This document shows, in pieces, positions 1 to 64,000 of a DNA stretch of 64,000 nt (position 1 is its first letter; every line of letters begins with the position of its first letter). The DNA lies in the NCBI RefSeq assembly GCF_000384215.1, contig NZ_KB913032.1, forward strand, positions 6,595,605-6,659,604. The letters run 5' to 3'. This DNA is from Amycolatopsis alba DSM 44262 (lineage in GTDB: Bacteria > Actinomycetota > Actinomycetes > Mycobacteriales > Pseudonocardiaceae). The translations under genes were made by a program, and so were the position numbers. The notes beneath the pieces are model-generated. The model was not told the DNA's origin and searched no databases. It saw only the letters and a list, made by a program, of their open reading frames with translations.

Positions 1-302
1 AAAAGCGGCCGCAGTTCCGCTCCGTGAACACCCAGTTCTTCAGCCAGTTCACGGCGCGCGCACTCCTCCGGCGTCTCGCCCGCCGCGACGATGCCGCCCG
101 CCCAGCAGTCCCATGTGGAGGGATAGACGTCCTTGGTGGCCGTACGGAGATGCACGTAGACGCGGCTTCCGTCACCCGAACGGACCAACACCACGCCCGC
201 CGCGTGCCAGAGCCCTTCGGCGCGGACCCTGGCGCGAGTTGCCGCTCCCACCACGGTTCCGGCGAGGTCATAGAGCGCAACGAGTTCGTCACTGCCTGAC
301 AT
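1..302 (-). CDS. NUDIX hydrolase, partial (C-terminus off the window)
   Basis: Reading leftward from an ATG at 300-302, the frame stays open to the window edge (about 100 residues). It contains a complete Nudix box: GG, five residues, E, seven residues, then RELAEELGV, matching GX5EX7REUXEEXGU, which binds the divalent metal for cleavage of a nucleoside-diphosphate-linked substrate. The preceding [10 protein letters not shown] strand and the WDCWAGG entry into the box are typical of the YfcD/IDI-like branch; the substrate is unknown. It is divergent from dop with 43 bp between starts. There is no clear ribosome site; a GACGAT -10-like box (complement of 310-315) lies 7 bp before the ATG, so the mRNA may be leaderless. 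Confidence 0.85.
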
Positions 303-332
303 GGGGGGCATCGTCGCACGGCTCCGACCCCG

Positions 333-338
333 TAGGGT
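333..338 (+). promoter_or_regulatory. -10 box for dop, probably leaderless
   Basis: TAGGGT lies 7 bp before the chosen ATG at 346, which would put the transcript start at or next to the start codon. The GGTGGTGGG between them could also serve as a weak ribosome site. Confidence 0.4.
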
Positions 339-345
339 GGTGGGT

Positions 346-1848
346 ATGCGGCGGATCATGGGAACCGAAGTCGAGTACGGCATCGCGGTGCCGGGCGACG
401 CGACGGCGAACCCGGTACTTACCTCGACCCAGGTCGTGCTGGCCTACGCGGCCGCGGCGGACATCCCGCGGGCAAGGCGGGCACGGTGGGACTACGAGGT
501 GGAATCGCCCTTGCGCGACGCCCGTGGTTTCGACCTGACCGGCCCGAGCGGTCCGGGGCACGACCCGGACGTCGAGGACCTCGGCGCGGCGAACGTGATC
601 CTGACCAACGGGGCACGGCTGTACGTCGACCACGCTCACCCGGAGTACTCGGCGCCCGAGGTGACCAACGCGCGCGACGCGGTCATCTGGGACAAGGCGG
701 GGGAGCGGGTCATGGAGGAGGCGGCGCGCAAGGCCGCCACCGTCCCCGGCCAGCCGCCGTTGCAGTTGTACAAGAACAACGTCGACGGCAAGGGCGCGAG
801 CTACGGCACGCACGAGAACTACCTCATGCAGCGTTCGACGCCGTTCACCGCGGTGATCGCCGGGCTGACGCCGTTCTTCGTCTCCCGCCAGGTGATCACC
901 GGTTCGGGTCGCGTCGGTGTCGGGCAGCAGAGCGAGGAGGCGGGCTTCCAGCTCTCGCAGCGCTCCGACTACATCGAGGTCGAGGTCGGCCTGGAGACGA
1001 CACTCAAGCGCGGCATCATCAACACCCGCGACGAACCGCACGCCGACGCGGACAAGTACCGGCGGCTGCACGTCATCATCGGCGACGCGAACCTGGCCGA
1101 ATACTCGACGTACCTCAAGGTCGGGACCACGGCGCTGGTGCTGGACCTGATCGAGGCCGGCATCCGGTTCGACGATCTCAAACTGGACGAGCCGGTGCGG
1201 GCGGTGCACCAGATCAGCCACGACCCGACGCTGAAGGCGAAGGTGTCGCTGGCCAACGGGCGGAAGTACACCGGGCTGGACCTGCAGTTCGCCTACCACG
1301 AGATCGCGTCGGCGAACCTGGAGCGGACCGGTGCGGACGAGGCCTCCAAGGAGGTCCTGCGGGTCTGGGGCGAGATCCTGGACGCGCTGGCGCGGGACCC
1401 CCAGGAATGCGCGGACAGGCTGGACTGGCCGGCGAAGCTGCGGTTGCTCGAGGGCTACCGCGCGCGCGACCAGCTGGCCTGGGGTGCGCCGCGGTTGCGG
1501 CTGGTCGACCTGCAGTACTCGGATGTCCGGCTGGACAAGGGCCTGTACAACAGGCTCGTCACCAGGGGTTCCATGAAGCGCCTGGTGACCGAGGAGGAGG
1601 TGCTGGAGGCGATCACGACCCCGCCTTCGGACACCAGGGCCTATTTCCGGGGCCGCACGCTGGAGAAGTACGCCAACTCCATCGCCGCGGCTTCCTGGGA
1701 CTCGGTCATCTTCGACGTCGGCAGGGAATCGCTGGTGCGGATCCCGACGTTGGAGCCGCTGCGGGGCACGAAGGCCCACGTGGGGAAGTTGCTGGACGAC
1801 TCCGCGACCGCCGAGGAGCTGGTGGAGGCGCTCACCGGTTCGGACTAG
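346..1848 (+). CDS. dop: Dop: depupylase / deamidase of Pup
   Basis: The 500-residue product removes Pup from tagged proteins and, in species whose Pup ends in Gln, deamidates it. It belongs to the carboxylate-amine ligase (glutamine synthetase-like) fold. Visible are the N-terminal GTEVEYG ATP/metal motif with glutamates 8 and 10, the catalytic Asp95 in [14 protein letters not shown], the Dop-loop segment at about residues 42-80 that is absent from PafA, and the [15 protein letters not shown] block. The ATG at 346 is chosen because mycobacterial Dop starts at the equivalent MxRIxGTEVEYG; the frame stays open 45 bp further upstream. It is followed by pup, prcB and prcA in the standard order. 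Because Pup here already ends in Glu, its in vivo role is probably depupylation only. Confidence 0.97.
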
Positions 1849-1910
1849 CGGTATTTCCTTTCATCGGGGTTAAGCGATCACGGATCCCACGGAATGTCGG
1901 GACCGCTGGG

Positions 1911-1916
1911 TAGGCT
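1911..1916 (+). promoter_or_regulatory. Possible -10 box for pup
   Basis: TAGGCT lies 29 bp before the pup ATG, in the 97-bp dop-pup gap. No convincing -35 box precedes it. It would give a short leader including the GGGAGG ribosome site. Confidence 0.3.
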
Positions 1917-1945
1917 AGGAAACATCGGCCACACCGGGAGGCGAG

Positions 1946-2140
1946 ATGGCTCAGGAAAAGATCGAAAAGCACGGCGGAGGCGACTCGGACGAAGAGTTCG
2001 AGGGCGGCGGTCCGGCGGGCCAGGAGCGACGCGAGAAGCTCGGCGAGGACGTCGACACGATCCTCGACGAGATCGACGACGTCCTCGAGGAGAACGCCGA
2101 GGACTTCGTTCGCGCATACGTGCAAAAGGGCGGCGAGTAA
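1946..2140 (+). CDS. pup: Pup: prokaryotic ubiquitin-like protein, ending in Gly-Gly-Glu
   Basis: The product is a 64-residue, acidic, largely disordered tag. PafA joins its C-terminal glutamate side chain to substrate lysines, and the proteasomal ATPase recognises its central helix (here about residues 30-58). The encoded end is QKGGE (GAG at 2135-2137), so the mature Glu terminus is made directly. This differs from mycobacterial Pup, which is encoded as GGQ and must be deamidated by Dop. A strong GGGAGGCG ribosome site precedes the ATG. It lies between dop and prcB, as in other actinobacteria. Confidence 0.97.
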   Translation: MAQEKIEKHGGGDSDEEFEGGGPAGQERREKLGEDVDTILDEIDDVLEENAEDFVRAYVQKGGE

Positions 2141-2212
2141 CCGTCTTGCGGCGGCCCCCGCGGCCGCCTGTGCGGAGCCGGCGGATCACACAGATTGGAA
2201 CTTTGAGCACGT

Positions 2213-3049
2213 ATGGAACACACCTCGGGTAAGTCTGCGCTGCCCGCCGCGTACTTCTCGTCGGCGACCTCGTCGTTCTCGGACTTCCTTCGGGCTCAGG
2301 CGCCCGAGCTGCTCCCGGAGCGGCGTGTCCCGTCCGGTGCGGGCGGGCTGGACGCGCCGCACGGGACGACGATCGTCGCGGTCAAGTTCGCGGGCGGGGT
2401 GCTGATCGCCGGTGACCGGCGGGCGACGTCGGGCAACCTGATCGCTTCGCGGGACATGGAGAAGGTTCACGTCACCGACGAGTACTCGGCGGTGGGCATC
2501 GCGGGCTCGGCCGGGCTGGCGATCGAGATGGTGCGGCTGTACGCGGTCGAACTGGCGCACTACGAGAAGATCGAGGGTGTTTCGCTCTCGCTCGACGGTA
2601 AGACGAACAAGCTCGCGGGGCTGGTGAAATCCAACCTCGAGATGGCGATGGCGGGGCTGGCCGTGCTGCCGCTGTTCGTCGGTTACGACCTCGACGCGGA
2701 AGACGCGAAGCACGCGGGCCGCATCGTCTCGTACGACGCGACGGGCGGGCGTTACGAGGAGAGCGCCGGCTACCACGCCATCGGCTCGGGTTCGCTGTTC
2801 GCGAAGGGCTCGTTGAAGAAGCTTCACGACCCGGACGCGGACGCCGAAGGCGCGATCCGCGTCGCGGTGGAGGCGTTGTACGACGCGGCGGACGATGACA
2901 CCGCGACCGGCGGACCGGATCTGGTGCGCCGGATCTTCCCGACGATCGTGACGGTCACCGCGGAGCAGGGTGCGGTGACGTTGCCGCTCGAGCAGACGAC
3001 AGCGGTGGCCGAGGCCATCGTGGCCGCGCGAGCCGAGCGCGGCCGTTAG
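2213..3049 (+). CDS. prcB: PrcB: 20S proteasome beta subunit (catalytic)
   Basis: The 278-residue precursor carries a propeptide of 51 residues. Autocatalytic cleavage in [12 protein letters not shown] would expose Thr52 as the N-terminal nucleophile. The GDRRAT segment and the GSGS loop near residues 187-190 are normal for active beta subunits. The product forms the inner two rings of the chamber that degrades pupylated proteins. It lies 72 bp after pup and 51 bp before prcA, consistent with one operon. Confidence 0.97.
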
Positions 3050-3100
3050 CCGTCCTCCCTGTCCCTTTCCGATGAGAGCCAGAAAGAGCGGAGCACCACA

Positions 3101-3862
3101 GTGACGATGCCGTTGTACGCCTCTCCCGAGCAGCTGATGCGGGAGCGTTCCGAGATCGCGCGCAAGGGCATCGCGCGCGGCCGGAGCGTGGTCGTGCTCA
3201 AGTACCGCGGTGGCGTGCTGTTCGTGGCCGAGAACCCTTCGGCCACGTTGCACAAGGTGTCTGAGATCTACGACCGGATCGGTTTCGCGGCCGTGGGCCG
3301 CTACAGCGAGTTCGAGAACCTTCGTGTCGCCGGTATCCGGCACGCGGATCTGAAGGGTTACCAGTATGACCGGCGGGACGTCAGCGCGCGTGCGCTGGCG
3401 AACGCGTACGCCGCGACGCTGGGCAGCATCTTCACCGAGCAGCTGAAGCCGTTCGAGGTCGAGGTCTGCGTCGCCGAGGTCGGCGCCACCGCGGCCGAGG
3501 ACCAGCTGTACCGGTTGACCTACGACGGCTCGATCTTCGACGAGCCGAAGTTCGTCGTGATGGGTGGTCAGGCCGACACGCTCTCCACGAAGCTGAAGGA
3601 GAGCTACGAGCCGGACCTGGAGCTCGAGGTGGCGCTCGGGGTCGCGGTGAAGGCGTTGCGCGACAACACCCCTGCCCCGGCCAACGGTGATTCGGATCCG
3701 GTGAAGCTCGAGGTCGCCGTCCTGGAGCGGGAGCGTCGTGGCCGCAAGTTCCGCCGGGTCGCGGGTGCGGCGCTGGACGCGCTGCTGCCGCCCGAGCCGG
3801 AGGAGCCGGCGAAAGACGAAGCGGAGGGCGACAAGCCCGAAGGTAAGTCCAAGAAGGACTGA
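3101..3862 (+). CDS. prcA: PrcA: 20S proteasome alpha subunit
   Basis: The 253-residue outer-ring subunit gates entry to the chamber and docks the Mpa/ARC ATPase, whose gene is not in this window. The [21 protein letters not shown] start matches the actinobacterial alpha-subunit N-terminal helix, and the subunit lacks the catalytic Thr. The start is GTG at 3101; an ATG two codons later is also possible. The C-terminal 30 residues are a charged, low-complexity Lys/Glu tail. A long hairpin beginning 51 bp downstream probably ends the dop-pup-prcBA transcript. Confidence 0.96.
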
Positions 3863-3913
3863 GCCTCGCCTGCCCGGCCGCTGTACACGGTGGACGCAAC
3901 CCAGGTCGAAAGC

Positions 3914-3964
3914 CCGTGAAGGCCTCCTTCCCTACCTTGACAGTAGGGAAGGAGGCCTTCACGG
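3914..3964. terminator. 22-bp-arm perfect hairpin after prcA (GTGAAGG family)
   Basis: The arms at 3914-3935 and 3943-3964 are perfectly complementary around a 7-base loop. The arm begins CCGTGAAGGCCTCCTTCC. It lies between the convergent prcA and lectin genes and could terminate both. The same CCGTGAAGG(C)CTCCTT arm recurs at 23940-23990 and 56754-56805, so it is also a member of a dispersed palindrome family. Confidence 0.7.
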
Positions 3965-3998
3965 CGTTGGGCCGGGACGGATCAGCGGCCGCCTGGGA

Positions 3999-4634
3999 TC
4001 AGGCGGGGCCGGTGCCCCACCACTGGCTGCGGCCACCGGCGATGAAGCTCCACAGCTGGAGCCGCGTGCCGTTGCTGGCCGAGTTGCCTTCCGCGGTCAG
4101 GTAGCGGCCGCTGCTCGGGCTCTGGAAGCGGACGTAACCCTCGGGGTTCACGGTGCCGCCCCACCACTGGTTCTTGGCGCCGGCGATGAAGTCCCAGAGC
4201 TGGACGATGGTGCCGTTCTTGTTGATGGAGTTGAGGTCCGCGTCCAGGTAGCGGCCGCTGGCCACGTTCTGGAAGCGGGTGTAGCCCTCGGGGTTCTGGG
4301 TGATGTAGAACGCCTGGTGGTCCGCGTCCATGTTGCAGTCCCAGACCTGCATCTTGGTGCCGTTGCGGTTGATGCTGTTCAGGTCGGCGTCCCAGCACTT
4401 GTTCGCGTCGAGTCCGGACGGGATGAGGAACATGTCGGCCTCGGCGACACCGGCGGCCTGCGTGCGGGCGCCGGTGGAGGTGCGCTTGACCGGGATGAGC
4501 TTCATGCCGTTCACGGTGACCGTCTTGAACCCGTCGCCCGTGGAGTGCGGCGCCGCGGTGGCGGGTGCGGTGGCCAGGGTCAGGACACCCGCGGCGGCGG
4601 CGATGATTACCGCAAGGCGCTTCATTTTGGTCAT
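3999..4634 (-). CDS. Secreted ricin B-type (beta-trefoil) lectin
   Basis: The 211-residue product has a Sec signal peptide (MTKMKRLAVIIAAAAG start, AxA site near residues 26-28). A ricin-type beta-trefoil follows from about residue 70, with three repeats ending in the QxW signature (QVWD, QLWD, QLWS), each paired with a GRYL or CWD strand. There is no catalytic domain, so it is a stand-alone carbohydrate-binding protein. The start has a GGGGAAAG site 6 bp upstream; a second Met three codons on is equally plausible. Its partner sugar is unknown. Its place beside the proteasome genes is positional, with no evident functional link. Confidence 0.85.
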   Translation of the reverse strand: MTKMKRLAVIIAAAAGVLTLATAPATAAPHSTGDGFKTVTVNGMKLIPVKRTSTGARTQAAGVAEADMFLIPSGLDANKCWDADLNSINRNGTKMQVWDCNMDADHQAFYITQNPEGYTRFQNVASGRYLDADLNSINKNGTIVQLWDFIAGAKNQWWGGTVNPEGYVRFQSPSSGRYLTAEGNSASNGTRLQLWSFIAGGRSQWWGTGPA

Positions 4635-4921
4635 TTTCTTTCCCCTTTACGGAAAGCGTTTTCTCCCAGTGAGGTGAAGGGGAACGGCAGGGTTCGTCAG
4701 GCCGCGACGAAAGCGCGGCCTCGTGGCCTTTCCGGTGAATCCCCCTCGTGGAAGGCTCCGCGTAAACCCCCGAGAAGCGGACCTTCTGCGAACATCATTC
4801 AGGTCTGAACCACAGCCGTCGAGAAGATTTCCGGGAGCGGCAATAGAGCAGTTCAGCCATGTAACGGAATGGCCTGGATCACGATCACACGGCAACGACT
4901 TCGATCAAGGCGAGGACATCC
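4635..4921. other. Intergenic gap with a small hairpin
   Basis: The gap lies between the divergent lectin gene and the regulator. It holds a perfect 7-bp GC hairpin (GGCCGCG at 4700-4706, CGCGGCC at 4714-4720) in the lectin's upstream region. No gene was recognised. Confidence 0.5.
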
Positions 4922-5896
4922 GTGCGTATCGAGCTGACGTTGCAGGACCTGACGCGCGTCCGACTCGCGCCCGAAGCCGACCCCTTGGCCGAGCTGGTTT
5001 CCAGCCTGCAGATCCTGCAGCGGCGCGACGCGGGCTCGGCGTTGTTCAACCGGTGGCGGCACCGGGTCCGGCTCGGGCTGGCGGAGTCGGCTTCGGTGTT
5101 GCTGTGGCTGTGCCGTCCGTACGCGCCGATCCCGGCGTTTCTCGTTCCGGACGTGGACGAGAGCGGTCTGGAAGCCGGGCTCGCGGAGATCGCCAGAACC
5201 GATCCGGTGTGCCTGAAATCGGCGTTGCGGGACGCCCCGGTCAATCGTGAGCTGCCCGCCTGGGCGGCAGGGCTGCCGGACGGGGACACCGCCGGGCTGC
5301 CGAAGCTCGTCCAGGCGATGCAGGACTACTTCGACCTGTCGCTGGCGCCGGGATGGGAACCGGCGCGTGCCCAGGTCGACGCGGACCGGGGGATGCGGGC
5401 GCAGCTGCTGCTGCACGACGGGGTCGACGCGGCACTGGCAAGTCTGCGGCCACTGGTGCGCTGGTTGTCCCCGGTGCTGGAGATCGGCGACGGGATCGTC
5501 GGTTCCTGCGGCGCGGGTGGCGCCGGGCTGATGATCTCGCCGACGTACTTCGCGGTGTGCCCGGTGCTCGTCCCGGCGTCGGGCAAGGCACCGGTCCGGC
5601 TGCTGTACCCGTCGGTGCGGCAGGCCGCGCCGACGACCGGCTACGGCCGCGACGTGCGGAGATCCCCGGACACCGCACTGGCCGATCTGCTCGGGCCGAC
5701 CCGTGCGGCGACGCTCGCGGTCCTCGCGGTCGGCTGCAGCACGTCGGAGCTCGCCGCCAGGCTGGGAGTGACGCCGTCGGCGGCCAGCAAGCACACCACC
5801 GTGTTGCGGCGCGCGGGGCTGATCACCACCGAACGCGACCGCAACGCCGTGCTGCACTCGCTGACGCCGCTGGGCAGCGCACTGCTGGACGCCTAA
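4922..5896 (+). CDS. DUF5937-like regulator with C-terminal winged helix
   Basis: The 324-residue product has an N-terminal region of the DUF5937 type (IELTLQDLTRVRLA, then PLAELVSSLQIL) and a C-terminal ArsR-like winged helix at about residues 255-320 (CSTSELAARLGVTPSAASKHTTVLRRAGLI, then a basic wing). Proteins of this layout are one-component transcription factors; the signal sensed is not known. The start is GTG. It ends tail to tail with the following minus-strand gene, overlapping by 4 bases. Which neighbour it controls cannot be read; the divergent lectin gene is one possibility. Confidence 0.8.
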   Translation: MRIELTLQDLTRVRLAPEADPLAELVSSLQILQRRDAGSALFNRWRHRVRLGLAESASVLLWLCRPYAPIPAFLVPDVDESGLEAGLAEIARTDPVCLKSALRDAPVNRELPAWAAGLPDGDTAGLPKLVQAMQDYFDLSLAPGWEPARAQVDADRGMRAQLLLHDGVDAALASLRPLVRWLSPVLEIGDGIVGSCGAGGAGLMISPTYFAVCPVLVPASGKAPVRLLYPSVRQAAPTTGYGRDVRRSPDTALADLLGPTRAATLAVLAVGCSTSELAARLGVTPSAASKHTTVLRRAGLITTERDRNAVLHSLTPLGSALLDA

Positions 5897-7401
5897 AGCC
5901 GATAGATGGTGAGCGCGCTGGGCCGCGACCGGAACAGGAAGTCGTTGCCGAGCGGGCCGACCTCGCCGTCGGTGGCGACGCGCCGGTTGCCGTTGAGCAG
6001 CTTGACGTGCAGTTCCGGGACGTCGAGTTCCTGGTAGACGTGGCTTGCGTTGAGGCTGTTCGTGATCGTCGCGAGAATGAAGCGCGCCCGCGAGTAGGGC
6101 AGGTCGGCCCGCAGGTAGCGGACGTCGAGGAGACCGGTGTCGAGCGCCGGGCGGTGCGAGGGCGCGAACCCCTTCGGCGAGTAGGTGCCGTTGCCGACGA
6201 ACAGCAGCCAGATGCTGGTGTGCTTGCCGTTGAGGGTCACTTCCAGCGGTTTCGCGCGCCGGAGGGTGCGGGCGAGCGCGATCGCCGCGGACGGCCACTT
6301 CGGATGCCTCTTCTGCAGCTTTTCCCTTATCCGCACCATTTCCGGGTAGCCGCCGAGGCTGGCGGTGTTGACGAAGTAGCGGTGGTCATCGTCGTCGTTG
6401 ATCTCGACTTCGCCGAGGTCGACGCCGACGGCGTTGCCCGCCTCGGTGGCGGCGTCCGCGTCGGGCATCGAGCGCATGCCGACGTCGCGGGCGAAGTGGT
6501 TGAGGGTGCCGGCCGGGATGAGTGCGAGCGGCAGGTCGTGGTCGGCCGCGACGGCGGCCACCGCGGCGACGGTCCCGTCCCCGCCCGCGACACCGAGCGC
6601 CCGCACCGTGTTGTCGCGGGCGGCGATCTCGTCACCGAGCTGGTCGCGCAGGTCCCGCTTCGGATCCGGGTACAGGATGGTGGCCTTGGGCCAGGCGAAC
6701 CGGGCTTCCTCGGTCGGGTCCTGGCCGTCGATCCCGGAGTGGGGGTTGACCAGGACGAGCATGTCCTCGCCGTCGCGCATCTCGGGTGCTTCGGCGGTGT
6801 GCGCGGTGCGGCCGGGGACGTCGGGGTTCAGCGGCCACCAGTGCCGGGTCAGCAGGCCGGCGCCGACACCGATGCCGATCCCGACGCCGACGTCACTGGG
6901 CCAGTGGACGCCGGTGTGGACCCGCGAGTAGGCGACGGCTGCGGCCAGCGGCACGAGGGCCGCGCCGGTCTTGGGCGATTCCATCGCGACGGCCGTGACG
7001 AAGGCGGCCGCCGACGCCGAGTGGCCGGAAGGGAACGACGACGAGGTCGGACGCCGGACGAGGCGCCGGTTAAGTGGCACTTCCTCGGCCGCGGGGCGGC
7101 GGCGGGGGAACAGCGGCTTGCCGATCAGGTTCGCCGCCGCGCTCGCCCCGGCGATGGCGGCCACACCGCGGAGCGCGCCTCGGCGTGTCGGGCCCTTCTT
7201 CGCCGCCAGCGCGATCGCGACACACCACCAGAGCTTGGATTTGTCCGCACTTTTGGAGAGTGACGTGATCACGTCGTCGGCCTTGGTCCTCGGGAGCGCC
7301 GCGCTCCGTGCCATCAGCCGCCGGTCGGTCCGGCCGACCTTGCGGAAAGGGCGTTTGAGCTGCTTTAACACGGGTTCCCCACTTCCGGGCCGGGACGTCA
7401 T
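5893..7401 (-). CDS. PAP2 phosphatase fused to a diacylglycerol/sphingolipid-type kinase
   Basis: The 502-residue product has two enzymes in one chain. The N-terminal half (about 60-215) is a membrane PAP2 phosphatase with all three motifs: [21 protein letters not shown] and [13 protein letters not shown]. The C-terminal half (about 230-502) is a lipid kinase catalytic domain with GGDGT and the [15 protein letters not shown] loop. It could both dephosphorylate and phosphorylate lipid or polyprenyl intermediates. The ATG at 7401 is chosen; the frame is open 33 bp further but runs towards pafA. A second, separate lipid kinase lies at 20068. Confidence 0.88.
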
Positions 7402-7506
7402 GTGCGTGATACCCGATCGGGACTTCCCGCACACCTTTCACCGAATGCAACGTACCGACCGCGTGTCGCCGCCCGAACGGCGCACCTTCAGTGGGTCCTC
7501 ACCGCC

Positions 7507-7512
7507 TACTCT
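7507..7512 (+). promoter_or_regulatory. -10 box for pafA, probably leaderless
   Basis: TACTCT lies 6 bp before the ATG at 7519, an arrangement also seen at dop and pafB. Confidence 0.4.
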
Positions 7513-7518
7513 GGTGGG

Positions 7519-8877
7519 ATGCAGCGGCGGATCTTTGGCATCGAGACCGAGTTCGGGGTGACGTGCACCTTTCACGGGCAACGCAGGCTCTCCCCGGACG
7601 AAGTGGCGCGTTACCTGTTTCGGCGTGTCGTGTCCTGGGGGCGTTCCTCGAACGTCTTCCTGTCGAACGGCTCGCGGCTCTACCTCGACGTGGGCTCCCA
7701 CCCGGAGTACGCGACGGCGGAATGCGACGACCTCGTGCAGCTCGTCACGCATGACAAGGCCGGGGAGCGGATCCTCGAGGACCTCCTGGTCGACGCCGAG
7801 CGGCGGCTGGCGGACGAGGGCATCGGCGGCGACATCTTCCTGTTCAAGAACAACACCGATTCGGCGGGCAACTCCTACGGCTGTCATGAGAACTACCTCG
7901 TGACCCGTGCCGGGGAGTTCTCCCGGATCGCCGACGTGCTGCTGCCGTTCCTGGTGACCCGGCAGCTGATCTGCGGCGCGGGCAAGGTGCTGCAGACACC
8001 ACGTGGCGCGGTGTACTGCCTGTCCCAGCGAGCGGAACACATCTGGGAAGGTGTCTCCAGCGCCACCACCCGTTCGCGGCCGATCATCAACACCCGCGAC
8101 GAGCCGCACGCCGACGCCGAACGCTACCGGCGCCTGCACGTGATCGTCGGTGACTCGAACATGGCCGAACCGACCACGATGCTCAAGGTCGGGTCGGCGC
8201 ATCTGGTGCTGGAGATGATCGAGGCAGGCGTCCAGTTCCGTGACTTCACCCTGGACAACCCGATAAGGGCCATCCGCGAGATCAGCCACGACCTCACCGG
8301 CCGCCGCCAGGTGCGGCTCGCCGGCGGCCGTGAGGCGTCCGCGCTGGACATCCAGCGCGAGTACCACGCCCGCGCGGTCCAGCACGTCAAGGAGACCGGT
8401 TCGTCGCCGCAGTCCGAGCGCGTCGTCGAACTGTGGGGCCGGGCGCTGGAGGCGGTGGAGCAGCAGGACTTCAGCAAGATCGACACCGAGATCGACTGGG
8501 CGATCAAGCACCGGCTGGTCGAGCGCTACCGCAACAAGCACGATCTCGACCTGTCGAGCCCGCGGATCGCTCAGCTCGACCTGGCCTACCACGACATCCG
8601 CCGTGGCCGGGGCATCTTCGACTTGCTGCAGCGCAAGGGGCTCGTGCGCCGCATCACCGACGACGGCGAGATCGAACTGGCCAAGGACACCCCGCCGCAG
8701 ACCACGCGGGCGAAGCTGCGCGGTGACTTCATCGCCGCCGCGCAGGCCGCCGGACGTGACTTCACCGTGGACTGGGTGCACCTCAAGCTGAATGACCAGG
8801 CGCAGCGGACCGTGCTGTGCAAGGACCCGTTCCGTTCGGTGGACGAACGGGTCGAAAGGCTCATTTCCTCGCTCTGA
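7519..8877 (+). CDS. pafA: PafA: Pup-protein ligase
   Basis: The 452-residue enzyme uses ATP to phosphorylate the C-terminal Glu of Pup and joins it to a lysine of the target. It has the same fold as Dop, with the GIETEFG motif (glutamates 9 and 11), the catalytic Asp57 in [14 protein letters not shown], and [14 protein letters not shown]. The Dop-loop is absent, which separates it from the paralogue at 346. The ATG at 7519 gives the usual [13 protein letters not shown] start. In mycobacteria pafB follows directly; here pafB lies 7.5 kb downstream. Confidence 0.97.
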
Positions 8878-8885
8878 TCGACACC

Positions 8886-8954
8886 CGGCTCAGAACCGGC
8901 TGACACGCGACCATCACTCCGAGTACGGTGTTGGTCGCTGTTGGTTCTGAGCCG
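8886..8954. repeat. 12-bp inverted repeat bracketing a -10 box
   Basis: CGGCTCAGAACC (8886-8897) and its exact complement GGTTCTGAGCCG (8943-8954) are 45 bp apart. The segment between holds TACGGT (8924-8929), a likely -10 box for the operon starting at 8967. It could be an operator pair or a weak terminator after pafA. Confidence 0.45.
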
Positions 8955-8966
8955 GGGAGGGCGAGG

Positions 8967-9689
8967 ATGGACGACGAGCGGTGGGCTTTCGAGGAAGAGC
9001 TGGAACGGGACGACGATCCACCGAGGTCGTCGGCCGCTGAACAGGTTCCTGCGGAAGACCGGATCAGCGGGCAGGACCAGGACGGTGTCGTCACCGTAGT
9101 CGTGTCACCCGATGCCGATGTCCTCTCGGTGATCCTCGCGCCGGAGTGGAAACAGTCGGTCGACCCACGCGGACTGCACAGTGCGGTGACAGCGGCCGCG
9201 AACGCCGCCACCATCGCCGCCCTGGGGCGTCAAGTTGACGACGTCGCCCGCAACCCGCCGCCGATGCCGACCTTCGGCGCGACGCCCGCGTCCAATGCTG
9301 ACGAGTCGCCCCTCGGCACTCAGGACATGCTCCGACTCGTGGAGGCCGCGACAGCCGAGCTGGCGCAGTTCACCCAACGGGCCACCGCGGTCGTCGACCG
9401 CCGCATCACCGCCGGGAGCCGTGGCGGCCATGTCCACGGCACAGTGGTCAACGGGCAGATCGTCGCCATGGAAATCGACCCGTCATGGGTGGCGCAGGTC
9501 CGAACAGGGGAGAGCGAGAGCGAAATCCTCGACGTGCTCCGTCAGCTTCGTAAGGCCGCCGTTCCGCTGGGTCTCGCCGACGGTCCGCAAGGTCCTGCGA
9601 TCGCCGAGATCATGGGATTGCTCTTCGACCCACATCGAATGGCTCGGCGTGTCGGTCTCGAACCTTCGATCAGTGGGGAGCAGTCGTAA
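8967..9689 (+). CDS. Protein with two YbaB/EbfC-like halves (type VII-associated type)
   Basis: The 240-residue product has an acidic N-terminus. Two segments each resemble the YbaB/EbfC fold: about 37-83 (GVVTVVVSPDADVLSVILAP, then a helix with VDPRGLHSAVTAAANAA) and about 150-205 (a strand ending NGQIVAMEIDPSW, then a helix with SEILDVLRQL). YbaB-like proteins of this kind often sit at the head of actinobacterial WXG-protein loci; their role there is not established. The ATG at 8967 has GGGGAGGGCGAGG upstream. The stop overlaps the next start by one base. Confidence 0.6.
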   Translation: MDDERWAFEEELERDDDPPRSSAAEQVPAEDRISGQDQDGVVTVVVSPDADVLSVILAPEWKQSVDPRGLHSAVTAAANAATIAALGRQVDDVARNPPPMPTFGATPASNADESPLGTQDMLRLVEAATAELAQFTQRATAVVDRRITAGSRGGHVHGTVVNGQIVAMEIDPSWVAQVRTGESESEILDVLRQLRKAAVPLGLADGPQGPAIAEIMGLLFDPHRMARRVGLEPSISGEQS

Positions 9690-10012
9690 TGGCGGACGCT
9701 TACGACATCGCGTTGGCGCTGGACGCACTTCGGTCGGACGCGGGCCTTTGGGACGCGGCGGCGGACGATCTCGCCGCTCCTCGCGCGGCGATCGATCCGC
9801 TCGGCCTGACGCCACGTGACGTCATGTCCTACGCGGCGTCGAAAGGACTCGACAAGCAGTACAACCAGGCCCGCGCCCTCATTCAGGACATGATCGACCA
9901 GGCCGGAAGTAACTTCCGGGCCTTGTCCGCTTCCTTGCGCGCGGCGGCTGATCGGTATGCCCACGACGAGGATCAGCGTGCGCACGACATCGATCGCGCC
10001 GGCCGCAACTGA
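9689..10012 (+). CDS. Small helical protein, candidate type VII secretion substrate
   Basis: The 107-residue, almost wholly helical product has about the length of WXG100/EspC-like proteins. Two amphipathic stretches (about 5-30 and 55-95) are separated by a turn with PLGLTPRDV. No signal peptide or membrane segment is present. The start overlaps the previous stop (TAATG), implying translational coupling. The ending is charged (HDEDQRAHDIDRAGRN). Assignment rests on size, helicity and neighbours; there is no diagnostic WXG motif. Confidence 0.55.
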   Translation: MADAYDIALALDALRSDAGLWDAAADDLAAPRAAIDPLGLTPRDVMSYAASKGLDKQYNQARALIQDMIDQAGSNFRALSASLRAAADRYAHDEDQRAHDIDRAGRN

Positions 10013-10036
10013 CGACTCACCCGAGGGGAATCCACC

Positions 10037-10795
10037 ATGACGGCCGCTGGAGCCAATCCGGTCATCGACCAGTCGATGGAAAAGCTTCGTGAAATCGAAG
10101 AGAAGATCCGTGAGCTGTTCGACAAAGTGAACGACGTGCTGAGCTGGGTGCCGGACGTCCTCTCGGATCTTATCGAACCTGTCCGCCGGGTCATGAACGC
10201 GCTGAACGGGAAGATGACCGAGTTCTGGGACGCGATCAAGAAGTTCGCTGTCGACCGAGGAGATCCCGCGAAGCTGAGGCAAGTGGCCGCCGAATGGTCG
10301 CATCAGATCGGTGGCGTTATCGGTGAGATCGCCGGTTCGGTATCTCTTGACAAGCTCAAGACGAACATAGAATGGAGCGGCAAAGCGGCCGAGACCTACA
10401 AGGCCACCGTTCCCGCTCAGATCGCAGGGTTGAACTCGCTCAAGGATCTCGGGCTGCAGATCCGGAACTCGCTGGTCAACCTCGCCAACGGTCTCGACAG
10501 CTTCTGGACCCAGATCTATGGAACCTTCGCAGGCTTGGGCATCGCTGTCGCCGCGGCGGCCGTCAGTGCCATCACCATTGTCGGCCTCCCGGCCGCGATC
10601 GTGATTCTGATCGGCGTGATCGGCGCCGGCATCGCGTCGATCTTCACCAGTATCAGCGCGGTGGATTCGCTTACCAACAGCATCGGGGTGGAACAAGCCG
10701 CGATTCAGGACAAGGTGGACTCCCTGGGTGCCGCGTGGCCCAGGACCAACACGGAATCGATGTCGCATTCATCGGACTGGAAACGGCAGTCGTGA
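10037..10795 (+). CDS. WXG-like helical protein with a C-terminal hydrophobic hairpin
   Basis: The 252-residue product has a long N-terminal coiled region (about 10-85), then NIEWSGKAAETYK (about 111-123), which resembles the WxG turn of type VII substrates. Two strongly hydrophobic segments follow at about 170-190 and 193-212. This layout is like large WXG or EspB-related proteins that act with a small helical partner, here probably the 107-residue product. No toxin domain follows. Its stop overlaps the next gene's GTG by 4 bases. Confidence 0.6.
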   Translation: MTAAGANPVIDQSMEKLREIEEKIRELFDKVNDVLSWVPDVLSDLIEPVRRVMNALNGKMTEFWDAIKKFAVDRGDPAKLRQVAAEWSHQIGGVIGEIAGSVSLDKLKTNIEWSGKAAETYKATVPAQIAGLNSLKDLGLQIRNSLVNLANGLDSFWTQIYGTFAGLGIAVAAAAVSAITIVGLPAAIVILIGVIGAGIASIFTSISAVDSLTNSIGVEQAAIQDKVDSLGAAWPRTNTESMSHSSDWKRQS

Positions 10796-11352
10796 CGTAT
10801 TCGACCGCGTGGCCGACAGAGCCGTATCGTCGGCTGCCGGCAGGGATGATCAGCACGATCCGCGAGATCGCCACCAGTCTCGGGGCCGGAACGGGTGCTG
10901 TCGGCCTGGTCATGGTGATCGTCATACAGATCGCCGGGCGGATTCTTCCGACAGCGAGTGACGGTGCCAATGTCGTCACCATGGGGATGGCTACTCTCAC
11001 GGCCGGTGCGTCGCTGTTGTCGGGCATCGTCATGCTGATTTCACGGACGCTCGTGAGAACCGGGTATGTCGATACGAAAGGCGCCATCCTCCTGCGAGGA
11101 TTCGAGGCGGGATTGTGCGCAGGAGCGATCTTCGCAATGACGGTCTTCTTGCTCTTTTATGTTCCGGGGGTTGCCGGTTCGGGGCGGTACAACCCGCAGG
11201 ATCGCATCGAGGTGACGCCCGGCATCGTGATGTACACGCTCCTGCCGGTGCTCGCGATGATCCTGACGGTCGTGAACCTCGTCGTCGCCCACCGGTTGCT
11301 CTTCCCGACCGTCAAGAAGGTGCAGGAGCATCTCGCGCGGGAGTCCGGCTGA
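10792..11352 (+). CDS. Four-helix membrane protein of the WXG-like operon
   Basis: The 186-residue product has four predicted membrane helices: about 29-52, 61-82, 101-126 and 142-166. It starts at GTG in a GTGA overlap with the previous stop, so it is translationally coupled. No family was recognised. It may anchor or export the upstream helical proteins, but ESX core genes (eccB-E, mycP) are absent from the window. Confidence 0.6.
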   Translation: MTYSTAWPTEPYRRLPAGMISTIREIATSLGAGTGAVGLVMVIVIQIAGRILPTASDGANVVTMGMATLTAGASLLSGIVMLISRTLVRTGYVDTKGAILLRGFEAGLCAGAIFAMTVFLLFYVPGVAGSGRYNPQDRIEVTPGIVMYTLLPVLAMILTVVNLVVAHRLLFPTVKKVQEHLARESG

Positions 11353-11384
11353 CGCGGGTCTCGCCAGGTCGCCGTCGGCCAGGC

Positions 11385-11390
11385 TAGGGT
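11385..11390 (+). promoter_or_regulatory. Possible -10 box for the Asp-box gene
   Basis: TAGGGT lies 38 bp before the ATG at 11429; the leader contains a GGGAGAGG ribosome site. Confidence 0.3.
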
Positions 11391-11428
11391 GACCGGCGCG
11401 ATTCTTCGACCGAGGGAGAGGTGCGCCG

Positions 11429-12487
11429 ATGCGCCGTGCGTTGCTGGTCGTGCTGGGAGCGATCGTCCCGTTGGCGTTCACCGGCGTCGCGCACGCCGCG
11501 CCGGGATGCCCCGATCTCGCGTGGACCGAGACCCCGACGGGCACGGACGCGCAGTTGCGCGGGCTTTCCGCGGTGGATTCCCGTACGGCGTGGGTCAGTG
11601 GCAGCAAGGGCACGATCCTGCGCACCACCGACCGCGGCCGTACCTGGAAGCCCGTCGCCCCTGCCGGTACCGAGGCGCTGGACTTCCGTGACATCGAAGC
11701 CTTCGACGCCGACCGCGCGGTCGCCCTGTCCATCGGGCCCGGCGACGCGTCCCGCATCTACCGCACCGACGACGGCGGCAAGAGTTGGCGACTGTCCTTC
11801 CAGAACAGTGATCCGGCGGCGTTCTACGACTGTGTCGCGTTCTTCGACCACCGGCGCGGCCTCGCGATGAGCGATCCGGTGGACGGCAAGTTCCGGTTGC
11901 AGTCCACTTCGGACGGTGGCCGTACCTGGAAGACCGTGCCCGCCGACGGCATGGTCCCCGCACTCGACGGCGAGTCCGGGTTCGCCGCCAGCGGCCAGTG
12001 CCTCACCACGGCAGGCCCGCATGACGCCTGGATCGCCACCGGCGGCGGCGCCCGCGCGCGTGTCCTGCACTCCGGCGACGGCGGGAAGACCTGGGAGGCT
12101 GCCGACACCCCGCTGCCCAGCGGCGCCTCCGCGGGCGTCTTCTCGGTGACGTTCCGGGACCCGCGGCACGGCGTGGCCATCGGCGGCGATTACGCGGCGC
12201 CGAACGCGCCCGGTCCGGCGGTCGCGCTGAGCGCGGACAAGGGACGCACCTGGCGGACGCCGCAGGAGGCCCCGGTCGGCTATCGGTCCGGTCTGGCGTG
12301 GCTGGGGAACACGGTCATCGCCGTCGGTCCCGGCGGGAGTGATCTGAGCGCGGACGGCGGACGGCACTGGAAGGCGTTCGACACCGGATCGCTGGACTCG
12401 GTCGACTGCGCTCGCGGCGCCTGCTGGGCGAGCGGCGCGAAGGGGCGGGCCGCGCGGCTCGGCGGGGTTAAACTCGAAGGACCATGA
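11429..12487 (+). CDS. Secreted Asp-box (BNR-repeat) beta-propeller protein
   Basis: The 352-residue product has a Sec signal peptide (MRRALLVVLGAIVPLAF start, AHA/A cleavage near residue 23). Six Asp-box turns of the SxDxGxTW type follow: TTDRGRTW, TDDGGKSW, TSDGGRTW, SGDGGKTW, SADKGRTW and SADGGRHW. This is the pattern of Ycf48/HCF136-like and sialidase-like propellers. No sialidase Arg triad or nucleophile is evident, so enzymatic activity is doubtful. The stop overlaps the next ATG by 4 bases, coupling it to an ArsR-type regulator. Confidence 0.8.
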   Translation: MRRALLVVLGAIVPLAFTGVAHAAPGCPDLAWTETPTGTDAQLRGLSAVDSRTAWVSGSKGTILRTTDRGRTWKPVAPAGTEALDFRDIEAFDADRAVALSIGPGDASRIYRTDDGGKSWRLSFQNSDPAAFYDCVAFFDHRRGLAMSDPVDGKFRLQSTSDGGRTWKTVPADGMVPALDGESGFAASGQCLTTAGPHDAWIATGGGARARVLHSGDGGKTWEAADTPLPSGASAGVFSVTFRDPRHGVAIGGDYAAPNAPGPAVALSADKGRTWRTPQEAPVGYRSGLAWLGNTVIAVGPGGSDLSADGGRHWKAFDTGSLDSVDCARGACWASGAKGRAARLGGVKLEGP

Positions 12488-12825
12488 CCGCATACGCCGA
12501 ACCCGGCCAAGACGCCACCGAGCACCTGGTCGAGGTGCTGAAGGCGCTCGCCAACCCGATCCGGCTCCAGGTGCTCGGGTGGCTGCGCGAACCGGACCGG
12601 CATTTCCCGCCGGAGCGGGCGATCGCCGACCAGAACGAGGTCGGCGTCTGCGTCAGTCATCTCCAGGAGAAGCTCGGGCTCGCGCAGTCCACGGTCTCGG
12701 CGTACATGGCGTTGCTGCAGCGTGCCGGGCTCGTCCAGTCCACCCGTGTGGGGAAGTGGACGCACTATCGGCGCGACGAACAGCGGATCGGGGAGCTCGT
12801 CGACCTGCTGGGACGCTCCATCTGA
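12484..12825 (+). CDS. ArsR-family winged-helix regulator
   Basis: The 113-residue product has a single winged helix: LKALANPIRLQVLGWL as helix 1, VCVSHLQEKLGLAQSTVSAY as the recognition region, and a basic wing. No clear metal-binding cysteine pair is present (one Cys in GVCVS), so it may not sense metal. It is coupled by ATGA to the Asp-box gene. A 10-bp inverted repeat just downstream, before the oxidoreductase, is a likely target site. Confidence 0.85.
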   Translation: MTAYAEPGQDATEHLVEVLKALANPIRLQVLGWLREPDRHFPPERAIADQNEVGVCVSHLQEKLGLAQSTVSAYMALLQRAGLVQSTRVGKWTHYRRDEQRIGELVDLLGRSI

Positions 12826-12839
12826 GCCCGCTCGGGAAT

Positions 12840-12873
12840 AACATATCGAGAATCTGCGATACTTCGATATGTT
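12840..12873. promoter_or_regulatory. Palindromic operator, likely for the ArsR-type regulator
   Basis: AACATATCGA (12840-12849) and TCGATATGTT (12864-12873) are perfect complements separated by 14 bp. The site is AT-rich against the background and sits in the 70-bp gap between the regulator and the oxidoreductase, 22 bp before the latter's ATG. Control of the downstream gene is inferred. Confidence 0.65.
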
Positions 12874-12895
12874 GGACTCGACTGAGGAGAGACAG

Positions 12896-13756
12896 ATGGA
12901 ACTGGGGCGTTTCGGGATCTGGACGTTCGACTTCGAGGAGCAGCCCGCGAGCCTGCTCCGGGATTCGGTGCGGGAGCTGGAAGAACTCGGCTGGCCCGCG
13001 ATCTGGATCCCGGAGCGGGACGGCCGTGAAGCGCTGACCCACGCCGGATTCCTGCTCGCGTCCACCGAGCGCATCGCCGTGGTCAACGGGATCGCGCGGA
13101 TCGGATCCCGCGGTGCGCGCTGGACCCGCGGCGCGGCGGTCCTGCTTGCCGATGCCTACCCTGGCAGGCACGTCCTGGGGCTCGGCTTCGGTGGCGCGCA
13201 AACCGGTGTCAAGCCGCTGGAAGCGATGAACGACTACCTCGACGAACTCGACGCGGTCACGAGCGCGAACCCGCTGCCCGCCGCGCCGATGCGGCGGCTC
13301 CTGGCCGCGTACGGGCCGAAGATGCTCGAACTGGCCCGTGAGCGGTCCGAGGGTGCGCACACGTATCACGTTCCGGTGTCGCATACCGCCCAGGCGAGGG
13401 AAGTGCTGGGGGAGAAGGCTTTCCTGGGTGTCGAGCACGCCGTGCTGTTCGAAACCGACCCGGCCAAGGCGCGCGAGATCGCCCGCGAGCATCTGCACGT
13501 TTACCTGACGTCGAAGTACAACGTCGCGAAGTTCCTTCGCCTCGGGTACAGCGAGGCCGACATCGACGGCGGCAGGGGCAGCGACAGGCTCGTCGACGAT
13601 CTCGTGTTCTGGGGCGATCTCGACACCGTCACCGCGAAACTGCAGGGGCACCTCGACGCCGGCGCCGACCATGTCGGGATCCAGGTCATCGGGGTCGGAC
13701 CCGGCGAGTCGGCCATGCCGCACTGGCGGCGGCTGGCCGAGTCGCTGGTGTCCTGA
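12896..13756 (+). CDS. Luciferase-like (LLM) F420-dependent oxidoreductase
   Basis: The 286-residue product is of the TIM-barrel luciferase-like class (TIGR03620-like). It starts ELGRFGIWTFDFEEQPA, with ELEELGWPAIWIPE, GRHVLGLGFGG and a closing repeat GAD.HVGIQVIG. Such enzymes use F420 or FMN for hydride transfer; the substrate is unknown. The ATG at 12896 has GAGGAG upstream. The palindrome at 12840 suggests control by the ArsR-type protein encoded just upstream. Confidence 0.8.
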   Translation: MELGRFGIWTFDFEEQPASLLRDSVRELEELGWPAIWIPERDGREALTHAGFLLASTERIAVVNGIARIGSRGARWTRGAAVLLADAYPGRHVLGLGFGGAQTGVKPLEAMNDYLDELDAVTSANPLPAAPMRRLLAAYGPKMLELARERSEGAHTYHVPVSHTAQAREVLGEKAFLGVEHAVLFETDPAKAREIAREHLHVYLTSKYNVAKFLRLGYSEADIDGGRGSDRLVDDLVFWGDLDTVTAKLQGHLDAGADHVGIQVIGVGPGESAMPHWRRLAESLVS

Positions 13757-13759
13757 CCG

Positions 13760-14458
13760 CTAGCGGACCTGGCCGGTCGGGCGGACCACGATCTCGTTGA
13801 CGTCGACCGAGGGCGGTTGCTCCAGCGCGTAGAGCACCGCCCTCGCGATGTCGTCGGGGTCCAGTTTCGGCTTGGACTTCGAGTCCTCGGGGATCATCGA
13901 GGTGTCCACCAGGCCAGGCTGCACGACGGTGACCCGGACGCCGGTGCCGATGGCTTCCTCGCGGATGGAACCGGCCAGCCCGGTCACCGCCCACTTCGTC
14001 GCCGAATAGAGGTTCCCCGGCCGGTGGTAGCGCCCGGCGACCGAACCGGTGAGCACAAGGTGTCCCTTCGACTCCGCCAGTGACGGCAGGGTCGCCCGCG
14101 CGGTCAGAGCGGTGCCGTAGACGTTGGTCAGCACCATGTCCCGCCACTGTTCGGGATCCGCGCCGCCATCGCCGAAGAACGAGACCACGACGCTCTGCCC
14201 GGCATTGGCGAACACCGCGTCCAAGCCGCCGAAGGTCTTCTTCACCGTCTCCACGGCGGAGGACAGCGACTCCCAGTCGGTGACGTCCGCCGCGAGAGCC
14301 AGGGCGCGGTCCTCGCCGAACTCGGCGACGAGGGGGAGCAGCGCCTCGCGGTCGCGGGAGAGCAACGCCAGCCGGAACCCTGCGGCCGCGGCCCGGCGTG
14401 CGGTGGCCTCGCCGAGGCCGCGGGAGGCGCCGGTGATCAGCAGTACTCGATCTTTCAT
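13760..14458 (-). CDS. Short-chain dehydrogenase/reductase
   Basis: The 232-residue classical SDR has the TGASRGLGEA cofactor motif at residues 9-18, NAG at about 88, and the catalytic Ser with YSATK at about 156-160. R19 and the later DVTD favour NADP(H). The substrate is unknown. It overlaps the upstream SRPBCC gene by 4 bases (ATGA), so the two are cotranscribed. It ends 3 bp from the convergent oxidoreductase. Confidence 0.88.
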   Translation of the reverse strand: MKDRVLLITGASRGLGEATARRAAAAGFRLALLSRDREALLPLVAEFGEDRALALAADVTDWESLSSAVETVKKTFGGLDAVFANAGQSVVVSFFGDGGADPEQWRDMVLTNVYGTALTARATLPSLAESKGHLVLTGSVAGRYHRPGNLYSATKWAVTGLAGSIREEAIGTGVRVTVVQPGLVDTSMIPEDSKSKPKLDPDDIARAVLYALEQPPSVDVNEIVVRPTGQVR

Positions 14459-14907
14459 GTGTCCAAACTAGGCGGCGTGTAGGTGTCCCACTCGGGCACC
14501 GGTTCGCCGACGAGGGAGGCACCGAGCCGGTCGAGGTAGAAATGCCAGCCCTTGAGGATGTCCGAGGTGTCCCAGTCGGTCTTGGGCAGATGGTGCACGA
14601 AGTCGAGCACCGTGCCGTCGCCTCGCGGGGTCAGGGTCACTTCCACCCGCCACGCGGGCTGATCGGTCACGCCGAGATCCACCACCAGGTGCTTCGGCGG
14701 ATCGCATTCACGGATGACGGCGGGTCCCGGTTCGGTTTCCTTCTCCGCGGTCATCAGCAGCATGATCGTCTTGCCGACCCCGGCCTCGCCGGTCCAGGTG
14801 CCGATCCACCGCGCCATGCGGTCGGATTCGGTGAGCGCCGACCAGACGTCTTCGATGGGGTCCGGGTACTCGCGGCGGAGTTCGAGCCGGGTCACGTCGT
14901 TGTCCAT
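14455..14907 (-). CDS. SRPBCC (AHSA1-like) domain protein
   Basis: The 150-residue START-like hydrophobic-pocket protein opens with LRREYPDPIEDVWSALTESDRMARWIG, the usual first strand and helix of AHSA1-type proteins, and closes with GWHFYLDRLGASL. The family ranges from ligand binding to Hsp90 co-chaperone activity; no specific role can be assigned. It is the first gene of a two-gene operon with the SDR. A clear -35/-10 promoter lies directly before the start. Confidence 0.82.
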   Translation of the reverse strand: MDNDVTRLELRREYPDPIEDVWSALTESDRMARWIGTWTGEAGVGKTIMLLMTAEKETEPGPAVIRECDPPKHLVVDLGVTDQPAWRVEVTLTPRGDGTVLDFVHHLPKTDWDTSDILKGWHFYLDRLGASLVGEPVPEWDTYTPPSLDT

Positions 14908-14914
14908 GGGGTGA

Positions 14915-14943
14915 AGATAACCGTGGGCTTAATTAAGCGTCAA
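14915..14943 (-). promoter_or_regulatory. Near-consensus leaderless promoter with a palindrome in its spacer
   Basis: On the minus strand, TTGACG (14943-14938), a 17-bp spacer and TTATCT (14920-14915) are followed 7 bp later by the ATG. The spacer contains the perfect palindrome CTTAATTAAG (14928-14937), a good candidate operator. Confidence 0.7.
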
Positions 14944-14944
14944 C

Positions 14945-15883
14945 TTATTCGTTTGTCAGGACCAGCCGTCCGCGAAGCCCGCCCTCGGCCAGGCGCTCGT
15001 GTGCTTTCACCGCCTCCGCCATGGGCAGGGTGTCCGCGACCCGCTGGGTGAGCACGCCGTTGTCGACCAAGGTCGCGAGTTCCGTCAGCGCGGCGCCGTC
15101 CGCGCGGATCCAGACATGGTCGACCCTGATGCCGCGCAAGGGAATCGGGGCCGCCCCGGCCGCGAACACCACGAACCGGCCACGGTTCGCGACGGCGTCC
15201 AAGGCTTCGAGCCCGAGCAGGGCCGGGTCGAGCGCCGCGTCGACGCCGCCGGGGATCACCGCCCGCACCCGGTCGGCCAGGGAGTCGCCGCGAGGCACGA
15301 ACACGTCCGCGCCGACGCCCCGGACCAAGGCCTCGTCCGCGGAACCGGCGACCGCCACCACCCGGAAACCGCGAGCTTTCGCCAAGGCGACCGCGTAGCC
15401 GCCGACGGCGCCCGCCGCGCCGGTCACCAGGACCGTCGCTCCCGGTGGCACGTCGAGCAGATCGAGCGCCTGCAGTGCGGTGAGACCGTTCAAGGGCAGG
15501 GTCGCGGCCTCCGCGAGTGACACGGTCCGCGGGGCGGCGGCGATCGCGCCGGCGTCGAGGACGACGAACCCGGCATACGTCCCTAGAGCCGCCGACGGCC
15601 GGTCCCGCAAGCCGATCACGGCGTCGCCCGTGGCGAACCGGGTGACGCCGTCGCCCATCGCGTCGACGATCCCGGCCACGTCCCAGCCGATCCCGAGCAC
15701 GTCACGCGGCGGGATGATCCCCGCCTCGGTCAGGAAGCCCGACCTGGTCGCGGCGTCGACCGGGTTGACCGCGGCCGCCGCCATCCTCACTCGGACCTGT
15801 CCGGTGCCGGGTACGGGCGTCGGCTGTTCGGTGAACTCCAGGACCTCCGGGCCGCCGAACCGGCGGATCACCACTGCGCGCAT
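14945..15883 (-). CDS. Zinc-independent quinone oxidoreductase-like MDR protein
   Basis: The 312-residue medium-chain reductase has a GroES-like N-terminal fold (about 1-115) and a Rossmann domain with VLVTGAAGAVGGYAVALAK (about 149-167). No catalytic-zinc or structural-zinc cysteines are present, which places it with NADPH quinone oxidoreductases. The ATG has GGAGGAG 5 bp upstream. It is divergent from an HxlR regulator, an arrangement in which HxlR proteins often sense electrophiles and induce such reductases. Confidence 0.87.
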   Translation of the reverse strand: MRAVVIRRFGGPEVLEFTEQPTPVPGTGQVRVRMAAAAVNPVDAATRSGFLTEAGIIPPRDVLGIGWDVAGIVDAMGDGVTRFATGDAVIGLRDRPSAALGTYAGFVVLDAGAIAAAPRTVSLAEAATLPLNGLTALQALDLLDVPPGATVLVTGAAGAVGGYAVALAKARGFRVVAVAGSADEALVRGVGADVFVPRGDSLADRVRAVIPGGVDAALDPALLGLEALDAVANRGRFVVFAAGAAPIPLRGIRVDHVWIRADGAALTELATLVDNGVLTQRVADTLPMAEAVKAHERLAEGGLRGRLVLTNE

Positions 15884-15924
15884 CGTTCTCCTCCAAGGTG
15901 TCGTTCCAGGCGAACGTATGGGGA

Positions 15925-15960
15925 GTTACTCTCCATCGGGAAGTACGCACCTCGAGGTGC
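15925..15960. promoter_or_regulatory. Candidate HxlR operator region (two palindromes)
   Basis: The gap between the divergent oxidoreductase and HxlR genes has TACT-N11-AGTA (15927-15945) and, adjoining, the perfect 14-bp palindrome GCACCTCGAGGTGC (15947-15960). TACT/AGTA half sites recall HxlR-family operators such as that of YodB; binding is inferred. Confidence 0.5.
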
Positions 15961-15986
15961 CCAACCGACGCGGAGGTACGTGCACC

Positions 15987-16418
15987 GTGGTCACGCGCAC
16001 GGCACAGGAACGTCGCGACGAGGAGAAACAGGCCTACGACGCCTACCTCGCGGCCTGCCCGGCCCGGAAGCTGCTCGACGAGGTCTCGGGCAAGTGGGTC
16101 AGCCTGATCCTCGTCGCCCTCGGCGACGGGCCCCAGCGCTACAGCGACCTCTCCCGCCGGATCGCGGGCGTCAGCCAGAAGATGCTCACGCAGACCCTGC
16201 GGGCCCTGGAACGGGACGGCCTGCTGACCCGCACGGTCACCGCGTGCGTGCCGGTCCGCGTCGACTACGAACTGACCGATCTCGGCCGGAGCCTCCGGTC
16301 GCTGCTGGCCTGTGTCAAGGACTGGGCCGAGAGCCGGTTCGACGAGGTCGAGGCCGCCAGGAACCGGTACGACGCGCGATCGGCGGCTCTCACCATCGGG
16401 TCGGACGGCGCGGGCTAG
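15987..16418 (+). CDS. HxlR-family winged-helix regulator
   Basis: The 143-residue product has the HxlR layout: a Cys at the start of the DNA-binding domain (AACPARKLLDEVSGKWVSLIL), then the recognition helix in GVSQKMLTQTLRALERDGLL, and a wing with VDYELTDLGRSL. The conserved N-terminal Cys suggests thiol-based sensing. The GTG at 15987 is chosen because GGAGG lies 10 bp upstream. It is divergent from the quinone oxidoreductase that it probably controls. Confidence 0.85.
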   Translation: MVTRTAQERRDEEKQAYDAYLAACPARKLLDEVSGKWVSLILVALGDGPQRYSDLSRRIAGVSQKMLTQTLRALERDGLLTRTVTACVPVRVDYELTDLGRSLRSLLACVKDWAESRFDEVEAARNRYDARSAALTIGSDGAG

Positions 16419-16421
16419 GGT
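16416..16421 (+). promoter_or_regulatory. -10 box for pafB, probably leaderless
   Basis: TAGGGT overlaps the HxlR stop codon and lies 6 bp before the pafB GTG, so pafBC can be transcribed independently of the genes upstream. Confidence 0.45.
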
Positions 16422-16427
16422 AGCCGG

Positions 16428-17408
16428 GTGTCCACCGCACGCGCCGAACGCTTGGTCAACCTGGTTCTGGCCCTCCTGTCCACCCGGCAGTACCTCACCG
16501 CCGAGCGGATCCGGGGCATCGTGCCCGGATACGCCGACGCGGCCAGCGACGAGGCCTACTTCCGCATGTTCGAGCGCGACAAGACCGAACTGCGGGAACT
16601 CGGCATCCCGCTGGAGACCGGCCGCAACTCCGCGTTCGACGCGATCGACGGCTACCGCATCGCGCGCCGCGACTACGAACTCGGCGAGATCGACCTCGCG
16701 CCCGACGAGGCGACCGCGGTCGGCCTCGCCGTCCGGCTCTGGGATTCCCCGGAACTGACCGGGGAGGCGCAGGGCGCGCTGGTGAAGCTCCGCGCCGCCG
16801 GGGTCGAGGTCGACGACCACGCCCCGACCGTCGTCGAACCCCGTGTGCGCGCCGAACCGGCGTTCGGCCCACTGCTCGCCGCCGTCCAGGCAGGGCAGGC
16901 GGTGCGCTTCGAATACCGCCGCAGCGGTTCGGCCGAGCGCAAGATCCGCACCCTCGAACCGTGGGGCGTGGTGTCCTGGCGGGGCCGCTGGTACGTCGTC
17001 GGGCACGACAGGGACCGTGGCGCGTCCCGGTGCTTCCGGCTCTCGCGCGTGACAGGGAAGGTCGACGCCTTCGGTGCTGTCGGCGTCGTCGAGCGCCCGG
17101 AAGGGGTCAACCTGCTGAAGATGGTGTCCGCCAGCAGCAGCGAGGACCCGTCCGCGCCGACCACCGCCAGTGTCTGGGTCGCCGACGGCCGGGCCGCCGG
17201 GGTCCGCCGCCGTGGCCGGGTGGTCGGCCGCAGTGACGCCGGGGGAGAAGAAGGCGACCTCGTGGAGATCGAGCTGTACTACCCCGAATCCGCCGCGGAC
17301 TGGCTCACCGCCCACGGCCCGGACGTCCTCGTCCTCGAACCCGAAGTCCTCGCGAAATCGGTGCTCAGCAGGCTCGAAGCCGTCGCGCACGCCGGTGGTG
17401 CCCGATGA
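16428..17408 (+). CDS. pafB: PafB: WYL-domain regulator of the DNA-damage response
   Basis: The 326-residue product has an N-terminal winged helix (about 1-80), a WYL domain (about 140-215, RWYVVGHDRDRGASRCFRLSRV) and a C-terminal extension. In mycobacteria PafB with PafC activates LexA-independent DNA repair genes; it is cotranscribed with proteasome genes but is not needed for pupylation. The start is GTG. It overlaps pafC by 4 bases (ATGA), fitting a 1:1 complex. Confidence 0.95.
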   Translation: MSTARAERLVNLVLALLSTRQYLTAERIRGIVPGYADAASDEAYFRMFERDKTELRELGIPLETGRNSAFDAIDGYRIARRDYELGEIDLAPDEATAVGLAVRLWDSPELTGEAQGALVKLRAAGVEVDDHAPTVVEPRVRAEPAFGPLLAAVQAGQAVRFEYRRSGSAERKIRTLEPWGVVSWRGRWYVVGHDRDRGASRCFRLSRVTGKVDAFGAVGVVERPEGVNLLKMVSASSSEDPSAPTTASVWVADGRAAGVRRRGRVVGRSDAGGEEGDLVEIELYYPESAADWLTAHGPDVLVLEPEVLAKSVLSRLEAVAHAGGAR

Positions 17409-18382
17409 GCGCCACCGGACGGATGCCGCGTCTGCTCGCGCTCGTGCCGTATCTGCTCGCCCGGCCCGGTATCAAGATCACCGACGCCGCCCACGACTTC
17501 GACGTCACGCCCAAGCAGCTGCGCAAGGACCTCGAACTGCTGTGGATGTGCGGGCTGCCCGGCTACGGTCCCGGCGACCTGATCGACCTCTCCTTCGAGG
17601 GCGACACGATCGTCGTCACGCACGACGCCGGCATGAACCGCCCGCTGCGGCTCACCGGCGGCGAGGCGACGGCCATGCTCGTCGCGCTGCGGGCACTGGC
17701 CGAGACACCCGGCGTGGTCGACGCCGACGCGGTCCGCCGCGCCATCGCGAAGATCGAAGCCGCCGCCGGCCAGGCCCAGCCGTCGGGGATCGTCGTCGAC
17801 AGGGGAGTGCGGGAAGGCAAGAAGACAGCCAGCACCCGCGAAGCCGTCCGGGCCGCTCTCACTGCCAAGCGCGCGTTGCGGATCCGGTACTACACCGCGT
17901 CGAAGGACGAGATCACCGAGCGCACCGTCGATCCCATGCGGTTGCTCATCGTCCAGGCGGTCGGCTATCTCGAAGCGTGGTGCCGCCGCGCCGAAGGGGT
18001 CCGGCTGTTCCGGCTCGACCGCATCGACGAGCTCACCGTGCTCGACGAACCCGCCGTCCCGCCCGCGCACGCGCAGCCCACTGACATTTCCGATGGTGTT
18101 TTCCGGCCGCGTCCCGATCAGCAGGAAGCCGTCCTCGTCCTCGATCCCGACGCACGCTGGGTAGCCGAGTACTACCCCTGCGACGAGCTCGACGAGCTCG
18201 ACGGCGGAAGACTGCGGATCCGGATGCGCTACGCCGACGAGTCCTGGATGGTCCGGCTGATCCTCGGTCTGGGCGGAGACGCGCAGGTCGAGAGCCCCGC
18301 CACACTCGGCGAGGCGGTTGGTCGACGGGCGGCCGACGCGCTGGCCCGTGCCCGTCACCTTGTGTCAACCTACGAGCAGTAG
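17405..18382 (+). CDS. pafC: PafC: WYL-domain partner of PafB
   Basis: The 325-residue product has an N-terminal winged helix (PRLLALVPYLLARPGI, then TPKQLRKDLELLWM) and a WYL-like domain at about 165-215 in which the signature reads GYLEAWCRRAEG. It has the C-terminal WCX-type region expected for PafC. It starts in the stop codon of pafB. The frame has no sign of decay. Confidence 0.95.
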   Translation: MSATGRMPRLLALVPYLLARPGIKITDAAHDFDVTPKQLRKDLELLWMCGLPGYGPGDLIDLSFEGDTIVVTHDAGMNRPLRLTGGEATAMLVALRALAETPGVVDADAVRRAIAKIEAAAGQAQPSGIVVDRGVREGKKTASTREAVRAALTAKRALRIRYYTASKDEITERTVDPMRLLIVQAVGYLEAWCRRAEGVRLFRLDRIDELTVLDEPAVPPAHAQPTDISDGVFRPRPDQQEAVLVLDPDARWVAEYYPCDELDELDGGRLRIRMRYADESWMVRLILGLGGDAQVESPATLGEAVGRRAADALARARHLVSTYEQ

Positions 18383-18385
18383 GGT
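18380..18385 (+). promoter_or_regulatory. Possible -10 box inside the pafC stop
   Basis: TAGGGT uses the pafC TAG stop and lies 6 bp before the GTG of the next gene, giving an internal leaderless promoter. Confidence 0.35.
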
Positions 18386-18391
18386 GACGCC

Positions 18392-18601
18392 GTGTCGTAC
18401 CTGCCGAGCATCGCGCTCGCCGTCGCCGGGCTGATCGCGCTCTTCGTTTTGCTGATCAAATTACGCAGAGTCTTGCGCGTACTCACCCATACGATGAGCA
18501 TGGTGGCTACGAACACCCGAAAACGGACAGGGCTTCTTCGTGCCCGGTCGGCCGCGCTCCGCGTGGCGATCGCGCAACGACGTGGGCTCGAAGACCGGTA
18601 A
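18392..18601 (+). CDS. Small single-pass membrane protein between pafC and tatA
   Basis: The 69-residue product has one N-terminal membrane helix (about 5-22, [18 protein letters not shown]) followed by a strongly basic tail. It starts with GTG. It lies in the tight pafC-tatA interval with no overlap. No family was recognised; the topology predicts a short cytoplasmic basic tail. The coding signal is modest, but spacing, start context and composition support a real gene. Confidence 0.6.
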
Positions 18602-18638
18602 CATCTCACCCAGAGACTCGAGAAGGAGGCCGCAAACG

Positions 18639-18983
18639 ATGAACGCGCTGCAGCCGTGGCACATCATCATCCTGGTGCTCGTCGTTGTTCTGCTGTTCGG
18701 CGCCAAGAGGCTTCCGGACGCCGCGCGGTCCATCGGCAAGTCCATGAAGATCTTCAAGGCCGAGACCAAGGACATGGCCGGCGGAGACAAGGACAAGGCC
18801 GCCGAAACCGAAGAGGTCGAGACCAAGCAGCTGCCGCAGGCCACCACGCCCGCGCCCGCCGCTCCTGCCGCGTCCGCGCAGGACAAGCAGGTCGCCGACC
18901 TCCAGCGCCAGCTCGACGAGCTCAAGAAGCAGCAGGCCCCCACGCCCGCTCCGGCCGAGCAGGCGCAGAAGAACGCCAGCTGA
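18639..18983 (+). CDS. tatA: TatA: twin-arginine translocase pore subunit
   Basis: The 114-residue product has the expected short N-terminal membrane helix ([23 protein letters not shown], with the conserved FG-x-KRLPD hinge). An amphipathic helix (about 24-45) and a long disordered Ala/Pro/Gln-rich tail ending in a coiled segment follow. It assembles into the transport ring with TatC for folded proteins. The ATG at 18639 follows GAAGGAGG by 8 bp. It lies directly upstream of tatC. Confidence 0.93.
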
Positions 18984-19032
18984 GCGGTCTCGGCAACCAT
19001 CTTCTAGTCAGACAAGCGGAGCCTGTTCGCGG

Positions 19033-19062
19033 ATGAGCGCGCCGAAGTCGCGGCGCGCTCAT
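19033..19062. terminator. 12-bp-arm hairpin between tatA and tatC
   Basis: ATGAGCGCGCCG (19033-19044) and its exact complement (19051-19062) flank a 6-base loop. There is no T tract. It could attenuate transcription into tatC or protect the tatA message end, adjusting the high TatA:TatC ratio. Confidence 0.5.
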
Positions 19063-19091
19063 GGTGGACCCTGACGAGAACGGACTGTTCA

Positions 19092-20060
19092 GTGGCGGAT
19101 TCCGCCTCAGGTGAGGAACGCCGCGGGTCGAAGCGGCGCAAGCGCAGCCGTCGGATGAATCCCGACGGCACGATGACGCTCATCGAGCACATCTACGAGT
19201 TCCGGCGCCGCCTGGGCTTCGCGCTGCTCGCTCTCGTGGCGGGCGGGATCATCGGGTTCATCTGGTTCCAGACGACGATCGGTCCGATCCCGTCGCTGGG
19301 CAAGCTGCTGACCGACCCCTACTGCGCCGTGCCGGCCGAACGCCGGTTCGACGGCCCCACCGGTGGGTGCAAGCTGTTGCAGACCGTGCCCTTCGAAGCG
19401 TTCATGACGCAGTTGAAGGTCGGTCTCGCCGGCGGCGCCGTCCTGTTTTCGCCGGTGTGGCTCTACCAGATCTGGGCGTTCGTCGCCCCTGGTCTGTACT
19501 CCAAGGAGAGGAAGTACGCGCTGACGTTCGTCGCGTTCGCGTCGCTGCTCTTCGCCGGGGGTGCCGTGCTGGCGTACCTCCTCGTGCCGCACGCCCTCGA
19601 ACTGCTGATGAACTTCGGTGGCGATCAGTTCATCACCGCGTTGACCGCGGACAAGTACGTTTCGTTCATCCTGTCGCTGCTGCTGATCTTCGGTGTCAGC
19701 TTCGAACTCCCGCTGCTCGTAGTGATGCTGAACCGCGTCGGCGTCCTCAAGTACCAGACGCTGAAGAAGTGGCGCCGCGGCCTGATCATGGTCGTGTTCG
19801 TCTTCGCCGCCTTCGCGACACCCGGTTCGGACCCGTTCTCGATGCTCGGCCTGTCCGCCGCACTGATCGTGCTGCTGGAGCTGTCCATCCAGATCGCGCG
19901 CTTCCACGACCGCAAGCTCGACAAGGAACGCGGCACCGAGGGCTGGGACAAGCTCGCTGACGACGAGGCCGCGCCGTTCGACTACACGCCGAGCACGATC
20001 GACGACGAGCCCTCGGCCGCCACGAACGGCAAGCGGACCAACACCGACGACGTCACCTGA
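19092..20060 (+). CDS. tatC: TatC: twin-arginine signal receptor
   Basis: The 322-residue polytopic protein has six membrane helices. It carries a basic N-terminus, then MNPDGTMTLIEHIYEFRRRL, the conserved signal-binding cytoplasmic start, and the EFRRR and FGVSFELPL regions of TatC. The GTG start gives the basic extension also seen in mycobacterial TatC; the Met at codon 22 is an alternative. The tail is acidic and disordered. Its position after tatA and before a lipid kinase and helY is common in actinobacteria. Confidence 0.95.
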   Translation: MADSASGEERRGSKRRKRSRRMNPDGTMTLIEHIYEFRRRLGFALLALVAGGIIGFIWFQTTIGPIPSLGKLLTDPYCAVPAERRFDGPTGGCKLLQTVPFEAFMTQLKVGLAGGAVLFSPVWLYQIWAFVAPGLYSKERKYALTFVAFASLLFAGGAVLAYLLVPHALELLMNFGGDQFITALTADKYVSFILSLLLIFGVSFELPLLVVMLNRVGVLKYQTLKKWRRGLIMVVFVFAAFATPGSDPFSMLGLSAALIVLLELSIQIARFHDRKLDKERGTEGWDKLADDEAAPFDYTPSTIDDEPSAATNGKRTNTDDVT

Positions 20061-20067
20061 GCACGGG

Positions 20068-20943
20068 ATGCACGCGGCACTGGCCGTCCACCCCGCCTCC
20101 GGTAACGGGGCGGCGGGACGGCTGATGGAGTCGGTCGCGGCGCGGCTGCGGCCCGTCGTCGACCGGCTCGACGTCCTCGTGGCCCACACGGTCGAGGAAT
20201 CCCGCGCGCTGATGACCGACTCGCGCGCGGCCGGGCTGGACGCTCTCGTCGTCCTCGGTGGTGACGGCGCGGCCCACCAGGGTGTCCAGTTCTGTGCCGA
20301 ATCCGGCGTTGCCCTCGGACTCGTCCCCGCGGGCACCGGCAACGACTTCGCCAGGGCGCTCGGGATCCCGGAGAACCCGCACGCGGCCGTCGATCTGGTC
20401 GCCAGGCGACTCGCCGACGGCAGCAGGCGGAGGCTGGACCTCGGCCGGGCCGGTGACGAATGGTTCGCCACCGTGCTGTGCTCCGGCTTCGACGCCCTGG
20501 TCACCGAACGCGCCAACCGGCTGACCTGGCCTCGTGGCCCGCGCCGCTACGACGTCGCGATCCTGGCCGAACTCGCCGCGTTCCGGCCCCGGCCGGTCGT
20601 GCTCCGCACCGACGTCGAGACCCTCGAACTCGACGCCACCATGATCGCCGTCGGCAACACCCCGTTCTACGGCGGTGGTATGCGGATCTGCCCCGGAGCC
20701 GACCCGGAAGACGGCCGATTCGACGTCACCGTCGTGGGCGACGCGACCCGGCGCGACCTCCTCCGCATGTTGCCCGGTGTCCGCTCCGGCAGGCACGTCG
20801 GGCATCCGGCGGTCCGGACCCTCAAAGCCACCCGGCTCCACCTCGCGGGCAGCGACCTGCCGGTCTACGCCGACGGCGAGCCGCTGGGCGGACTGCCGAT
20901 CGACATCACCTGCGTCCCCGGCGCGCTCACCGTCGTCGGATGA
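20068..20943 (+). CDS. Diacylglycerol kinase-like lipid kinase
   Basis: The 291-residue single-domain kinase starts with AALAVHPASGNGAA. It has GGDGA in place of the usual GGDGT (LGGDGAAHQGVQ) and GLVPAGTGNDFARALG, and its C-terminal beta domain ends in YADGEPLG. It likely phosphorylates diacylglycerol or a related lipid for phospholipid turnover. The Thr-to-Ala change in GGDGT is mild but worth noting. It lies between tatC and helY with 7 bp after tatC. Confidence 0.88.
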   Translation: MHAALAVHPASGNGAAGRLMESVAARLRPVVDRLDVLVAHTVEESRALMTDSRAAGLDALVVLGGDGAAHQGVQFCAESGVALGLVPAGTGNDFARALGIPENPHAAVDLVARRLADGSRRRLDLGRAGDEWFATVLCSGFDALVTERANRLTWPRGPRRYDVAILAELAAFRPRPVVLRTDVETLELDATMIAVGNTPFYGGGMRICPGADPEDGRFDVTVVGDATRRDLLRMLPGVRSGRHVGHPAVRTLKATRLHLAGSDLPVYADGEPLGGLPIDITCVPGALTVVG

Positions 20944-21031
20944 GCCCGGTGTAATCACCCGCGCGCCACACGGGTTCCCTAGATCGTCACACCGAGTGCG
21001 AACTGTCGGTGGGGTATGGAACCCTGACGAA

Positions 21032-23809
21032 GTGGTCAATAGCCCTCCTCAGACCCCGGCCGAGGCATACGCCGCCTCCCAGCGCCGTGCGCAGTATCCC
21101 CAGCTGACCCGCTTCGCGGCGGAGTCGTCGTTCGAATTCGACGACTTCCAGGTCCGCGGCTGCGAGGCACTCGAAGACGGGCACGGCGTGCTCGTCTGCG
21201 CGCCCACCGGCGCCGGGAAGACCGTGGTCGGCGAGTTCGCGGTGCACCTCGCCCTCGCCGAAGGCCGGAAGTGCTTCTACACGACACCCATCAAGGCGTT
21301 GTCGAACCAGAAGTACGCCGATCTCGTCGGCCGCTACGGCACGGACGCCGTCGGCCTGCTGACCGGTGACACCTCGATCAACGGCAACGCGCAGGTCGTG
21401 GTCATGACCACCGAGGTCCTGCGGAACATGCTCTACGCCGGTTCCTCGACCATCGGCGAGCTCGCGTACGTGGTGATGGACGAGGTCCACTACCTCGCCG
21501 ACCGGTTCCGCGGCGCGGTCTGGGAAGAGGTCATCCTCCACCTGCCCGAGCACGTCCGGGTCGTCGGCCTGTCGGCGACGGTGAGCAACGCCGAGGAGTT
21601 CGGTGAATGGCTCGTCGAGGTCCGCGGCGACACCACCGTCGTCGTCGACGAGCACCGTCCCGTGCCGCTGTGGCAGCACATGCTGGTCGGGAACAGGCTG
21701 ATGGACCTGTTCGCGGGCCAGGAGGAACACGCGCCCGGCACCGAACTGCGGATCAACCCCAGCCTGCTGCGCCGTACCGAGGAGGTCGGCCGCGGGTTCG
21801 CCCCGGCCGGGATGCGCGGGCCGAGGGGGCGCCGAGGGGCGCCGTCCCGGATGCCGCGGTTCCGGCCGCCGTCCCGCACCGACACGGTCGAGCGACTGGA
21901 CAACGCCGGTCTGCTCCCCGCCATCGTGTTCATCTTCTCCCGCGCCGGCTGCGATGCCGCCGTCGGCCAGTGCGTCCGGTCGGGTCTGCGGCTCAACGGT
22001 CCCGAAGAGGTCGAGAAGGTCCGCCGCATCGTCGCCGAGCGCACCAAGGACCTGCCCGAAGGCGACCTCGGCGTCCTCGGCTACTGGGAATGGCGCGAGG
22101 CGCTCGAACGCGGCATCGCCGGGCACCACGCGGGGCTGCTCCCCGCGTTCAAGGAGACCGTCGAGGAGCTGTTCGTCCAGGGCCTGGTGAAGGTCGTCTT
22201 CGCCACCGAGACGCTCGCGCTCGGCATCAACATGCCCGCGCGCACCGTCGTCCTGGAACGGCTGGTGAAGTACAACGGCGAGGCACACGTCGACCTGACG
22301 CCGGGGGAGTACACGCAGCTCACCGGGCGTGCCGGGCGGCGCGGGATCGACGTCGAAGGCCACGCCGTCGTCGCATGGCAGCCGGGGATCGACCCGAAGC
22401 AGGTCGGCGGCCTTGCCTCGACCCGGACGTACCCGCTGCGATCGTCTTTCCGGCCCGGCTACAACATGGCGGTGAACCTGGTCGCCCAGGTCGGCGCCGA
22501 GGCGGCCCGTGACCTGCTGGAACAGTCGTTCGCGCAGTTCCAGGCCGACCGGTCGGTGGTCGGGACGGCGCGGCGGATCGAGCGGAACAAGGAGGCCCTG
22601 CGGGGCTACACCTCCGCCATCACCGGCGATTTCGACGAGATGCTGGAGTACGTCGAGCTGCGCGCCAAGATCTCCGCACGGGAGAAGGCGCTTTCGCGGC
22701 AGAACACCTCCGCCCGCCGGGCGGGCACGGCCGAGTCGCTGGAGAAGCTCCGCAAGGGTGACGTCATCGCGGTACCCGCGGGACGGCGCGCGGGGCTCGC
22801 GGTCGTCGTCGACCCAGGGCTCGACCCGATCCGTGAACCGCGGCCCGTCGTGGTCACCGAAGACCGCTGGTCCGGGCCGCTCTCGGTCTCCGACTTCCCC
22901 GCGCCGGTGGAGGCGCTGGGGAACATCAAGCTGCCGAAGCACATCGAGCTGCGTTCGCCCAAGACCCGTCGTGACATCGCCTCGACCCTGCGCAACGCGG
23001 GAATCTCCTTGCCCGGCAGGCAAAAGCGTCGCGCCGGGGCCAATGAGGACGGTGAGCTGGCCGCGCTGCGGCGGGCGCAGCGCGCGCATCCGTGCCACGG
23101 TCTGGCCGAACGCGAGGCGAACCTGCGCTGGGTCGAGCGATACCAGCGTCTCTCGGCGGAGACCGAGCAACTGGAACGCAAAGTCGCCGCGACGACGCAT
23201 TCGCTCGCGCGCGCCTTCGACCGCATCCTGCGGCTGCTCGGCGAGCGCGGATACCTCGGTCCCGAATCCAAGGGCGACGGCGAGGACCGCGTCACCGAAC
23301 ACGGGAAGCGGCTCACCCGTCTCTACAGCGAGTCCGACCTGCTCGCCGCCGAATGCATCCGGCACGACGTCTGGAAGGGCCTGGCACCCGCCGAACTCGC
23401 GGCCGTCGTCTCGACGCTGGTCTTCGAAGCACGCCGCGACACGGCGGGGGAGCCTCGCCTGCCCGCCGGCAAGGTCCTCGACGCCTGGCAGGCGACCACA
23501 CGCCTGTGGATGGAACTCACCGAGGACGAGCGACGGCACAAGCTGGACCGCACCCGTGAACCGGATGCCGGCTTCGCCTGGCCCATCTACCGCTGGGCGC
23601 GCGGCGAATCGCTGGAGAAGGTCCTCACCGCCGCCGAGGCGAACGGGCAGGAGCTGTCCGCCGGTGACTTCGTGCGCTGGTCGCGGCAGGTCATCGACCT
23701 GCTGGACCAGATCCGCGACGTCCTCGGGCGGGCCGACCCGGTGGGTGCGGCGGCTTCGGACGCCGTGAAGGCCTTGCGACGCGGGGTCGTGGCGGCGGGA
23801 GGCGCGTAG
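21032..23809 (+). CDS. helY: HelY: Ski2/Mtr4-like DEAD-box RNA helicase
   Basis: The 925-residue superfamily 2 helicase has Walker A APTGAGKT (57-64), DEVH in VVMDEVHYLADRF, SATVSN (motif III), and QLTGRAGRRG (motif VI). A long C-terminal arch- and DSHCT-like region with a coiled segment (about 700-730) follows. It matches mycobacterial HelY, which also follows tatC. A role in RNA unwinding or turnover is inferred from the Ski2 family. The GTG at 21032 is chosen; the longer open frame upstream lies inside the lipid kinase gene. Confidence 0.92.
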   Translation: MVNSPPQTPAEAYAASQRRAQYPQLTRFAAESSFEFDDFQVRGCEALEDGHGVLVCAPTGAGKTVVGEFAVHLALAEGRKCFYTTPIKALSNQKYADLVGRYGTDAVGLLTGDTSINGNAQVVVMTTEVLRNMLYAGSSTIGELAYVVMDEVHYLADRFRGAVWEEVILHLPEHVRVVGLSATVSNAEEFGEWLVEVRGDTTVVVDEHRPVPLWQHMLVGNRLMDLFAGQEEHAPGTELRINPSLLRRTEEVGRGFAPAGMRGPRGRRGAPSRMPRFRPPSRTDTVERLDNAGLLPAIVFIFSRAGCDAAVGQCVRSGLRLNGPEEVEKVRRIVAERTKDLPEGDLGVLGYWEWREALERGIAGHHAGLLPAFKETVEELFVQGLVKVVFATETLALGINMPARTVVLERLVKYNGEAHVDLTPGEYTQLTGRAGRRGIDVEGHAVVAWQPGIDPKQVGGLASTRTYPLRSSFRPGYNMAVNLVAQVGAEAARDLLEQSFAQFQADRSVVGTARRIERNKEALRGYTSAITGDFDEMLEYVELRAKISAREKALSRQNTSARRAGTAESLEKLRKGDVIAVPAGRRAGLAVVVDPGLDPIREPRPVVVTEDRWSGPLSVSDFPAPVEALGNIKLPKHIELRSPKTRRDIASTLRNAGISLPGRQKRRAGANEDGELAALRRAQRAHPCHGLAEREANLRWVERYQRLSAETEQLERKVAATTHSLARAFDRILRLLGERGYLGPESKGDGEDRVTEHGKRLTRLYSESDLLAAECIRHDVWKGLAPAELAAVVSTLVFEARRDTAGEPRLPAGKVLDAWQATTRLWMELTEDERRHKLDRTREPDAGFAWPIYRWARGESLEKVLTAAEANGQELSAGDFVRWSRQVIDLLDQIRDVLGRADPVGAAASDAVKALRRGVVAAGGA

Positions 23810-23814
23810 CGGGT

Positions 23815-24162
23815 CTCGTGAGTGGTGAAGCCGGTTAGGGCGGACGGCGGTTTTGCGGCTGCCGGTCTCGACGATGGAGGAATCGGGACGTTGAGTGTCC
23901 CGGATCTTCCCGCTCGATCGCCGGCCGCACCACTCTCGTCCGTGAAGGGCTCCTTGCCTACCTTCAGGGTAGGCAAGGAGGCCTTCACGGATCGGACTTA
24001 CCTGTGCCTGACCTGCACGGGTGGTGGTTCGGCGAACATCGTCGCGAGACCACCAGGCCTTCAACGGGATTTAGTGCGAGCCTGGACAGGGCCCCGATGG
24101 GGGACAGGATCCAGTGGGTAGGCGAATACCGGTCGGTTGGAACAAGCCTTACCACTCACGAG
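23815..24162. repeat. 348-bp intergenic element bounded by CTCGTGAGTGG / CCACTCACGAG (copy 1)
   Basis: It starts 6 bp after the helY stop. The terminal 11 bp are perfect inverted complements. The inner ends match copy 2 at 35821: a left part like AAGCCGGTTAGGGCGGAC and a right part GGGTAGGCGAATACCGGTC. It contains a GTGAAGG-family hairpin (23940-23990) and carries no transposase or recognisable gene. It resembles a non-autonomous, MITE-like element or a structured repeat. Confidence 0.7.
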
Positions 24163-24301
24163 GCGTTGGGCCGACCGGCGGATCGAGTTGCCCCGACACC
24201 ACCCGCGAACAGTGGGCAGGCGCGCCGACCTGTGGTTGGATCGCCCACGAAGGCCGAGGTAAACCGGCCGGTGACGATGGCGGAACAGGCGGAGGCGAAC
24301 G
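24163..24301. other. Upstream region of the DUF4333 gene
   Basis: The 139 bp after repeat copy 1 hold only the presumed promoter and the GGAGG ribosome site of the next gene. Nothing else was recognised. Confidence 0.4.
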
Positions 24302-25141
24302 ATGAGCACGCCGTATGGCGGCAACGACCCGCAGCAGCAGCCCCAGTGGGGCCAGCAGCCGGGCTACGGGCAACAGCCGGGTGGCGCTCAACCACCGAGC
24401 GGCCCGCAGCAGCAGCCGCAGTGGGGTCAGCAGCCGCAGTACGACCCGTCGCAGACGCAGCAGCAACAGCCCCAATGGGGCCAGCAGCCCGCACCGTACG
24501 ACCCGTCCCAGCAGCAGCCTCCTGGCTATCCGCAACAGCAGCAGCCCGGCTACGACCCCTCTCAGACGCAGCAACAGCAGCCTCAGTGGGGCCAGCAAAG
24601 CCAGCAGCCGCAGTACGGCCAGCAACCGGGGTATCCGCAGAGCGGCCCGCAGCAACAGCCTGGGTATCCGCAGAGCGGGCCCCAGCAGCAGCCTGGCTAC
24701 CCGCAGAGCGGCTCGCAGCAGCAGCCGCAGTACGGGCAGCCCCAGCAGCCGGGCCAGTACGAGTACGGCCAGGGCCAGTTCCCCGGCACCCAGGGCGAGG
24801 CGCAGGACAAGCCGAAGTCCAAGAAGGGCCTGCTCATCGGGATCGGCGCGCTCGTGGTGATCATCGCCGCGGTCGGCGTCCTCGGATTCGTCACGCCGGG
24901 CTGGTTCAACACCCAGGTCTTCAACAACACCCAGATGCAGACCGACGTGCAGAAGCTGCTCACCGAGACCTACGGGATCAAGGAGATCAGCGCGGTCACC
25001 TGCCCCTCGGGCCAGGAAGTCAAGGACGGGGTGAAATTCACCTGCACCGCGACGATCGAGGGCAAGCCGCAGGAGGTGCCGATCACCGTGAAGGGTGACA
25101 CCGGCAACTACGAGGTCTCACCGCCCGCCGTCACCAAATAA
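24302..25141 (+). CDS. Gln/Pro/Gly-rich membrane-anchored DUF4333 protein
   Basis: In the 279-residue product, residues 1-165 are low complexity, built of repeats such as [10 protein letters not shown] and [11 protein letters not shown]. One membrane helix follows (about 178-200, [21 protein letters not shown]). An extracytoplasmic DUF4333 domain (about 212-275) has the typical VTCPSG...[12 protein letters not shown] disulfide pair. The counterpart position after helY in mycobacteria (Rv2091c) also encodes a membrane protein. It is followed by an Eis-like gene, the first half of a duplicated pair. Confidence 0.85.
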
Positions 25142-25182
25142 CGGCGGGCGCCGGGGACGGTCGATCCTGCATGATCGTCCCC

Positions 25183-26382
25183 ATGAGTGACTTCTCAGTG
25201 CGCCCGCTGCGGTCCGATGAGGAACGGGCCGCGACCGACGTGTTCAGGCGTGCCTTGCACGTGAAGGAGATGACCGACGAGGAATGGTCGGCCATCGCCC
25301 CGTCGATGCAGCCGGACCGCGGGTTCGGTGCGTTCGATCCGGAGCTGATCGGCACCGTCCGGTCCTTCGATTCGGAAGTGACGCTGCCGGGTGGAGGCAT
25401 CACGCCGCTCGCGGCGGTCAGCCTGGTCGGCGTCCGGGCCGACCGCATCCGGCGTGGTGTGCTGACCGGGTTGATGCGCGCTCAGTTCGAGGATTTCGCG
25501 GCCCGCGGCGTTCCGGCGGCGATGCTGCACGCGTCCGAGGGTGCCATCTACGGCAGGTTCGGCTACGGAGTCGGGGCGCGGGCCAAGTCGATCGAGGTCG
25601 ACAGGCACCGTGCCCGGTTCCGTCCCGAGGTCCCGGTGGGCGGGCAGATCTCGTTGCTGGACCTGGAAAGCACCCTCGAGCAATGGCCGTCGCTCTTCGA
25701 CGCCCTCCCGCGCACCCGGCCCGGCATGATCGCGCGGAGCCCGCATCTGTGGCCGGGTTACGAGCGCGAACTGCGCCGGGCGACCACTCCGGTCACGACA
25801 GCCGTGCATCGCGGCCCGGACGGTGTCGACGGCTACGTCACCTACACCGTCGAGAGGGCCAAGTTCGGCGATCCGGCGTTGCTGAAGATCCAGTCCTTCC
25901 ACTACGCGGGCTCAGACGCGTTCGCGGGGTTGTGGCGCTACCTGCTGTCCGTTGACCTCGTCGACCGCATCACCATCGAAAAACGGCCACTCGACGAACC
26001 GGTCGAGTTGCTGTTCACGGACCTGCGGCACGTGACCGTGCAGAAGCTCCAGGACGAAGGCTGGCTCCGGCTCGTCGACGTCGCCACCATGCTCGACGCC
26101 CGCACGTACCAGGGCGAACCGGTCGTCATCGAAGTCACCGATCCCTTCCTGGAGCACAACTCCGGCCGCTACCGTCTCTCCGGGGACGGCTCCGTCCGCA
26201 CCACCGAGCCCGCGGATCTCGAAGTGAGTGCCGACACGCTCTCGATGCTGTACCTCGGTGCCTGGCGCGCGTCGGAGCTCGCGGCCGCCGGACGCGTCCG
26301 CGCCACCGGCGAGGCCGCCTTGGAGCGGGCGGACCTGCTGTTCGGCACGCGAGTGAACCCCTGGTGCGGTACCTTCTTCTGA
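25183..26382 (+). CDS. Eis-family N-acetyltransferase (first copy)
   Basis: The 399-residue product has the Eis architecture of two GNAT folds plus an SCP2-like C-terminal domain. Seen are VSLVGVRADRIRRGVLTGLM (acetyl-CoA loop), IYGRFGYGVG with the tyrosine of the active region, and a C-terminal Phe (WCGTFF), whose carboxylate acts as base in Eis. Family members acetylate amines, including aminoglycosides and lysines; this substrate is unknown. It is about 40% similar by eye to the copy at 26858. The ATG at 25183 is preferred over one 12 bp upstream. Confidence 0.85.
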   Translation: MSDFSVRPLRSDEERAATDVFRRALHVKEMTDEEWSAIAPSMQPDRGFGAFDPELIGTVRSFDSEVTLPGGGITPLAAVSLVGVRADRIRRGVLTGLMRAQFEDFAARGVPAAMLHASEGAIYGRFGYGVGARAKSIEVDRHRARFRPEVPVGGQISLLDLESTLEQWPSLFDALPRTRPGMIARSPHLWPGYERELRRATTPVTTAVHRGPDGVDGYVTYTVERAKFGDPALLKIQSFHYAGSDAFAGLWRYLLSVDLVDRITIEKRPLDEPVELLFTDLRHVTVQKLQDEGWLRLVDVATMLDARTYQGEPVVIEVTDPFLEHNSGRYRLSGDGSVRTTEPADLEVSADTLSMLYLGAWRASELAAAGRVRATGEAALERADLLFGTRVNPWCGTFF

Positions 26383-26417
26383 CGTTGGATGATCACATTC
26401 GGTGGGGGTGGAGAAGC

Positions 26418-26813
26418 TTGAGCAGGCGAGCCGTCGCGACGGTCGTTCTGTGCTGCGGCGCTTTCGCGGTGCTGGCTGGGTGTTCGGCCGCCCCGGCACC
26501 CGCGGAGGCGACCAAGACCGTCACCGTCCCGCCCACGACGAGTGCCTCGCCGAGCGCGTCTTCCGCCGGTGGTTCCTCCACCGACGCTCCGGGCAGGGTC
26601 TTCGATCCCCGGACCATGCAGGCCGACGTGCGGAAGATCCTCACCGGGACGTATCAGATGAGCGAGGTCGGCGAGGTGCTCTGCCCGTCGAACCAGAAGG
26701 TCGAGGACGGCAGTACGTTCACTTGCACCGTCCAGGTCGCAGGGGAGGGCAAGACCGTCACGATCACCGTCACCGGTGACGACGGCCGCTACGAGGTCGG
26801 CGCGCCCGCCTGA
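26418..26813 (+). CDS. DUF4333 lipoprotein
   Basis: The 131-residue product has a lipoprotein signal ending in the lipobox LAGC (Cys about residue 20), a Ser/Pro/Thr linker, then a DUF4333 domain from about residue 60 with the same two-cysteine pattern (VLCPSN...TFTCTV) as the protein at 24302. The start is TTG at 26418 behind GGTGGGGGTGGAG. A frame extension upstream would overlap the Eis gene. It is the second DUF4333 partner in the tandem module. Confidence 0.82.
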   Translation: MSRRAVATVVLCCGAFAVLAGCSAAPAPAEATKTVTVPPTTSASPSASSAGGSSTDAPGRVFDPRTMQADVRKILTGTYQMSEVGEVLCPSNQKVEDGSTFTCTVQVAGEGKTVTITVTGDDGRYEVGAPA

Positions 26814-26857
26814 AAACCGGTTGGGTTCGCCGGGATCGGACGGCAGGATCTGCTGTC

Positions 26858-28078
26858 ATGAGCGAATTCCATGTGCGTGCCGTGGCCGAAGGCGAGCAGC
26901 GCGCCTGCCTCGAAGTCCTGGAACAGGCCTTGCACGCCAAGCCGATCTCGGACGAGGCCTGGGCGAAGATGGCGCCGACCTGGCCTGCCGCGGGGAAGTT
27001 CGCCGCGTTCGACGGCGATGGCACCCCCGTGGGGATCGCGAGTTCCTTCGAGATGGAGCTCACTGTCCCAGGTGGACGGAAGCTCGCCACCGCGGGCGTC
27101 GACGGCGTCGCCGTCCGCGCGGACTGGACCCGTCGCGGGATCCTCACCACGATGATGGCCGCACAGCTGGAGGACTTCGCCGCACGAGGTGTCCCGCTGG
27201 CGGCGCTGCACGCTTCGGAAGGTGTGATCTACGGGCGCTTCGGTTACGGTGCGGCCACTTTCTGCAAAGGCGTGTTCGTCGAACGCCCCCGCGCTCAGGT
27301 CCGCGACGGCGTGGGACGGGACGGAGAGGTCAGGTTCGTCACCCCGGCCGAGGCGGTCCGGCGTGTTTCCTCGCTGTACAAACGGTTCGAAGGAACGCGG
27401 CCTGGGTCCGTCTCCCGCCCCGAGCAATGGTGGCCGGGCTTCTTCGACCGGCTCGTCACCGGGAACGACGGCTATCGCGTCGCGGTCCACAGTGGTCCGG
27501 ACGGGGACGACGGTTTCGTCGTCTACCGGACCATCGACGCGCGCGACCGTAAGGCACCGGAACGCGGAGCGATCCTGGAGATCCGCGAACTCGAGGCCGC
27601 GACACCGCGGGCCTGGGCAGGACTGTGGCGCTTCCTGCTGTCGGTCGACCTTGTCTCGGCGATCGCCGGACGGGGCCGCCCGATGGACGAGCCGATCGCC
27701 GAACTGCTCACCGACCCGCGTGCGGTCAACACGACCGAGGTCATCGACGATCTGTGGGTCCGGCTCGTCGACGTGCTCGCGGCTTTGCGGGCACGCACCT
27801 ACGGCACCGCGGAGCCCGTAGTGCTGGAAGTGTCCGACAAGCAGCTTCCGGACAACAACGGCCGTTACGCCGTCGGCACGAGCGGCGTAGAACGCACCAC
27901 CGCCGAGCCGGAGCTGAGGCTGGACGTCAGCACTTTGTCGTCGCTCTACCTCGGCCACGGTTTCTTCAGCGATCTGGCCCTGTCCGGCCGTGTCGAGGTA
28001 CTGGAAGCCGGGGCGGCCGAGCGTGCCGACGCGTTGTTCCACACCGCGCGGGCCCCGTGGTGCGGGACGTTCTTCTAA
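26858..28078 (+). CDS. Eis-family N-acetyltransferase (second copy)
   Basis: The 406-residue product has the same three-domain Eis layout, with VRADWTRRGILTTMM at the acetyl-CoA site, IYGRFGYGAA and the terminal Phe in WCGTFF. It is clearly paralogous to the 25183 gene but diverged in the middle domain, suggesting different acceptors. It overlaps the convergent pirin gene by 4 bases. WhiB7 induces Eis in mycobacteria; no obvious WhiB7 site was noted here. Confidence 0.86.
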   Translation: MSEFHVRAVAEGEQRACLEVLEQALHAKPISDEAWAKMAPTWPAAGKFAAFDGDGTPVGIASSFEMELTVPGGRKLATAGVDGVAVRADWTRRGILTTMMAAQLEDFAARGVPLAALHASEGVIYGRFGYGAATFCKGVFVERPRAQVRDGVGRDGEVRFVTPAEAVRRVSSLYKRFEGTRPGSVSRPEQWWPGFFDRLVTGNDGYRVAVHSGPDGDDGFVVYRTIDARDRKAPERGAILEIRELEAATPRAWAGLWRFLLSVDLVSAIAGRGRPMDEPIAELLTDPRAVNTTEVIDDLWVRLVDVLAALRARTYGTAEPVVLEVSDKQLPDNNGRYAVGTSGVERTTAEPELRLDVSTLSSLYLGHGFFSDLALSGRVEVLEAGAAERADALFHTARAPWCGTFF

Positions 28079-29043
28079 GCCGGATTGCGCCGCGGTTTGA
28101 TCCGCACCTGCGGCAACGCGGGTGCGGGCAACCACGCCGTGGTGCCCTGATATCCGTCCACGGAGCCGAACCGGTCCGCCTGGGCTTGCCACGCCTCCCG
28201 GTACTCGGCGATCTCCTCGTGGCTGCGGCCCACGAAGTTCCACCACATGACGAGCTCCTCGGTGAACGGGGTCCCGCCGAGCAGGAGCACCCTGGCCGGT
28301 TCGCCGCCGCTGTTCGTCAGCGCCAGCTGTCCGGCGCCGGGCGCGAGGTAGGCGAGTTCGCCGGTACCCAGCGCGGTTCCGGCGACGGTGACCGAGCCGA
28401 CGTCCTGCAGGACTCCGTGTTCGAAGGCGGGGTCGACGTCGAGGGTCAAGGTGGCCCCGCGCGCCACGGTGAGTTCGGCGCCCAGCAGGGGAGTGAACGC
28501 ACGCACCGGTGACGTGGTCCCGGCGAGGCTGCCGAGGAAGACCCGTGCGGTGGCTCCGGGCAGCCGGAGCAGCGGCGGCGCGTAGTGCCGGAAGTCCCGT
28601 GCGGTGTCGCGGTGTTCGTCGGGCAGTGCGATCCAGAGCTGGACACCGTGCAGTGTCCTGGTGTCCGGTGTGGACACTTCGGAATGCGCGATGCCGTGCC
28701 CGGCGGTCATCAGGTTGAGTTCGCCTGGCCGGACCATGGCGTGGGTGCCGATGCTGTCGCGGTGCTCGACCTCGCCGCTGAACAGCCAGCTCGCGGTCTG
28801 CAATCCGGTGTGCGGATGCGGCGCGACGTCCATCCCGCCGGATTCCGACACGTCCTGAGGACCGTAGTGGTCGGCGAAACACCACGCGCCGATCAGGGAC
28901 CGCTGTCGCTGCGGAAGAGTCCGGCGGACCCGGATCGCGCGCGGCCCGCCGAGCGGCACCTCGCGCGGGGTCAGCACGGTGACGCCGTCGCCGGGGCGGT
29001 CACGGCACAGCAGTTCGGCCGGTTCGGCCTCGGTGTTGCTCAC
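28075..29043 (-). CDS. Pirin family protein
   Basis: The 322-residue bicupin has the pirin metal-site signature HPHTGLQTASWLFSG (about 77-91), a second HGIAHSE motif (about 115-121), and the typical VQLWIALP strand and C-terminal cupin. Some bacterial pirins have quercetinase activity; others bind partners. The role here is unknown. It starts in a 4-base overlap with the exonuclease stop, so it lies in one operon behind it. Confidence 0.88.
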   Translation of the reverse strand: MSNTEAEPAELLCRDRPGDGVTVLTPREVPLGGPRAIRVRRTLPQRQRSLIGAWCFADHYGPQDVSESGGMDVAPHPHTGLQTASWLFSGEVEHRDSIGTHAMVRPGELNLMTAGHGIAHSEVSTPDTRTLHGVQLWIALPDEHRDTARDFRHYAPPLLRLPGATARVFLGSLAGTTSPVRAFTPLLGAELTVARGATLTLDVDPAFEHGVLQDVGSVTVAGTALGTGELAYLAPGAGQLALTNSGGEPARVLLLGGTPFTEELVMWWNFVGRSHEEIAEYREAWQAQADRFGSVDGYQGTTAWLPAPALPQVRIKPRRNPA

Positions 29044-29984
29044 GGCTTGGGGAGCGCGGCCAGCAGACGCTCCACCGAACGGCCGAGATTCCAGCGCTCC
29101 GCCAGTTCGGCGACCTTGTCCGGGTCGGCGGGCTCGGACGGGACGGTGTCCGGGCGGGACTGCTCGACCGGTGCGTCGGCCGCGACCCGCACGACGGTCG
29201 GGGCGACCGCGAGGTAGTCGGCGGCGTCGGTCAGCCGCAGCCGGGTCTTGAGCGGCACCCGCGAGTCACCGGCGTTGGACGCCTCGATCAGCTCCTGAAG
29301 CGAACCGAACTGCGTGATCAGCTTCGCCGCGGTCTTCTCGCCGATCCCGGCGACGCCGGGCAGCCCGTCCGACGGGTCTCCGCGCAGCGCGGCCATGTCC
29401 GCGTATCCGGGGCCGGCGTTCCCGGCCGGGATCCCGTACTTCTCGGCGAGTTCGTCCGGGCCGAGGATTTCGGCCTTGTTCCAGCCTTTGCCGACGTAGA
29501 TGACCACCGTGGACGTCGGCTCGTGGCGGACCAGCTGGAACAGGTCGCGGTCACCGGTGATGACCTCGACCGGCGACTTCCGCTCGCGGATCGCGAGCGC
29601 GCCGATGACGTCGTCGGCCTCGTATCCGGCCGCCTCGGCCGTCGCCAGCCCGAAGGCCTCCAGCAGCTCCAGGATGATCGGCACCTGCGGGGTCAGCGTG
29701 TCCGGTACTTCTTCGACGTCACCGCCCTCCGGCACCTCTTCGGCCACCCGATGTGCCTTGTAGCTGGGCAGCAGGTCGGTGCGGAACTTCGGCCGCCAGT
29801 CCGCGTCCAGGCACGCCACGAGCCGGTCGGGCCGCCGGTCGACGAGGATCCGCGCGACGGTGTCGGTGAACCCGCGTACGGCGTTGACCGGCGTCCCGTC
29901 CGGGGCGGTCATCGACTGGGGCAGTGCGTAGAACGAGCGGAAGTAGAGGCTCGCGGAATCGAGGAGAGCGAGTGGTCCGGTCAC
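29040..29984 (-). CDS. 5'-3' exonuclease (FEN-like, PolA N-domain type)
   Basis: The 314-residue product matches stand-alone exonucleases related to the 5' domain of DNA polymerase I: LLDSASLYFRSFYALP, ADDVIGALA, VITGDRDLFQLV with the metal-binding acidic residues, and a helix-hairpin-helix in GLPGVAGIGEKTAAKLI. It would remove flaps or RNA primers. The start is GTG. It is also near helY in mycobacteria (Rv2090), so this is conserved neighbourhood. Confidence 0.9.
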   Translation of the reverse strand: MTGPLALLDSASLYFRSFYALPQSMTAPDGTPVNAVRGFTDTVARILVDRRPDRLVACLDADWRPKFRTDLLPSYKAHRVAEEVPEGGDVEEVPDTLTPQVPIILELLEAFGLATAEAAGYEADDVIGALAIRERKSPVEVITGDRDLFQLVRHEPTSTVVIYVGKGWNKAEILGPDELAEKYGIPAGNAGPGYADMAALRGDPSDGLPGVAGIGEKTAAKLITQFGSLQELIEASNAGDSRVPLKTRLRLTDAADYLAVAPTVVRVAADAPVEQSRPDTVPSEPADPDKVAELAERWNLGRSVERLLAALPKP

Positions 29985-30015
29985 GCGGACAGCCTGCCAT
30001 GTCCCGGCCCGGATG

Positions 30016-30054
30016 TCCGTGAAGGACCCGACCCCCAGCCGGGTCCTCCACGGA
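30016..30054. terminator. 15-bp-arm hairpin after the FMN reductase gene
   Basis: TCCGTGAAGGACCCG (30016-30030) pairs with CGGGTCCTCCACGGA (30040-30054) with one G-T wobble. It lies just downstream of the minus-strand reductase stop and is a member of the GTGAAGG hairpin family. Confidence 0.6.
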
Positions 30055-30060
30055 TGCCGG

Positions 30061-30597
30061 TCAAGCGGCGTAGGGCCGCACCCGGCGTGCGTCGCGCAGG
30101 GCGTTGGCCCACCAGTTCAGCTGGTCCAGCAGCGTGGTGGCGGCGAGGGGCGCGCCTTCGGAACCGTCGTGCCGTCCGTCGGCGTCGAAGTGGTTCCAGA
30201 CGAAGGGGAAGCTCACGGTCTCGCGGATCGTCGCCGCGTGGAGTTCGGCGAAGACCGGACGCAGGTGCTCGACCGCGCGCAGGCCGCCGGAGATCCCGCC
30301 GTAGGAAACGAAAGCGACCGGCTTTCCGTGCCACTCACGGCTGGTGGCGTCGAGCGCGGTCTTGAGCGGGCCGGGGTAGCTGTGGTTGTACTCGGGGACG
30401 ATCACGACGACGGCGTCCGCCGAAGCGACGCCTGAGGCGAGGCCGTCGGGGGTTTCGGCCAGGTCGATGACGGACAGGGTGACGTCGTCGCGCTGTTTCG
30501 CACGTTCGAGGAACCAGTTCGCGACGACGGGTGCGAAGCGCCCCTCGCGGACGCTACTGATCACGACGGCTAGCTGGTAAGGCGTGTCGGTTGTCAT
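30061..30597 (-). CDS. NADPH-dependent FMN reductase
   Basis: The 178-residue flavodoxin-like reductase has the phosphate loop SSVREGRFAPVVANWF (about 14-29), VIVPEYNHSYPGPLKTALD, the hallmark of the family, and VSYGGISGGLRAVEHLR at the flavin site. It reduces FMN or quinones and azo compounds. It is divergent from an ArsR-family regulator, which may control it. A leaderless promoter is visible. Confidence 0.9.
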   Translation of the reverse strand: MTTDTPYQLAVVISSVREGRFAPVVANWFLERAKQRDDVTLSVIDLAETPDGLASGVASADAVVVIVPEYNHSYPGPLKTALDATSREWHGKPVAFVSYGGISGGLRAVEHLRPVFAELHAATIRETVSFPFVWNHFDADGRHDGSEGAPLAATTLLDQLNWWANALRDARRVRPYAA

Positions 30598-30604
30598 GGC
30601 ACAG

Positions 30605-30635
30605 ACCGTAGAATCTGAAGCTAAGTAGAGGTCAA
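30605..30635 (-). promoter_or_regulatory. Leaderless promoter of the FMN reductase
   Basis: On the minus strand, TTGACC (30635-30630), a 19-bp spacer and TACGGT (30610-30605) precede the ATG by 7 bp. Confidence 0.5.
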
Positions 30636-30666
30636 ACTCCAGAATCGTTTTCCTGACTGAATTCGA

Positions 30667-30694
30667 TTGCAGAGAACTCTTTGCGATGTAAGGT
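30667..30694 (+). promoter_or_regulatory. Leaderless promoter of the ArsR-MFS operon
   Basis: TTGCAG (30667-30672), a 16-bp spacer and TAAGGT (30689-30694) lie 7 bp before the ATG at 30702. It is divergent from the FMN reductase promoter. Confidence 0.5.
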
Positions 30695-30701
30695 CACCGG
30701 C

Positions 30702-31280
30702 ATGGGGAAGAGCGAGAGGTATCTCGCGAGGATCGACGGACGCCTGCTGCGAGCGTTGTCGCATCCACTGCGGGTCAGGATCTTGGAGCTGTTGCGGGAA
30801 GACGGTCCGGCGACGGCGTCCGGGCTGGGGAAACGGCTGGGGGAGAGTTCCGGGACCACGAGCTGGCACCTGCGCCAGCTGGCCGAGTACGGCCTGGTCA
30901 CCGAAGACTCCGAGCGCGGCAACCGGCGCGACCGGTGGTGGAAGGCCGTGCACGAAGGGGATCAGCTGCAGGGGCAGGACTTCATCAGGGATCCCGATCT
31001 CGTGGGCCCGTTCAGCACTTACGCCCACACGATGGTCGAGCAGCGGTACGCGGCCGAGGCGCAGTTCGTCGCCGAGATGCGGGACTGGTCGGACGAGTGG
31101 ATCGACAAGGTCTCCTTCCACGACTCGCCCCTGTCGCTCACGCCTGACGAGGCCGCCGCGTTGAGCGACGAGATCCTCGACGTGATCAAGCGCTATCGCC
31201 GTCCGGCCAAGGAGGGCGATACGCCCGTCCGGGTCCATTGGGCGGCCTTCCCGAGACGATCCCGTCCGGAAGAGTCATGA
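30702..31280 (+). CDS. ArsR-family (HTH_20-type) regulator
   Basis: The 192-residue product has an N-terminal winged helix (ALSHPLRVRILELLREDGPATASGLGKRLG, then SSGTTSWHLRQLAEYGLV) and a helical C-terminal region of about 100 residues that probably dimerises or senses a ligand. The ATG at 30702 is preferred over a start 21 bp upstream because of the -10 box. Its stop overlaps the MFS start (ATGA), so it likely regulates that exporter. Confidence 0.87.
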   Translation: MGKSERYLARIDGRLLRALSHPLRVRILELLREDGPATASGLGKRLGESSGTTSWHLRQLAEYGLVTEDSERGNRRDRWWKAVHEGDQLQGQDFIRDPDLVGPFSTYAHTMVEQRYAAEAQFVAEMRDWSDEWIDKVSFHDSPLSLTPDEAAALSDEILDVIKRYRRPAKEGDTPVRVHWAAFPRRSRPEES

Positions 31281-32527
31281 GCAGGATGCCGCTGGGGGCG
31301 CTGGTCGTGGCTTCGGGGATCTCCTCGGCCGGCGTGATGATGACCTTGCTCGCGATTCCCTGGTTCGTCCTGCAGAGCACCGGCAGCGGAACCAAGACCG
31401 GCCTCGTCACCGCGGCCGAAGTGCTCGGCCTGATGGTCGCCGCGCTGCTGGGCGGGCCGATCGTGGACCGGGTCGGCACCCGCCGGGCCAGTGTCGGCGC
31501 GGACCTGCTGACCACCGTCACGGTCCTGCTGATCCCGCTCGCGATGGGCACGACAGGGCTCAGCTTGCCCGGATTGATCGCGCTGTCGTTCGTGATGGGT
31601 GTGTCCCGCGGCCCCGCCGACACGGCGAAACAGGTGCTGCTCCCCGGAGTCGCCGGACTCGGTGACGTCCGCATGAGCCGGGCGGCGAGCGCCGTCGAAG
31701 CTGCGATGAGGACCGGCCGGATGGTGGGCGGGCCCGCCGCCGGCGCGCTCATCGCGCTGATCGGCCCGATCCCGGTGCTGTACGTCGACACGGGTGCGCT
31801 GCTGTTGTCTTCCGCGCTGGTGTTCACGCTGATCCCCGCCGCGGCCGGCCCGCCGAGGCCGTCGTCGGGCGGATACCTGGCGGAACTGCGCGAAGGGCTC
31901 GGGTACGTCAAACGCGACGCGCTCCTGCGCGCGGTGGTCGGCATGCTGATGCTCACCAACAGCCTCGACTTCGGGCTGCTCGGCGTCCTGTACCCGGCGT
32001 ACGGCGACCAGGTCCTGCACAGCACCGCGCTCATCGGCGCGATGATCACCGCGGTCGCGGCGGGTGCGTTGCTCGGTTCGGCGATCTATGGCTGGGTGGG
32101 CCATCGGTTGTCCCGGCGGACGGCGATCCTCGTCGCCGTCGGTATCGAGGGCGCGCCGCGATTCGCCTTGCTCGCGCTGGAACCCGCGCCTGCCGTCCTG
32201 CTCGCCGGGCTCGTGGTGGCCGGGATCGGGGCGGGCGCGCTCAACCCGATCGTGCTCCCGGCGGTCTACGAGCGGGTGCCGGAAGCCGTCCGCGGCCGCG
32301 TGCTCAGCCTCCTCGTGGGCGGGGTGCTCGCCGCGATGCCGCTCGGCTCGATGGCGGCGGGGCTGCTGCTGGACGGTGTCGGGCTCGTCGGGGCGCTCGC
32401 CACTTTCGGTGGCCTCTACCTGATCGCCAGTGTGTTCCCGGCGATCTTCCGGGTCTGGCGCGGGCTCGACGATCCCGCCCCGATCGGGGGTGACCGGCCG
32501 GTGAGCCAAGGGGCGCGGACCGACTAG
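31277..32527 (+). CDS. MFS transporter (12-helix drug-efflux type)
   Basis: The 416-residue product has 12 predicted membrane helices and the between-helix 2-3 motif GGPIVDRVGTRRA. A long central loop has REGLGYVKRDALLR, typical of the MFS_3/enterobactin-exporter-like group found with ArsR-type partners. The exported compound is unknown. It is translationally coupled to the regulator upstream. Confidence 0.87.
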   Translation: MSRMPLGALVVASGISSAGVMMTLLAIPWFVLQSTGSGTKTGLVTAAEVLGLMVAALLGGPIVDRVGTRRASVGADLLTTVTVLLIPLAMGTTGLSLPGLIALSFVMGVSRGPADTAKQVLLPGVAGLGDVRMSRAASAVEAAMRTGRMVGGPAAGALIALIGPIPVLYVDTGALLLSSALVFTLIPAAAGPPRPSSGGYLAELREGLGYVKRDALLRAVVGMLMLTNSLDFGLLGVLYPAYGDQVLHSTALIGAMITAVAAGALLGSAIYGWVGHRLSRRTAILVAVGIEGAPRFALLALEPAPAVLLAGLVVAGIGAGALNPIVLPAVYERVPEAVRGRVLSLLVGGVLAAMPLGSMAAGLLLDGVGLVGALATFGGLYLIASVFPAIFRVWRGLDDPAPIGGDRPVSQGARTD

Positions 32528-32530
32528 GCT
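32525..32530 (+). promoter_or_regulatory. -10 box for the M24 peptidase, overlapping the MFS stop
   Basis: TAGGCT begins in the MFS TAG stop and lies 7 bp before the ATG at 32538, implying a leaderless transcript. Confidence 0.4.
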
Positions 32531-32537
32531 CGGCACC

Positions 32538-33680
32538 ATGTCGCGCCGTTCCCTTCACAACCCAGCCCCCGACGCCGCCAGCCTCCGCGCCCGCCTGGAC
32601 CGGGCCCGCGCCGCCGCGGCCGCCGCCGACACCGACGCCCTGCTGATCGCACCCGGCTCGGACCTGCGCTACCTCATCGGCCAGGCAGGCGGATCGTTCG
32701 AACGGCTGACCACGCTGGTAATCCCGGCCGACGGTGTCCCGGCGCTGGTGCTGCCGAAACTGGAGGCTCCCGGCTACGCCGACGTCCCGGCCGACGAACT
32801 GGGCATCGAGGTCATCACCTGGGTCGACGGTGACAACGCCTACGAACTGGTCGCCGACAGGCTGGGCAAGCCAGGCCGTGTCGCGGTCAGCGACTTCACC
32901 CCGGCGCTGCATGTCCTCGCCTTCCGCGGCGCGCTCGGCGACGCCGACCAGACGCTGGCCGGGCCGATCGTGCGCGAACTGCGGATGCGCAAGGACGCGA
33001 CCGAGATCCAGGCGCTGCGCGACGCCGGAGCGGCCATCGACCGCGTGCACGCCCGCGTGCACGAATGGCTGCGCCCCGGCCGCACCGAGGCCGAGGTCGG
33101 CGCGGACATCACCGCCGCGATCGTCGAAGAGGGCCACACCCACGCCGACTTCGTGATCGTCGGCTCGGGTCCCAACGGCGCCAGCCCGCACCACGACGTC
33201 TCAGAGCGTGTCATCGAGCGCGGCGACGTCGTCGTGGTCGACATCGGCGGCCCGATCGCCGAGGGCTACAACTCCGACTCCACCCGCACGTACGCGGTCG
33301 GTGAGCCGCGTGACGCCGACGTCGCCGAGACCTACGCGGTGCTGCAGCGCGCCCAGCGCGCCGCCGTCGAGGCCGTCCGCCCCGGCGTCACCGCCGAGTC
33401 GATCGACGCCGCCGCGCGCGACATCATCGCCGAAGCGGGTTACGGCGAGTACTTCATCCACCGCACCGGCCACGGCATCGGCCTCGACGTGCACGAAGAG
33501 CCCTACATCATCAAGGGCAACGCGCTGCCGCTGGAGCCGGGCATGGCCTTCAGCGTCGAGCCCGGCATCTACCAGCCGGACCGCTGGGGTGCCCGCATCG
33601 AGGACATCGTCGTGGTCACCGAGGACGGCGTCGAGTCGGTCAACCAGCGTCCGCACGACCTGATCGTGCTCGACGCATGA
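32538..33680 (+). CDS. M24 Xaa-Pro aminopeptidase (PepQ/PepP-like)
   Basis: The 380-residue product has an N-terminal creatinase-like domain (1-150) and a pita-bread catalytic domain. The metal ligands are all present: Asp in VVDIGG, Asp in NSDSTRTY, His in RTGHGIG, Glu in FSVEPGIY and Glu in ARIEDI. It hydrolyses N-terminal Xaa-Pro bonds or dipeptides, probably in the cytoplasm as no signal is present. It is coupled to an Lrp-type regulator by a 4-base overlap. Confidence 0.92.
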   Translation: MSRRSLHNPAPDAASLRARLDRARAAAAAADTDALLIAPGSDLRYLIGQAGGSFERLTTLVIPADGVPALVLPKLEAPGYADVPADELGIEVITWVDGDNAYELVADRLGKPGRVAVSDFTPALHVLAFRGALGDADQTLAGPIVRELRMRKDATEIQALRDAGAAIDRVHARVHEWLRPGRTEAEVGADITAAIVEEGHTHADFVIVGSGPNGASPHHDVSERVIERGDVVVVDIGGPIAEGYNSDSTRTYAVGEPRDADVAETYAVLQRAQRAAVEAVRPGVTAESIDAAARDIIAEAGYGEYFIHRTGHGIGLDVHEEPYIIKGNALPLEPGMAFSVEPGIYQPDRWGARIEDIVVVTEDGVESVNQRPHDLIVLDA

Positions 33681-34129
33681 CCAATTCCCTGGAACCGCTG
33701 GACCAGTCGATCGTGCAGGAGCTGGCCGCGGACGGACGGCGCAGCTTCACCGATCTGGCCGAGCGGGTCGGCCTGTCGGTGTCGGCGGTGCATCAGCGGG
33801 TGCGGCGTCTGGAGCAGCGCGGGGTGATCCTCGGGTACACGGCACGGCTCGACGGTGAGCAGATCGGTCTCCCGCTCACCGCGCTGATCTCGCTGACCCC
33901 GAACGATCCGGCGGCTCCGGACGACTATCCGCAGCGTCTCGAGCACATCAAGGAGATCGAGTCCTGTTACTCGGTCGCCGGGGACGAGTCATACATCCTC
34001 CTGGTCCGGGTGGCTTCGCCGCTCGGACTGGAGGACCTGCTCCGCCGTATCCGCGAGTCCGCCAAGGTCTCGACGCGGACCACGGTGGTGCTGTCGACGC
34101 CGTTCGAGGGCCGCTCGCCCACCCTGTGA
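33677..34129 (+). CDS. Lrp/AsnC-family regulator
   Basis: The 150-residue product has an N-terminal helix-turn-helix (LDQSIVQELAADGRRSFTDL, with AVHQRVRRLEQRGVI) and a C-terminal RAM/ACT-like domain (IESCYSVAGDESYILLVRV) that binds amino acids. The pairing with a peptidase suggests feedback on amino acid or peptide availability. Confidence 0.92.
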   Translation: MTNSLEPLDQSIVQELAADGRRSFTDLAERVGLSVSAVHQRVRRLEQRGVILGYTARLDGEQIGLPLTALISLTPNDPAAPDDYPQRLEHIKEIESCYSVAGDESYILLVRVASPLGLEDLLRRIRESAKVSTRTTVVLSTPFEGRSPTL

Positions 34130-34162
34130 AACCGGAAAACGGGTGGGCTTGCGCGGCGCTGG

Positions 34163-34168
34163 TACGAT
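34163..34168 (+). promoter_or_regulatory. -10 box for the toxin-antitoxin pair
   Basis: TACGAT lies 7 bp before the antitoxin ATG at 34176; the leader is AAAAGGT. Confidence 0.4.
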
Positions 34169-34175
34169 AAAAGGT

Positions 34176-34403
34176 ATGGCAACACGTAAGGTCACACTCT
34201 CACTCGACAGTGGTGCGCTCGAGTTCGCCGAGCGGGCCGCCAAGGCACACGGGATCTCGGTCTCGTCGTGGTTGTCCAAGGCGGCCCGCAGGGAAGCCGT
34301 CCGCACCGGATACACCCCGCAGCGCGCTCCGGCCACGCCGTCCGCCGAATCGGACGAGGCCGAGCTGACAGCCGCGGAGAAGGATCTGCGTGCACAGGGG
34401 TGA
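34176..34403 (+). CDS. Antitoxin of a MazEF-like pair
   Basis: The 75-residue product begins with a strand (RKVTLSLDSGALEFAERAAKA) and two helices, as in ribbon-helix-helix antitoxins, then has a charged disordered tail ending in TAAEKDLRAQG that would wrap the toxin. It overlaps the toxin gene by 14 bp. Family assignment rests on layout and partner. Confidence 0.75.
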   Translation: MATRKVTLSLDSGALEFAERAAKAHGISVSSWLSKAARREAVRTGYTPQRAPATPSAESDEAELTAAEKDLRAQG

Positions 34404-34689
34404 AGTCTGGACGTATCACCCCCCGACCGAACCGGCACGGCAGCGCACCGTCGTCCTGCTGTCTTCGGACGGGGTGAACGAATCCGAGCGGCCGTGGCTG
34501 CTCGGCACCGAACTGCTGGACCGGGATCCGCAAGACATCCTCGGTGTCGCCGTCGACGCGCGTTATTGGGTCTCCACGCTGAACCTCACGCGCCTGTACC
34601 GGCCGTGGTTCGACGAGAAGATCGCGGAAATCGACCAAGAGGTCCAGGAGCGCATCGACATCGCGTTGCGCGCCGCGCTGGATCTCTAG
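34390..34689 (+). CDS. MazF/PemK-like mRNA-interferase toxin
   Basis: The 99-residue product starts with the signature MHRGEVWTYHP, followed by RTVVLLSSDGVNE, like the MazF core. The later part is divergent: the usual GxV and TD-type catalytic positions are hard to place, so activity is uncertain. The GTG start lies inside the antitoxin gene. It overlaps the convergent SGNH hydrolase by 4 bp. Confidence 0.75.
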   Translation: MHRGEVWTYHPPTEPARQRTVVLLSSDGVNESERPWLLGTELLDRDPQDILGVAVDARYWVSTLNLTRLYRPWFDEKIAEIDQEVQERIDIALRAALDL

Positions 34690-35765
34690 CGGGCGACGAC
34701 CTCGGGTGCGGCGTGCAGTTTGCGGTCGGCCCCGGAGAGGCACGACGCGTTGCCGCCGCGCGCGGCGAGGAACTCGTTGAGGCAGTTCGCGATCTGCGCG
34801 TGGCCGTTCGCGTTGGGGTGGAACGACTCCTGCAGCGCGTGGCTCGCGCGATCCACCTGACCGAGGTCGCTCAGCTGTAGCGTCAGCCTGCTGAACCACT
34901 CGTTCGCCGGGTCGCTGCTGCACGCCTCGCGGCCGGCGCCCGCCCGCGAAAGATCCAGGAACCGCGCGCTGGTCGCCCTCGATGCCTGCTTGAGCCCGTC
35001 CGAAAGGACGGAGACGCCGTCGCGGCGCATCCACTCCAGATCCTCCGTGCGGAACGGGCAGCCGTTGAGGCTGCGCAGCGCTTCCGGGATCTGAGGCCCG
35101 ACGGGCGAGGCGTACGACATCAGCACGAGCTGGTAGTCCGCCGGGACGTAACCGGCCTGGGCCAGCACTTTCGCGACGTCGGCGACGGCGTTGGTCACCT
35201 TCGGCACCATGGCGTCCACTTTGGACTTCCAGGTCTTGCGGAGTTCCTCGCTGCACGATGGGCCCTGCGGGGAGAACCACGCCTTGAAGCACTCGCTGAC
35301 CTGGGCGGAGAACTTCGGCTCGTCGTTCGCGCCGATCGCGATCACCACCGCGGCGACCCGGTGATCCTTGATCAGGTTCGCCAGCTGCTGGGCCTGCGAC
35401 GGCTCGGTCCACTGCTTCGCCTCGCCGAGGGCGACCTGCTCCGACGGCGCCCCCGAACACGCGAGGTTCACGCGCGCGGTGACGTCGGGGATCTTGACCT
35501 GCTCGACGAAGGCGTTGGGGGAGCGGTGACACCAGTTGCCGCCCTGCCCGTTGGTCGTGGGCGTGTAGTTGCCCGCGCCCTCCCCGGAAACCGTGCTGTC
35601 GCCGATGGCGACGACCGTCAGCGGCCCCGTTCCCGGCGGGCCTTGGCGCGGGGACGGTTGCCCTGGGCGGCTTTCCGAACCGGTAAAGGCAATGAACCCG
35701 ACGAGAACCACCACGAACGTGAGCGCGAGAGCACCCCACCACCACCGGAAACGTCGCATCGTCAC
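34686..35765 (-). CDS. Membrane-anchored SGNH/GDSL hydrolase
   Basis: The 359-residue product has one N-terminal membrane anchor (about 9-28). The SGNH blocks follow: I, VAIGDSTVSGEG (nucleophile Ser); III, IGANDE; V, SFHPNANGH (catalytic His). Six or more Cys suggest disulfides outside the cell. Related enzymes deacetylate or hydrolyse esters of lipids and polysaccharides. The substrate is unknown. Confidence 0.88.
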   Translation of the reverse strand: MTMRRFRWWWGALALTFVVVLVGFIAFTGSESRPGQPSPRQGPPGTGPLTVVAIGDSTVSGEGAGNYTPTTNGQGGNWCHRSPNAFVEQVKIPDVTARVNLACSGAPSEQVALGEAKQWTEPSQAQQLANLIKDHRVAAVVIAIGANDEPKFSAQVSECFKAWFSPQGPSCSEELRKTWKSKVDAMVPKVTNAVADVAKVLAQAGYVPADYQLVLMSYASPVGPQIPEALRSLNGCPFRTEDLEWMRRDGVSVLSDGLKQASRATSARFLDLSRAGAGREACSSDPANEWFSRLTLQLSDLGQVDRASHALQESFHPNANGHAQIANCLNEFLAARGGNASCLSGADRKLHAAPEVVAR

Positions 35766-35820
35766 CGGATTCTACGGAACCGCGGCCCCGACAGGGTGAT
35801 CATGGTGGTGTGTGCCGGGT

Positions 35821-36061
35821 CTCGTGAGTGGCAAGGCTGGTCAGGGCGGACCCGTGTTTGGCTACCTACACCTGACCTGCGCGTGGGTGGCGGTTCCGCG
35901 GCCGTCACGGGGGAAGTTTCACCCCGCACCGAGACGAAGCAGGTCCCCGAGTGTGGAGGATTCAGGACGTTCAACGTCCCAAATCCTCCACACTCGACCA
36001 CTACTCGCACCAGCGGGTAGGCAAATACCGGTCCGTCAGAACCGCCCTAGCCACTCACGAG
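35821..36061. repeat. 241-bp element bounded by CTCGTGAGTGG / CCACTCACGAG (copy 2)
   Basis: The terminal 11 bp are perfect complements. The ends match copy 1 (left CAAGGCTGGTCAGGGCGGAC; right GGGTAGGCAAATACCGGTCC). The core holds its own hairpin around GGAGGATT...AATCCTCC (35953-35994) instead of the GTGAAGG hairpin. No coding sequence was seen. Confidence 0.7.
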
Positions 36062-36075
36062 TGCTGCGGGCGGGT

Positions 36076-36128
36076 GTCGCGAAAGCCACTTTCGGGACAC
36101 CTGACGTCCCGAAAGTGGCTTTCGCGAC
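36076..36128. repeat. 23-bp-arm perfect hairpin (GCGAAAGCCACTTTCG type)
   Basis: The arms 36076-36098 and 36106-36128 are exactly complementary around a 7-base loop, just beyond repeat copy 2 and 40 bp from the end of the monooxygenase gene. It may terminate that gene. It is a different sequence from the GTGAAGG family. Confidence 0.65.
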
Positions 36129-36168
36129 GTCAGGTCGTACCGGGGCGGGATCGGAGTCGTGAGGGCGG

Positions 36169-37752
36169 TCAGCCGACCCAGCGTTGGATAGCTGTGTCGA
36201 GCAGCTTCCGCGCGTTGTCAGCGTTGTCAGCGGAGTCTTCGGAGACGTCGGCCCACGCGATGATCCCGTCCGGGCGCACGAAAAGGCTCGCGGTGTCGGC
36301 GGCCGGATCCGCCGTGTAGGCGACCTTGTCCGCCAACTCGTGGACAGCGTCGGCATACCGGCCGTCTGGCGAGCGGTCGACGAGTATGAAGCGGCCGTCG
36401 TGCGCGTGATCGGCGAGCCGGGCCCCGGACTTCAGCTCGACGTCCCCGGCGATCGAACCGACCGGAGCGGTGGCGTCGTCGGCGACGTCGTAGTGCTGCA
36501 GGATCCCGGAGGAGAGCGCGATCATGTGGTTGGTCGCGCCGGGGACGCCGAACAGTTCGTCGCCGACGACCTTCCGCAGCTGAGCGGTCCGTTCGTCACC
36601 GCGCATGAGCGCCACCTGCGCCCGCGTCCAGTCCAGGACCCACGCCCCGATCGGGTGCCGTTCGGAATGGTAGGTGTCGAGCAGCCCAGCGGGGGCCTGG
36701 CCGTTGATGGCCGCGGCGAGTTTCCAGCCGAGGTTCACGGCGTCGCCGAGGCCGAGGTTGAGCCCCTGGGCGCTGAACGGCGAGTGCACGTGAGCGGCGT
36801 CGCCGGCGAGGAAAACCCGGCCGTGGCGGTACGTCCGGACCTGGCGGGCGTTGTCCGACCACCGGGTCGCACGCCCCCGCAGTCCCGTGATCGTCACCGG
36901 CACGCCGGTGACGTCCCGTACCGCGGCCTGCAGCTCTTCGGCGGTCACGGGAGCGTTCTTGTCCTCGGGCTGCGGCGCGAACCTGGCCACGAGGATGCGT
37001 CCCGGAACCGGTCCGTAGGTGTAGATGCCGCGAGGTGTCCAGTTCCATCCGCGGCGCAGTTCGCTCGGGTCGTCGAAGTCCGCGATGGCCTGGTAGCCCA
37101 CCAGTTCCGGATCGGTGCCCACGAAGTCGATGCCGAGCCGCTTGCGGATGACGCTCCGCCCGCCGTCGGCCGCGGCGACCCAGCCTGCGGTGAAGTCGCC
37201 CGCGCTGGTCTCGACGACCACGTCCGCGTCGTCGTCGAGTGCGGACCCGGTGCTCCGCAGGCCACGGACCTCGACACCGCGGCGGATCTCGACGCCCAGC
37301 CGGGCGCAATGCTCGCCGAGCAGCAGTTCGAGGTCGTGCTGCGGCACCAAGATCCCGTTCGCCACCGCCGTGTGGGCGGCCAGCACCGGATCGTCCTGGT
37401 CGATCAGGTCGTGCCGGAACATGATCCCGGCGAAATGCCCGACGACCGCGAACCGGCGGGACTTCCGGCCCGCCGCGGCCGTCAGTTCGCGCACGATCCG
37501 GTTCGTACGGCCGCCGGTGAAGGCGTTGGCCTCCGCCAGACGACGGCGCTGTACCTCCTCCGCGGCGGGCAGCAGGCCGCGCCGGTCCAGGATCTCGGCG
37601 CTGGCGACGTTGAGCGAGCCGGATTTGATCGTCGGATCGGGCTCCTCGAGCCGCTCCAGCACGGTCACCCGTACTCCTCGCAAGGCCAGCTCGCTGGCCA
37701 GGAACAGGCCGGTGGGCCCCGCGCCGACCACCACCACGTCGATTCGATTCAT
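36169..37752 (-). CDS. FAD-dependent aromatic monooxygenase (PheA/TfdB type)
   Basis: The 527-residue group A flavoprotein has GxGxxG in VVVGAGPTGLFLASELA (6-22), DG in AAADGGRSVIRKRLGI (about 200), and GDAAHVHSPFSAQGLNLGLGD (about 315-335), the FAD ribityl motif. The C-terminal thioredoxin-like region lacks obvious cysteines. Related enzymes hydroxylate phenols or inactivate rifamycins; the substrate is not readable. It is divergent from a TetR gene, with an operator between. Confidence 0.88.
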   Translation of the reverse strand: MNRIDVVVVGAGPTGLFLASELALRGVRVTVLERLEEPDPTIKSGSLNVASAEILDRRGLLPAAEEVQRRRLAEANAFTGGRTNRIVRELTAAAGRKSRRFAVVGHFAGIMFRHDLIDQDDPVLAAHTAVANGILVPQHDLELLLGEHCARLGVEIRRGVEVRGLRSTGSALDDDADVVVETSAGDFTAGWVAAADGGRSVIRKRLGIDFVGTDPELVGYQAIADFDDPSELRRGWNWTPRGIYTYGPVPGRILVARFAPQPEDKNAPVTAEELQAAVRDVTGVPVTITGLRGRATRWSDNARQVRTYRHGRVFLAGDAAHVHSPFSAQGLNLGLGDAVNLGWKLAAAINGQAPAGLLDTYHSERHPIGAWVLDWTRAQVALMRGDERTAQLRKVVGDELFGVPGATNHMIALSSGILQHYDVADDATAPVGSIAGDVELKSGARLADHAHDGRFILVDRSPDGRYADAVHELADKVAYTADPAADTASLFVRPDGIIAWADVSEDSADNADNARKLLDTAIQRWVG

Positions 37753-37774
37753 GACGCCTCCAAAGTTAACTCGA

Positions 37775-37795
37775 TAAGCTTACTTGGTAAGCTTA
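37775..37795. promoter_or_regulatory. TetR operator between monooxygenase and TetR genes
   Basis: TAAGCTTAC (37775-37783), 3 bp, and GTAAGCTTA (37787-37795) form a perfect palindrome in the 66-bp divergent gap. It overlaps the TetR -35 box and lies 23 bp from the monooxygenase start, so one bound dimer could block both promoters. Confidence 0.8.
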
Positions 37796-37812
37796 ATGAG
37801 TAAAGGTAAGGT
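37784..37812 (+). promoter_or_regulatory. Leaderless promoter of the TetR gene
   Basis: TTGGTA (37784-37789), 17 bp, and TAAGGT (37807-37812) lie 6 bp before the ATG at 37819. Confidence 0.5.
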
Positions 37813-37818
37813 TGTCAC

Positions 37819-38427
37819 ATGGCGAAGCGAGGGGATCGTGGCGGTGCGAAGACTCGGGCGCATATCGCCGCGGTCGCGACAGAGCTGTTCGTGGAGCGCG
37901 GTTTCGACGAGGTCACCGTCGCCGAGGTGGCCGCCGCGGCAGGCGTTTCGAAGGTCACGGTGTTCTCGCACTTCGATCGCAAGGAGGACATCGCGCTCGA
38001 CCGGCTTCCGGACGCCGTCGGCATGGTGCGGGCGGCGATTCGCGAGCGGGCGGACGATGTCGGCCCCGTCGAAGCGCTGCGCGCCATGGCCATCGGGCTG
38101 GTAGAGGACCACCACCCGCTGTCCGGGTTGAGCGAGGGCGCCTTGCCGTTCATCCGCACCATCGCCGGGTCACGTGCGCTCATCTCACGGCTTCGCGAAT
38201 TCGAGCACGAGATCGACGCGGAGCTGGCCGACGAACTCGACGACGACACCCGGTTCTCGGGGGACAGCGAGCTGGTCGCCGCCCTCGTCGTCGCCGCGTA
38301 CCGCGCGGTCATCGTCGCGACGTTCCGGCGCCGTCTCGCCGGAGAGGATCTCGCGGAGCTCGCCGTGGCGCATCGTCAGCGGCTGGACTTCGCTTTCGCC
38401 GTGCTGTCGCGAGCCTTTCCGCACTGA
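37819..38427 (+). CDS. TetR-family regulator
   Basis: The 202-residue product has the TetR helix-turn-helix (FVERGFDEVTVAEVAAAAGV, then SKVTVFSHFDRKEDI), followed by a ligand-binding helical domain. It is divergent from the flavin monooxygenase and probably represses it and itself through the palindrome at 37775. Confidence 0.9.
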   Translation: MAKRGDRGGAKTRAHIAAVATELFVERGFDEVTVAEVAAAAGVSKVTVFSHFDRKEDIALDRLPDAVGMVRAAIRERADDVGPVEALRAMAIGLVEDHHPLSGLSEGALPFIRTIAGSRALISRLREFEHEIDAELADELDDDTRFSGDSELVAALVVAAYRAVIVATFRRRLAGEDLAELAVAHRQRLDFAFAVLSRAFPH

Positions 38428-38434
38428 CGCGGGT

Positions 38435-39061
38435 TCAGCCGTCCATCCTGGACGCGAGGATCGCCGCGCCCGGCCCGGAAAGCTCACCCAGGGCCGTGGC
38501 CCGTCCGGTGATCGCCATCAGGATCGCCTCGCCGGGGCCGCGGAGTTCGAGGCCGGAGCCGGCCGACCAGCCGAGGTCCGTCGCGATGAGCCGGAGCCCG
38601 CGTGACCGCTTGTCGGCCTTGATCAGCCGGGCGTGGCGCGCGAAGGCCAGAGCGTGCCGCAGCCGCTCCGGCGGCACCTCACGGGGAAGCCCCAGCGGAC
38701 GCCGGATGTCCTGCTGATGGACGAGGCTGTCGAGCAGCCCCACCCGGCCGCCGAACACCGACGTCAGGCCGTGCGGGTCGAGGTGTTCCTCGATCCGCGA
38801 GATCAGTTCGTCCGGTGTCCGATCGGGCCGGCGCCCGGCACTGAGCGCGTTCATCCGGTCCAGCCGCAGCCCGCCTCGGACGGCCTTGCCGAGCAGATCG
38901 CGGAAGCGCAGGGCGTCGTAGTCGACGACGTGGGCGACCACCTCCCGCACCGACCATTCCGGGCACAAGGTCCGCGCGTTCCATTGCTCGGGGGTCAGCG
39001 TCCGCAGGAACGCGGCGAAGTCCGTCCGTTCGTCCCGTACGAGTCGCGCGACCGATTCCAC
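38435..39061 (-). CDS. DinB-like maleylpyruvate isomerase family protein
   Basis: The 208-residue four-helix bundle is of the TIGR03083 (mycothiol-dependent maleylpyruvate isomerase N-terminal) type: DFAAFLRTLTPEQWNARTLCPEWSVREVVAHV, with a first His (HVVDYD) and a second at LVHQQDIRR. It may use mycothiol as cofactor. The C-terminal domain has GPGEAILMAITGR. Confidence 0.8.
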   Translation of the reverse strand: MESVARLVRDERTDFAAFLRTLTPEQWNARTLCPEWSVREVVAHVVDYDALRFRDLLGKAVRGGLRLDRMNALSAGRRPDRTPDELISRIEEHLDPHGLTSVFGGRVGLLDSLVHQQDIRRPLGLPREVPPERLRHALAFARHARLIKADKRSRGLRLIATDLGWSAGSGLELRGPGEAILMAITGRATALGELSGPGAAILASRMDG

Positions 39062-39077
39062 CGCTGACCTCCCGGAG

Positions 39078-39605
39078 TCATCTGTTGTAGTCGAGCCAAC
39101 CGCAAACGTAGTAGCTGGTGTCTTCGTTCCGCTCGACGTTCCAGGAATAGACGACGTCGCCCGCGAGCTTGCCGGTCCGCGCGTTCCGCTGGGTGACCGT
39201 GGCCTGGACGGTCACGGACTCCTGTCCGGCGGGAACGGAGTACGGCAGCATCTGCCAGCGCTCGACGTAATGCCCGTGGAGTTCGAACCCGAGCAGGGTC
39301 TCCCGCAGCCGCGGGCAGGTCCCGCTGCGCAGCGCGGTCATGTCGTGATTGGCGAGCCCGTTCATGTAGACCTGGAAGACCCGGTCGATCGCGGCGGGTT
39401 CGAGGCTCGCCGCTGACGACGAGGCCGGTGCCGGAGGCGTCACGGTCAGGGTGTGGGTCTGGACCGGGGGAGCGGAGTACGACGTCGACGTCGTGGGTGG
39501 CATGTCGGAAGACGGGACCGGAAGCCCGCTCCGGCACGCCGAAAGGGACGCGCCGAGGCCGATCAGGAGAACGCCCGCCCGGACGCGCGATGTCAGAGGT
39601 CTCAC
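39078..39605 (-). CDS. Lipoprotein, SnoaL/Mce-associated-like
   Basis: The 175-residue product has a lipobox LSAC (Cys about 24), a Ser/Thr/Pro linker to about residue 68, then a small cone-fold-like domain ending in YYVCGWLDYNR. The start is GTG. No family was confidently recognised. It lies upstream of the DinB-like gene on the same strand, 16 bp away, probably as an operon. Confidence 0.65.
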   Translation of the reverse strand: MRPLTSRVRAGVLLIGLGASLSACRSGLPVPSSDMPPTTSTSYSAPPVQTHTLTVTPPAPASSSAASLEPAAIDRVFQVYMNGLANHDMTALRSGTCPRLRETLLGFELHGHYVERWQMLPYSVPAGQESVTVQATVTQRNARTGKLAGDVVYSWNVERNEDTSYYVCGWLDYNR

Positions 39606-39697
39606 TTCGCCGAAGCTAAACGGCGTTCATGAAATTCGGATGAAACTACCGGTGCCGCCTGCGTTCTCTTGAGGCGAGAGGCAAACGTGTCGTGCCG

Positions 39698-39720
39698 GGT
39701 GGCAAGTCCGTGAAGGCCTC
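39698..39720. repeat. Half copy of the palindromic element
   Basis: GTGGCAAGTCCGTGAAGGCC and the next bases match the reverse of the right end of copy 3 at 56733-56821 over 22 bp. The match runs into the M20 peptidase stop codon. The other half is missing, so this is a remnant. Confidence 0.6.
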
Positions 39721-41014
39721 AGCAGTTCTCCAGGAAGTGCCGCAGCACCCGTGTGCCGAACCGCAGTCCTTCGACCGGGACCCGCTCGTCCACCCCGTGC
39801 GCCATCGCGCGGTACGGGAAGCCTTCCGGGAGCCACAGCGGTGCGAAGCCATAGCAGTCGATCCCGAGCGGGCTGAACGCCTTCGCGTCCGTGCCGCCGC
39901 CCATGCAGTAGGGGACCACGACCGCTTCGGGGTCTTCCGAACGCAGCGCGTCCGCCATCGCGTCGAACCACGGCGAATCGACCGGTGCCTGGACCGGTGG
40001 CTGATGCGCGACGAACTCGCGGGTGACGCCCTCGCCGAGCAGCGCGTCGAGCTCGGCGAACAGCTCCGGTTCGGCACCGGGGAGGACCCGGACGTCCACC
40101 TGGGCCTCGGCCGAACTGGGGATCACGTTCACCTTGTAGCCGGCGTCGAGCATGGTCGGGGTCGTGCTGTTGCGGACGGTCGGCACCACCAGCGCCCCGG
40201 CCGGCCCGAGCCGCGCGATCGTTCCGTCCACATCGGACAGATCGACCGGGACGCCGAGGGCTTCCCCGGTGCGTTCGAGGAAAGCCTGGACCGTCGGCGT
40301 CAGCTGGACCGGCCAGCGATGCGCGGCGATCCTGCCGAGCGCGGTGACCAGCCGGGTGACCGCGTTCTCGTCGTTGGGGCGCGACCCGTGCCCCGCGCGA
40401 CCTTTCGCGGTCAGCCGCAGGTGCGCGGTGCCGCGTTCGGCCGTGGCCACCGGATAGAGCTGTACGGTCCGGCCGTCGGCGGCGGGCACGTGGTAGGTGT
40501 ACGCGCCCGATTCGCTGATCGCGGCCGCGCAGCCGTCGAACAGGTCCCGGTGCGCCGAGGCGAGCCAGTGCGCGCCGTAGTCGCCCTTGTCCTCCTCATC
40601 GGCCACGAAGGCCAGCACGAGGTCCCGTCGCGGCCGGAAACCGGTGGCGAGGGCGGCGAGCACCATCGCGATGAAGTCCTTCATGTCGACGGCGCCGCGG
40701 CCCCAGAGGAACCCGTCGCGGACCTCGCCCGAGAACGGGTCCACCGACCAGTCGGCGGCGTCGGCCGGGACGACGTCGAGATGTCCCTGCACGAGCAGGG
40801 CGGGCAAGCTCGGGTCGGTGCCGGGCACCCGTGCGATCACGTTCGCGCGCCGGGGCGCCGATTCGATGATCTTCGAGTCGATCCCGAGTTCGGACAGCAG
40901 CGACGCGACGTACTCGGCGGCCTCGCGTTCTCCCTCGGAGTCCCCGTTGCCCCGGTTCGTCGTGTCGAACCGGATCAACCGCGAGCAGACGTCGACAACA
41001 TCGAGCTCAGCCAT
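39719..41014 (-). CDS. M20 family metallopeptidase
   Basis: The 431-residue product has both M20 motifs: QGHLDVVPA (metal His and Asp, about 75-83) and WGRGAVDMKD. Catalytic Glu is in VADEEDKGDYG (about 139-149), and a dimerisation domain lies at about 200-310. Members deacylate amino acids or cut dipeptides; the ArgE/DapE/CPG2 branch cannot be told apart here. No signal peptide is visible. It overlaps the upstream M55 peptidase gene by 8 bp. Confidence 0.88.
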   Translation of the reverse strand: MAELDVVDVCSRLIRFDTTNRGNGDSEGEREAAEYVASLLSELGIDSKIIESAPRRANVIARVPGTDPSLPALLVQGHLDVVPADAADWSVDPFSGEVRDGFLWGRGAVDMKDFIAMVLAALATGFRPRRDLVLAFVADEEDKGDYGAHWLASAHRDLFDGCAAAISESGAYTYHVPAADGRTVQLYPVATAERGTAHLRLTAKGRAGHGSRPNDENAVTRLVTALGRIAAHRWPVQLTPTVQAFLERTGEALGVPVDLSDVDGTIARLGPAGALVVPTVRNSTTPTMLDAGYKVNVIPSSAEAQVDVRVLPGAEPELFAELDALLGEGVTREFVAHQPPVQAPVDSPWFDAMADALRSEDPEAVVVPYCMGGGTDAKAFSPLGIDCYGFAPLWLPEGFPYRAMAHGVDERVPVEGLRFGTRVLRHFLENC

Positions 41015-41834
41015 AGATACCCTGCACCGCCCCCGCAGCGATCGCCGTGACGATCTTGAACGCCTTCATCGCTTCGGTCATGTCCGGCGCGTCGAAACCG
41101 ACCCGCCGCACGCCGATCTGTTCCACCGTCGGGATCACCGCCGCGGCCTGCGCGAGATGGCTCGCGTCGAACTCGACCTCGATCCGGTGGGGAGTGGTGA
41201 ACCGCTCGACCCGGCCCGCCCGGTTCATCGAGTCCGCCGCGGCCGAGGACAGCAGTTCGGCGGTCCTGGCAGGAGGCAGGCAAATCGCGGCGTAGCGGCT
41301 GACGCACTCCTTGACCGTGACCAGCTCGGCCTCCGGCGCGTAGTCCTGGGCGTCGTCGCAGGCCTTGTCGTCACCGGAGACGACCAAGACCGGGACGCCG
41401 TATTCGGCGGCCATCGCGGCGTTGAGCCTGCCTTCGCTGGCGGGGACGTCGTCGAGCCACACCCCGGTGATCTGATTCTCCAGGTAGGTGTGGGAAAGCA
41501 CGCCGTCGAAACCGGCGCCGGCGTGATAGCCGAGGAAGACGACCCCGTCCACGCCGGTTTCGATCCCCTGCATCATCGAGAGCGGCTTGTGCCTGCCGGT
41601 GAGCATGCGCGCACGGCCGTCGAGGTCTTCGAGCAGGAGGTTCCGCTGGGACGAATGCGCCTCGTTGACCAGCACGTCGGTGGCGCCCGCGTCGAACAGG
41701 CCGGCGATGGTGGCGTTGACGTCGCCGGTGAACAGGCGCCGGAATCGCTGCCACTGTTCCGTGCCGGGGATGACGTCCTCGGTCCAGGTGACGCCGGTGG
41801 CGCCCTCCATGTCCGCCGAGATCATGATGCGCAT
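41007..41834 (-). CDS. M55 D-aminopeptidase (DppA-like)
   Basis: The 275-residue product starts MRIMISADMEGATGV, where Asp and Glu of DMEG bind zinc. It then has VNEAHSSQRN, GYHAGAGFDGVLSHT and SGDDKACDDA, which match the DppA family that releases N-terminal D-amino acids from peptides. It is coupled to the M20 peptidase, so together they could recycle D-amino acid peptides such as wall fragments. A GTG three codons upstream is also possible. Confidence 0.87.
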   Translation of the reverse strand: MRIMISADMEGATGVTWTEDVIPGTEQWQRFRRLFTGDVNATIAGLFDAGATDVLVNEAHSSQRNLLLEDLDGRARMLTGRHKPLSMMQGIETGVDGVVFLGYHAGAGFDGVLSHTYLENQITGVWLDDVPASEGRLNAAMAAEYGVPVLVVSGDDKACDDAQDYAPEAELVTVKECVSRYAAICLPPARTAELLSSAAADSMNRAGRVERFTTPHRIEVEFDASHLAQAAAVIPTVEQIGVRRVGFDAPDMTEAMKAFKIVTAIAAGAVQGIYG

Positions 41835-41876
41835 GCCGGGCACCCTAGCCGAGGCTCTTTGCCCCCGCTTCCGGGA

Positions 41877-42485
41877 TCAGGGCCAGGAACCGGAACGCGG
41901 GTAGACCGCCCAGGCGCGCTCCCAGGCCGCGGCCCGGTGCCGGTTCAGGACCAGCCGGACGGCCCGGTGGAGCAGGACGAGCCCGGCGACCACCGCGAAC
42001 CAGAGCCAGAGACCGACGAGCACGGAATCGAACACGGCCGTCGACGCGGTCCGCGGGGCGGCGGTGAGCTCACCGCGGGCGTCGATCCAGATCGGCACGG
42101 GCGATCCAGCGGGACTGCCCGGCGTCGCGAAGACGCCGCCGTTGTGCCGGGCGCCGCGGGTGTCGGTCCAGGTCGCCTCGGTGGCGGAATCGTCGGTCCC
42201 GACGCTCTCGCTGTCGACGATGCGGACGGGCGCGGCCTTCACCAGGTACGCGGTGGTGGCTTGACGTCCGGCCGCGTCGGTCGCGGCGGCCGCCACCTGC
42301 CTGCCGTGATTCGCCGAGCCGACGGCGGCCGCGACGGGGACGGCGAGGAGCGCCGCGAGGATGACGAGTTTGAGGACGAGGGCTTCGAACCGGTCCGAGC
42401 CGCGGGCCAGCGAGTTGTGACCGGGGAAGAGCCGTCGCCGGAACCGGGCGATCGGACCGCTGGACCCGTGCACGAGGAACCCCAT
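41877..42485 (-). CDS. Rv1733c-like two-helix membrane protein
   Basis: The 202-residue product has two membrane helices (about 37-55 and about 158-180) flanking an extracytoplasmic domain of about 100 residues rich in Ala, Thr and Asp. It has the GRQATTAYLVKAAP and SGNxVPIWID-like pattern of the Rv1733c family. Its function is unknown; Rv1733c itself is a dormancy-regulon protein. ATG at 42485 is chosen; the frame is open 96 bp further upstream. Confidence 0.7.
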   Translation of the reverse strand: MGFLVHGSSGPIARFRRRLFPGHNSLARGSDRFEALVLKLVILAALLAVPVAAAVGSANHGRQVAAAATDAAGRQATTAYLVKAAPVRIVDSESVGTDDSATEATWTDTRGARHNGGVFATPGSPAGSPVPIWIDARGELTAAPRTASTAVFDSVLVGLWLWFAVVAGLVLLHRAVRLVLNRHRAAAWERAWAVYPRSGSWP

Positions 42486-42595
42486 TCCCTCAGATCGCGA
42501 AAACCTCCGGTCTCGATTCTCGGTCACCGGAGCGCCGCTGTCGCGGTATGGGGACACAGACCACTCTGTGAACCTGTACACAACCTTTAATTCGT

Positions 42596-42624
42596 TTTAC
42601 CCGCCCGCGTTCTCCCGCTACCGT
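42596..42624 (+). promoter_or_regulatory. Promoter of the ABC-F leader
   Basis: TTTACC (42596-42601), 17 bp, and TACCGT (42619-42624) lie 7 bp before the leader-peptide ATG. The AT-rich run directly upstream of the -35 box (42585-42599) resembles WhiB7-type promoters; that link is a guess. Confidence 0.5.
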
Positions 42625-42631
42625 TCTCGGC

Positions 42632-42655
42632 ATGGGGATTTTCTTCACTCTGTGA
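42632..42655 (+). CDS. Seven-residue leader peptide for the ABC-F gene
   Basis: ATG to TGA encodes MGIFFTL. It has no Shine-Dalgarno site and would be translated leaderless from the adjacent promoter. Its stop codon overlaps GATTCTCG (42654-42661), which pairs with a segment directly before the ABC-F ribosome site. The position before a terminator and a resistance gene is that of a drug-sensing stalling peptide. Confidence 0.6.
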   Translation: MGIFFTL

Positions 42656-42740
42656 TTCTCGTCTTCGACGCGGCCCTGGCGTAGAGCCTTCGCTCCGCCG
42701 GGCCGCGTCCTTCCGCATGTTCTTTTTCCTTGCGAGAATC
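42654..42740 (+). promoter_or_regulatory. Attenuator: terminator stem within a second, outer stem
   Basis: GACGCGGCCC (42667-42676) pairs exactly with GGGCCGCGTC (42700-42709), and the stem continues inward through GGCG/CGCC. A T-rich run TTCTTTTTCCTT (42720-42731) follows 10 bp later. Outside it, GATTCTCG (42654-42661) pairs exactly with CGAGAATC (42733-42740), immediately before AGGAGG (42741-42746). A stalled ribosome at the leader stop would block the outer stem and alter readthrough or access to the ribosome site. Confidence 0.65.
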
Positions 42741-42754
42741 AGGAGGACGCCCCT

Positions 42755-44386
42755 GTGCGTACCCCGCATCGAAATCCCGGAACACAACTCGTGCTTTCCG
42801 GCGTCACGAAACGTTTCGACGACCATGTCGTGCTCGACCAGGTCTCCTTCAGCGTCAAACCGGGGGAGAAGGCGGGAGTCATCGGCGACAACGGCTCGGG
42901 CAAGTCCACCCTGTTGAGGCTGATCGCTTGCCGCGATCGGGCGGACAACGGCACGGTGACCGTCACGGCGCCCGGAGGCGTCGGCTATCTCCCGCAGACG
43001 CTGGAGCTGTCCGGCACCGCCACGGTCGGGGACGCGATCGACCTCGCGCTGGCCGACCTCCGGGAGCTGGAATCCCGGTTGCGGGCGGCCGAGACTTCGC
43101 TGGAAACCGCCGAAGACCTGGCCGTTTACGGCGATCTCGTGACCGCCTACGAAGCCCGCGGCGGCTACGAGGCCGACGCCAGGGTGGAAGTCGCCCTGCA
43201 CGGACTCGGTCAGCCGGGCCTCGATCGCGGCCGCGCGCTGGGCAGCCTGTCCGGTGGACAGCGGTCGCGGCTGGCGCTCGCGGCCACCTTGGCCGCGTCG
43301 CCCGAACTGCTGTTGCTGGACGAGCCGACCAACGATCTCGACGACGAAGCCGTCGCCTGGCTGGAGAACCACCTCCGCGGGCATCGCGGCCGTCTCGTCG
43401 CGATCACCCACGACCGGACGTTCCTCAGCCGGGTCACCACCACGATCCTCGAGGTCGACGCCGACCGGCGGACCGTGCACCGGCACGGCAACGGCTACGC
43501 GGGTTATCTCGCGGCGAAGGAGGCCGCGCGGGCCAGGTGGGCCCGCGAGTACGAGGAGTGGCGGCTGGAGAAGTCCCGGTACGAAAGGATGGCGGACGTC
43601 AACATCGACCGGTTCTCGGCGATCCCGCGCAAGGCCCCGGCGGCCTTCAGCGGAGCGGGCGCGTTCCGGGCCCGGTCACGGGCGCACGGGGCGATGAGCC
43701 GGATCCGGTCGGCTCGCGAGCGGATCCAGCGGCTCGACGCGGACCCGGTCCCGCCACCACCGCAACCGCTCCGGTTCGCCGCGAGGATCGCCGCCGGTGA
43801 GGCGGAAGCCGACCGGTACGTCGTCAAGGTGGACGGTGTGTCGGTGGACGGCCGCCTGCCGCGGACGTCGCTCAGCGTGCTGCCCGGTGAGCGGGTGCTC
43901 GTGACCGGACCCAACGGGGCGGGGAAAACGACCCTGATGCGGGTGCTCGCCGGTGAACTGGCGCCGTCGACAGGGTCGGCGGAGCGAGCAGGCCGGATCG
44001 GGTTCCTGCACCAGAACGGCGGGCTCGCCGTCGACGCCCGGACCGTCCTGGCGGTCTTCGCCGGAGACAGCGACAGTGACGATGACGAGGAAGCGGCCGA
44101 GCGGCTGCTGTCGCTGGGCCTGTTCCGGGCGCCGGATCTGCGCAAGCCGGTGCGGGACCTGTCCGTCGGGCAGCGTCGCAGGCTGGAACTGGCGAGGCTG
44201 GTGACGGCCAGGACCGACCTGCTGCTGCTCGACGAGCCGACGAACCACCTCGCCCCGGACCTCGTGGAGGAGATGGAGCAGGCGCTCGCGGAGTACTCCG
44301 GCGCGCTGGTGGTCGTCACGCACGACCGGCGGATGCGCCGGACGTTCGAGGGCAGGCGGCTGGAATTGGTCACCTCAGCGGCGTGA
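42755..44386 (+). CDS. ABC-F ribosome-protection protein (antibiotic resistance type)
   Basis: The 543-residue product has two ATP-binding cassettes and no membrane helices: Walker A GDNGSGKST (44-52), signature LSGGQRSR, Walker B with DEPTNDLD; then GPNGAGKTT, LSVGQRRR and DEPTNHL. The interdomain linker (about 240-330) is basic and long enough to reach the peptidyl transferase centre. Such proteins displace macrolides, lincosamides, streptogramins or pleuromutilins. GTG start, AGGAGG 8 bp upstream. It is preceded by the leader attenuator. Confidence 0.9.
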   Translation: MRTPHRNPGTQLVLSGVTKRFDDHVVLDQVSFSVKPGEKAGVIGDNGSGKSTLLRLIACRDRADNGTVTVTAPGGVGYLPQTLELSGTATVGDAIDLALADLRELESRLRAAETSLETAEDLAVYGDLVTAYEARGGYEADARVEVALHGLGQPGLDRGRALGSLSGGQRSRLALAATLAASPELLLLDEPTNDLDDEAVAWLENHLRGHRGRLVAITHDRTFLSRVTTTILEVDADRRTVHRHGNGYAGYLAAKEAARARWAREYEEWRLEKSRYERMADVNIDRFSAIPRKAPAAFSGAGAFRARSRAHGAMSRIRSARERIQRLDADPVPPPPQPLRFAARIAAGEAEADRYVVKVDGVSVDGRLPRTSLSVLPGERVLVTGPNGAGKTTLMRVLAGELAPSTGSAERAGRIGFLHQNGGLAVDARTVLAVFAGDSDSDDDEEAAERLLSLGLFRAPDLRKPVRDLSVGQRRRLELARLVTARTDLLLLDEPTNHLAPDLVEEMEQALAEYSGALVVVTHDRRMRRTFEGRRLELVTSAA

Positions 44387-45743
44387 GAGGTCCGTCCACT
44401 TTGGCCGGGTTGAGACAGCTGTTCAGCCCGTCGACGAGAGAGCAGGTTCCGGGACCGCGCTTGAGCCGGTAGCCCTGCGGAACGCCGCCCGCGGTGACCA
44501 GTGCCTGGTACGCGGGAACGGCGTCCGTGGGGCGCCGGGTCAGCGCGGGGTCGGTGAGAGCGTCCACTGTGTACAGTCCGAAGCGGGCGCGGTAGCTGCC
44601 CCATTCGTAGTTGTCGGTGAGGCTCCAGTAGTTGTAGCCGATGAGGTTCATCCCGTCGGCCTTCGCTCGCTGGAGCCAGTACACGGTGTCGCGCACGTGG
44701 TCGCCGCGGGTGTAGTCCGCGTCGCGGAGCTTGCCGTTGTCGGTCGCCATGCCGTTCTCGACGATGTAGAGCGGCAGGCGCGGGAACCGGTTGTGGTAGC
44801 TGCGCAGCGCGTAGTAGATGCCTTCGGGCTGGAGCTTGACGTCCCAGAACTTGCCGGAGGCGGCGGCGAACACCGTCCAGTTGTCGACGCTGAGGCCGTA
44901 GTAGTAGTCGATGCCGATGAAGTCGAGCTTGTCCTTGACCTGGTCGAGGAAGAACCAGTCGGCCATCCCGTTGACCCCGGTGATGTAGGCCTGGTTGCTG
45001 GTGACCTTCGACGTCGGATCGAGTTCGTGGATCAGGTCGTAGGCCCGCCGGTGCGCCTGGACGACGTTGGACTGCGCCGCGAAGTACCGCGCGGTGCTCA
45101 GCGCGCCGACCTTCTGTTCGTTCTGGAGGAAGACGAGCGGCTCGTTGAACGTCACCCAAAGGACGTCTTGCCCGGCATAGCGCTGGACGATCTTCCGGCT
45201 GAAGTCCAGCCACGCGTCGGCCGTCCGTGTCTCGGCCCAGCCACCCTGGTCCAGCGCCCAGCCGGGGTAGACCCAGTGGTTGAGCGTGATCATCGGGGTC
45301 ATGCCCGCGGCCCGGACGTGCCGGAGCACGTCGTCGTAGAAGGCCAGTTCGGTCTCGTCCCACTTGCCGGGGGAGGGCTCGACGCGGGCCCACTCGACGC
45401 CGAAGCGATAGGTGGTGACGCCGAGCCCCGCCGCGAGGCGGATGTCGTCGGCGTAGCGGTGCCGGAAGTCGACGGAATCCCGGTACTCGTCGACACCGTC
45501 CTTGCCTGCGGAGCGGTCGACGAACCGCTTCCAGTTGCTGTCCGGGGCGCTGCCCTCGGACTGGTAACCCGACGACGCCACGCCCCAGTAGAAGTCACGG
45601 GACCAGCCGTCATCCTGCGATGCGGACGCGTTCACGGCCGAAAGTGTCGCGCATAGTGAGACGGCGAGAAGGAAACCGAGTCCTCGGCGTAATCTTCTCC
45701 GATGCTCCGGCCACTTCGTCCATCGTTCACCGGTGTCCGCCAT
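44370..45743 (-). CDS. Secreted GH1 beta-glycosidase
   Basis: The 457-residue product has a Sec signal (RRGLGFLLAVSLCATLSA, cleavage near ASA/SQ), then a GH1 TIM barrel. It has acid/base Glu in TFNEP (about 187), nucleophile Glu in LYIVENGM (about 366), FYWGVASSGYQSEG at the start and NYWSLTDNYEW at the aglycone site. Secretion of a GH1 enzyme is less common than cytoplasmic location. The ATG at 45743 is chosen. Its end overlaps the ABC-F end by 17 bp, tail to tail. Confidence 0.9.
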   Translation of the reverse strand: MADTGERWTKWPEHRRRLRRGLGFLLAVSLCATLSAVNASASQDDGWSRDFYWGVASSGYQSEGSAPDSNWKRFVDRSAGKDGVDEYRDSVDFRHRYADDIRLAAGLGVTTYRFGVEWARVEPSPGKWDETELAFYDDVLRHVRAAGMTPMITLNHWVYPGWALDQGGWAETRTADAWLDFSRKIVQRYAGQDVLWVTFNEPLVFLQNEQKVGALSTARYFAAQSNVVQAHRRAYDLIHELDPTSKVTSNQAYITGVNGMADWFFLDQVKDKLDFIGIDYYYGLSVDNWTVFAAASGKFWDVKLQPEGIYYALRSYHNRFPRLPLYIVENGMATDNGKLRDADYTRGDHVRDTVYWLQRAKADGMNLIGYNYWSLTDNYEWGSYRARFGLYTVDALTDPALTRRPTDAVPAYQALVTAGGVPQGYRLKRGPGTCSLVDGLNSCLNPAKVDGPLTPLR

Positions 45744-45816
45744 CTTCCGGACGCTAACCGGGGTGAACGGTGTGAACAAGCGGCCGTCCGGGGACTTCGA
45801 CGATGACGTTGGGGAG

Positions 45817-46665
45817 ATGATCGACTTGACCGGCAGCACGGTCCGCCATGCCGTCTATCTGCCGCCTTTCGGCCCGTTCGGTGAGCCAGGGGTGCTCGTC
45901 GACCTCGCCGTACGCGCCGAGGCCGCTGGCTGGGACGGCTTTTTCCTGTGGGACCACGTGGTCGCGGACACGATGCCCATCGCGGATCCGTGGACCACGC
46001 TCGGCGCCATCGCGCATGCCACCAGCAGGCTGTTGTTCGGGCCGATGATCACGCCACCCGCCCGGCGCCGCCCGTGGGTGGTCGCCCGGCACGCGTCGAC
46101 GGTCAGCAGGCTCTCCGGCGGGCGGCTGATCCTCGGCACCGGGCTCGGCTCGGACGAATCCGGTGACTTCAGCCGATTCGGTGAACAGACCGACCTGCTG
46201 ACCCGGTCGGCGATGTTCGACGAAGGCCTCGACGTCATCCGCGCGATCTGGTCCGGCAGGCGATTCGACCACGACGGCGCGCACTACCAGGTCGCGCTCG
46301 CCGAGGCGCCGCCCGAGCCGTTCCCGATCCCGATCTGGGTGGCGAGTTCCACCGACAATCCGCGCGTGGTCCGGCGGGCCGCGTTGTGCGACGGGATCTT
46401 CCCGAACCCGGAGGACCACACCCCGACCGCCGAGGAGATCGCCGACACCCACCGCGCGCTCAGTCTCGCCGGGCTCGAGCCGGGGCGTCCTTTCGACGTC
46501 GCGGTCGCGGGGAACGCGAGCCTCGCGTGGGAGGAGCCGATCAAGGTCGATCTCCCCGCGCTGGGCCAGGCCGGGATGACGTGGTGGATGGAATCGCTGA
46601 TGTCCCACGATCCGCTGGAGCTTTCCCAGAAGATCGTGGACGCCGGCCCGCCGCGGTGGTCATGA
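45817..46665 (+). CDS. Luciferase-like (LLM) oxidoreductase, second
   Basis: The 282-residue product is a bacterial luciferase-like barrel: PFGEPGVLVDLAVRAEAAGWDGFFLWDHV, then SRLLFGPMITPPARRRPWVVAR, and GGRLILGTGLG at the F420 or FMN phosphate. It is probably F420-dependent. The ATG at 45817 follows GGGGAG. Its last 125 bp overlap the opposite-strand MFS gene. Confidence 0.84.
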   Translation: MIDLTGSTVRHAVYLPPFGPFGEPGVLVDLAVRAEAAGWDGFFLWDHVVADTMPIADPWTTLGAIAHATSRLLFGPMITPPARRRPWVVARHASTVSRLSGGRLILGTGLGSDESGDFSRFGEQTDLLTRSAMFDEGLDVIRAIWSGRRFDHDGAHYQVALAEAPPEPFPIPIWVASSTDNPRVVRRAALCDGIFPNPEDHTPTAEEIADTHRALSLAGLEPGRPFDVAVAGNASLAWEEPIKVDLPALGQAGMTWWMESLMSHDPLELSQKIVDAGPPRWS

Positions 46666-47992
46666 CGAGCGCACTGGCCAGGAGCGGCGGCAGGGCCCAC
46701 AGCGCGGCGGTGAGGTAACCGTCCCGGTCGGGGAGCATGCTTCCGTCCGGGGTGGCGGCGGCGAGCAAGGAACCGGCCAGGGCGCTGCCGAGACTGAAAC
46801 CGATACTGCGGATGATCTGGTTGATCGAGAGCACGCTGGCGGTCTCTTCCTGCGGCACGCCGACGAGGACGAGCTTGGGCATCAAGGCGAAGACACCCCC
46901 GACGGCGAAGCCGAGCATGGCGATCGCGGCGAGGACGGCCAGGAACGATTCACTGGCGGCGACGAACAACAGCGCGCCCACGATGGCGATCGCCGCGGAC
47001 AGCGCGTAGGTCCATCGTTCGGTGATGCGTGCGGCAAGGCGGGGCACTGCCTTGCCCGCGAGGAATCCGAGCAGGGAGAACGGGATCAGCGCCGCACCGG
47101 CGGCGACACCGGGGAGCGCGAATCCGTACTGGGCGCCGCCGGGGGTCTGGACGTAGCGCGTGAGCAGGCTGAACAGCAAGTACAACCCCAACCCGGCGAT
47201 CAGGATCGCCGAGTTCGCGCGCAGGACGGGCCCTTGGCGCAGCAACCGGAGGTTCACCAGCGGCGCTTCGGCGCGCAGTTCGATGATCACCCAGACGGCG
47301 AGGATCGCGACAGAACCGGCGAGGACGCCACCGGCGAGCCAACCGGTCTTCCAGATCGAGGGGTGAGCGATGACCAAGAGAAGTCCGAGCGAGCCCAAGG
47401 CGAGGAGAATCGCGCCCGCGACGTCGATCCGAGGGCGTTCTCCCGGCTCCTCGACAGGCAGCGCGCGCCACGCGATCACCAGCCCGGCGACGGACAACAC
47501 GAATCCGAGCCCGTAGGCGGCACGCAGCCCGGCGAGCTGGTCGAGCAGGCTGATCACCGGGTACCCGACCCCGATACCCACTGTCGACGCGACGGACAAC
47601 AGGGCGATCGTCGACGCCGACCGCTCCGGCGGCAGATGCGCGCGGGCGACGCTCATCAACAGCGCGCCCACGGCCACCCCGAGGCCCTGCAGAGCGCGGC
47701 CGATCAGCAAGGCCACGAACGGAAGCGGGAGAACCGTCAGCAGGCCGCCCGCCGCGACCAAGGTGAGGGTGGTCAGGATCGTGGTGCGGCGAAACGGGCC
47801 GCTGCCGAGCCTGCCGAGGACTGGGCCCGCGATCGCACCGGCGAACAAGGTGACCGTAAGGGTCCACTGCGCGGCATCGAGAGACACGTGCAACCCGGTG
47901 GCGACCGGAGTGATGAGAGGCGCTCCGACACTGCCGATCACCGCCGCCGACAACGCCGTGCACACCAGCGCCGTGCTCAGCCGCCCGCTCAT
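46541..47992 (-). CDS. MFS drug-efflux transporter (14-helix, DHA2-like)
   Basis: The 483-residue product has 13-14 predicted membrane helices. Motif A-like RLGSGPFRRTTIL and motif C-like SVASTVGIGVGYP suggest drug:proton antiport. A Ser/Pro/Arg-rich tail of about 35 residues beyond the last helix (RRPRSSGKAPADRG onward) is encoded antisense to the end of the oxidoreductase gene. It starts in a 4-base overlap with the TetR stop, so regulator and pump form an operon. Confidence 0.86.
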   Translation of the reverse strand: MSGRLSTALVCTALSAAVIGSVGAPLITPVATGLHVSLDAAQWTLTVTLFAGAIAGPVLGRLGSGPFRRTTILTTLTLVAAGGLLTVLPLPFVALLIGRALQGLGVAVGALLMSVARAHLPPERSASTIALLSVASTVGIGVGYPVISLLDQLAGLRAAYGLGFVLSVAGLVIAWRALPVEEPGERPRIDVAGAILLALGSLGLLLVIAHPSIWKTGWLAGGVLAGSVAILAVWVIIELRAEAPLVNLRLLRQGPVLRANSAILIAGLGLYLLFSLLTRYVQTPGGAQYGFALPGVAAGAALIPFSLLGFLAGKAVPRLAARITERWTYALSAAIAIVGALLFVAASESFLAVLAAIAMLGFAVGGVFALMPKLVLVGVPQEETASVLSINQIIRSIGFSLGSALAGSLLAAATPDGSMLPDRDGYLTAALWALPPLLASALVMTTAAGRRPRSSGKAPADRGTSAIPSTTSSRPGPARGDRP

Positions 47993-48561
47993 CGGTTCGT
48001 GTCGGACGTGATGTGCGCGAACAATCCCGGCTGGATCCTGGTGCGGACACCGTCCGCCCAGCCCGCGTCGACGTGCTCGACGTCCATCGCGGCCCCGGCG
48101 TTCAACAGCATCCCGAAGGCGAGGAATGTCTTCACGGACACCGGTTCGAGCCCGGTGCCCTCCTCGGTCGTATCCCACATCCGCGCGAAACACGCCCGTA
48201 CCGCGTCCCGCACCTCGGGGTCGCCGCACGCGGCGAAACCCTGAAGCTGCAGCAGTAAGCCGGTCCGGTCGGCCAGCTGGTCGAAGTACCGGGCGCCCAT
48301 CGCCGAAAGCGCGTCCAGACCGTCCTTTCCCGCGCCCGCCTCGCGCATTCCATCGCTGACGGCCTCGAACGCCGCCTGGACGAGTTCGAGGAACAGGGCC
48401 TTCTTCGTCCCGAACATCCTGAAGATGTAGGCCTGCGTGATCCCGGCCTCCCGCGCGATCGCCTCTGTCGAAGCCCCGTGCAACCCGTGGTCGGCGAACT
48501 CCTTCGCCGCGATGGTCAGCACCTGGGCTCGTCGTTCGGTTCCGCTCATCCGTCCGGCCAT
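47989..48561 (-). CDS. TetR-family regulator of the MFS pump
   Basis: The 190-residue product has the TetR helix-turn-helix FADHGLHGASTEAIAREAGI with TQAYIFRMFGTKKALF. The C-terminal helical domain includes LLQLQGFAACGDPEVRDAVRACF, seen in efflux-linked TetR proteins. ATG at 48561 is chosen (one at 48549 is possible). Confidence 0.88.
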   Translation of the reverse strand: MAGRMSGTERRAQVLTIAAKEFADHGLHGASTEAIAREAGITQAYIFRMFGTKKALFLELVQAAFEAVSDGMREAGAGKDGLDALSAMGARYFDQLADRTGLLLQLQGFAACGDPEVRDAVRACFARMWDTTEEGTGLEPVSVKTFLAFGMLLNAGAAMDVEHVDAGWADGVRTRIQPGLFAHITSDTNR

Positions 48562-48570
48562 GACTGCCAA

Positions 48571-48592
48571 GTTACTGGTTACTAACTACTAA
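48571..48592. promoter_or_regulatory. Possible TetR binding site
   Basis: Three direct 7-bp repeats, GTTACTG, GTTACTA and ACTACTA, stand 10 bp before the TetR start in an AT-rich patch. Their arrangement is direct rather than palindromic, so assignment is tentative. Confidence 0.35.
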
Positions 48593-48620
48593 ATAAAGGT
48601 GATGTGCGTCTACCGCCGTA

Positions 48621-48798
48621 CCTCGCGTGATTGGGGACGTGACTCACGTGATTGAGCCCGTAACTCGCGTGCGCGGGCCCGTAACTCGCGTGATTGAGCC
48701 CGGAACTCACGTGATCGGTTTCAGATCACGTGAGTTCCGCCTCTGATCACGCGAGTCACGTCCCCGAGTACGCGAGTTCCGGGCCCGCGCATGTGAGT
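48621..48798. repeat. 21-bp-period array that inverts at its centre
   Basis: Four 21-bp units, like ACTCGCGTGATTGAGCCCGGA, begin at 48621, 48642, 48663 and 48684. A perfect 12-bp-arm palindrome with a 7-base loop follows at 48705-48735. Three 21-bp units in opposite orientation start at 48736, 48757 and 48778. The array lies between the TetR gene and a CGNR regulator. It is non-coding. Confidence 0.75.
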
Positions 48799-48943
48799 GC
48801 TGTGTCCATAGTGGACAGACGTTACATCCTTCGCGGGATTCCGTTGCTCCGAACGACTTCACCGTCCTTGCGGTGCGGCGCGGCTTTGATAGCGTCACCG
48901 TGGGCGTCCTGCGAACCAGTGACGTCGGGGGAAGAGGTGGGGG
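48799..48943. other. Upstream region of the CGNR gene
   Basis: The rest of the 382-bp gap that starts at 48562. It holds only the presumed promoter and the GGTGGGGG ribosome site; no other feature was seen. Confidence 0.35.
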
Positions 48944-49531
48944 ATGAACGACGAGCCGGACGGGACGAGACTCGACGGGCACCACGCGATACACCTGGAA
49001 ACCGGGGTCGCGCTGATCAACGCCCTGACCGGAGACCATGTCCACGGCAAACCGAAACCCGCGCCGGTCGGCCACGACCTGGTCCGTGCCGCCGCCGAGG
49101 CGCTCAGGCAGTCGGACGGTCAGGTGGATCTCCCGGTGGCGGAACGGCTTCGTGCGGTCGCCTCGCGGCTGCGGGAGATCATCGAGTCGCTCTCCCGGCG
49201 GGAGTACGACCAGGCGGCCGGGCTGCTCAACCGGATGCTCGCCGACAGCAAGGCCCGTCCGCACCTGCACCGGCACGGCGATCAGTCGTGGCATCTGCAT
49301 TTCCACAGCCCCGACGCCGATCTCGTGCAGCAGTGGACGGCGGGGCTGGCGGTGTCGGTGGCCGCGGCGCTCGGTGACCACATTCCGCATCGCGTCGGGC
49401 TGTGCGCGGCGCCGCGCTGCGATCAGGTGTACATCGACGCGAGTCAGGCGCAGATCAAGCGGTTCTGCGGGCTGGCCTGCCAGAACCGGGTGAAGGCCGC
49501 CGCGTACCGCGCCCGCCGGTCAGGTCCGTGA
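48944..49531 (+). CDS. CGNR zinc-finger regulator (ABATE domain)
   Basis: The 195-residue product has an N-terminal ABATE-like helical domain (1-140) and a C-terminal CGNR-type zinc finger (about 152-190) with LCAAPRCDQVYID and RFCGLACQNRVKAAAYRARR. The second pair reads FCGLAC instead of the classic CGNR. Such proteins are transcription regulators. The end overlaps the opposite PIG-L gene by 12 bp. Confidence 0.8.
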   Translation: MNDEPDGTRLDGHHAIHLETGVALINALTGDHVHGKPKPAPVGHDLVRAAAEALRQSDGQVDLPVAERLRAVASRLREIIESLSRREYDQAAGLLNRMLADSKARPHLHRHGDQSWHLHFHSPDADLVQQWTAGLAVSVAAALGDHIPHRVGLCAAPRCDQVYIDASQAQIKRFCGLACQNRVKAAAYRARRSGP

Positions 49532-50272
49532 ACCGGGCGGCGTCGCGTCGATGTACCACTCGCGGCTGAACGCGAAACCGAAGAGCGGTGCGGGAAGCCG
49601 GGTCACGACGCGCATCAGTGGCGCGAGTCTGCCGGTCCCCTCGACCTGTGAGGAATGAGCGGCGATCGCGGCCTGCTTCTGGCGCGCGAAACGCCGGATG
49701 TCGAAGACGTGGGTGATCTCGGAGCGGGCACTGTAGGCGCGGAGCAGGGCGTCGACGTCGTAGCGGAACGGTATCCGTGCCAGGCGCACGATCCGCACCA
49801 GCCGGGCGACGGTGTCGCGGGGGATGGTGGCTTCCAGCAGCCGGACGTCGCCGGCGAGTTCCGCCGCCCGTTTGCCGACTTCGTGCACTTTGACGTGGTC
49901 GCGGTGGCCGTAGCCCCCGTTGCGGTCGTAGCTCAGCAGCACGGATGCCCGCTCCTCGCGCAGGATCGCGACGAGCCGTGCCGCCGCTTCGTCGGTGCTC
50001 GCGCGGACGAACCGGACCCAGCCCGGCGGATCCGGGTAGAGGATCGCGCCGTGGCCGCTGCCGGCGTATCCGAGGTGGACGACCCGCTCGACGCCCAGCA
50101 CCTTCGCGCTCGCCTCGAGTTCCGCACGACGTGACGCGTCGGCGCCTTTCATGTCGATCGTGGCGACCACCAGGACGACCCGGTGCCCGTCGGCCGCGGC
50201 GCGGGCGAGGGTTCCGCCGGTCAGCAGCGCTTCGTCGTCGGGGTGCGCGTGGAAGGCCACGATGGTCGTCAC
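49520..50272 (-). CDS. PIG-L family N-deacetylase
   Basis: The 250-residue product has the zinc site of the LmbE/PIG-L family: AHPDDEALLTGG near the start, with a second His in YGHRDHVKVHEVG (about 125-137). Relatives include MshB and Mca of mycothiol metabolism. The GTG at 50272 puts VTTIVAFHAHPDDE at the N-terminus; a TTG 42 bp upstream is an alternative. Confidence 0.87.
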   Translation of the reverse strand: MTTIVAFHAHPDDEALLTGGTLARAAADGHRVVLVVATIDMKGADASRRAELEASAKVLGVERVVHLGYAGSGHGAILYPDPPGWVRFVRASTDEAAARLVAILREERASVLLSYDRNGGYGHRDHVKVHEVGKRAAELAGDVRLLEATIPRDTVARLVRIVRLARIPFRYDVDALLRAYSARSEITHVFDIRRFARQKQAAIAAHSSQVEGTGRLAPLMRVVTRLPAPLFGFAFSREWYIDATPPGSRT

Positions 50273-50368
50273 GCTCCGAGCATGCCCGAGGTCGCGGAAA
50301 CAGTCGGTGGTCAAGTCTTGACCGTCCGTCGATCTCGTGGGTAATCTCTCCTTTACTTTCCAATAGTA

Positions 50369-50381
50369 AGGAAAGTTTCCT
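50369..50381. promoter_or_regulatory. Palindrome AGGAAAGTTTCCT before the GH5 gene
   Basis: A perfect 13-bp palindrome with a central G lies 69 bp before the GH5 ATG, within an AT-rich patch (50350-50390) that also has ACTTTCC/GGAAAGT arms. It is a likely repressor or activator site for the hydrolase. Confidence 0.6.
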
Positions 50382-50449
50382 ATTTAATCCCGCCGCCCTG
50401 ACCGTCGGCGCACCGACGCCGGTGCCGTCGACGCGAGAGGAGAAGCCGA

Positions 50450-51529
50450 ATGCGTTGGGACAAGATCCGTCTCCGGGTGACGGCCGCGCTGGCCGCCGGA
50501 CTGCTGGCCCCGGTCGCCGCCGCGAGCACCTCGATGGCGACCGAGACCGCGGCAGAACCCGCAACGCAGGCAGCCGCCGCGCTGCCGCCGGGCAGTCCGG
50601 CGGCGATCAACGGACAGCTGAAGGTCTGCGGCCTCCAGCTCTGCAACTCCGCGGGTAAGCCGATCCAGCTCCGTGGCATGAGCACCCACGGAATCCAGTG
50701 GTACAGCCAGTGTGTGAAGACCGCTTCGCTCGACGCGCTGGCCAACGACTGGAAGGCCGACGTCCTCCGGATCTCCATGTACATCCAGGAAGGCGGCTAC
50801 GAGACCAACCCGCGCAAGTTCACCGACATGGTGCACGGGTACATCGAAGAAGCCACCAAACGCGGGTTGTACGCCCTGGTCGACTGGCACCAGCTGACCC
50901 CTGGTGACCCGAACGCGAACCTCGGCCGCGCCAAGACGTTCTTCACCGAGATCGCCCAGCGGCACAAGGACAAGACCAACATCATCTACGACATCGCCAA
51001 CGAGCCCAACAACGTCAGCTGGGACCGCGTCCGCAGCTACGCGGAGCAGATGATCCCGGTCATCCGCGCCCAGGACCCGGACGGTGTCGTGCTCGTGGGC
51101 ACCCACGGGTGGGGCTCGCTCGGCATCTCCGACGGTCGCGACGAGACCGACGTCATCAACAACCCGGTGCGTGCCACCAACTTCATGTACACGTTCCACT
51201 TCTACGCGGCGTCGCACAGAACCGAGTACTTCACCGCGCTGAGCCGGGCCGCGAGCAAGATCCCGCTGTTCGTGACCGAGTTCGGCACCCAGACCGCCAG
51301 TGGTGACGGCGGGAACGATTTCACCAACTCCCAGAAGTACCTGGACTTCCTGGCGTCGAAGAAGATCAGCTGGACCAACTGGAACTTTTCCGACGACAAC
51401 CGTTCGGGAGCGGTGTTCAAACCGGGCACCTGCGCGGGCAGTTCGTTCACCGGCACGGCTCCGCTGAAGCCCGCCGGTGCCTGGATCCGGGACCGCATCC
51501 GCACCGCGGACGACTTCCCGACCTCCTGA
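50450..51529 (+). CDS. Secreted GH5 endoglucanase
   Basis: The 359-residue product has a Sec signal (RLRVTAALAAGLLAPVAAA). The GH5 barrel (about 50-340) starts LKVCGLQLCNSAGKPIQLRGMSTHG, with acid/base Glu in IYDIANEPN (about 184), HFYAASHR, and nucleophile Glu in PLFVTEFGT (about 277). No carbohydrate-binding module is attached. It likely cuts cellulose-type beta-1,4-glucans. RBS GAGAGGAGAAG is seen. Confidence 0.93.
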   Translation: MRWDKIRLRVTAALAAGLLAPVAAASTSMATETAAEPATQAAAALPPGSPAAINGQLKVCGLQLCNSAGKPIQLRGMSTHGIQWYSQCVKTASLDALANDWKADVLRISMYIQEGGYETNPRKFTDMVHGYIEEATKRGLYALVDWHQLTPGDPNANLGRAKTFFTEIAQRHKDKTNIIYDIANEPNNVSWDRVRSYAEQMIPVIRAQDPDGVVLVGTHGWGSLGISDGRDETDVINNPVRATNFMYTFHFYAASHRTEYFTALSRAASKIPLFVTEFGTQTASGDGGNDFTNSQKYLDFLASKKISWTNWNFSDDNRSGAVFKPGTCAGSSFTGTAPLKPAGAWIRDRIRTADDFPTS

Positions 51530-51546
51530 TCCCGGCAGCGCGCAAC

Positions 51547-51592
51547 CCATGAGGTGTCTCCTCGGAGCGAGTTCCGAGGAGGCACCTCATGG
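51547..51592. terminator. 20-bp-arm bidirectional terminator
   Basis: CCATGAGGTGTCTCCTCGGA (51547-51566) pairs with 51573-51592 with one G-T wobble around a 6-base loop. It lies between the convergent GH5 and sigma factor genes. Confidence 0.75.
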
Positions 51593-51596
51593 CATT

Positions 51597-52493
51597 TCAG
51601 TCGAGGGGTTCGAAGTCGAGAGCGGCGAGGCGGTCCGGGTCGGCGAGGATGTCGATCGCCGCGATCCTGCCGTCCACGACGGTGAACGCGAAGACCGTCG
51701 CCGGGACGCCGTCCTTGGTGATGACCATCCCGGCCGCGCCGTTGACCAGCGCGGGGTGCGGTACCCCGCCGTCGCCCGTCGCCCGGAACATGAGCGCCTG
51801 ACTCGCGACCGTGGCCGCCCCGCGCACGAAGCGGGAGGTCCCCGCGGGAGCCGCGCCGCCCTCGGCACGAAGGATGACGTCCGGGTCGAGTACCGAGACC
51901 AGCGCGTCGAAGTCGCCGTCCCGCGCGGCCGCGAAGAACGCGTCGACGACAGCCCGCTGACGGCCCAGATCCGCGTCCGGGACCGTCGGTGAACCTTGCA
52001 GACGACGTCGGGCACGGCTGGCGAGCTGCCGGGTCGCCGCGGAAGACCGGCCCACGATCGGCGCGATCTCGTCGAACGGCAGGGCGAACATGTCGTGCAG
52101 TACGAACGCGAGCCGCTCGGCGGGGTCCAGCGTGTCGAGCACGACCAGGAGGGCCAGTCCGACCGAGTCCGCCAGCAGGGCCTGATGCTCCGGGTCGATC
52201 CCGCCCTCGCGGCCGATGATCGGGTCGGGGAGCTGCGCGCCGACCGGGTCCTCCTGCCGCGACTTGCGCGAGCGCAGCATGTCGAGGCAGATCCGGCCGA
52301 CAACGGTGGTCAGCCAGCCGCCGAGGTTGTCCACGTCTTCGCTACCTGCCCGGCTGAGCCGCAGCCAAGCCTCCTGAACGGCGTCGTCCGCCTCGCTGAG
52401 CGAACCGAGCATCCGGTACGCCACCGCCCTCAGGTGTGTCCGGTGCCCTTCGAAGCGCCGCGCCAGCCAGTCGTGTTCGTCCACGTTCCCCAT
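51597..52493 (-). CDS. SigJ-like ECF sigma factor with SnoaL-like C-terminus (ECF41 type)
   Basis: The 298-residue product has sigma region 2 (AVAYRMLGSLSEADDAVQEAWLRL), region 4 (LDPAERLAFVLHDMFALPFDEIAPIVG, then SSAATRQLASRARRRL), and a C-terminal SnoaL-like domain (about 175-298) with NGAAGM and DPDRLAALD. In the ECF41 group this extension both restrains and is needed for activity. No anti-sigma gene is adjacent. Regulon not identified. Confidence 0.9.
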   Translation of the reverse strand: MGNVDEHDWLARRFEGHRTHLRAVAYRMLGSLSEADDAVQEAWLRLSRAGSEDVDNLGGWLTTVVGRICLDMLRSRKSRQEDPVGAQLPDPIIGREGGIDPEHQALLADSVGLALLVVLDTLDPAERLAFVLHDMFALPFDEIAPIVGRSSAATRQLASRARRRLQGSPTVPDADLGRQRAVVDAFFAAARDGDFDALVSVLDPDVILRAEGGAAPAGTSRFVRGAATVASQALMFRATGDGGVPHPALVNGAAGMVITKDGVPATVFAFTVVDGRIAAIDILADPDRLAALDFEPLD

Positions 52494-52549
52494 CCTTCAT
52501 CGCTCAGTCGTAACCCTGACGTGTGGGGGAACGAAGATGTGACAGGCCC

Positions 52550-53896
52550 TCAGCCGCGGGTGCCCGCCTCGATCGCCGGGGTGCGCATCGTGTTCGCCGC
52601 TGCGCCCACATGCGTCCCGAGGGTCAGTACGATCGCGACGGCGACGATGGCGAGGTAGAACGCGATCGTCTGGTCCGGTACGAGCCTGCCGGTCCTGGCG
52701 ACGCTGTACGGAATGACGGTGACGACAGCCGCGAGCGAGCCGAACAAGACGCCGACGATCACCAGGACGGTGCCTTCGGTGCCGACCAGCCGCAGGACCT
52801 GTGAAGGCGTCGATCCGATGAGCCGCTGCTGACCGAATTCCCGGCGTCGTCCGACGATCGCCGCCACGACGGTGTTCACCAGCATCACCGCGGCGAACAG
52901 CGCGATCATGCCGACGACGACGTAGTTCAGGGTCTCGAGGCTGCGCGCGATCTTCACCGGCGCGGTACCGGCGGCGTTCTCGATGCCCTGCAGGTACAGC
53001 GTGCCGGTCGCGATCCCGGTGAACAGGATGATCGGCACCAGCACCCCGGCGAGCTGACGGCTTCGTACGCGAAGGTGTGCCGCGGTGAGATGCCCGCTGA
53101 CGCCCGCTCGGCGTAGCGGGGCGGCCAGCACGGCGGCGATCGGGCCGAGCAACGCGGGGGAGAGGAGCGCGAAACCGATCGCGGCGAGGATCCCGCCCTG
53201 ACCACCGATCGCCATCAGCGCGGGTTCGGTTCCGGTGAACACGGTCATCGTCACCACACCGCAGCCAAGCCCGGACGCCAGCACGATCGACGCGCCGAAC
53301 ACGCGGAGCCTGCCGACCGGCCGGGTGTCCACGCCCGCCTCGCGAATCGCCTCCACCGCCCCGCGCCTGGTCACCTGGCGTGCGGCGACGACCGCGGCGG
53401 CCAAAGCCGCGAGAAGCGTGATGCCGGTACCCATCGAGACCGCGAGCGGGCCGAACCGCGCCTCCAGCCCGGCCGGTACACGCCCGGTGTCGCCGAGCAG
53501 CCCGACCAGCCACCGTCCCGCGAAGACCGACGGCACGACCGCGGTGGCCGAGGCGAGGACGGCGACGACCGCCGCCTCGCCGACGATCATCCGGCCGATC
53601 TGCGAGGGCGTCGCACCGGCGGTCTTGAGCAACGCCATTTCCGGAGCGCGCTGCCGGATCAGCAGTGACAGCGTCGAGAGGGTCGCGAACAGGACGATCA
53701 CCAGACCCCAGCCGCCGACCACGCTCGCCATGATCAGCAGTGTCTTCCCGGCTTCCGGGCCTGCGGCCGTCCGGGTGTCCATAAGGGACGCGAACGTCAT
53801 CAGGATCGTGGCGCCGAGGAACAACGCGACGAAGCTCGCGATGAACCCGGCCGGACGACGGCGAAGCGACGAGAAAACGAGTTTGGTCGCGATCAT
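52550..53896 (-). CDS. FtsX-like ABC transporter permease (orphan)
   Basis: The 448-residue product has two FtsX-like halves, each with four membrane helices and a cytoplasmic ...RRREFGQQRLIGSTPSQV- or RQRAPEMALLKTAGATPSQI-type segment, which couples to the ATPase. No ABC ATPase gene is next to it on either side; GTP/lipoprotein-export-type systems normally have one. It may use an ATPase encoded elsewhere. Confidence 0.85.
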   Translation of the reverse strand: MIATKLVFSSLRRRPAGFIASFVALFLGATILMTFASLMDTRTAAGPEAGKTLLIMASVVGGWGLVIVLFATLSTLSLLIRQRAPEMALLKTAGATPSQIGRMIVGEAAVVAVLASATAVVPSVFAGRWLVGLLGDTGRVPAGLEARFGPLAVSMGTGITLLAALAAAVVAARQVTRRGAVEAIREAGVDTRPVGRLRVFGASIVLASGLGCGVVTMTVFTGTEPALMAIGGQGGILAAIGFALLSPALLGPIAAVLAAPLRRAGVSGHLTAAHLRVRSRQLAGVLVPIILFTGIATGTLYLQGIENAAGTAPVKIARSLETLNYVVVGMIALFAAVMLVNTVVAAIVGRRREFGQQRLIGSTPSQVLRLVGTEGTVLVIVGVLFGSLAAVVTVIPYSVARTGRLVPDQTIAFYLAIVAVAIVLTLGTHVGAAANTMRTPAIEAGTRG

Positions 53897-53990
53897 GCGG
53901 ACGGCCCTCCCCAGGGGTTTGCCGCCAGGTTAGGGAGAGAGGAGGGCGCCGGACAGGGGACAGGCCCCCGTATGCGAGGTGGGGGTGGCC

Positions 53991-55025
53991 CTACCGTTTC
54001 GGGTAGCCACCGTCGACCTCCTTCACCGGCTTGTGCGGGAACCGGCGCTCGGCGTAGGCCTTCGCCGCCGAACCCTCCCGCACGTACAGGGTCTCCACCT
54101 TGTCCTGCAACGGTTTCACCACGGTCCCGAGGAACCCCCGGCGGTCGTCGAGGTAGGGCCCGAGCACGTCCTCGCCCGCCGGGCAGACGGCCATGCAGTA
54201 CGCGGCCTTGTAGTTCGGCTTGAACGCGAGGCTCTGCCACATCGACACGTTCTCCGAGTCGGTCACCCGCGACCGGAAGTCGGCGGCGTCCTCGCTGTCG
54301 GCCACGGTCTGGACCCAGTCGGTGAAGCCGCTCATGAACTCGCGGTAATTGTGCGTCGAGCAGGCGAGGAAGTCGAATTCGCCGGTCTTCGAGATCGCCC
54401 CGATCGGACAGGCCGCGACGCACAGTTTGCATTCGAGGCAAGGGTTGTAGTCGAGGGCTTCGCCGTGGGCGGACACCTCGGCGTCGACCAGCAATGTCGC
54501 CAGGAGCACGAAGTTGCCGAACTTCGGGTGGATCACGTTGCGGTGCAGTCCCATGGCGCCGAGCCCGGCCGCGACGGCGACCGTCTTGTGCGCGACCACC
54601 CAGATCCGGCCGGGATAGTTCTCCATCTCCATCGGGAACGTCGCCGACGGATTGATCGCGCGGTATCCGGCGTCCTGCAGTTCACGGACGATCGTGTGAC
54701 CTGCCTCGTTGATGATCTCGCCGCTGCGATGGAACTCCTGATTCGCCACGCTGCGCGCGGGGGAGCGGACGTCGTCGCGGTTCATCCGCACCACGAGCGA
54801 GACCAGGGTCTTGGTCCCCGGCAGCGCTCGCAGGACGTGCTCGCGTTCGCCCGCCAGATCCGGATGATCGAGCGAGACGGCCGCCGCGTCGTCGGCACCG
54901 GCGGCGAGACAGATCTCCTTGAGCCAGGCCGCGTCGATCATCGGCGACGGTTTGTCGCGTGGGTTGGCGAGCACGGCCTGTACGGACGGATGGCCTGCCA
55001 GTTTCTTGGGGAGCCGGTCGGTCAC
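53991..55025 (-). CDS. Two-cluster 4Fe-4S protein (QueG/reductive-dehalogenase-like)
   Basis: The 344-residue product has two 4Fe-4S sites: PCLECKLCVAACPIGAI (CxxCxxCxxxCP, about 220-236) and AAYCMAVCPAGE near residue 300, the pattern of QueG and reductive dehalogenase iron-sulfur domains. The N-terminal part is a cobalamin-binding-like or unknown domain. GTG start in a 4-base overlap with the thiolase stop, so the two are coupled. An electron-transfer role is inferred. Confidence 0.8.
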   Translation of the reverse strand: MTDRLPKKLAGHPSVQAVLANPRDKPSPMIDAAWLKEICLAAGADDAAAVSLDHPDLAGEREHVLRALPGTKTLVSLVVRMNRDDVRSPARSVANQEFHRSGEIINEAGHTIVRELQDAGYRAINPSATFPMEMENYPGRIWVVAHKTVAVAAGLGAMGLHRNVIHPKFGNFVLLATLLVDAEVSAHGEALDYNPCLECKLCVAACPIGAISKTGEFDFLACSTHNYREFMSGFTDWVQTVADSEDAADFRSRVTDSENVSMWQSLAFKPNYKAAYCMAVCPAGEDVLGPYLDDRRGFLGTVVKPLQDKVETLYVREGSAAKAYAERRFPHKPVKEVDGGYPKR

Positions 55026-56203
55026 AACGCCTCCAGGATGGTCGCGTTGGCCTGGCCGCCGCCTTCGCACATCGCCTGCAGGCCGTACCGGGCGCCGTGG
55101 TGGTGCAGCGCGTTGACCAGGGTGCCCATCAGCCGGGTTCCGCTCGCGCCGAGGGGATGGCCCAGCGCGATCGCGCCACCGTGGACGTTGACCTTGGCCG
55201 GATCGGCCCCCGTCTCCTGCTGCCACGCGAGCACGACACTGGCGAACGCCTCGTTGATCTCGAACAGGTCGATGTCCGCCAGTCGCAGCCCCGCGCGCCG
55301 GAGCACCTTCTCCGTCGCAGGGATGACGCCGGTGAGCATGAGCAGCGGGTCGGATCCGGTGACGGCGAAACTGTGCAGGCGGGCGCGGGGCCGGAGACCC
55401 AGCCGGGCCGCGGTCTCGCTGGAGGTGATGAGCACGGCGGAGGCACCGTCGTTGATCGGGCTGCTGTTGCCCGCGGTCACCGACCAGTCGATCTGCGGGA
55501 ATCGCTCGGCCACGGCCGGGTCCTGGAACGCGGGGCGCAGCTTGGCGAGTGTTTCGAGATCGGTGCCAGGCCGGATGGACTGGTCGGTGGACACCAGGCC
55601 TGACGGTGTCTCGATCGGCACGAGCTGGCTGGCGAACCTCCCGAGCTCGTGCGCCCGCGCCGCCTTCCGATGCGAAGACACGGCGAACTCGTCCATCGCC
55701 TCGCGGGTGAGCGACCACTTGGCGGCGATGAGTTCCGCGCTGACTCCTTGTGGCACCAGGCCTTCCGGATAGCGCTCCGCGACGCCGGGGCCGAGGGGAT
55801 CGGTGCCGGGCAGCACGTTCGACCACATCGGGACGCGGCTCATGGACTCGACGCCACAGGCGATGACGACGTCGTACGCGCCGGCCATCACGCCCTGCGC
55901 GGCGAAGTGCACGGCTTGCTGGCTGCTCCCGCACTGCCGGTCGACGGTGGTCGCGGGCACGCTTTCCGGCAGCCCGGCCGCGAGCGCCGCCCACCGCGTG
56001 ACGTTCTGGGCCTGTTCGCCGACCTGATCGACCGCGCCCCCGATGACGTCGTCGATCAGGGCCGGGTCGATCCCGTTGCGTTCGACCAGCGCACGCAACG
56101 TGTGGGCGAGCAGTTGGACCGGATGGACCTCGTGCAGGGCTCCGCCGGGCTTGCCCTTGCCGATCGGGGTACGGACGGCGTCGACGATGACCGCGTCGTG
56201 CAC
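55022..56203 (-). CDS. Acetyl-CoA acetyltransferase (thiolase)
   Basis: The 393-residue product has all thiolase active-site motifs: Cys in VDRQCGSSQQAV (about 91), NEAF (about 312), GHPLGASGTR (His about 343) and CEGGGQ (Cys about 380). It either condenses or cleaves acyl-CoAs. It is the first gene of an operon with the 4Fe-4S protein; a divergent HxlR gene and a strong palindrome lie immediately upstream. Confidence 0.93.
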   Translation of the reverse strand: MHDAVIVDAVRTPIGKGKPGGALHEVHPVQLLAHTLRALVERNGIDPALIDDVIGGAVDQVGEQAQNVTRWAALAAGLPESVPATTVDRQCGSSQQAVHFAAQGVMAGAYDVVIACGVESMSRVPMWSNVLPGTDPLGPGVAERYPEGLVPQGVSAELIAAKWSLTREAMDEFAVSSHRKAARAHELGRFASQLVPIETPSGLVSTDQSIRPGTDLETLAKLRPAFQDPAVAERFPQIDWSVTAGNSSPINDGASAVLITSSETAARLGLRPRARLHSFAVTGSDPLLMLTGVIPATEKVLRRAGLRLADIDLFEINEAFASVVLAWQQETGADPAKVNVHGGAIALGHPLGASGTRLMGTLVNALHHHGARYGLQAMCEGGGQANATILEAL

Positions 56204-56217
56204 GGCTGCCTCCAGAA

Positions 56218-56240
56218 GTGAGTTGGGATCTCCAACTCAC
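56218..56240. promoter_or_regulatory. HxlR operator between thiolase and HxlR genes
   Basis: GTGAGTTGG (56218-56226), five bases, CCAACTCAC (56232-56240): perfect complements. It begins 15 bp before the thiolase start. A weaker copy with AGTGGG...CTCACT spans 56251-56275 and covers the -35 region of the HxlR gene. Confidence 0.8.
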
Positions 56241-56256
56241 TGTGGCATCGAGTGGG

Positions 56257-56286
56257 TTGGAAATCAAGACTCACTGGGTTTACGCT
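56257..56286 (+). promoter_or_regulatory. Leaderless promoter of the HxlR gene
   Basis: TTGGAA (56257-56262), 18 bp, TACGCT (56281-56286), then 6 bp to the ATG at 56293. Confidence 0.5.
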
Positions 56287-56292
56287 GGTCGC

Positions 56293-56739
56293 ATGACCGA
56301 AGGACCGAGGGACTGCTCGATCGCCAACGCGATGGAGGTGATCGGGGAGCGCTGGAGCCTGCTCGCGCTGCGCGAGGTGTTCTTCGGGGCGCGGCGGTTC
56401 GACCAGATCGTCCGCAACACCGGGGCGAGCCGCGACATCCTGACCGCGCGGCTGCGCAAGCTCGTCGAGGCGGGAATCCTCGAAAAACGGCTCTACGAGG
56501 AGCATCCGCCGCGCTACGAGTACGTGCTCACCGAGGCGGGGCACGCCCTCCACCATGTGCTGCTGAACCTCATGTCGTGGGGCGACCGGTATGTCACGGT
56601 AGGGCCGCCGCCGACGGTGTGGCGCCATGCGTGCGGCGAGGAGCTCGCGCCGGAGACGGTGTGCGCGCACTGCCGCGAACCGTTGCGCGAGAAGGACATG
56701 ACGCTGGTGCGGAGCAGCCGGCGCGCTCGCGGCTCGTGA
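56293..56739 (+). CDS. HxlR-family regulator
   Basis: The 148-residue product begins with the HxlR core: DCSIANAMEVIGERWSLLALREVFFGARRFDQI, then SRDILTARLRKLVEAGIL and a wing. A C-terminal zinc-ribbon-like Cys set follows (HACGEELAPETVCAHC). It probably controls the divergent thiolase operon and itself. The stop TGA falls inside the left end of a palindromic repeat. Confidence 0.88.
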   Translation: MTEGPRDCSIANAMEVIGERWSLLALREVFFGARRFDQIVRNTGASRDILTARLRKLVEAGILEKRLYEEHPPRYEYVLTEAGHALHHVLLNLMSWGDRYVTVGPPPTVWRHACGEELAPETVCAHCREPLREKDMTLVRSSRRARGS

Positions 56740-56821
56740 GTTGGCCCCAGCAGTCCGTGAAGGCCTCCTTGAGGGACTCTGAGTCCCTCAAGGAGGCCTT
56801 CACGGACTTGCCACTCACGAG
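56733..56821. repeat. 89-bp palindromic element (copy 3) joining two stop codons
   Basis: It begins CTCGTGAGT (56733-56741), holds the GTGAAGG hairpin (56755-56804, 22-bp arms), and ends CCACTCACGAG (56811-56821). It fills the whole gap between the HxlR stop and the convergent DUF2867 gene stop, which is 4 bp further on. It probably acts as a bidirectional terminator. Confidence 0.75.
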
Positions 56822-56824
56822 ACT

Positions 56825-57400
56825 TCAGGTGGTTTTCCACTCCCGTGCGATCATTCGCATGAGCGCCGGATAGATGATCAGGTACCGGAACGGTTTGATG
56901 AATCCCATGTACGCCCGGCCGAACAGGCCGTTGGGTTTGACCAGGACCGCCATCTGACCGCGATACCGGCCCGGCTCGTCCTCGATCCAAGCGATGTGCA
57001 GGACGCCGTGCATGGTCCGGTTCGCCATCTCGGCGGCGAACTCATCGTCGAGCCGGTAGAGCGGAGTGAACGGCATCCAGTCCTCATCCGGGCCGGTGGG
57101 TGTGTCGCGGAGGTCTTCGGGCAACCTGTCGCGGAGTGATTCCACCCGCGTGTCGAGACCTGAGTTCGGTTTGTCCAGCCCGAGCAGTCCGCCGAGCTTC
57201 CAGCGCAGCGCCCACAGTGCCCGGACGGGGAGTGGTGTCCCCTTCGCGAGGTCGCCTGCCGAGAACTGCGTCACCAGCTTGTCGAAATCATCGGGTCCGC
57301 CGGGTGTTTCCAGTGCCCAGACGTCTTCGAGGTCGAAGCCCCCGGCGATTTCGTGGATCCGCCAGGAGCGCGTGGTGTGGGCCGTGTCCGCGAGTTTCAT
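56825..57400 (-). CDS. DUF2867 family protein
   Basis: The 191-residue product fits DUF2867 (SRPBCC-like): WRIHEIAGGFDLEDVWALETPGG near the start, with AWIEDEPGRYRGQMAVLVKPNGLFGRAYMGFIKPFR near the end. Function unknown. It overlaps the upstream monooxygenase by 4 bp (ATGA), forming an operon. Confidence 0.82.
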   Translation of the reverse strand: MKLADTAHTTRSWRIHEIAGGFDLEDVWALETPGGPDDFDKLVTQFSAGDLAKGTPLPVRALWALRWKLGGLLGLDKPNSGLDTRVESLRDRLPEDLRDTPTGPDEDWMPFTPLYRLDDEFAAEMANRTMHGVLHIAWIEDEPGRYRGQMAVLVKPNGLFGRAYMGFIKPFRYLIIYPALMRMIAREWKTT

Positions 57401-57681
57401 GCCGACACCAGCTGGACGATCTCGCGCGGGCGGACCTCACGGTCGTCGAAGGCGACGTCCACGTCCGCTGTGCCCAGTGCTTGCATCGAAGCCGCCTGTG
57501 CCGACTCGGATTCCCAGTGCACGATCGACACCACGGCGTCGCCGTCGGCGGTGACCCAGCACTCGGCGCCGAGGCAGCCCGGAGTGGAGCGCAGGACGTC
57601 CGCGACTCGCTGGACTCGCGAGACGAATTCGCTGTGATGGTCGGCGTGCGGGTAATGCGTTGCCACGAATCCGACAGTCAT
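57397..57681 (-). CDS. Antibiotic-biosynthesis-monooxygenase-like (ABM) protein
   Basis: The 94-residue ferredoxin-like fold of the ABM/dimeric alpha-beta barrel type: FVATHYPHADHHSEFVSRVQRV and then VSIVHWESESAQAAS. Members are cofactorless oxygenases or heme-degrading enzymes. The ATG at 57681 is preferred over one 30 bp upstream. It is coupled to the DUF2867 gene and divergent from TetR. Confidence 0.75.
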   Translation of the reverse strand: MTVGFVATHYPHADHHSEFVSRVQRVADVLRSTPGCLGAECWVTADGDAVVSIVHWESESAQAASMQALGTADVDVAFDDREVRPREIVQLVSA

Positions 57682-57712
57682 GTCGTTGTTCCTCCCAGTG
57701 AACTCCGCCATC

Positions 57713-57728
57713 TATACGGTAGCGTATA
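57713..57728. promoter_or_regulatory. TetR operator in the ABM/TetR gap
   Basis: TATACG (57713-57718), GTAG, CGTATA (57723-57728) is a perfect palindrome in the 91-bp gap, about 32 bp from the ABM start, where the minus-strand -10 region would lie. Confidence 0.65.
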
Positions 57729-57760
57729 TATCGTCGTCGTGGTGCCGGGGTGACGGGGGA

Positions 57761-57766
57761 TACGGT
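57761..57766 (+). promoter_or_regulatory. -10 box of the TetR gene, leaderless
   Basis: TACGGT, 6 bp before the ATG at 57773. Confidence 0.4.
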
Positions 57767-57772
57767 GATCAC

Positions 57773-58339
57773 ATGGCCGCCGAAACCCGGACCCCGCCGA
57801 ACGCCTGGATCGACGCGGGACTGCTCGCCCTCGCCGCCGGAGGCCCCGGCGCCGTTCGCGTCGAGGCGCTCGCGAAAGCCCTGGGTGTCACCAAGGGCGG
57901 CTTCTACGGCCATTTCGCGGACAGGGGCGCACTGCTCGAAGAAATGCTCGCCACCTGGGAGCGGATGAGTACCGATCTGCTGTTCGAAACCGTCGAGCGC
58001 GGAGGCGGCGACGCCAGGGCGAAGATCCGGCGCGCGGGCCTGCTCGCCGGCGACCGCCTGCTGCCGATCGACCTCGCGATCCGCGACTGGGCCCGGCGCG
58101 ACCCGGTGGTGGCCGAACGGCTCCGGCGGGTCGACAACCAGCGGATGGATTACCTGCGCTCACTCATGCGCGAGATCTTCGCCGACGAGGACGAGGTCGA
58201 AGCCCGCTGCCTGCTCGCGTTTTCGCTGCTGGTCGGCAAACACTTCATGGCCGCGGACCACGGCGGTCGCAGCCGGGACGCGGTCACCGAGCTGGCCGGG
58301 AGCCTGATTCTCGGCGGCGGGCCCGGACATGACAGCTGA
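57773..58339 (+). CDS. TetR-family regulator
   Basis: The 188-residue product has a TetR helix-turn-helix (LLALAAGGPGAVRVEALAKALGV, TKGGFYGHFADRGALL). It is divergent from the ABM/DUF2867 operon and probably represses it through the TATACG palindrome. It overlaps the following gene by 11 bp. Confidence 0.88.
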   Translation: MAAETRTPPNAWIDAGLLALAAGGPGAVRVEALAKALGVTKGGFYGHFADRGALLEEMLATWERMSTDLLFETVERGGGDARAKIRRAGLLAGDRLLPIDLAIRDWARRDPVVAERLRRVDNQRMDYLRSLMREIFADEDEVEARCLLAFSLLVGKHFMAADHGGRSRDAVTELAGSLILGGGPGHDS

Positions 58340-58793
58340 AGCGGGACAGCGGCTCCTTGCTTGCCTGCGCGAGCTTCAGGAGACCACCACGTGGACGGTC
58401 GACGTCACCGGGCCGAGGTGGCGGCTAGGAGGGGCGACCTGGCAGGCCGCCGTGGACGTCGAACCGCGGCGCTACCTCGGGCTGGCGTTCGAGGCGCTGG
58501 ACCCCGTGACCGGCAAGCGCGCCACCTATGACATCGACACCGATCTGTACGACCTGTCGCAGGACAAGTACCGCGAGTTCGCGGGGGAGATCGAACGCGA
58601 CATCATCGAATTCCTCGGCAACCTGAAGAAGAAAGCCGTACTGCGCGGGAACAGCGGATCGAAGTTCGTGCTCGTCTTCCCCCTGGACGGCTCCTGCGTT
58701 CGGGTCGTCCAGGGCCGCTTCATGTCCAGCGGGTCCTCACATCCAGATCCGGCCGCGGCGCGGATCGGCGGTGACTACGTCCCGGTCGAATGA
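58329..58793 (+). CDS. Hypothetical protein downstream of TetR
   Basis: The 154-residue product has no signal or membrane segment. It is an alpha/beta protein with WTVDVTGPRWRLGGATW, then FEALDPVTGKRATYDIDTDLYDL and KFVLVFPLDGSCVRVVQGRF. No family was recognised. The start overlaps the TetR stop by 11 bp, so it may be cotranscribed with it. It converges on a DHFR-like gene, with a 19-bp overlap. Confidence 0.6.
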   Translation: MTAEAGQRLLACLRELQETTTWTVDVTGPRWRLGGATWQAAVDVEPRRYLGLAFEALDPVTGKRATYDIDTDLYDLSQDKYREFAGEIERDIIEFLGNLKKKAVLRGNSGSKFVLVFPLDGSCVRVVQGRFMSSGSSHPDPAAARIGGDYVPVE

Positions 58794-59362
58794 CGAGCCG
58801 GTGCACTCTCGTACCTGGTCAGGACCACCCCGCCGGGAAACGTCCGCGTCTCGACCAGGTTCAGGTTCGCCCGGCTGTCAAGCGTCGTGAAGAACGGTGT
58901 GCCGCTACCCACCAGGACCGGATGGGTGACGACCTCGTACTCGTCGACCAGCCCTGCCCGCATGGCCGCTCCGGCGAGCGTCGCACCGCCGACCCTCATC
59001 GGCCCGCCGTCCTCGGCCTTGAGCCGGGTGATCTCGGCGATCGCGTCGCCGGTCACCACACGGGTGTCCCAGTCGGCCTTGTCGATCGTCCTGGAGGAGA
59101 ACACCACCTTCGGCGTTTCCCGCCAGTTCCGCGCGAACTCGATCTCCGCCGTGGTGGCGCCCGGCCGCTGGTCACCTGTCGGCCAGTGGGAACTCATCGT
59201 CTCCCACAGCCTGCGCCCGTACAGGAACAGGTCGATCGCCTGCTCCCGCTCGAGCCACCACTGGAACAGCTCGTCACTCGACGCGCCCCAGCCGATGTCA
59301 CCATCGGTCGCGGCGATGTAGCCGTCCAGGCTGAGGTTCATGCCGTAGATCAGTTTCCGCAT
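58775..59362 (-). CDS. RibD-C/dihydrofolate reductase-like protein
   Basis: The 195-residue product has LSLDGYIAATDGDIGW, FLYGRRLWETM, FSSRT, and MRVGGATLAGAAMRAGLVDEYEVVTHPVLVGSG, typical of actinobacterial RibD_C/DHFR-like reductases (YyaP/YwjB group). It uses NADPH; the substrate is unknown. Confidence 0.9.
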   Translation of the reverse strand: MRKLIYGMNLSLDGYIAATDGDIGWGASSDELFQWWLEREQAIDLFLYGRRLWETMSSHWPTGDQRPGATTAEIEFARNWRETPKVVFSSRTIDKADWDTRVVTGDAIAEITRLKAEDGGPMRVGGATLAGAAMRAGLVDEYEVVTHPVLVGSGTPFFTTLDSRANLNLVETRTFPGGVVLTRYESAPARHSTGT

Positions 59363-59384
59363 GGCGCCATCCTTCAGGCAGCCC

Positions 59385-59531
59385 TCAGTCGTCGTCCTCT
59401 TCGGGTGTCGTCGGGACCTGCTTGCGCGCGACGTAGATGAGCAGCCCGATGATCACCACGGGGCCGACGAAGATGAGGATCTCGTCCCAGCCGCCCTGGT
59501 GCATCATCATCACCCGCGCCGCGATGGTCAT
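59385..59531 (-). CDS. 48-residue single-pass membrane protein
   Basis: A small gene: an ATG at 59529-59531 overlaps the previous stop (ATGA), and the product runs MTIAARVMMMHQGGWDEILI onward with one membrane helix (about 18-35), then a short basic stretch and an acidic end (PEEDDD). Its length is below common gene-calling limits. The 4-base overlap and clear helix support it. It is the last gene of the cupredoxin-like/polytopic operon. Confidence 0.7.
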   Translation of the reverse strand: MTIAARVMMMHQGGWDEILIFVGPVVIIGLLIYVARKQVPTTPEEDDD

Positions 59532-60751
59532 GAGCCGGAGACCAGCGCGATCCCGAGCGCGGTGTAGCCGATCATCAGCGCCAGCATGGGGTACTGACCC
59601 ACCTTGACGTAGTTCGCGCGCAGCACACCGACGGACCGATCATGTGCCGAGGTTACGGCCAGCACGTGCCCGACGACGATTCCGGCGATCTGCACCAGCG
59701 CGATCACGCCGGTCGAGACGACCGTGTAGTCGATCGCACGGCCGAAACCCTGCTGCCCGGAGAACACGGCGAACGAGAAGTAATGCGCGACGGTGTAGCC
59801 GACCATGATCGGGATCAGTGACGGCGCGAACGCGGAATACGGCTCGAACCCGCGGCGCAGATACGGCCTGGTCAGGCTGATGGCGCCCGCGTACGCGCCA
59901 TAGGTGAGCGCGATGCAGGCCGCGAGCCCGGCGGTGCCGCCGAGGACACCGGCGTCCAGCGACGTCCAGAAGGGGAGACGGGTCAGGCCGTCGAACGCCG
60001 TCGAGCCGAGCACCACCAGGACCAGCGCGGTCAGCCACGGCGCGGGGGAGATGGTGAGCAGCCCGTCCAGCGGATTCCGGACCACGAGACGCCCGTCGCC
60101 ACGCCTGCCGAAGGGGGAGAGGGCCCCGATCAGGCGAGCGTAGACCTCGAAAGCGTCACCACGGTCGAACCAACCCGGACCGAAGACGACACCGAAAGCA
60201 ATGTGTATAACGGCATATACGGTAGCGAAAAGAGCGATGGCTCGCGGCGAGTCCGAATGCGGGAACACAAGTTCCAGCCAAAGAAAGGCAAGGAGGCCCG
60301 CGATCGCGGGCAGGTAGCCCAGCCGGTCCGGGAGTTCGCGATGACGGGCCGGGATCAGCGACGCGACCGTCCTCAGTGGATTCAGTCGCCGCCAGGCCGG
60401 CCCGAACAAAAGTGAAAGCGGCACCAGGCCGACCCAGAACCAGGCGTAGAACCAGGCGGGAGCCGGATTGTCGGCCGAACTGTCCGGTCCGGCCCAGGCT
60501 GTCGCCAGGAACCCCGCGAAAAGCACCAAGCCGACCACGCGTGACGCGACCCGCGTGAAGGTGCTGTCGGCGAACCGCTCCAGTGGGAGGGGGAGTGCGC
60601 GGCCGGCGTCCGCACCGCGGAGTCTGGGCTCCTTCCAGAACGCGGTGAGCGCGAAGAAGGAGACCACGACGGCCGCCGCTCCCGCGTAGAGCGCGAGCCA
60701 CAGCGGGACCGGCAGATCGGACCGGCCGCCGAGACCGTGCGCCAGGATCAT
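59528..60751 (-). CDS. Polytopic membrane protein in a cupredoxin-like operon
   Basis: The 407-residue product has about ten membrane helices and a periplasmic His-rich start (MILAHGLGGRSDLPVP). Motifs: AWFYAWFWVGLVPLSLLFGPAWR, NPLRTVASL, and HYFSFAVFSGQQG. No known transporter family was recognised. It is translationally coupled at both ends: upstream to the cupredoxin-like lipoprotein and downstream to the 48-residue protein. A membrane complex of these is likely. Confidence 0.7.
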   Translation of the reverse strand: MILAHGLGGRSDLPVPLWLALYAGAAAVVVSFFALTAFWKEPRLRGADAGRALPLPLERFADSTFTRVASRVVGLVLFAGFLATAWAGPDSSADNPAPAWFYAWFWVGLVPLSLLFGPAWRRLNPLRTVASLIPARHRELPDRLGYLPAIAGLLAFLWLELVFPHSDSPRAIALFATVYAVIHIAFGVVFGPGWFDRGDAFEVYARLIGALSPFGRRGDGRLVVRNPLDGLLTISPAPWLTALVLVVLGSTAFDGLTRLPFWTSLDAGVLGGTAGLAACIALTYGAYAGAISLTRPYLRRGFEPYSAFAPSLIPIMVGYTVAHYFSFAVFSGQQGFGRAIDYTVVSTGVIALVQIAGIVVGHVLAVTSAHDRSVGVLRANYVKVGQYPMLALMIGYTALGIALVSGS

Positions 60752-61113
60752 CCGCTCACCCGGAGCTTGGTCACCGCCGCGCCACTCTTGTGCAGTTCCA
60801 CCTCGAAGATCCCGTCGATGTTCGCGGTGAAGGCGACGGTCCCCGGAACGCCGGGAGCCAGCTGTGCTGCCTTGTCGTAACCATGGACGTGCAGTTCGTC
60901 CGCCTGGTCGGAGGTGACCTCCAGTGCGACGTTCTCCCCGGTGCGCACCGCGACCTCCTCCGGTCCCGCCGTGCGCTTGCCCTCGGTGATCGAGAACTTC
61001 ACGGTCCTGGTGCCGGTGCCCGGAGGCTGTTCGGTACCGCTCGATCCCGAACAGCCGGTCACGGCCAGCAGTGCGGCCACGGTGATCCCGCAGATTCCGC
61101 CGATCCTCCGCAT
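60748..61113 (-). CDS. Cupredoxin-like lipoprotein
   Basis: The 121-residue product has a lipobox VTGC (Cys about 21), then a cupredoxin-like domain (about 38-120) with DELHVHGYDKAAQLAPGVPG and IFEVELHKSGA. The only Cys is the lipidated one, so type-1 copper with a Cys ligand is not possible; His could still bind metal. It overlaps the polytopic gene by 4 bases. ATG at 61113. Confidence 0.75.
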   Translation of the reverse strand: MRRIGGICGITVAALLAVTGCSGSSGTEQPPGTGTRTVKFSITEGKRTAGPEEVAVRTGENVALEVTSDQADELHVHGYDKAAQLAPGVPGTVAFTANIDGIFEVELHKSGAAVTKLRVSG

Positions 61114-61171
61114 CGAGGTCCCTTCAAGTCGTACGCCCCGGCTTGCCTGTCCAGGACCGTGCCCCTATCGT

Positions 61172-61187
61172 GTTACCCCAAGGTAAC
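61172..61187. promoter_or_regulatory. Palindrome GTTACC-CCAA-GGTAAC in the divergent gap
   Basis: Six-bp arms, exact complements, four-base spacer. It lies 33 bp before the plus-strand GTG at 61220 and 59 bp before the minus-strand ATG, so one factor could regulate both divergent units. Confidence 0.6.
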
Positions 61188-61219
61188 AGTTACTCACGTT
61201 AGCAGGAAGGCGAACAACG

Positions 61220-63016
61220 GTGTTCTTGGCTCAGGAGAGCCCGCCTGCCGGCGGTGCGCAATTCGGGCAGATCGTCATCGCGGGCCTGATGTTCACCGCG
61301 GTCTTCCTGCCGTTGGCCGTCTTCGTCCTCCGCGAGCGCGCGGGGAAGCGGACCGTCGTCGGTCGTGTCGCCGACTGGACGGGCGACTTCAGCGGCTTGC
61401 CGCGCTGGGCCGCGCTGCCGATGGTCGTCGCCTTCCTCTCCGGGATGTCGGCGCTGATCGGCGTCTACTGGGACGTGCCGATCCACATGGAGCTCGGCCG
61501 CGACGAAGGTCCGCTCGCGAACCCGTCGCATTACCCGATCTACTTCGGGCTGATGGGCATCTTCGCCAGCGGCGTGCTCAGCGCGACCCTCGCGACGAAG
61601 AACCTGCCCAAACGCACGTTCAAGATCGGCCCGCACTGGAAGGCGCCGATGGGCTCCATCCAGATGATGGCGACCGGCCTGGTCGGCATCGCGGGGTTCC
61701 CGCTCGACGATGTCTGGCACCGGCTGTTCGGCCAGGACGTCACCGAATGGGGGCCGACCCACGTCCTGATGATCGGTGGCGGTGTCTGTGTCGTGCTGGG
61801 TCTGCAGCTGCTGCTCGGCGAGGCCCGCCAGGTCGGCGCAACCGGGCCGATCGTGCGCCTGCTCGGCCCGGTGCTCGCCGGTGCCTGGATGATGGGCGCT
61901 TCGGCGTTCCTCATGGAGTTCGACCTCGGTGTCCCGCAGTTCCCGATGCTGTCCCAGGTCGTGCTCGTTGGCCTGATCGGCGCGTGGACCCTGACCTACG
62001 GGCGCCTGTCCTGGGGGCCAGGCGGCGCGCTGATCGTCGTCGCGGTCTTCCTCGCGTCCCGTGCGTCGTTCACCGTCATCCCGCTGTTCGCCGACCTGCA
62101 CGTGGCTTCGTTGCTCCCGTACGTGGCCGAAGCGGTGATCATCGAGGTCGTGGCTCTCGCGATGCGTAACCGGCAGGGCTACACCTTCGCCGCTGTCGCG
62201 GGCCTGCTCGTGGGGACCGCGGGGATGCTCGCCGAGGCTGCGTTCACCCGGTGGCTGATGCCGAATCCTTGGCCCGTCGCTCATCTGCCGCTGTTCGTGC
62301 TGTTCGGGACCGGCGCAGCCCTCGCGGGCGCGTTCATCGGTGTCTGGCAGTACCAGCGGGTCGAGGAGACGGCGACCCTGGTTCCCGCGGCGGGCCCCCG
62401 CCACGCGATCGGACTCGTCGGCGCGCTCGGCGCGGTCGTCCTGATGTCGGCGGTCGCCGTCCCGCAGGACCCGGAGCCGGACTTCACCGCCGACGTGCGG
62501 CTGACCGAAGCCGCGGTCGGGCAGCCGATCTCGAACCCGCACGGCGGTGGCACACCCCGGTGGGTCGACGCGACCGTCACGATCTCGCGGCCCGATCTGG
62601 CCGACGACTCGGTCTGGTTGAACGGTTTCGCCTGGCAAGGCGGCGACTTCTTCACCGCGCCGCTGGAGAAGATCGGCACGGGGGTGTATCGCACGGTCCA
62701 GCCCCTTCCGGTGTTCGGGCAGTGGAAGACCGGGATCCGCGTGCACGTCCCGAACCGGATGATGGGGCTCGCCCCGATCTACGCGCCCGCCGATCCTGCC
62801 GCGAACGCGCCGTCGATCGACGCGACGGCCGGTTCGCGGCCGTTCATGTCCGAGATCGAGTTCCTGCAACGGGAACGGAAGTCGGAGACACCCGCGGTGC
62901 TGTGGACGGTCGCGTACGCCACGGTCGGGCTGATCTTCGCCGGCATGTGGGCGCTGTTCGCGTGGCTTTACGCGGGTGCCGCCACCGCGCGGCGGCGTCA
63001 GGTCTCCGTCGGCTGA
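61220..63016 (+). CDS. Large polytopic membrane protein with His-rich motifs
   Basis: The 598-residue product has about 12 N-terminal membrane helices (1-420), an extracytoplasmic beta domain (about 425-555), and a final helix (about 562-588). Conserved-looking motifs facing one side: VPIHMELGRDEGPLANPSHYP (about 92-112) and DDVWHRLFGQDVTEWGPTH (about 165-185), rich in His, Asp and Glu, which could bind a metal. The C-terminal domain has KTGIRVHVPNRMMGLAPIYAP, reminiscent of FixH-type extracytoplasmic domains. No known family named with confidence. GTG start. Divergent from the cupredoxin-like operon. Confidence 0.7.
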   Translation: MFLAQESPPAGGAQFGQIVIAGLMFTAVFLPLAVFVLRERAGKRTVVGRVADWTGDFSGLPRWAALPMVVAFLSGMSALIGVYWDVPIHMELGRDEGPLANPSHYPIYFGLMGIFASGVLSATLATKNLPKRTFKIGPHWKAPMGSIQMMATGLVGIAGFPLDDVWHRLFGQDVTEWGPTHVLMIGGGVCVVLGLQLLLGEARQVGATGPIVRLLGPVLAGAWMMGASAFLMEFDLGVPQFPMLSQVVLVGLIGAWTLTYGRLSWGPGGALIVVAVFLASRASFTVIPLFADLHVASLLPYVAEAVIIEVVALAMRNRQGYTFAAVAGLLVGTAGMLAEAAFTRWLMPNPWPVAHLPLFVLFGTGAALAGAFIGVWQYQRVEETATLVPAAGPRHAIGLVGALGAVVLMSAVAVPQDPEPDFTADVRLTEAAVGQPISNPHGGGTPRWVDATVTISRPDLADDSVWLNGFAWQGGDFFTAPLEKIGTGVYRTVQPLPVFGQWKTGIRVHVPNRMMGLAPIYAPADPAANAPSIDATAGSRPFMSEIEFLQRERKSETPAVLWTVAYATVGLIFAGMWALFAWLYAGAATARRRQVSVG

Positions 63017-63311
63017 CGTCACGAGGCGCTTTGCTCGCACTTCGCCGCACGTATCGATTGAGCATCATCGCGCGCAAGCCTTTTGCAAGCCCGCTTCCCT
63101 TGAATACCCAGGACACTGCACGTGCTGCCGTTTCGCGCGTCGAAATGGTGACTCAGTGCTACCTTGGTGGAGCATAAAGTAGCTGTTGACCACGCGACGG
63201 CATCCGCTGTGCACGATCGGTATTGGCGAGTCATTGCGCGGTTAGCGCGACATGTGGTTACTTTTCCGCCTCGGGGGTTGGGATACAGCGAGTTTCGATG
63301 GGGTGGTCTTC
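63017..63311. other. 295-bp upstream region of the peptide-binding protein
   Basis: No gene was seen. A TTGACC (63186-63191) could be a -35 box, but no matching -10 box lies at normal spacing. The ribosome site GGGGTGG lies 6 bp before the GTG at 63312. Confidence 0.35.
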
Positions 63312-64000
63312 GTGCGCACAGAGCGTTTTCCGAAGCGACGGCGCGGTCTTCGCGTGGTCGCGGTCCTCGCCGCTTCGGCGGTCGCGACGGTGCCTTTCGT
63401 GCCCGCCGCGGCGGCGCAGCAACAGGGCAAGGTCCTCCGGGTGGCGCTCACGACCGGGATCGACCACCTGAACCCGTTCACCGCCCAGCTGTCGGCGGCG
63501 ACGCAGGTCGGCCGGTTCAACTACGAGTTCCTGACCCTGCCCTCGGCCGAGGACACCCAGCCCACGGGCGGTGTCGCCGAGTCGTGGACGACGTCCGACG
63601 ACAAGCTCACCTGGACCTTCGCCATCCGCCAGGGGATGAAGTGGTCGGATGGCAAGCCGGTGACCGCGCAGGACCCCGCGTACACGTTCCAGCGGATGCT
63701 CGACGACGAGAACGCCCGCACCGCGAACGGCAACTACGTCAGCAACTTCGCTTCGGTGTCTGCGCCGGACGACAAGACGCTCGTCATCAAGACCAAGGCG
63801 CCGCAGTCGAGCATGACCTCGCTCGACGTCCCGATCGTGCCCAAGCACATCTGGGAGCCGATCAAGGACCTCAACGCCCCTTCGACCGACGAGATGGCCG
63901 TCGTCGGTGTCGGCAGCGGGCCGTACCTGCTGACCGAGTACAAGAAGAACGAGTTCGTGAAGTTCAAGGCGAACAAGGACTACTGGCGTGGCGCGCCCAA
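63312..64000 (+). CDS. ABC transporter peptide/solute-binding protein, partial
   Basis: The frame is open from GTG at 63312 to the window edge (229 codons). It has a Sec signal with basic start (RTERFPKRRRGLRVVAVLAA; cleavage near AAA/QQ), then the SBP family 5 domain: LRVALTTGIDHLNPF, AESWTTSDDKLTWTFAIRQG, KWSDGKPVTAQD and VPKHIWEP. It delivers oligopeptides or similar solutes to a permease that would lie to the right. No lipobox Cys is seen at the cleavage site. Confidence 0.9.
   Translation, partial: MRTERFPKRRRGLRVVAVLAASAVATVPFVPAAAAQQQGKVLRVALTTGIDHLNPFTAQLSAATQVGRFNYEFLTLPSAEDTQPTGGVAESWTTSDDKLTWTFAIRQGMKWSDGKPVTAQDPAYTFQRMLDDENARTANGNYVSNFASVSAPDDKTLVIKTKAPQSSMTSLDVPIVPKHIWEPIKDLNAPSTDEMAVVGVGSGPYLLTEYKKNEFVKFKANKDYWRGAP

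Follow-up and report, generated by a model that had tools for sequence, protein, structure and literature searches.

In the window, by which we mean the whole 64,000-nucleotide stretch of DNA analysed here, an ABC-F ribosomal protection-like gene is preceded by an element that is real and conserved and that, judged from its sequence, looks like an attenuator. We consider it likely that the best explanation for this element is ribosome-mediated translation attenuation, exerted by a drug-stalled ribosome on a leaderless mini-ORF. The locus is made up of the following features:

42596..42624, + strand: putative promoter, with a -35-like TTTACC (42596-42601), a 17 bp spacer and a -10-like TACCGT (42619-42624)
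ATG at 42632 to TGA at 42655, + strand: leader ORF MGIFFTL of seven codons, from a reading of the sequence and its conservation in the family
42648..42661, + strand: left arm of the outer stem, comprising codons 6-7, the stop codon and the next 6 nt, from the fold and the pairing tests
42667..42709, + strand: nested hairpin of 18 bp in three segments, from the fold, covariation and the conservation of its core
42679-42698, + strand: conserved hairpin core GCGUNGAG...CUCCGC, inside the nested hairpin
42710..42732, + strand: variable linker, T-rich from about 42719 and with an insert of about 40 nt in some relatives, from the sequence
42733..42746, + strand: right arm of the outer stem, CGAGAATC (42733-42740), together with the Shine-Dalgarno AGGAGG (42741-42746), from the fold and the orthologue alignment
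42755..44386, + strand: ABC-F ribosomal protection-like gene with a GTG start, encoding 543 aa, from profile models

The MGIFFTL ORF, the hairpin, the 8-bp pairing, the AGGAGG and the ABC-F gene, all of which had been proposed in an initial annotation of this DNA, were recovered at exactly these positions. The segment GATTCTCG at 42654-42661 begins on the leader stop codon and forms a perfect 8-bp pairing with CGAGAATC, and the AGGAGG lies directly 3' of this right arm. The encoded protein passes the ribo_prot_ABC_F model (NF000355.4) with 407.4 bits against a cutoff of 380, and its score of 769.4 bits against the ABCF_producer (TlrC/CarA/OleB/SrmB) model lies below the cutoff of 800. Relatives bearing the element fall on both sides of this second cutoff, two above it (L230, 904.8; L113, 898.4) and two below (L151, 740.8; L088, 785.1). 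By sequence the TlrC/CarA/OleB/SrmB group (ARE4) appears to be the nearest curated group to the window protein, and the available text of two reports links this group to macrolide resistance (PMC6723617, PMC10201436). The substrates of the window ABC-F may include, for example, macrolides; since its protein falls under the model cutoff, macrolides as inducers are a guess.

The promoter that had been claimed upstream of the leader stood up only in part. The -10-like TACCGT is present in 11 of 12 aligned orthologues, with TACTGT in the remaining one, and the spacing of the TANNNT box is conserved; in contrast, the -35-like TTTACC is a weak match and a strict sigma-70 scan of the window region returned no promoters, so that the assignment rests on position and conservation. 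The expected transcription start is the leader ATG itself or a position no more than about 2 nt away, and the ORF is probably leaderless, there being no room for a Shine-Dalgarno of its own.

The RNA beginning at the leader ATG folds with -56.7 kcal/mol (z -4.36), and none of 200 shuffled sequences folded equally well. In the minimum-energy fold CTCT at 42648-42651, in codons 6-7, is paired with GGAG of the Shine-Dalgarno, so that the outer stem enters the leader; the pairing first annotated is perfect over its 8 bp but longer than had been described, reaching leader codons 6-7 on one side and the Shine-Dalgarno on the other. The Shine-Dalgarno is mostly paired in this free fold, with a mean unpaired probability of 0.17. 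The hairpin had been described as being followed by a T-rich run, and while the hairpin is real and the fold exceeds that of the shuffles, the T-rich stretch begins about 10 nt 3' of it rather than adjoining it, and a search of the window region returned no U-tract terminator-like sites. The outer stem and the hairpin are nested and coexist in the minimum-energy fold, and hence neither rules out the other.

These observations bear on transcription attenuation, in which the GC-rich hairpin would be a terminator and the stalled ribosome would prevent it or favour an antiterminator, as for LmrC, MsrD and VmlR. The hairpin is very stable, T-rich sequence does lie further downstream, and actinobacterial termination occurs at hairpins that have no U-tract. 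The available text of two reports also describes this mode for several ABC-F genes, including lmrC (PMC12421871, PMC8546547). We nevertheless regard it as unlikely here, given the missing terminator-like site and the nesting of the two conserved helices, on which grounds a terminator/antiterminator reading was rejected. Furthermore, a ribosome at the leader stop would, from the geometry, touch only the foot of the hairpin, a plain terminator would have no need of a sequence-conserved core, and the pairing at the ribosome-binding site exceeds its controls in the swap and helix tests given below. The initial annotation had allowed a stalled ribosome to change either termination or access to the ribosome site; it is access that is favoured, the architecture being kept in 19/19 orthologues and recurring across actinomycete families. 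Control at both levels jointly, as in cplR, with partial termination or pausing at the hairpin added to closure of the ribosome-binding site, seems to us quite improbable. The cplR case, as far as its available text goes, is a precedent for it (PMC10201436), and polymerase might be coupled to the leader ribosome by pausing at the conserved hairpin; against this, the window region gives no direct sign of termination, and the cplR terminator is described as itself containing the Shine-Dalgarno, unlike the arrangement in the window (PMC10201436).

The architecture behind the preferred reading, translation attenuation, is well kept within the genus. Of 80 genus genomes, 19 were matched at full score by a covariance model of the element (R1). 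The listed ABC-F orthologues of at least 89% identity lie in these 19 genomes, and all 19 of these close orthologues have the mini-ORF, the outer stem and the hairpin, the named relatives being Amycolatopsis. In a first set of 12 loci including that of the window (89-100% identity) the ATG, the seven codons, a stop codon on the stem, the hairpin and both arms are present in 12/12, and the ORF, arms and hairpin are all kept in the remaining seven; the 11 named records at 89-95% identity are all from Amycolatopsis. A weak R1 match in one further genome precedes an orthologue of 71% identity and has the leader MGTLHFL, and in one relative the leader is one codon longer in frame (MGIFYFYL). The conservation anticipated for the leader was found in its layout and not in its exact peptide: among the 12 orthologues MGIFFTL occurs eight times and MGIFFNL, MGFFFYL, MGFFFYM and MGTLSFL once each, whereas what is conserved is the ORF, the placing of its stop codon on the stem and a pattern resembling MG(S/T)L. 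The perfect 8-bp part of the outer stem is invariant in all 12 and the hairpin nearly so, and no stem covariation was found among these orthologues because the helices scarcely vary. A loose pattern for the left arm, allowing up to two mismatches, was discarded as it matched in 80/80 genus genomes and did not discriminate. Across the order R1 matched in 9 of 397 genomes, none of them outside the genus, and a broader model (R2) was therefore built.

We also collected the 80 best named homologous loci, selected by their ABC-F protein alone. A TANNNT box lies 6-8 nt 5' of the start of an ORF of 3-9 codons in 44 of these 80 loci, against 0/80 on the reverse strand. This count was made independently of the hairpin core, and yet the core GCGUNGAG...CUCCGC follows within 45 nt of 42 of the 44 mini-ORFs; the exceptions are L121 and L141, the latter of which has kept an MGSL leader and an outer stem, with a decayed core. 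With two slightly different patterns the core hairpin was found upstream in 46 of the 80 loci, from taxa that include Streptomyces, Nonomuraea, Glycomyces, Streptoalloteichus, Goodfellowiella and Catellatospora. The 34 homologous loci that have no core must presumably be controlled by other means. From 76 instances we drew 44 representatives less than 85% alike, of which 41 have a TANNNT box 6-11 nt 5' of the leader start, exactly 7 nt away in 28, as compared to a mean of 2.8 and a maximum of 9 in 200 shuffles. As the choice of ORF favoured boxes at 5-9 nt, the total of 41 is somewhat biased; this bias does not explain the peak at 7 nt. A start so close to the box leaves no room for a leader Shine-Dalgarno.

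The leaders of the 44 representatives differ in length in frame, with 4 codons in 24, 5 in four, 6 in 11, 7 in four and 8 in one. MG(S/T)L is the most frequent peptide, and longer leaders gain aromatic and leucine codons, as in MGTLFR, MGYLFL and MGTLLFFL; Glycomyces leaders read MLIFL, MWLYLR or MWLYFI. MGIFFTL of the window fits this series. Its sequence had at first been called unusual, which is so for a single genome, but within the wider family it is one version among several. Of the 24 leaders with four codons, 23 have GGN at codon 2, where every third base is represented, 23 have TCN or ACN at codon 3, and all 24 have CTG at codon 4, so that variation is mainly at the third positions of codons 2 and 3, together with Ser/Thr swaps at codon 3. 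This third-position variation supports a coding leader; it falls short of proof because some of these bases are also under constraint from their pairing with the ribosome-binding site.

The hairpin shows covariation in this wider family. Over 43 distinct sequences there are 77 cells changed on both sides of a pair against 38.6 in shuffled controls, with none of 500 shuffles as high and slid controls at 19-32, and pairing is at 83.5% against 74.4% when shuffled. Two weaker measures are the number of pairs changed on both sides (8 of 13 against 6.6 shuffled; 39/500 as high) and the number of further pair types (24 against 20.7; 31/500 as high). The inner core pairs are invariant in the 43 sequences, partly because this set was selected by the core, and when RNAalifold was applied to nothing but the mixed alignment it recovered just the six inner core pairs. 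The core sequence is constrained beyond what pairing requires. Searches of Rfam gave no match for the window at the gathering threshold and, for ten relatives with the E limit relaxed to 0.5, nothing beyond two chance microRNA matches that fell well short of their gathering scores. Mimicry of rRNA by the core was considered and rejected: the strict and looser patterns have 7 and 43 scattered matches in its own genome (reversed controls, 1 and 11), and repeated identical copies were not seen among the matches listed. The six strict matches outside the window have no leader layout recognisable by eye.

Such sequence constraint is what might favour a structured 5' region to which a protein or ligand binds, a riboswitch-like device or autoregulation through the bulged hairpin, to which the mini-ORF would be incidental. 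The core is kept across families even though pairing alone would permit change, and while the sets in which this is seen were picked by the core, the 42 of 44 count was not. This account does not sit well with a mini-ORF that has a coding-like pattern and a fixed promoter spacing, nor with L141, which retains ORF and outer stem despite its decayed core, and we hold it to be very unlikely.

The other helix was examined through the duplex between the end of the leader and the ribosome-binding site. Among 36 representatives the native arms pair with a mean of -26.8 kcal/mol against -22.3 kcal/mol when arms are swapped between loci, a difference reached in none of 20000 permutations; this comparison ignores kinship, and related loci share both arms. 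The native arm fell in the worse half for 7 of the 36 (L096, L104, L127, L144, L145, L163, L167). In a stricter helix test against shuffled arms 14 of the 36 loci are significant singly, and the combined p is 3.5e-13. One locus with a doubtful start (L126) was excluded from the swap, helix and relief tests, and another (L169) has no assigned start. The arms themselves differ by lineage, being GATTCTCG/CGAGAATC in Amycolatopsis, CCTTTAGAAAGCAG/CTGCTTTCTGGAGG in two Glycomyces and GGTTCCCTGT/ACAGGGGGCT in two Streptomyces, and hold the same position relative to the leader end and the Shine-Dalgarno.

We then modelled the relief given by a ribosome on the leader, treating as covered all bases up to 15 nt beyond the first base of the P-site codon. 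In 25 of the 37 leaders modelled, opening the ribosome-binding region becomes cheaper by no less than 3 kcal/mol. With the ribosome on the last codon the predicted mean relief is 4.7 kcal/mol against 0.9 kcal/mol with a shuffled leader, and the native value exceeds the shuffled one in 26 of 32 (32 of the 36 representatives; p = 1.5e-6). For the window the modelled relief is small, from 11.5 to 9.6, or 1.9 kcal/mol, and appears only from codon 4 onward; most Amycolatopsis leaders are likewise predicted to open at codon 4 or later. Nine of 17 four-codon leaders would gain at least 3 kcal/mol already at codon 1, as would four 6-codon leaders (L136, L167, L168, L171) and L080, which indicates that codon number alone is not the rule. 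Covering the leader would raise the mean exposure of the window Shine-Dalgarno from 0.17 to 0.34, and among 15 leaders this predicted exposure rises by at least 0.15 in 11, hardly changes in one and is lower in three. As model results, these figures speak for translation attenuation.

The mechanism that we favour would run as follows. Transcription would begin at or beside the leader AUG, as the promoter spacing suggests, and 70S ribosomes would load there without a Shine-Dalgarno. Whenever the mini-ORF is not being translated, its end would, together with the stop codon and the bases that follow, pair with the ABC-F Shine-Dalgarno and the bases just 5' of it, to which these segments are complementary, and so close it, the nested conserved hairpin bringing the two outer arms together. 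A drug that is a substrate of the ABC-F, possibly a macrolide-type drug of the exit tunnel, would stall the ribosome on the mini-ORF; in the window, where the model calls for a stall at about codon 4 of 7 or further on, this would cover the left arm, whereupon the pairing would open and the ABC-F be made. Once the ABC-F had cleared the drug the leader would reclose. If, as seems likely, the leaderless ORF is the sensor, then antibiotic sensing would involve leaderless initiation by 70S ribosomes. A further and tentative suggestion, which we think more apt to fail than to hold, is that the MG(S/T)L leaders are a new class of drug-sensing peptides, ultra-short and leaderless, that belongs to the ARE4-like ABC-F genes, in which the opening codon differs and the leader design sets the inducing drugs, and that the bulged hairpin is more than a spacer, its sequence being specifically recognised by the leader ribosome, by RNA polymerase or by a protein.

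The broader model R2 was used to follow the element through the actinomycetes. In 394 genomes of the class it gave 14 matches at E <1e-4, of which 13 precede an ABC-F-like ORF (the window and 12 others) and one is a false match in coding sequence; several are the training loci again. Eleven weaker matches (E 1.2e-4 to 6.9e-4) include nine with no ABC-F ORF behind them and two with one (L203, L207). The matches L191 and L224 were rejected as false, the core pattern was not matched at the hits L216 and L228, L223 has a leader but by script no ABC-F ORF, and the ORF downstream of L226 is only 111 aa. In 297 genomes from the family of genome G783, probably Streptomycetaceae on the strength of a leader identical to that of S. 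netropsis (L142), 20 have matches at E <=1e-5, 17 of them confirmed by a leader and a Walker-A ORF and one false. In 200 genomes from the family of genome G698, whose leader is as in Planobispora (L168), nine have matches, seven being confirmed and one having a short ORF only. Plasmid relatives also carry the element: L230 and L231, annotated as TlrC/CarA/OleB/SrmB family, score 67.7 bits and have no leader annotated in their gene table, which is incomplete; L232 and L233 have the element and L234 does not.

On a tree of 71 ABC-F proteins the presence of the leader requires at least 7 changes, 5 of them forced by well-supported branches; L099, L165 and L167-L171 were left out of this tree, as were L109, L116 and L166, which have in-frame stops. 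The 31 tree members that have no leader comprise 20 with upstream TetR-type operator-like repeats and 11 with neither, and 3 of the 40 with a leader also have such a repeat. Among 30 instances found with R2, 14 have both a leader and an operator-like repeat by a looser pattern. The leader and TetR-type control thus occur singly or jointly.

The element is a probable regulatory RNA found in several actinomycete families, with no match in Rfam, that would serve a ribosome-protection branch for which we found no described attenuator. Its natural leaders of 4 to 8 codons in a shared architecture make the role of the leader and its peptide in drug specificity testable. According to the available text of the literature, attenuation has been published for the ABC-F genes vgaA, vgaL, msrD, vmlR, cplR, lmrC and are5sc (PMC12421871, PMC10201436, PMC8546547), and a literature search in which subscription journals were thinly covered found no attenuator for the ARE4/TlrC/CarA/OleB/SrmB-like branch. 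The proteins of this branch resemble that of the window in being its nearest curated model and in that the plasmid relatives annotated as such bear the element, and differ in that the window protein scores 769 against the cutoff of 800.

A leaderless short ORF serving as an attenuator in actinobacteria has a counterpart in mycobacteria, where Canestrari et al. 2020 reportedly described polycysteine attenuators of this kind; those respond to cysteine and not to drugs, and control other genes. ErmCL, the leader peptide of ermC, begins MGIF like that of the window, but is longer and has a Shine-Dalgarno of its own. In the available account of ermC a ribosome stalled on the leader ORF exposes the Shine-Dalgarno of the resistance gene (PMC10219788), much as we propose here. 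An early idea of leaderless short-ORF attenuators in actinobacteria can be found in the available text of PMC4633059. Short uORFs that sense ribosome drugs before actinomycete ABC-F genes are described for Streptomyces are5sc (MLV and MRS), tiaA (MVGDDDISG) and lmrC, all ARE5 (PMC12421871, PMC8546547). These belong to another ABC-F subfamily with other drugs and are explained by terminator/antiterminator models, and the uORFs of are5sc and tiaA have ribosome-binding sites; the available text of these reports does not mention the hairpin core, which sets them apart by description rather than by sequence comparison. The cplR leader of Clostridioides difficile (uORF MRI, ARE1) is alike in having a uORF before an ABC-F gene and a sequestered Shine-Dalgarno that stalling opens, and in its available account translational control suffices (PMC10201436). 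It differs in that its Shine-Dalgarno is part of a U-tract terminator and in that an antiterminator can form (PMC10201436), whereas no terminator was found in the window region, where an apparently leaderless uORF provides the anti-Shine-Dalgarno arm from its own end and a sequence-conserved hairpin is nested inside. Thus the general kind of attenuator is known, and what looks like a new form is the combination of a leaderless mini-ORF, the use of its own end as the anti-Shine-Dalgarno arm and a conserved nested hairpin.

At four loci of homologous ABC-F genes in relatives (L003, L006, L077 and L079), the linker between the hairpin and the right arm of the outer stem carries an insert of about 40 nt with GATCGCGATC, and given that both arms and the hairpin are retained despite this insert, variation in the length of the linker is tolerated. 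At a further locus (L141:2900-3000), the hairpin core has decayed while the leader MGSL and an outer stem are still present, thereby providing a natural test of the purpose that the core serves.

Two features of the window, and the repeats upstream of ABC-F homologues, are as follows:
42555-42570: CACAGA-CCAC-TCTGTG, a perfect inverted repeat in the region that separates the ABC-F promoter from the divergent Rv1733c-family gene
36169-37752, (-) strand: FAD monooxygenase, nearest model rifampin monooxygenase
in the 420 nt that precede ABC-F in L105, L108, L111, L112, L114, L115 and others: GAGACG...CGTCT-type inverted repeats

The first repeat is exact in 11 of the 12 aligned orthologues and could possibly be an operator. 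The monooxygenase scores 299 bits, far below the model cutoff of 800. The GAGACG...CGTCT-type repeats, which are probably TetR operators, precede ABC-F in 20 of the 31 tree members lacking the leader. Leader and repeat co-occur in 3 of the 40 members with the leader, and, under a looser repeat pattern, in 14 of 30 instances found with the broader covariance model (R2).

Other ABC-F genes, with 42-43% identity and mostly from the same genus as the window (L016-L020, L023, L024 and L026), are preceded by very short start-site ORFs of only three codons (MKN, MRN, MNR, MKS, MES and MDH), which follow a TTGAC-type promoter. These are similar to the published ARE5 uORFs.
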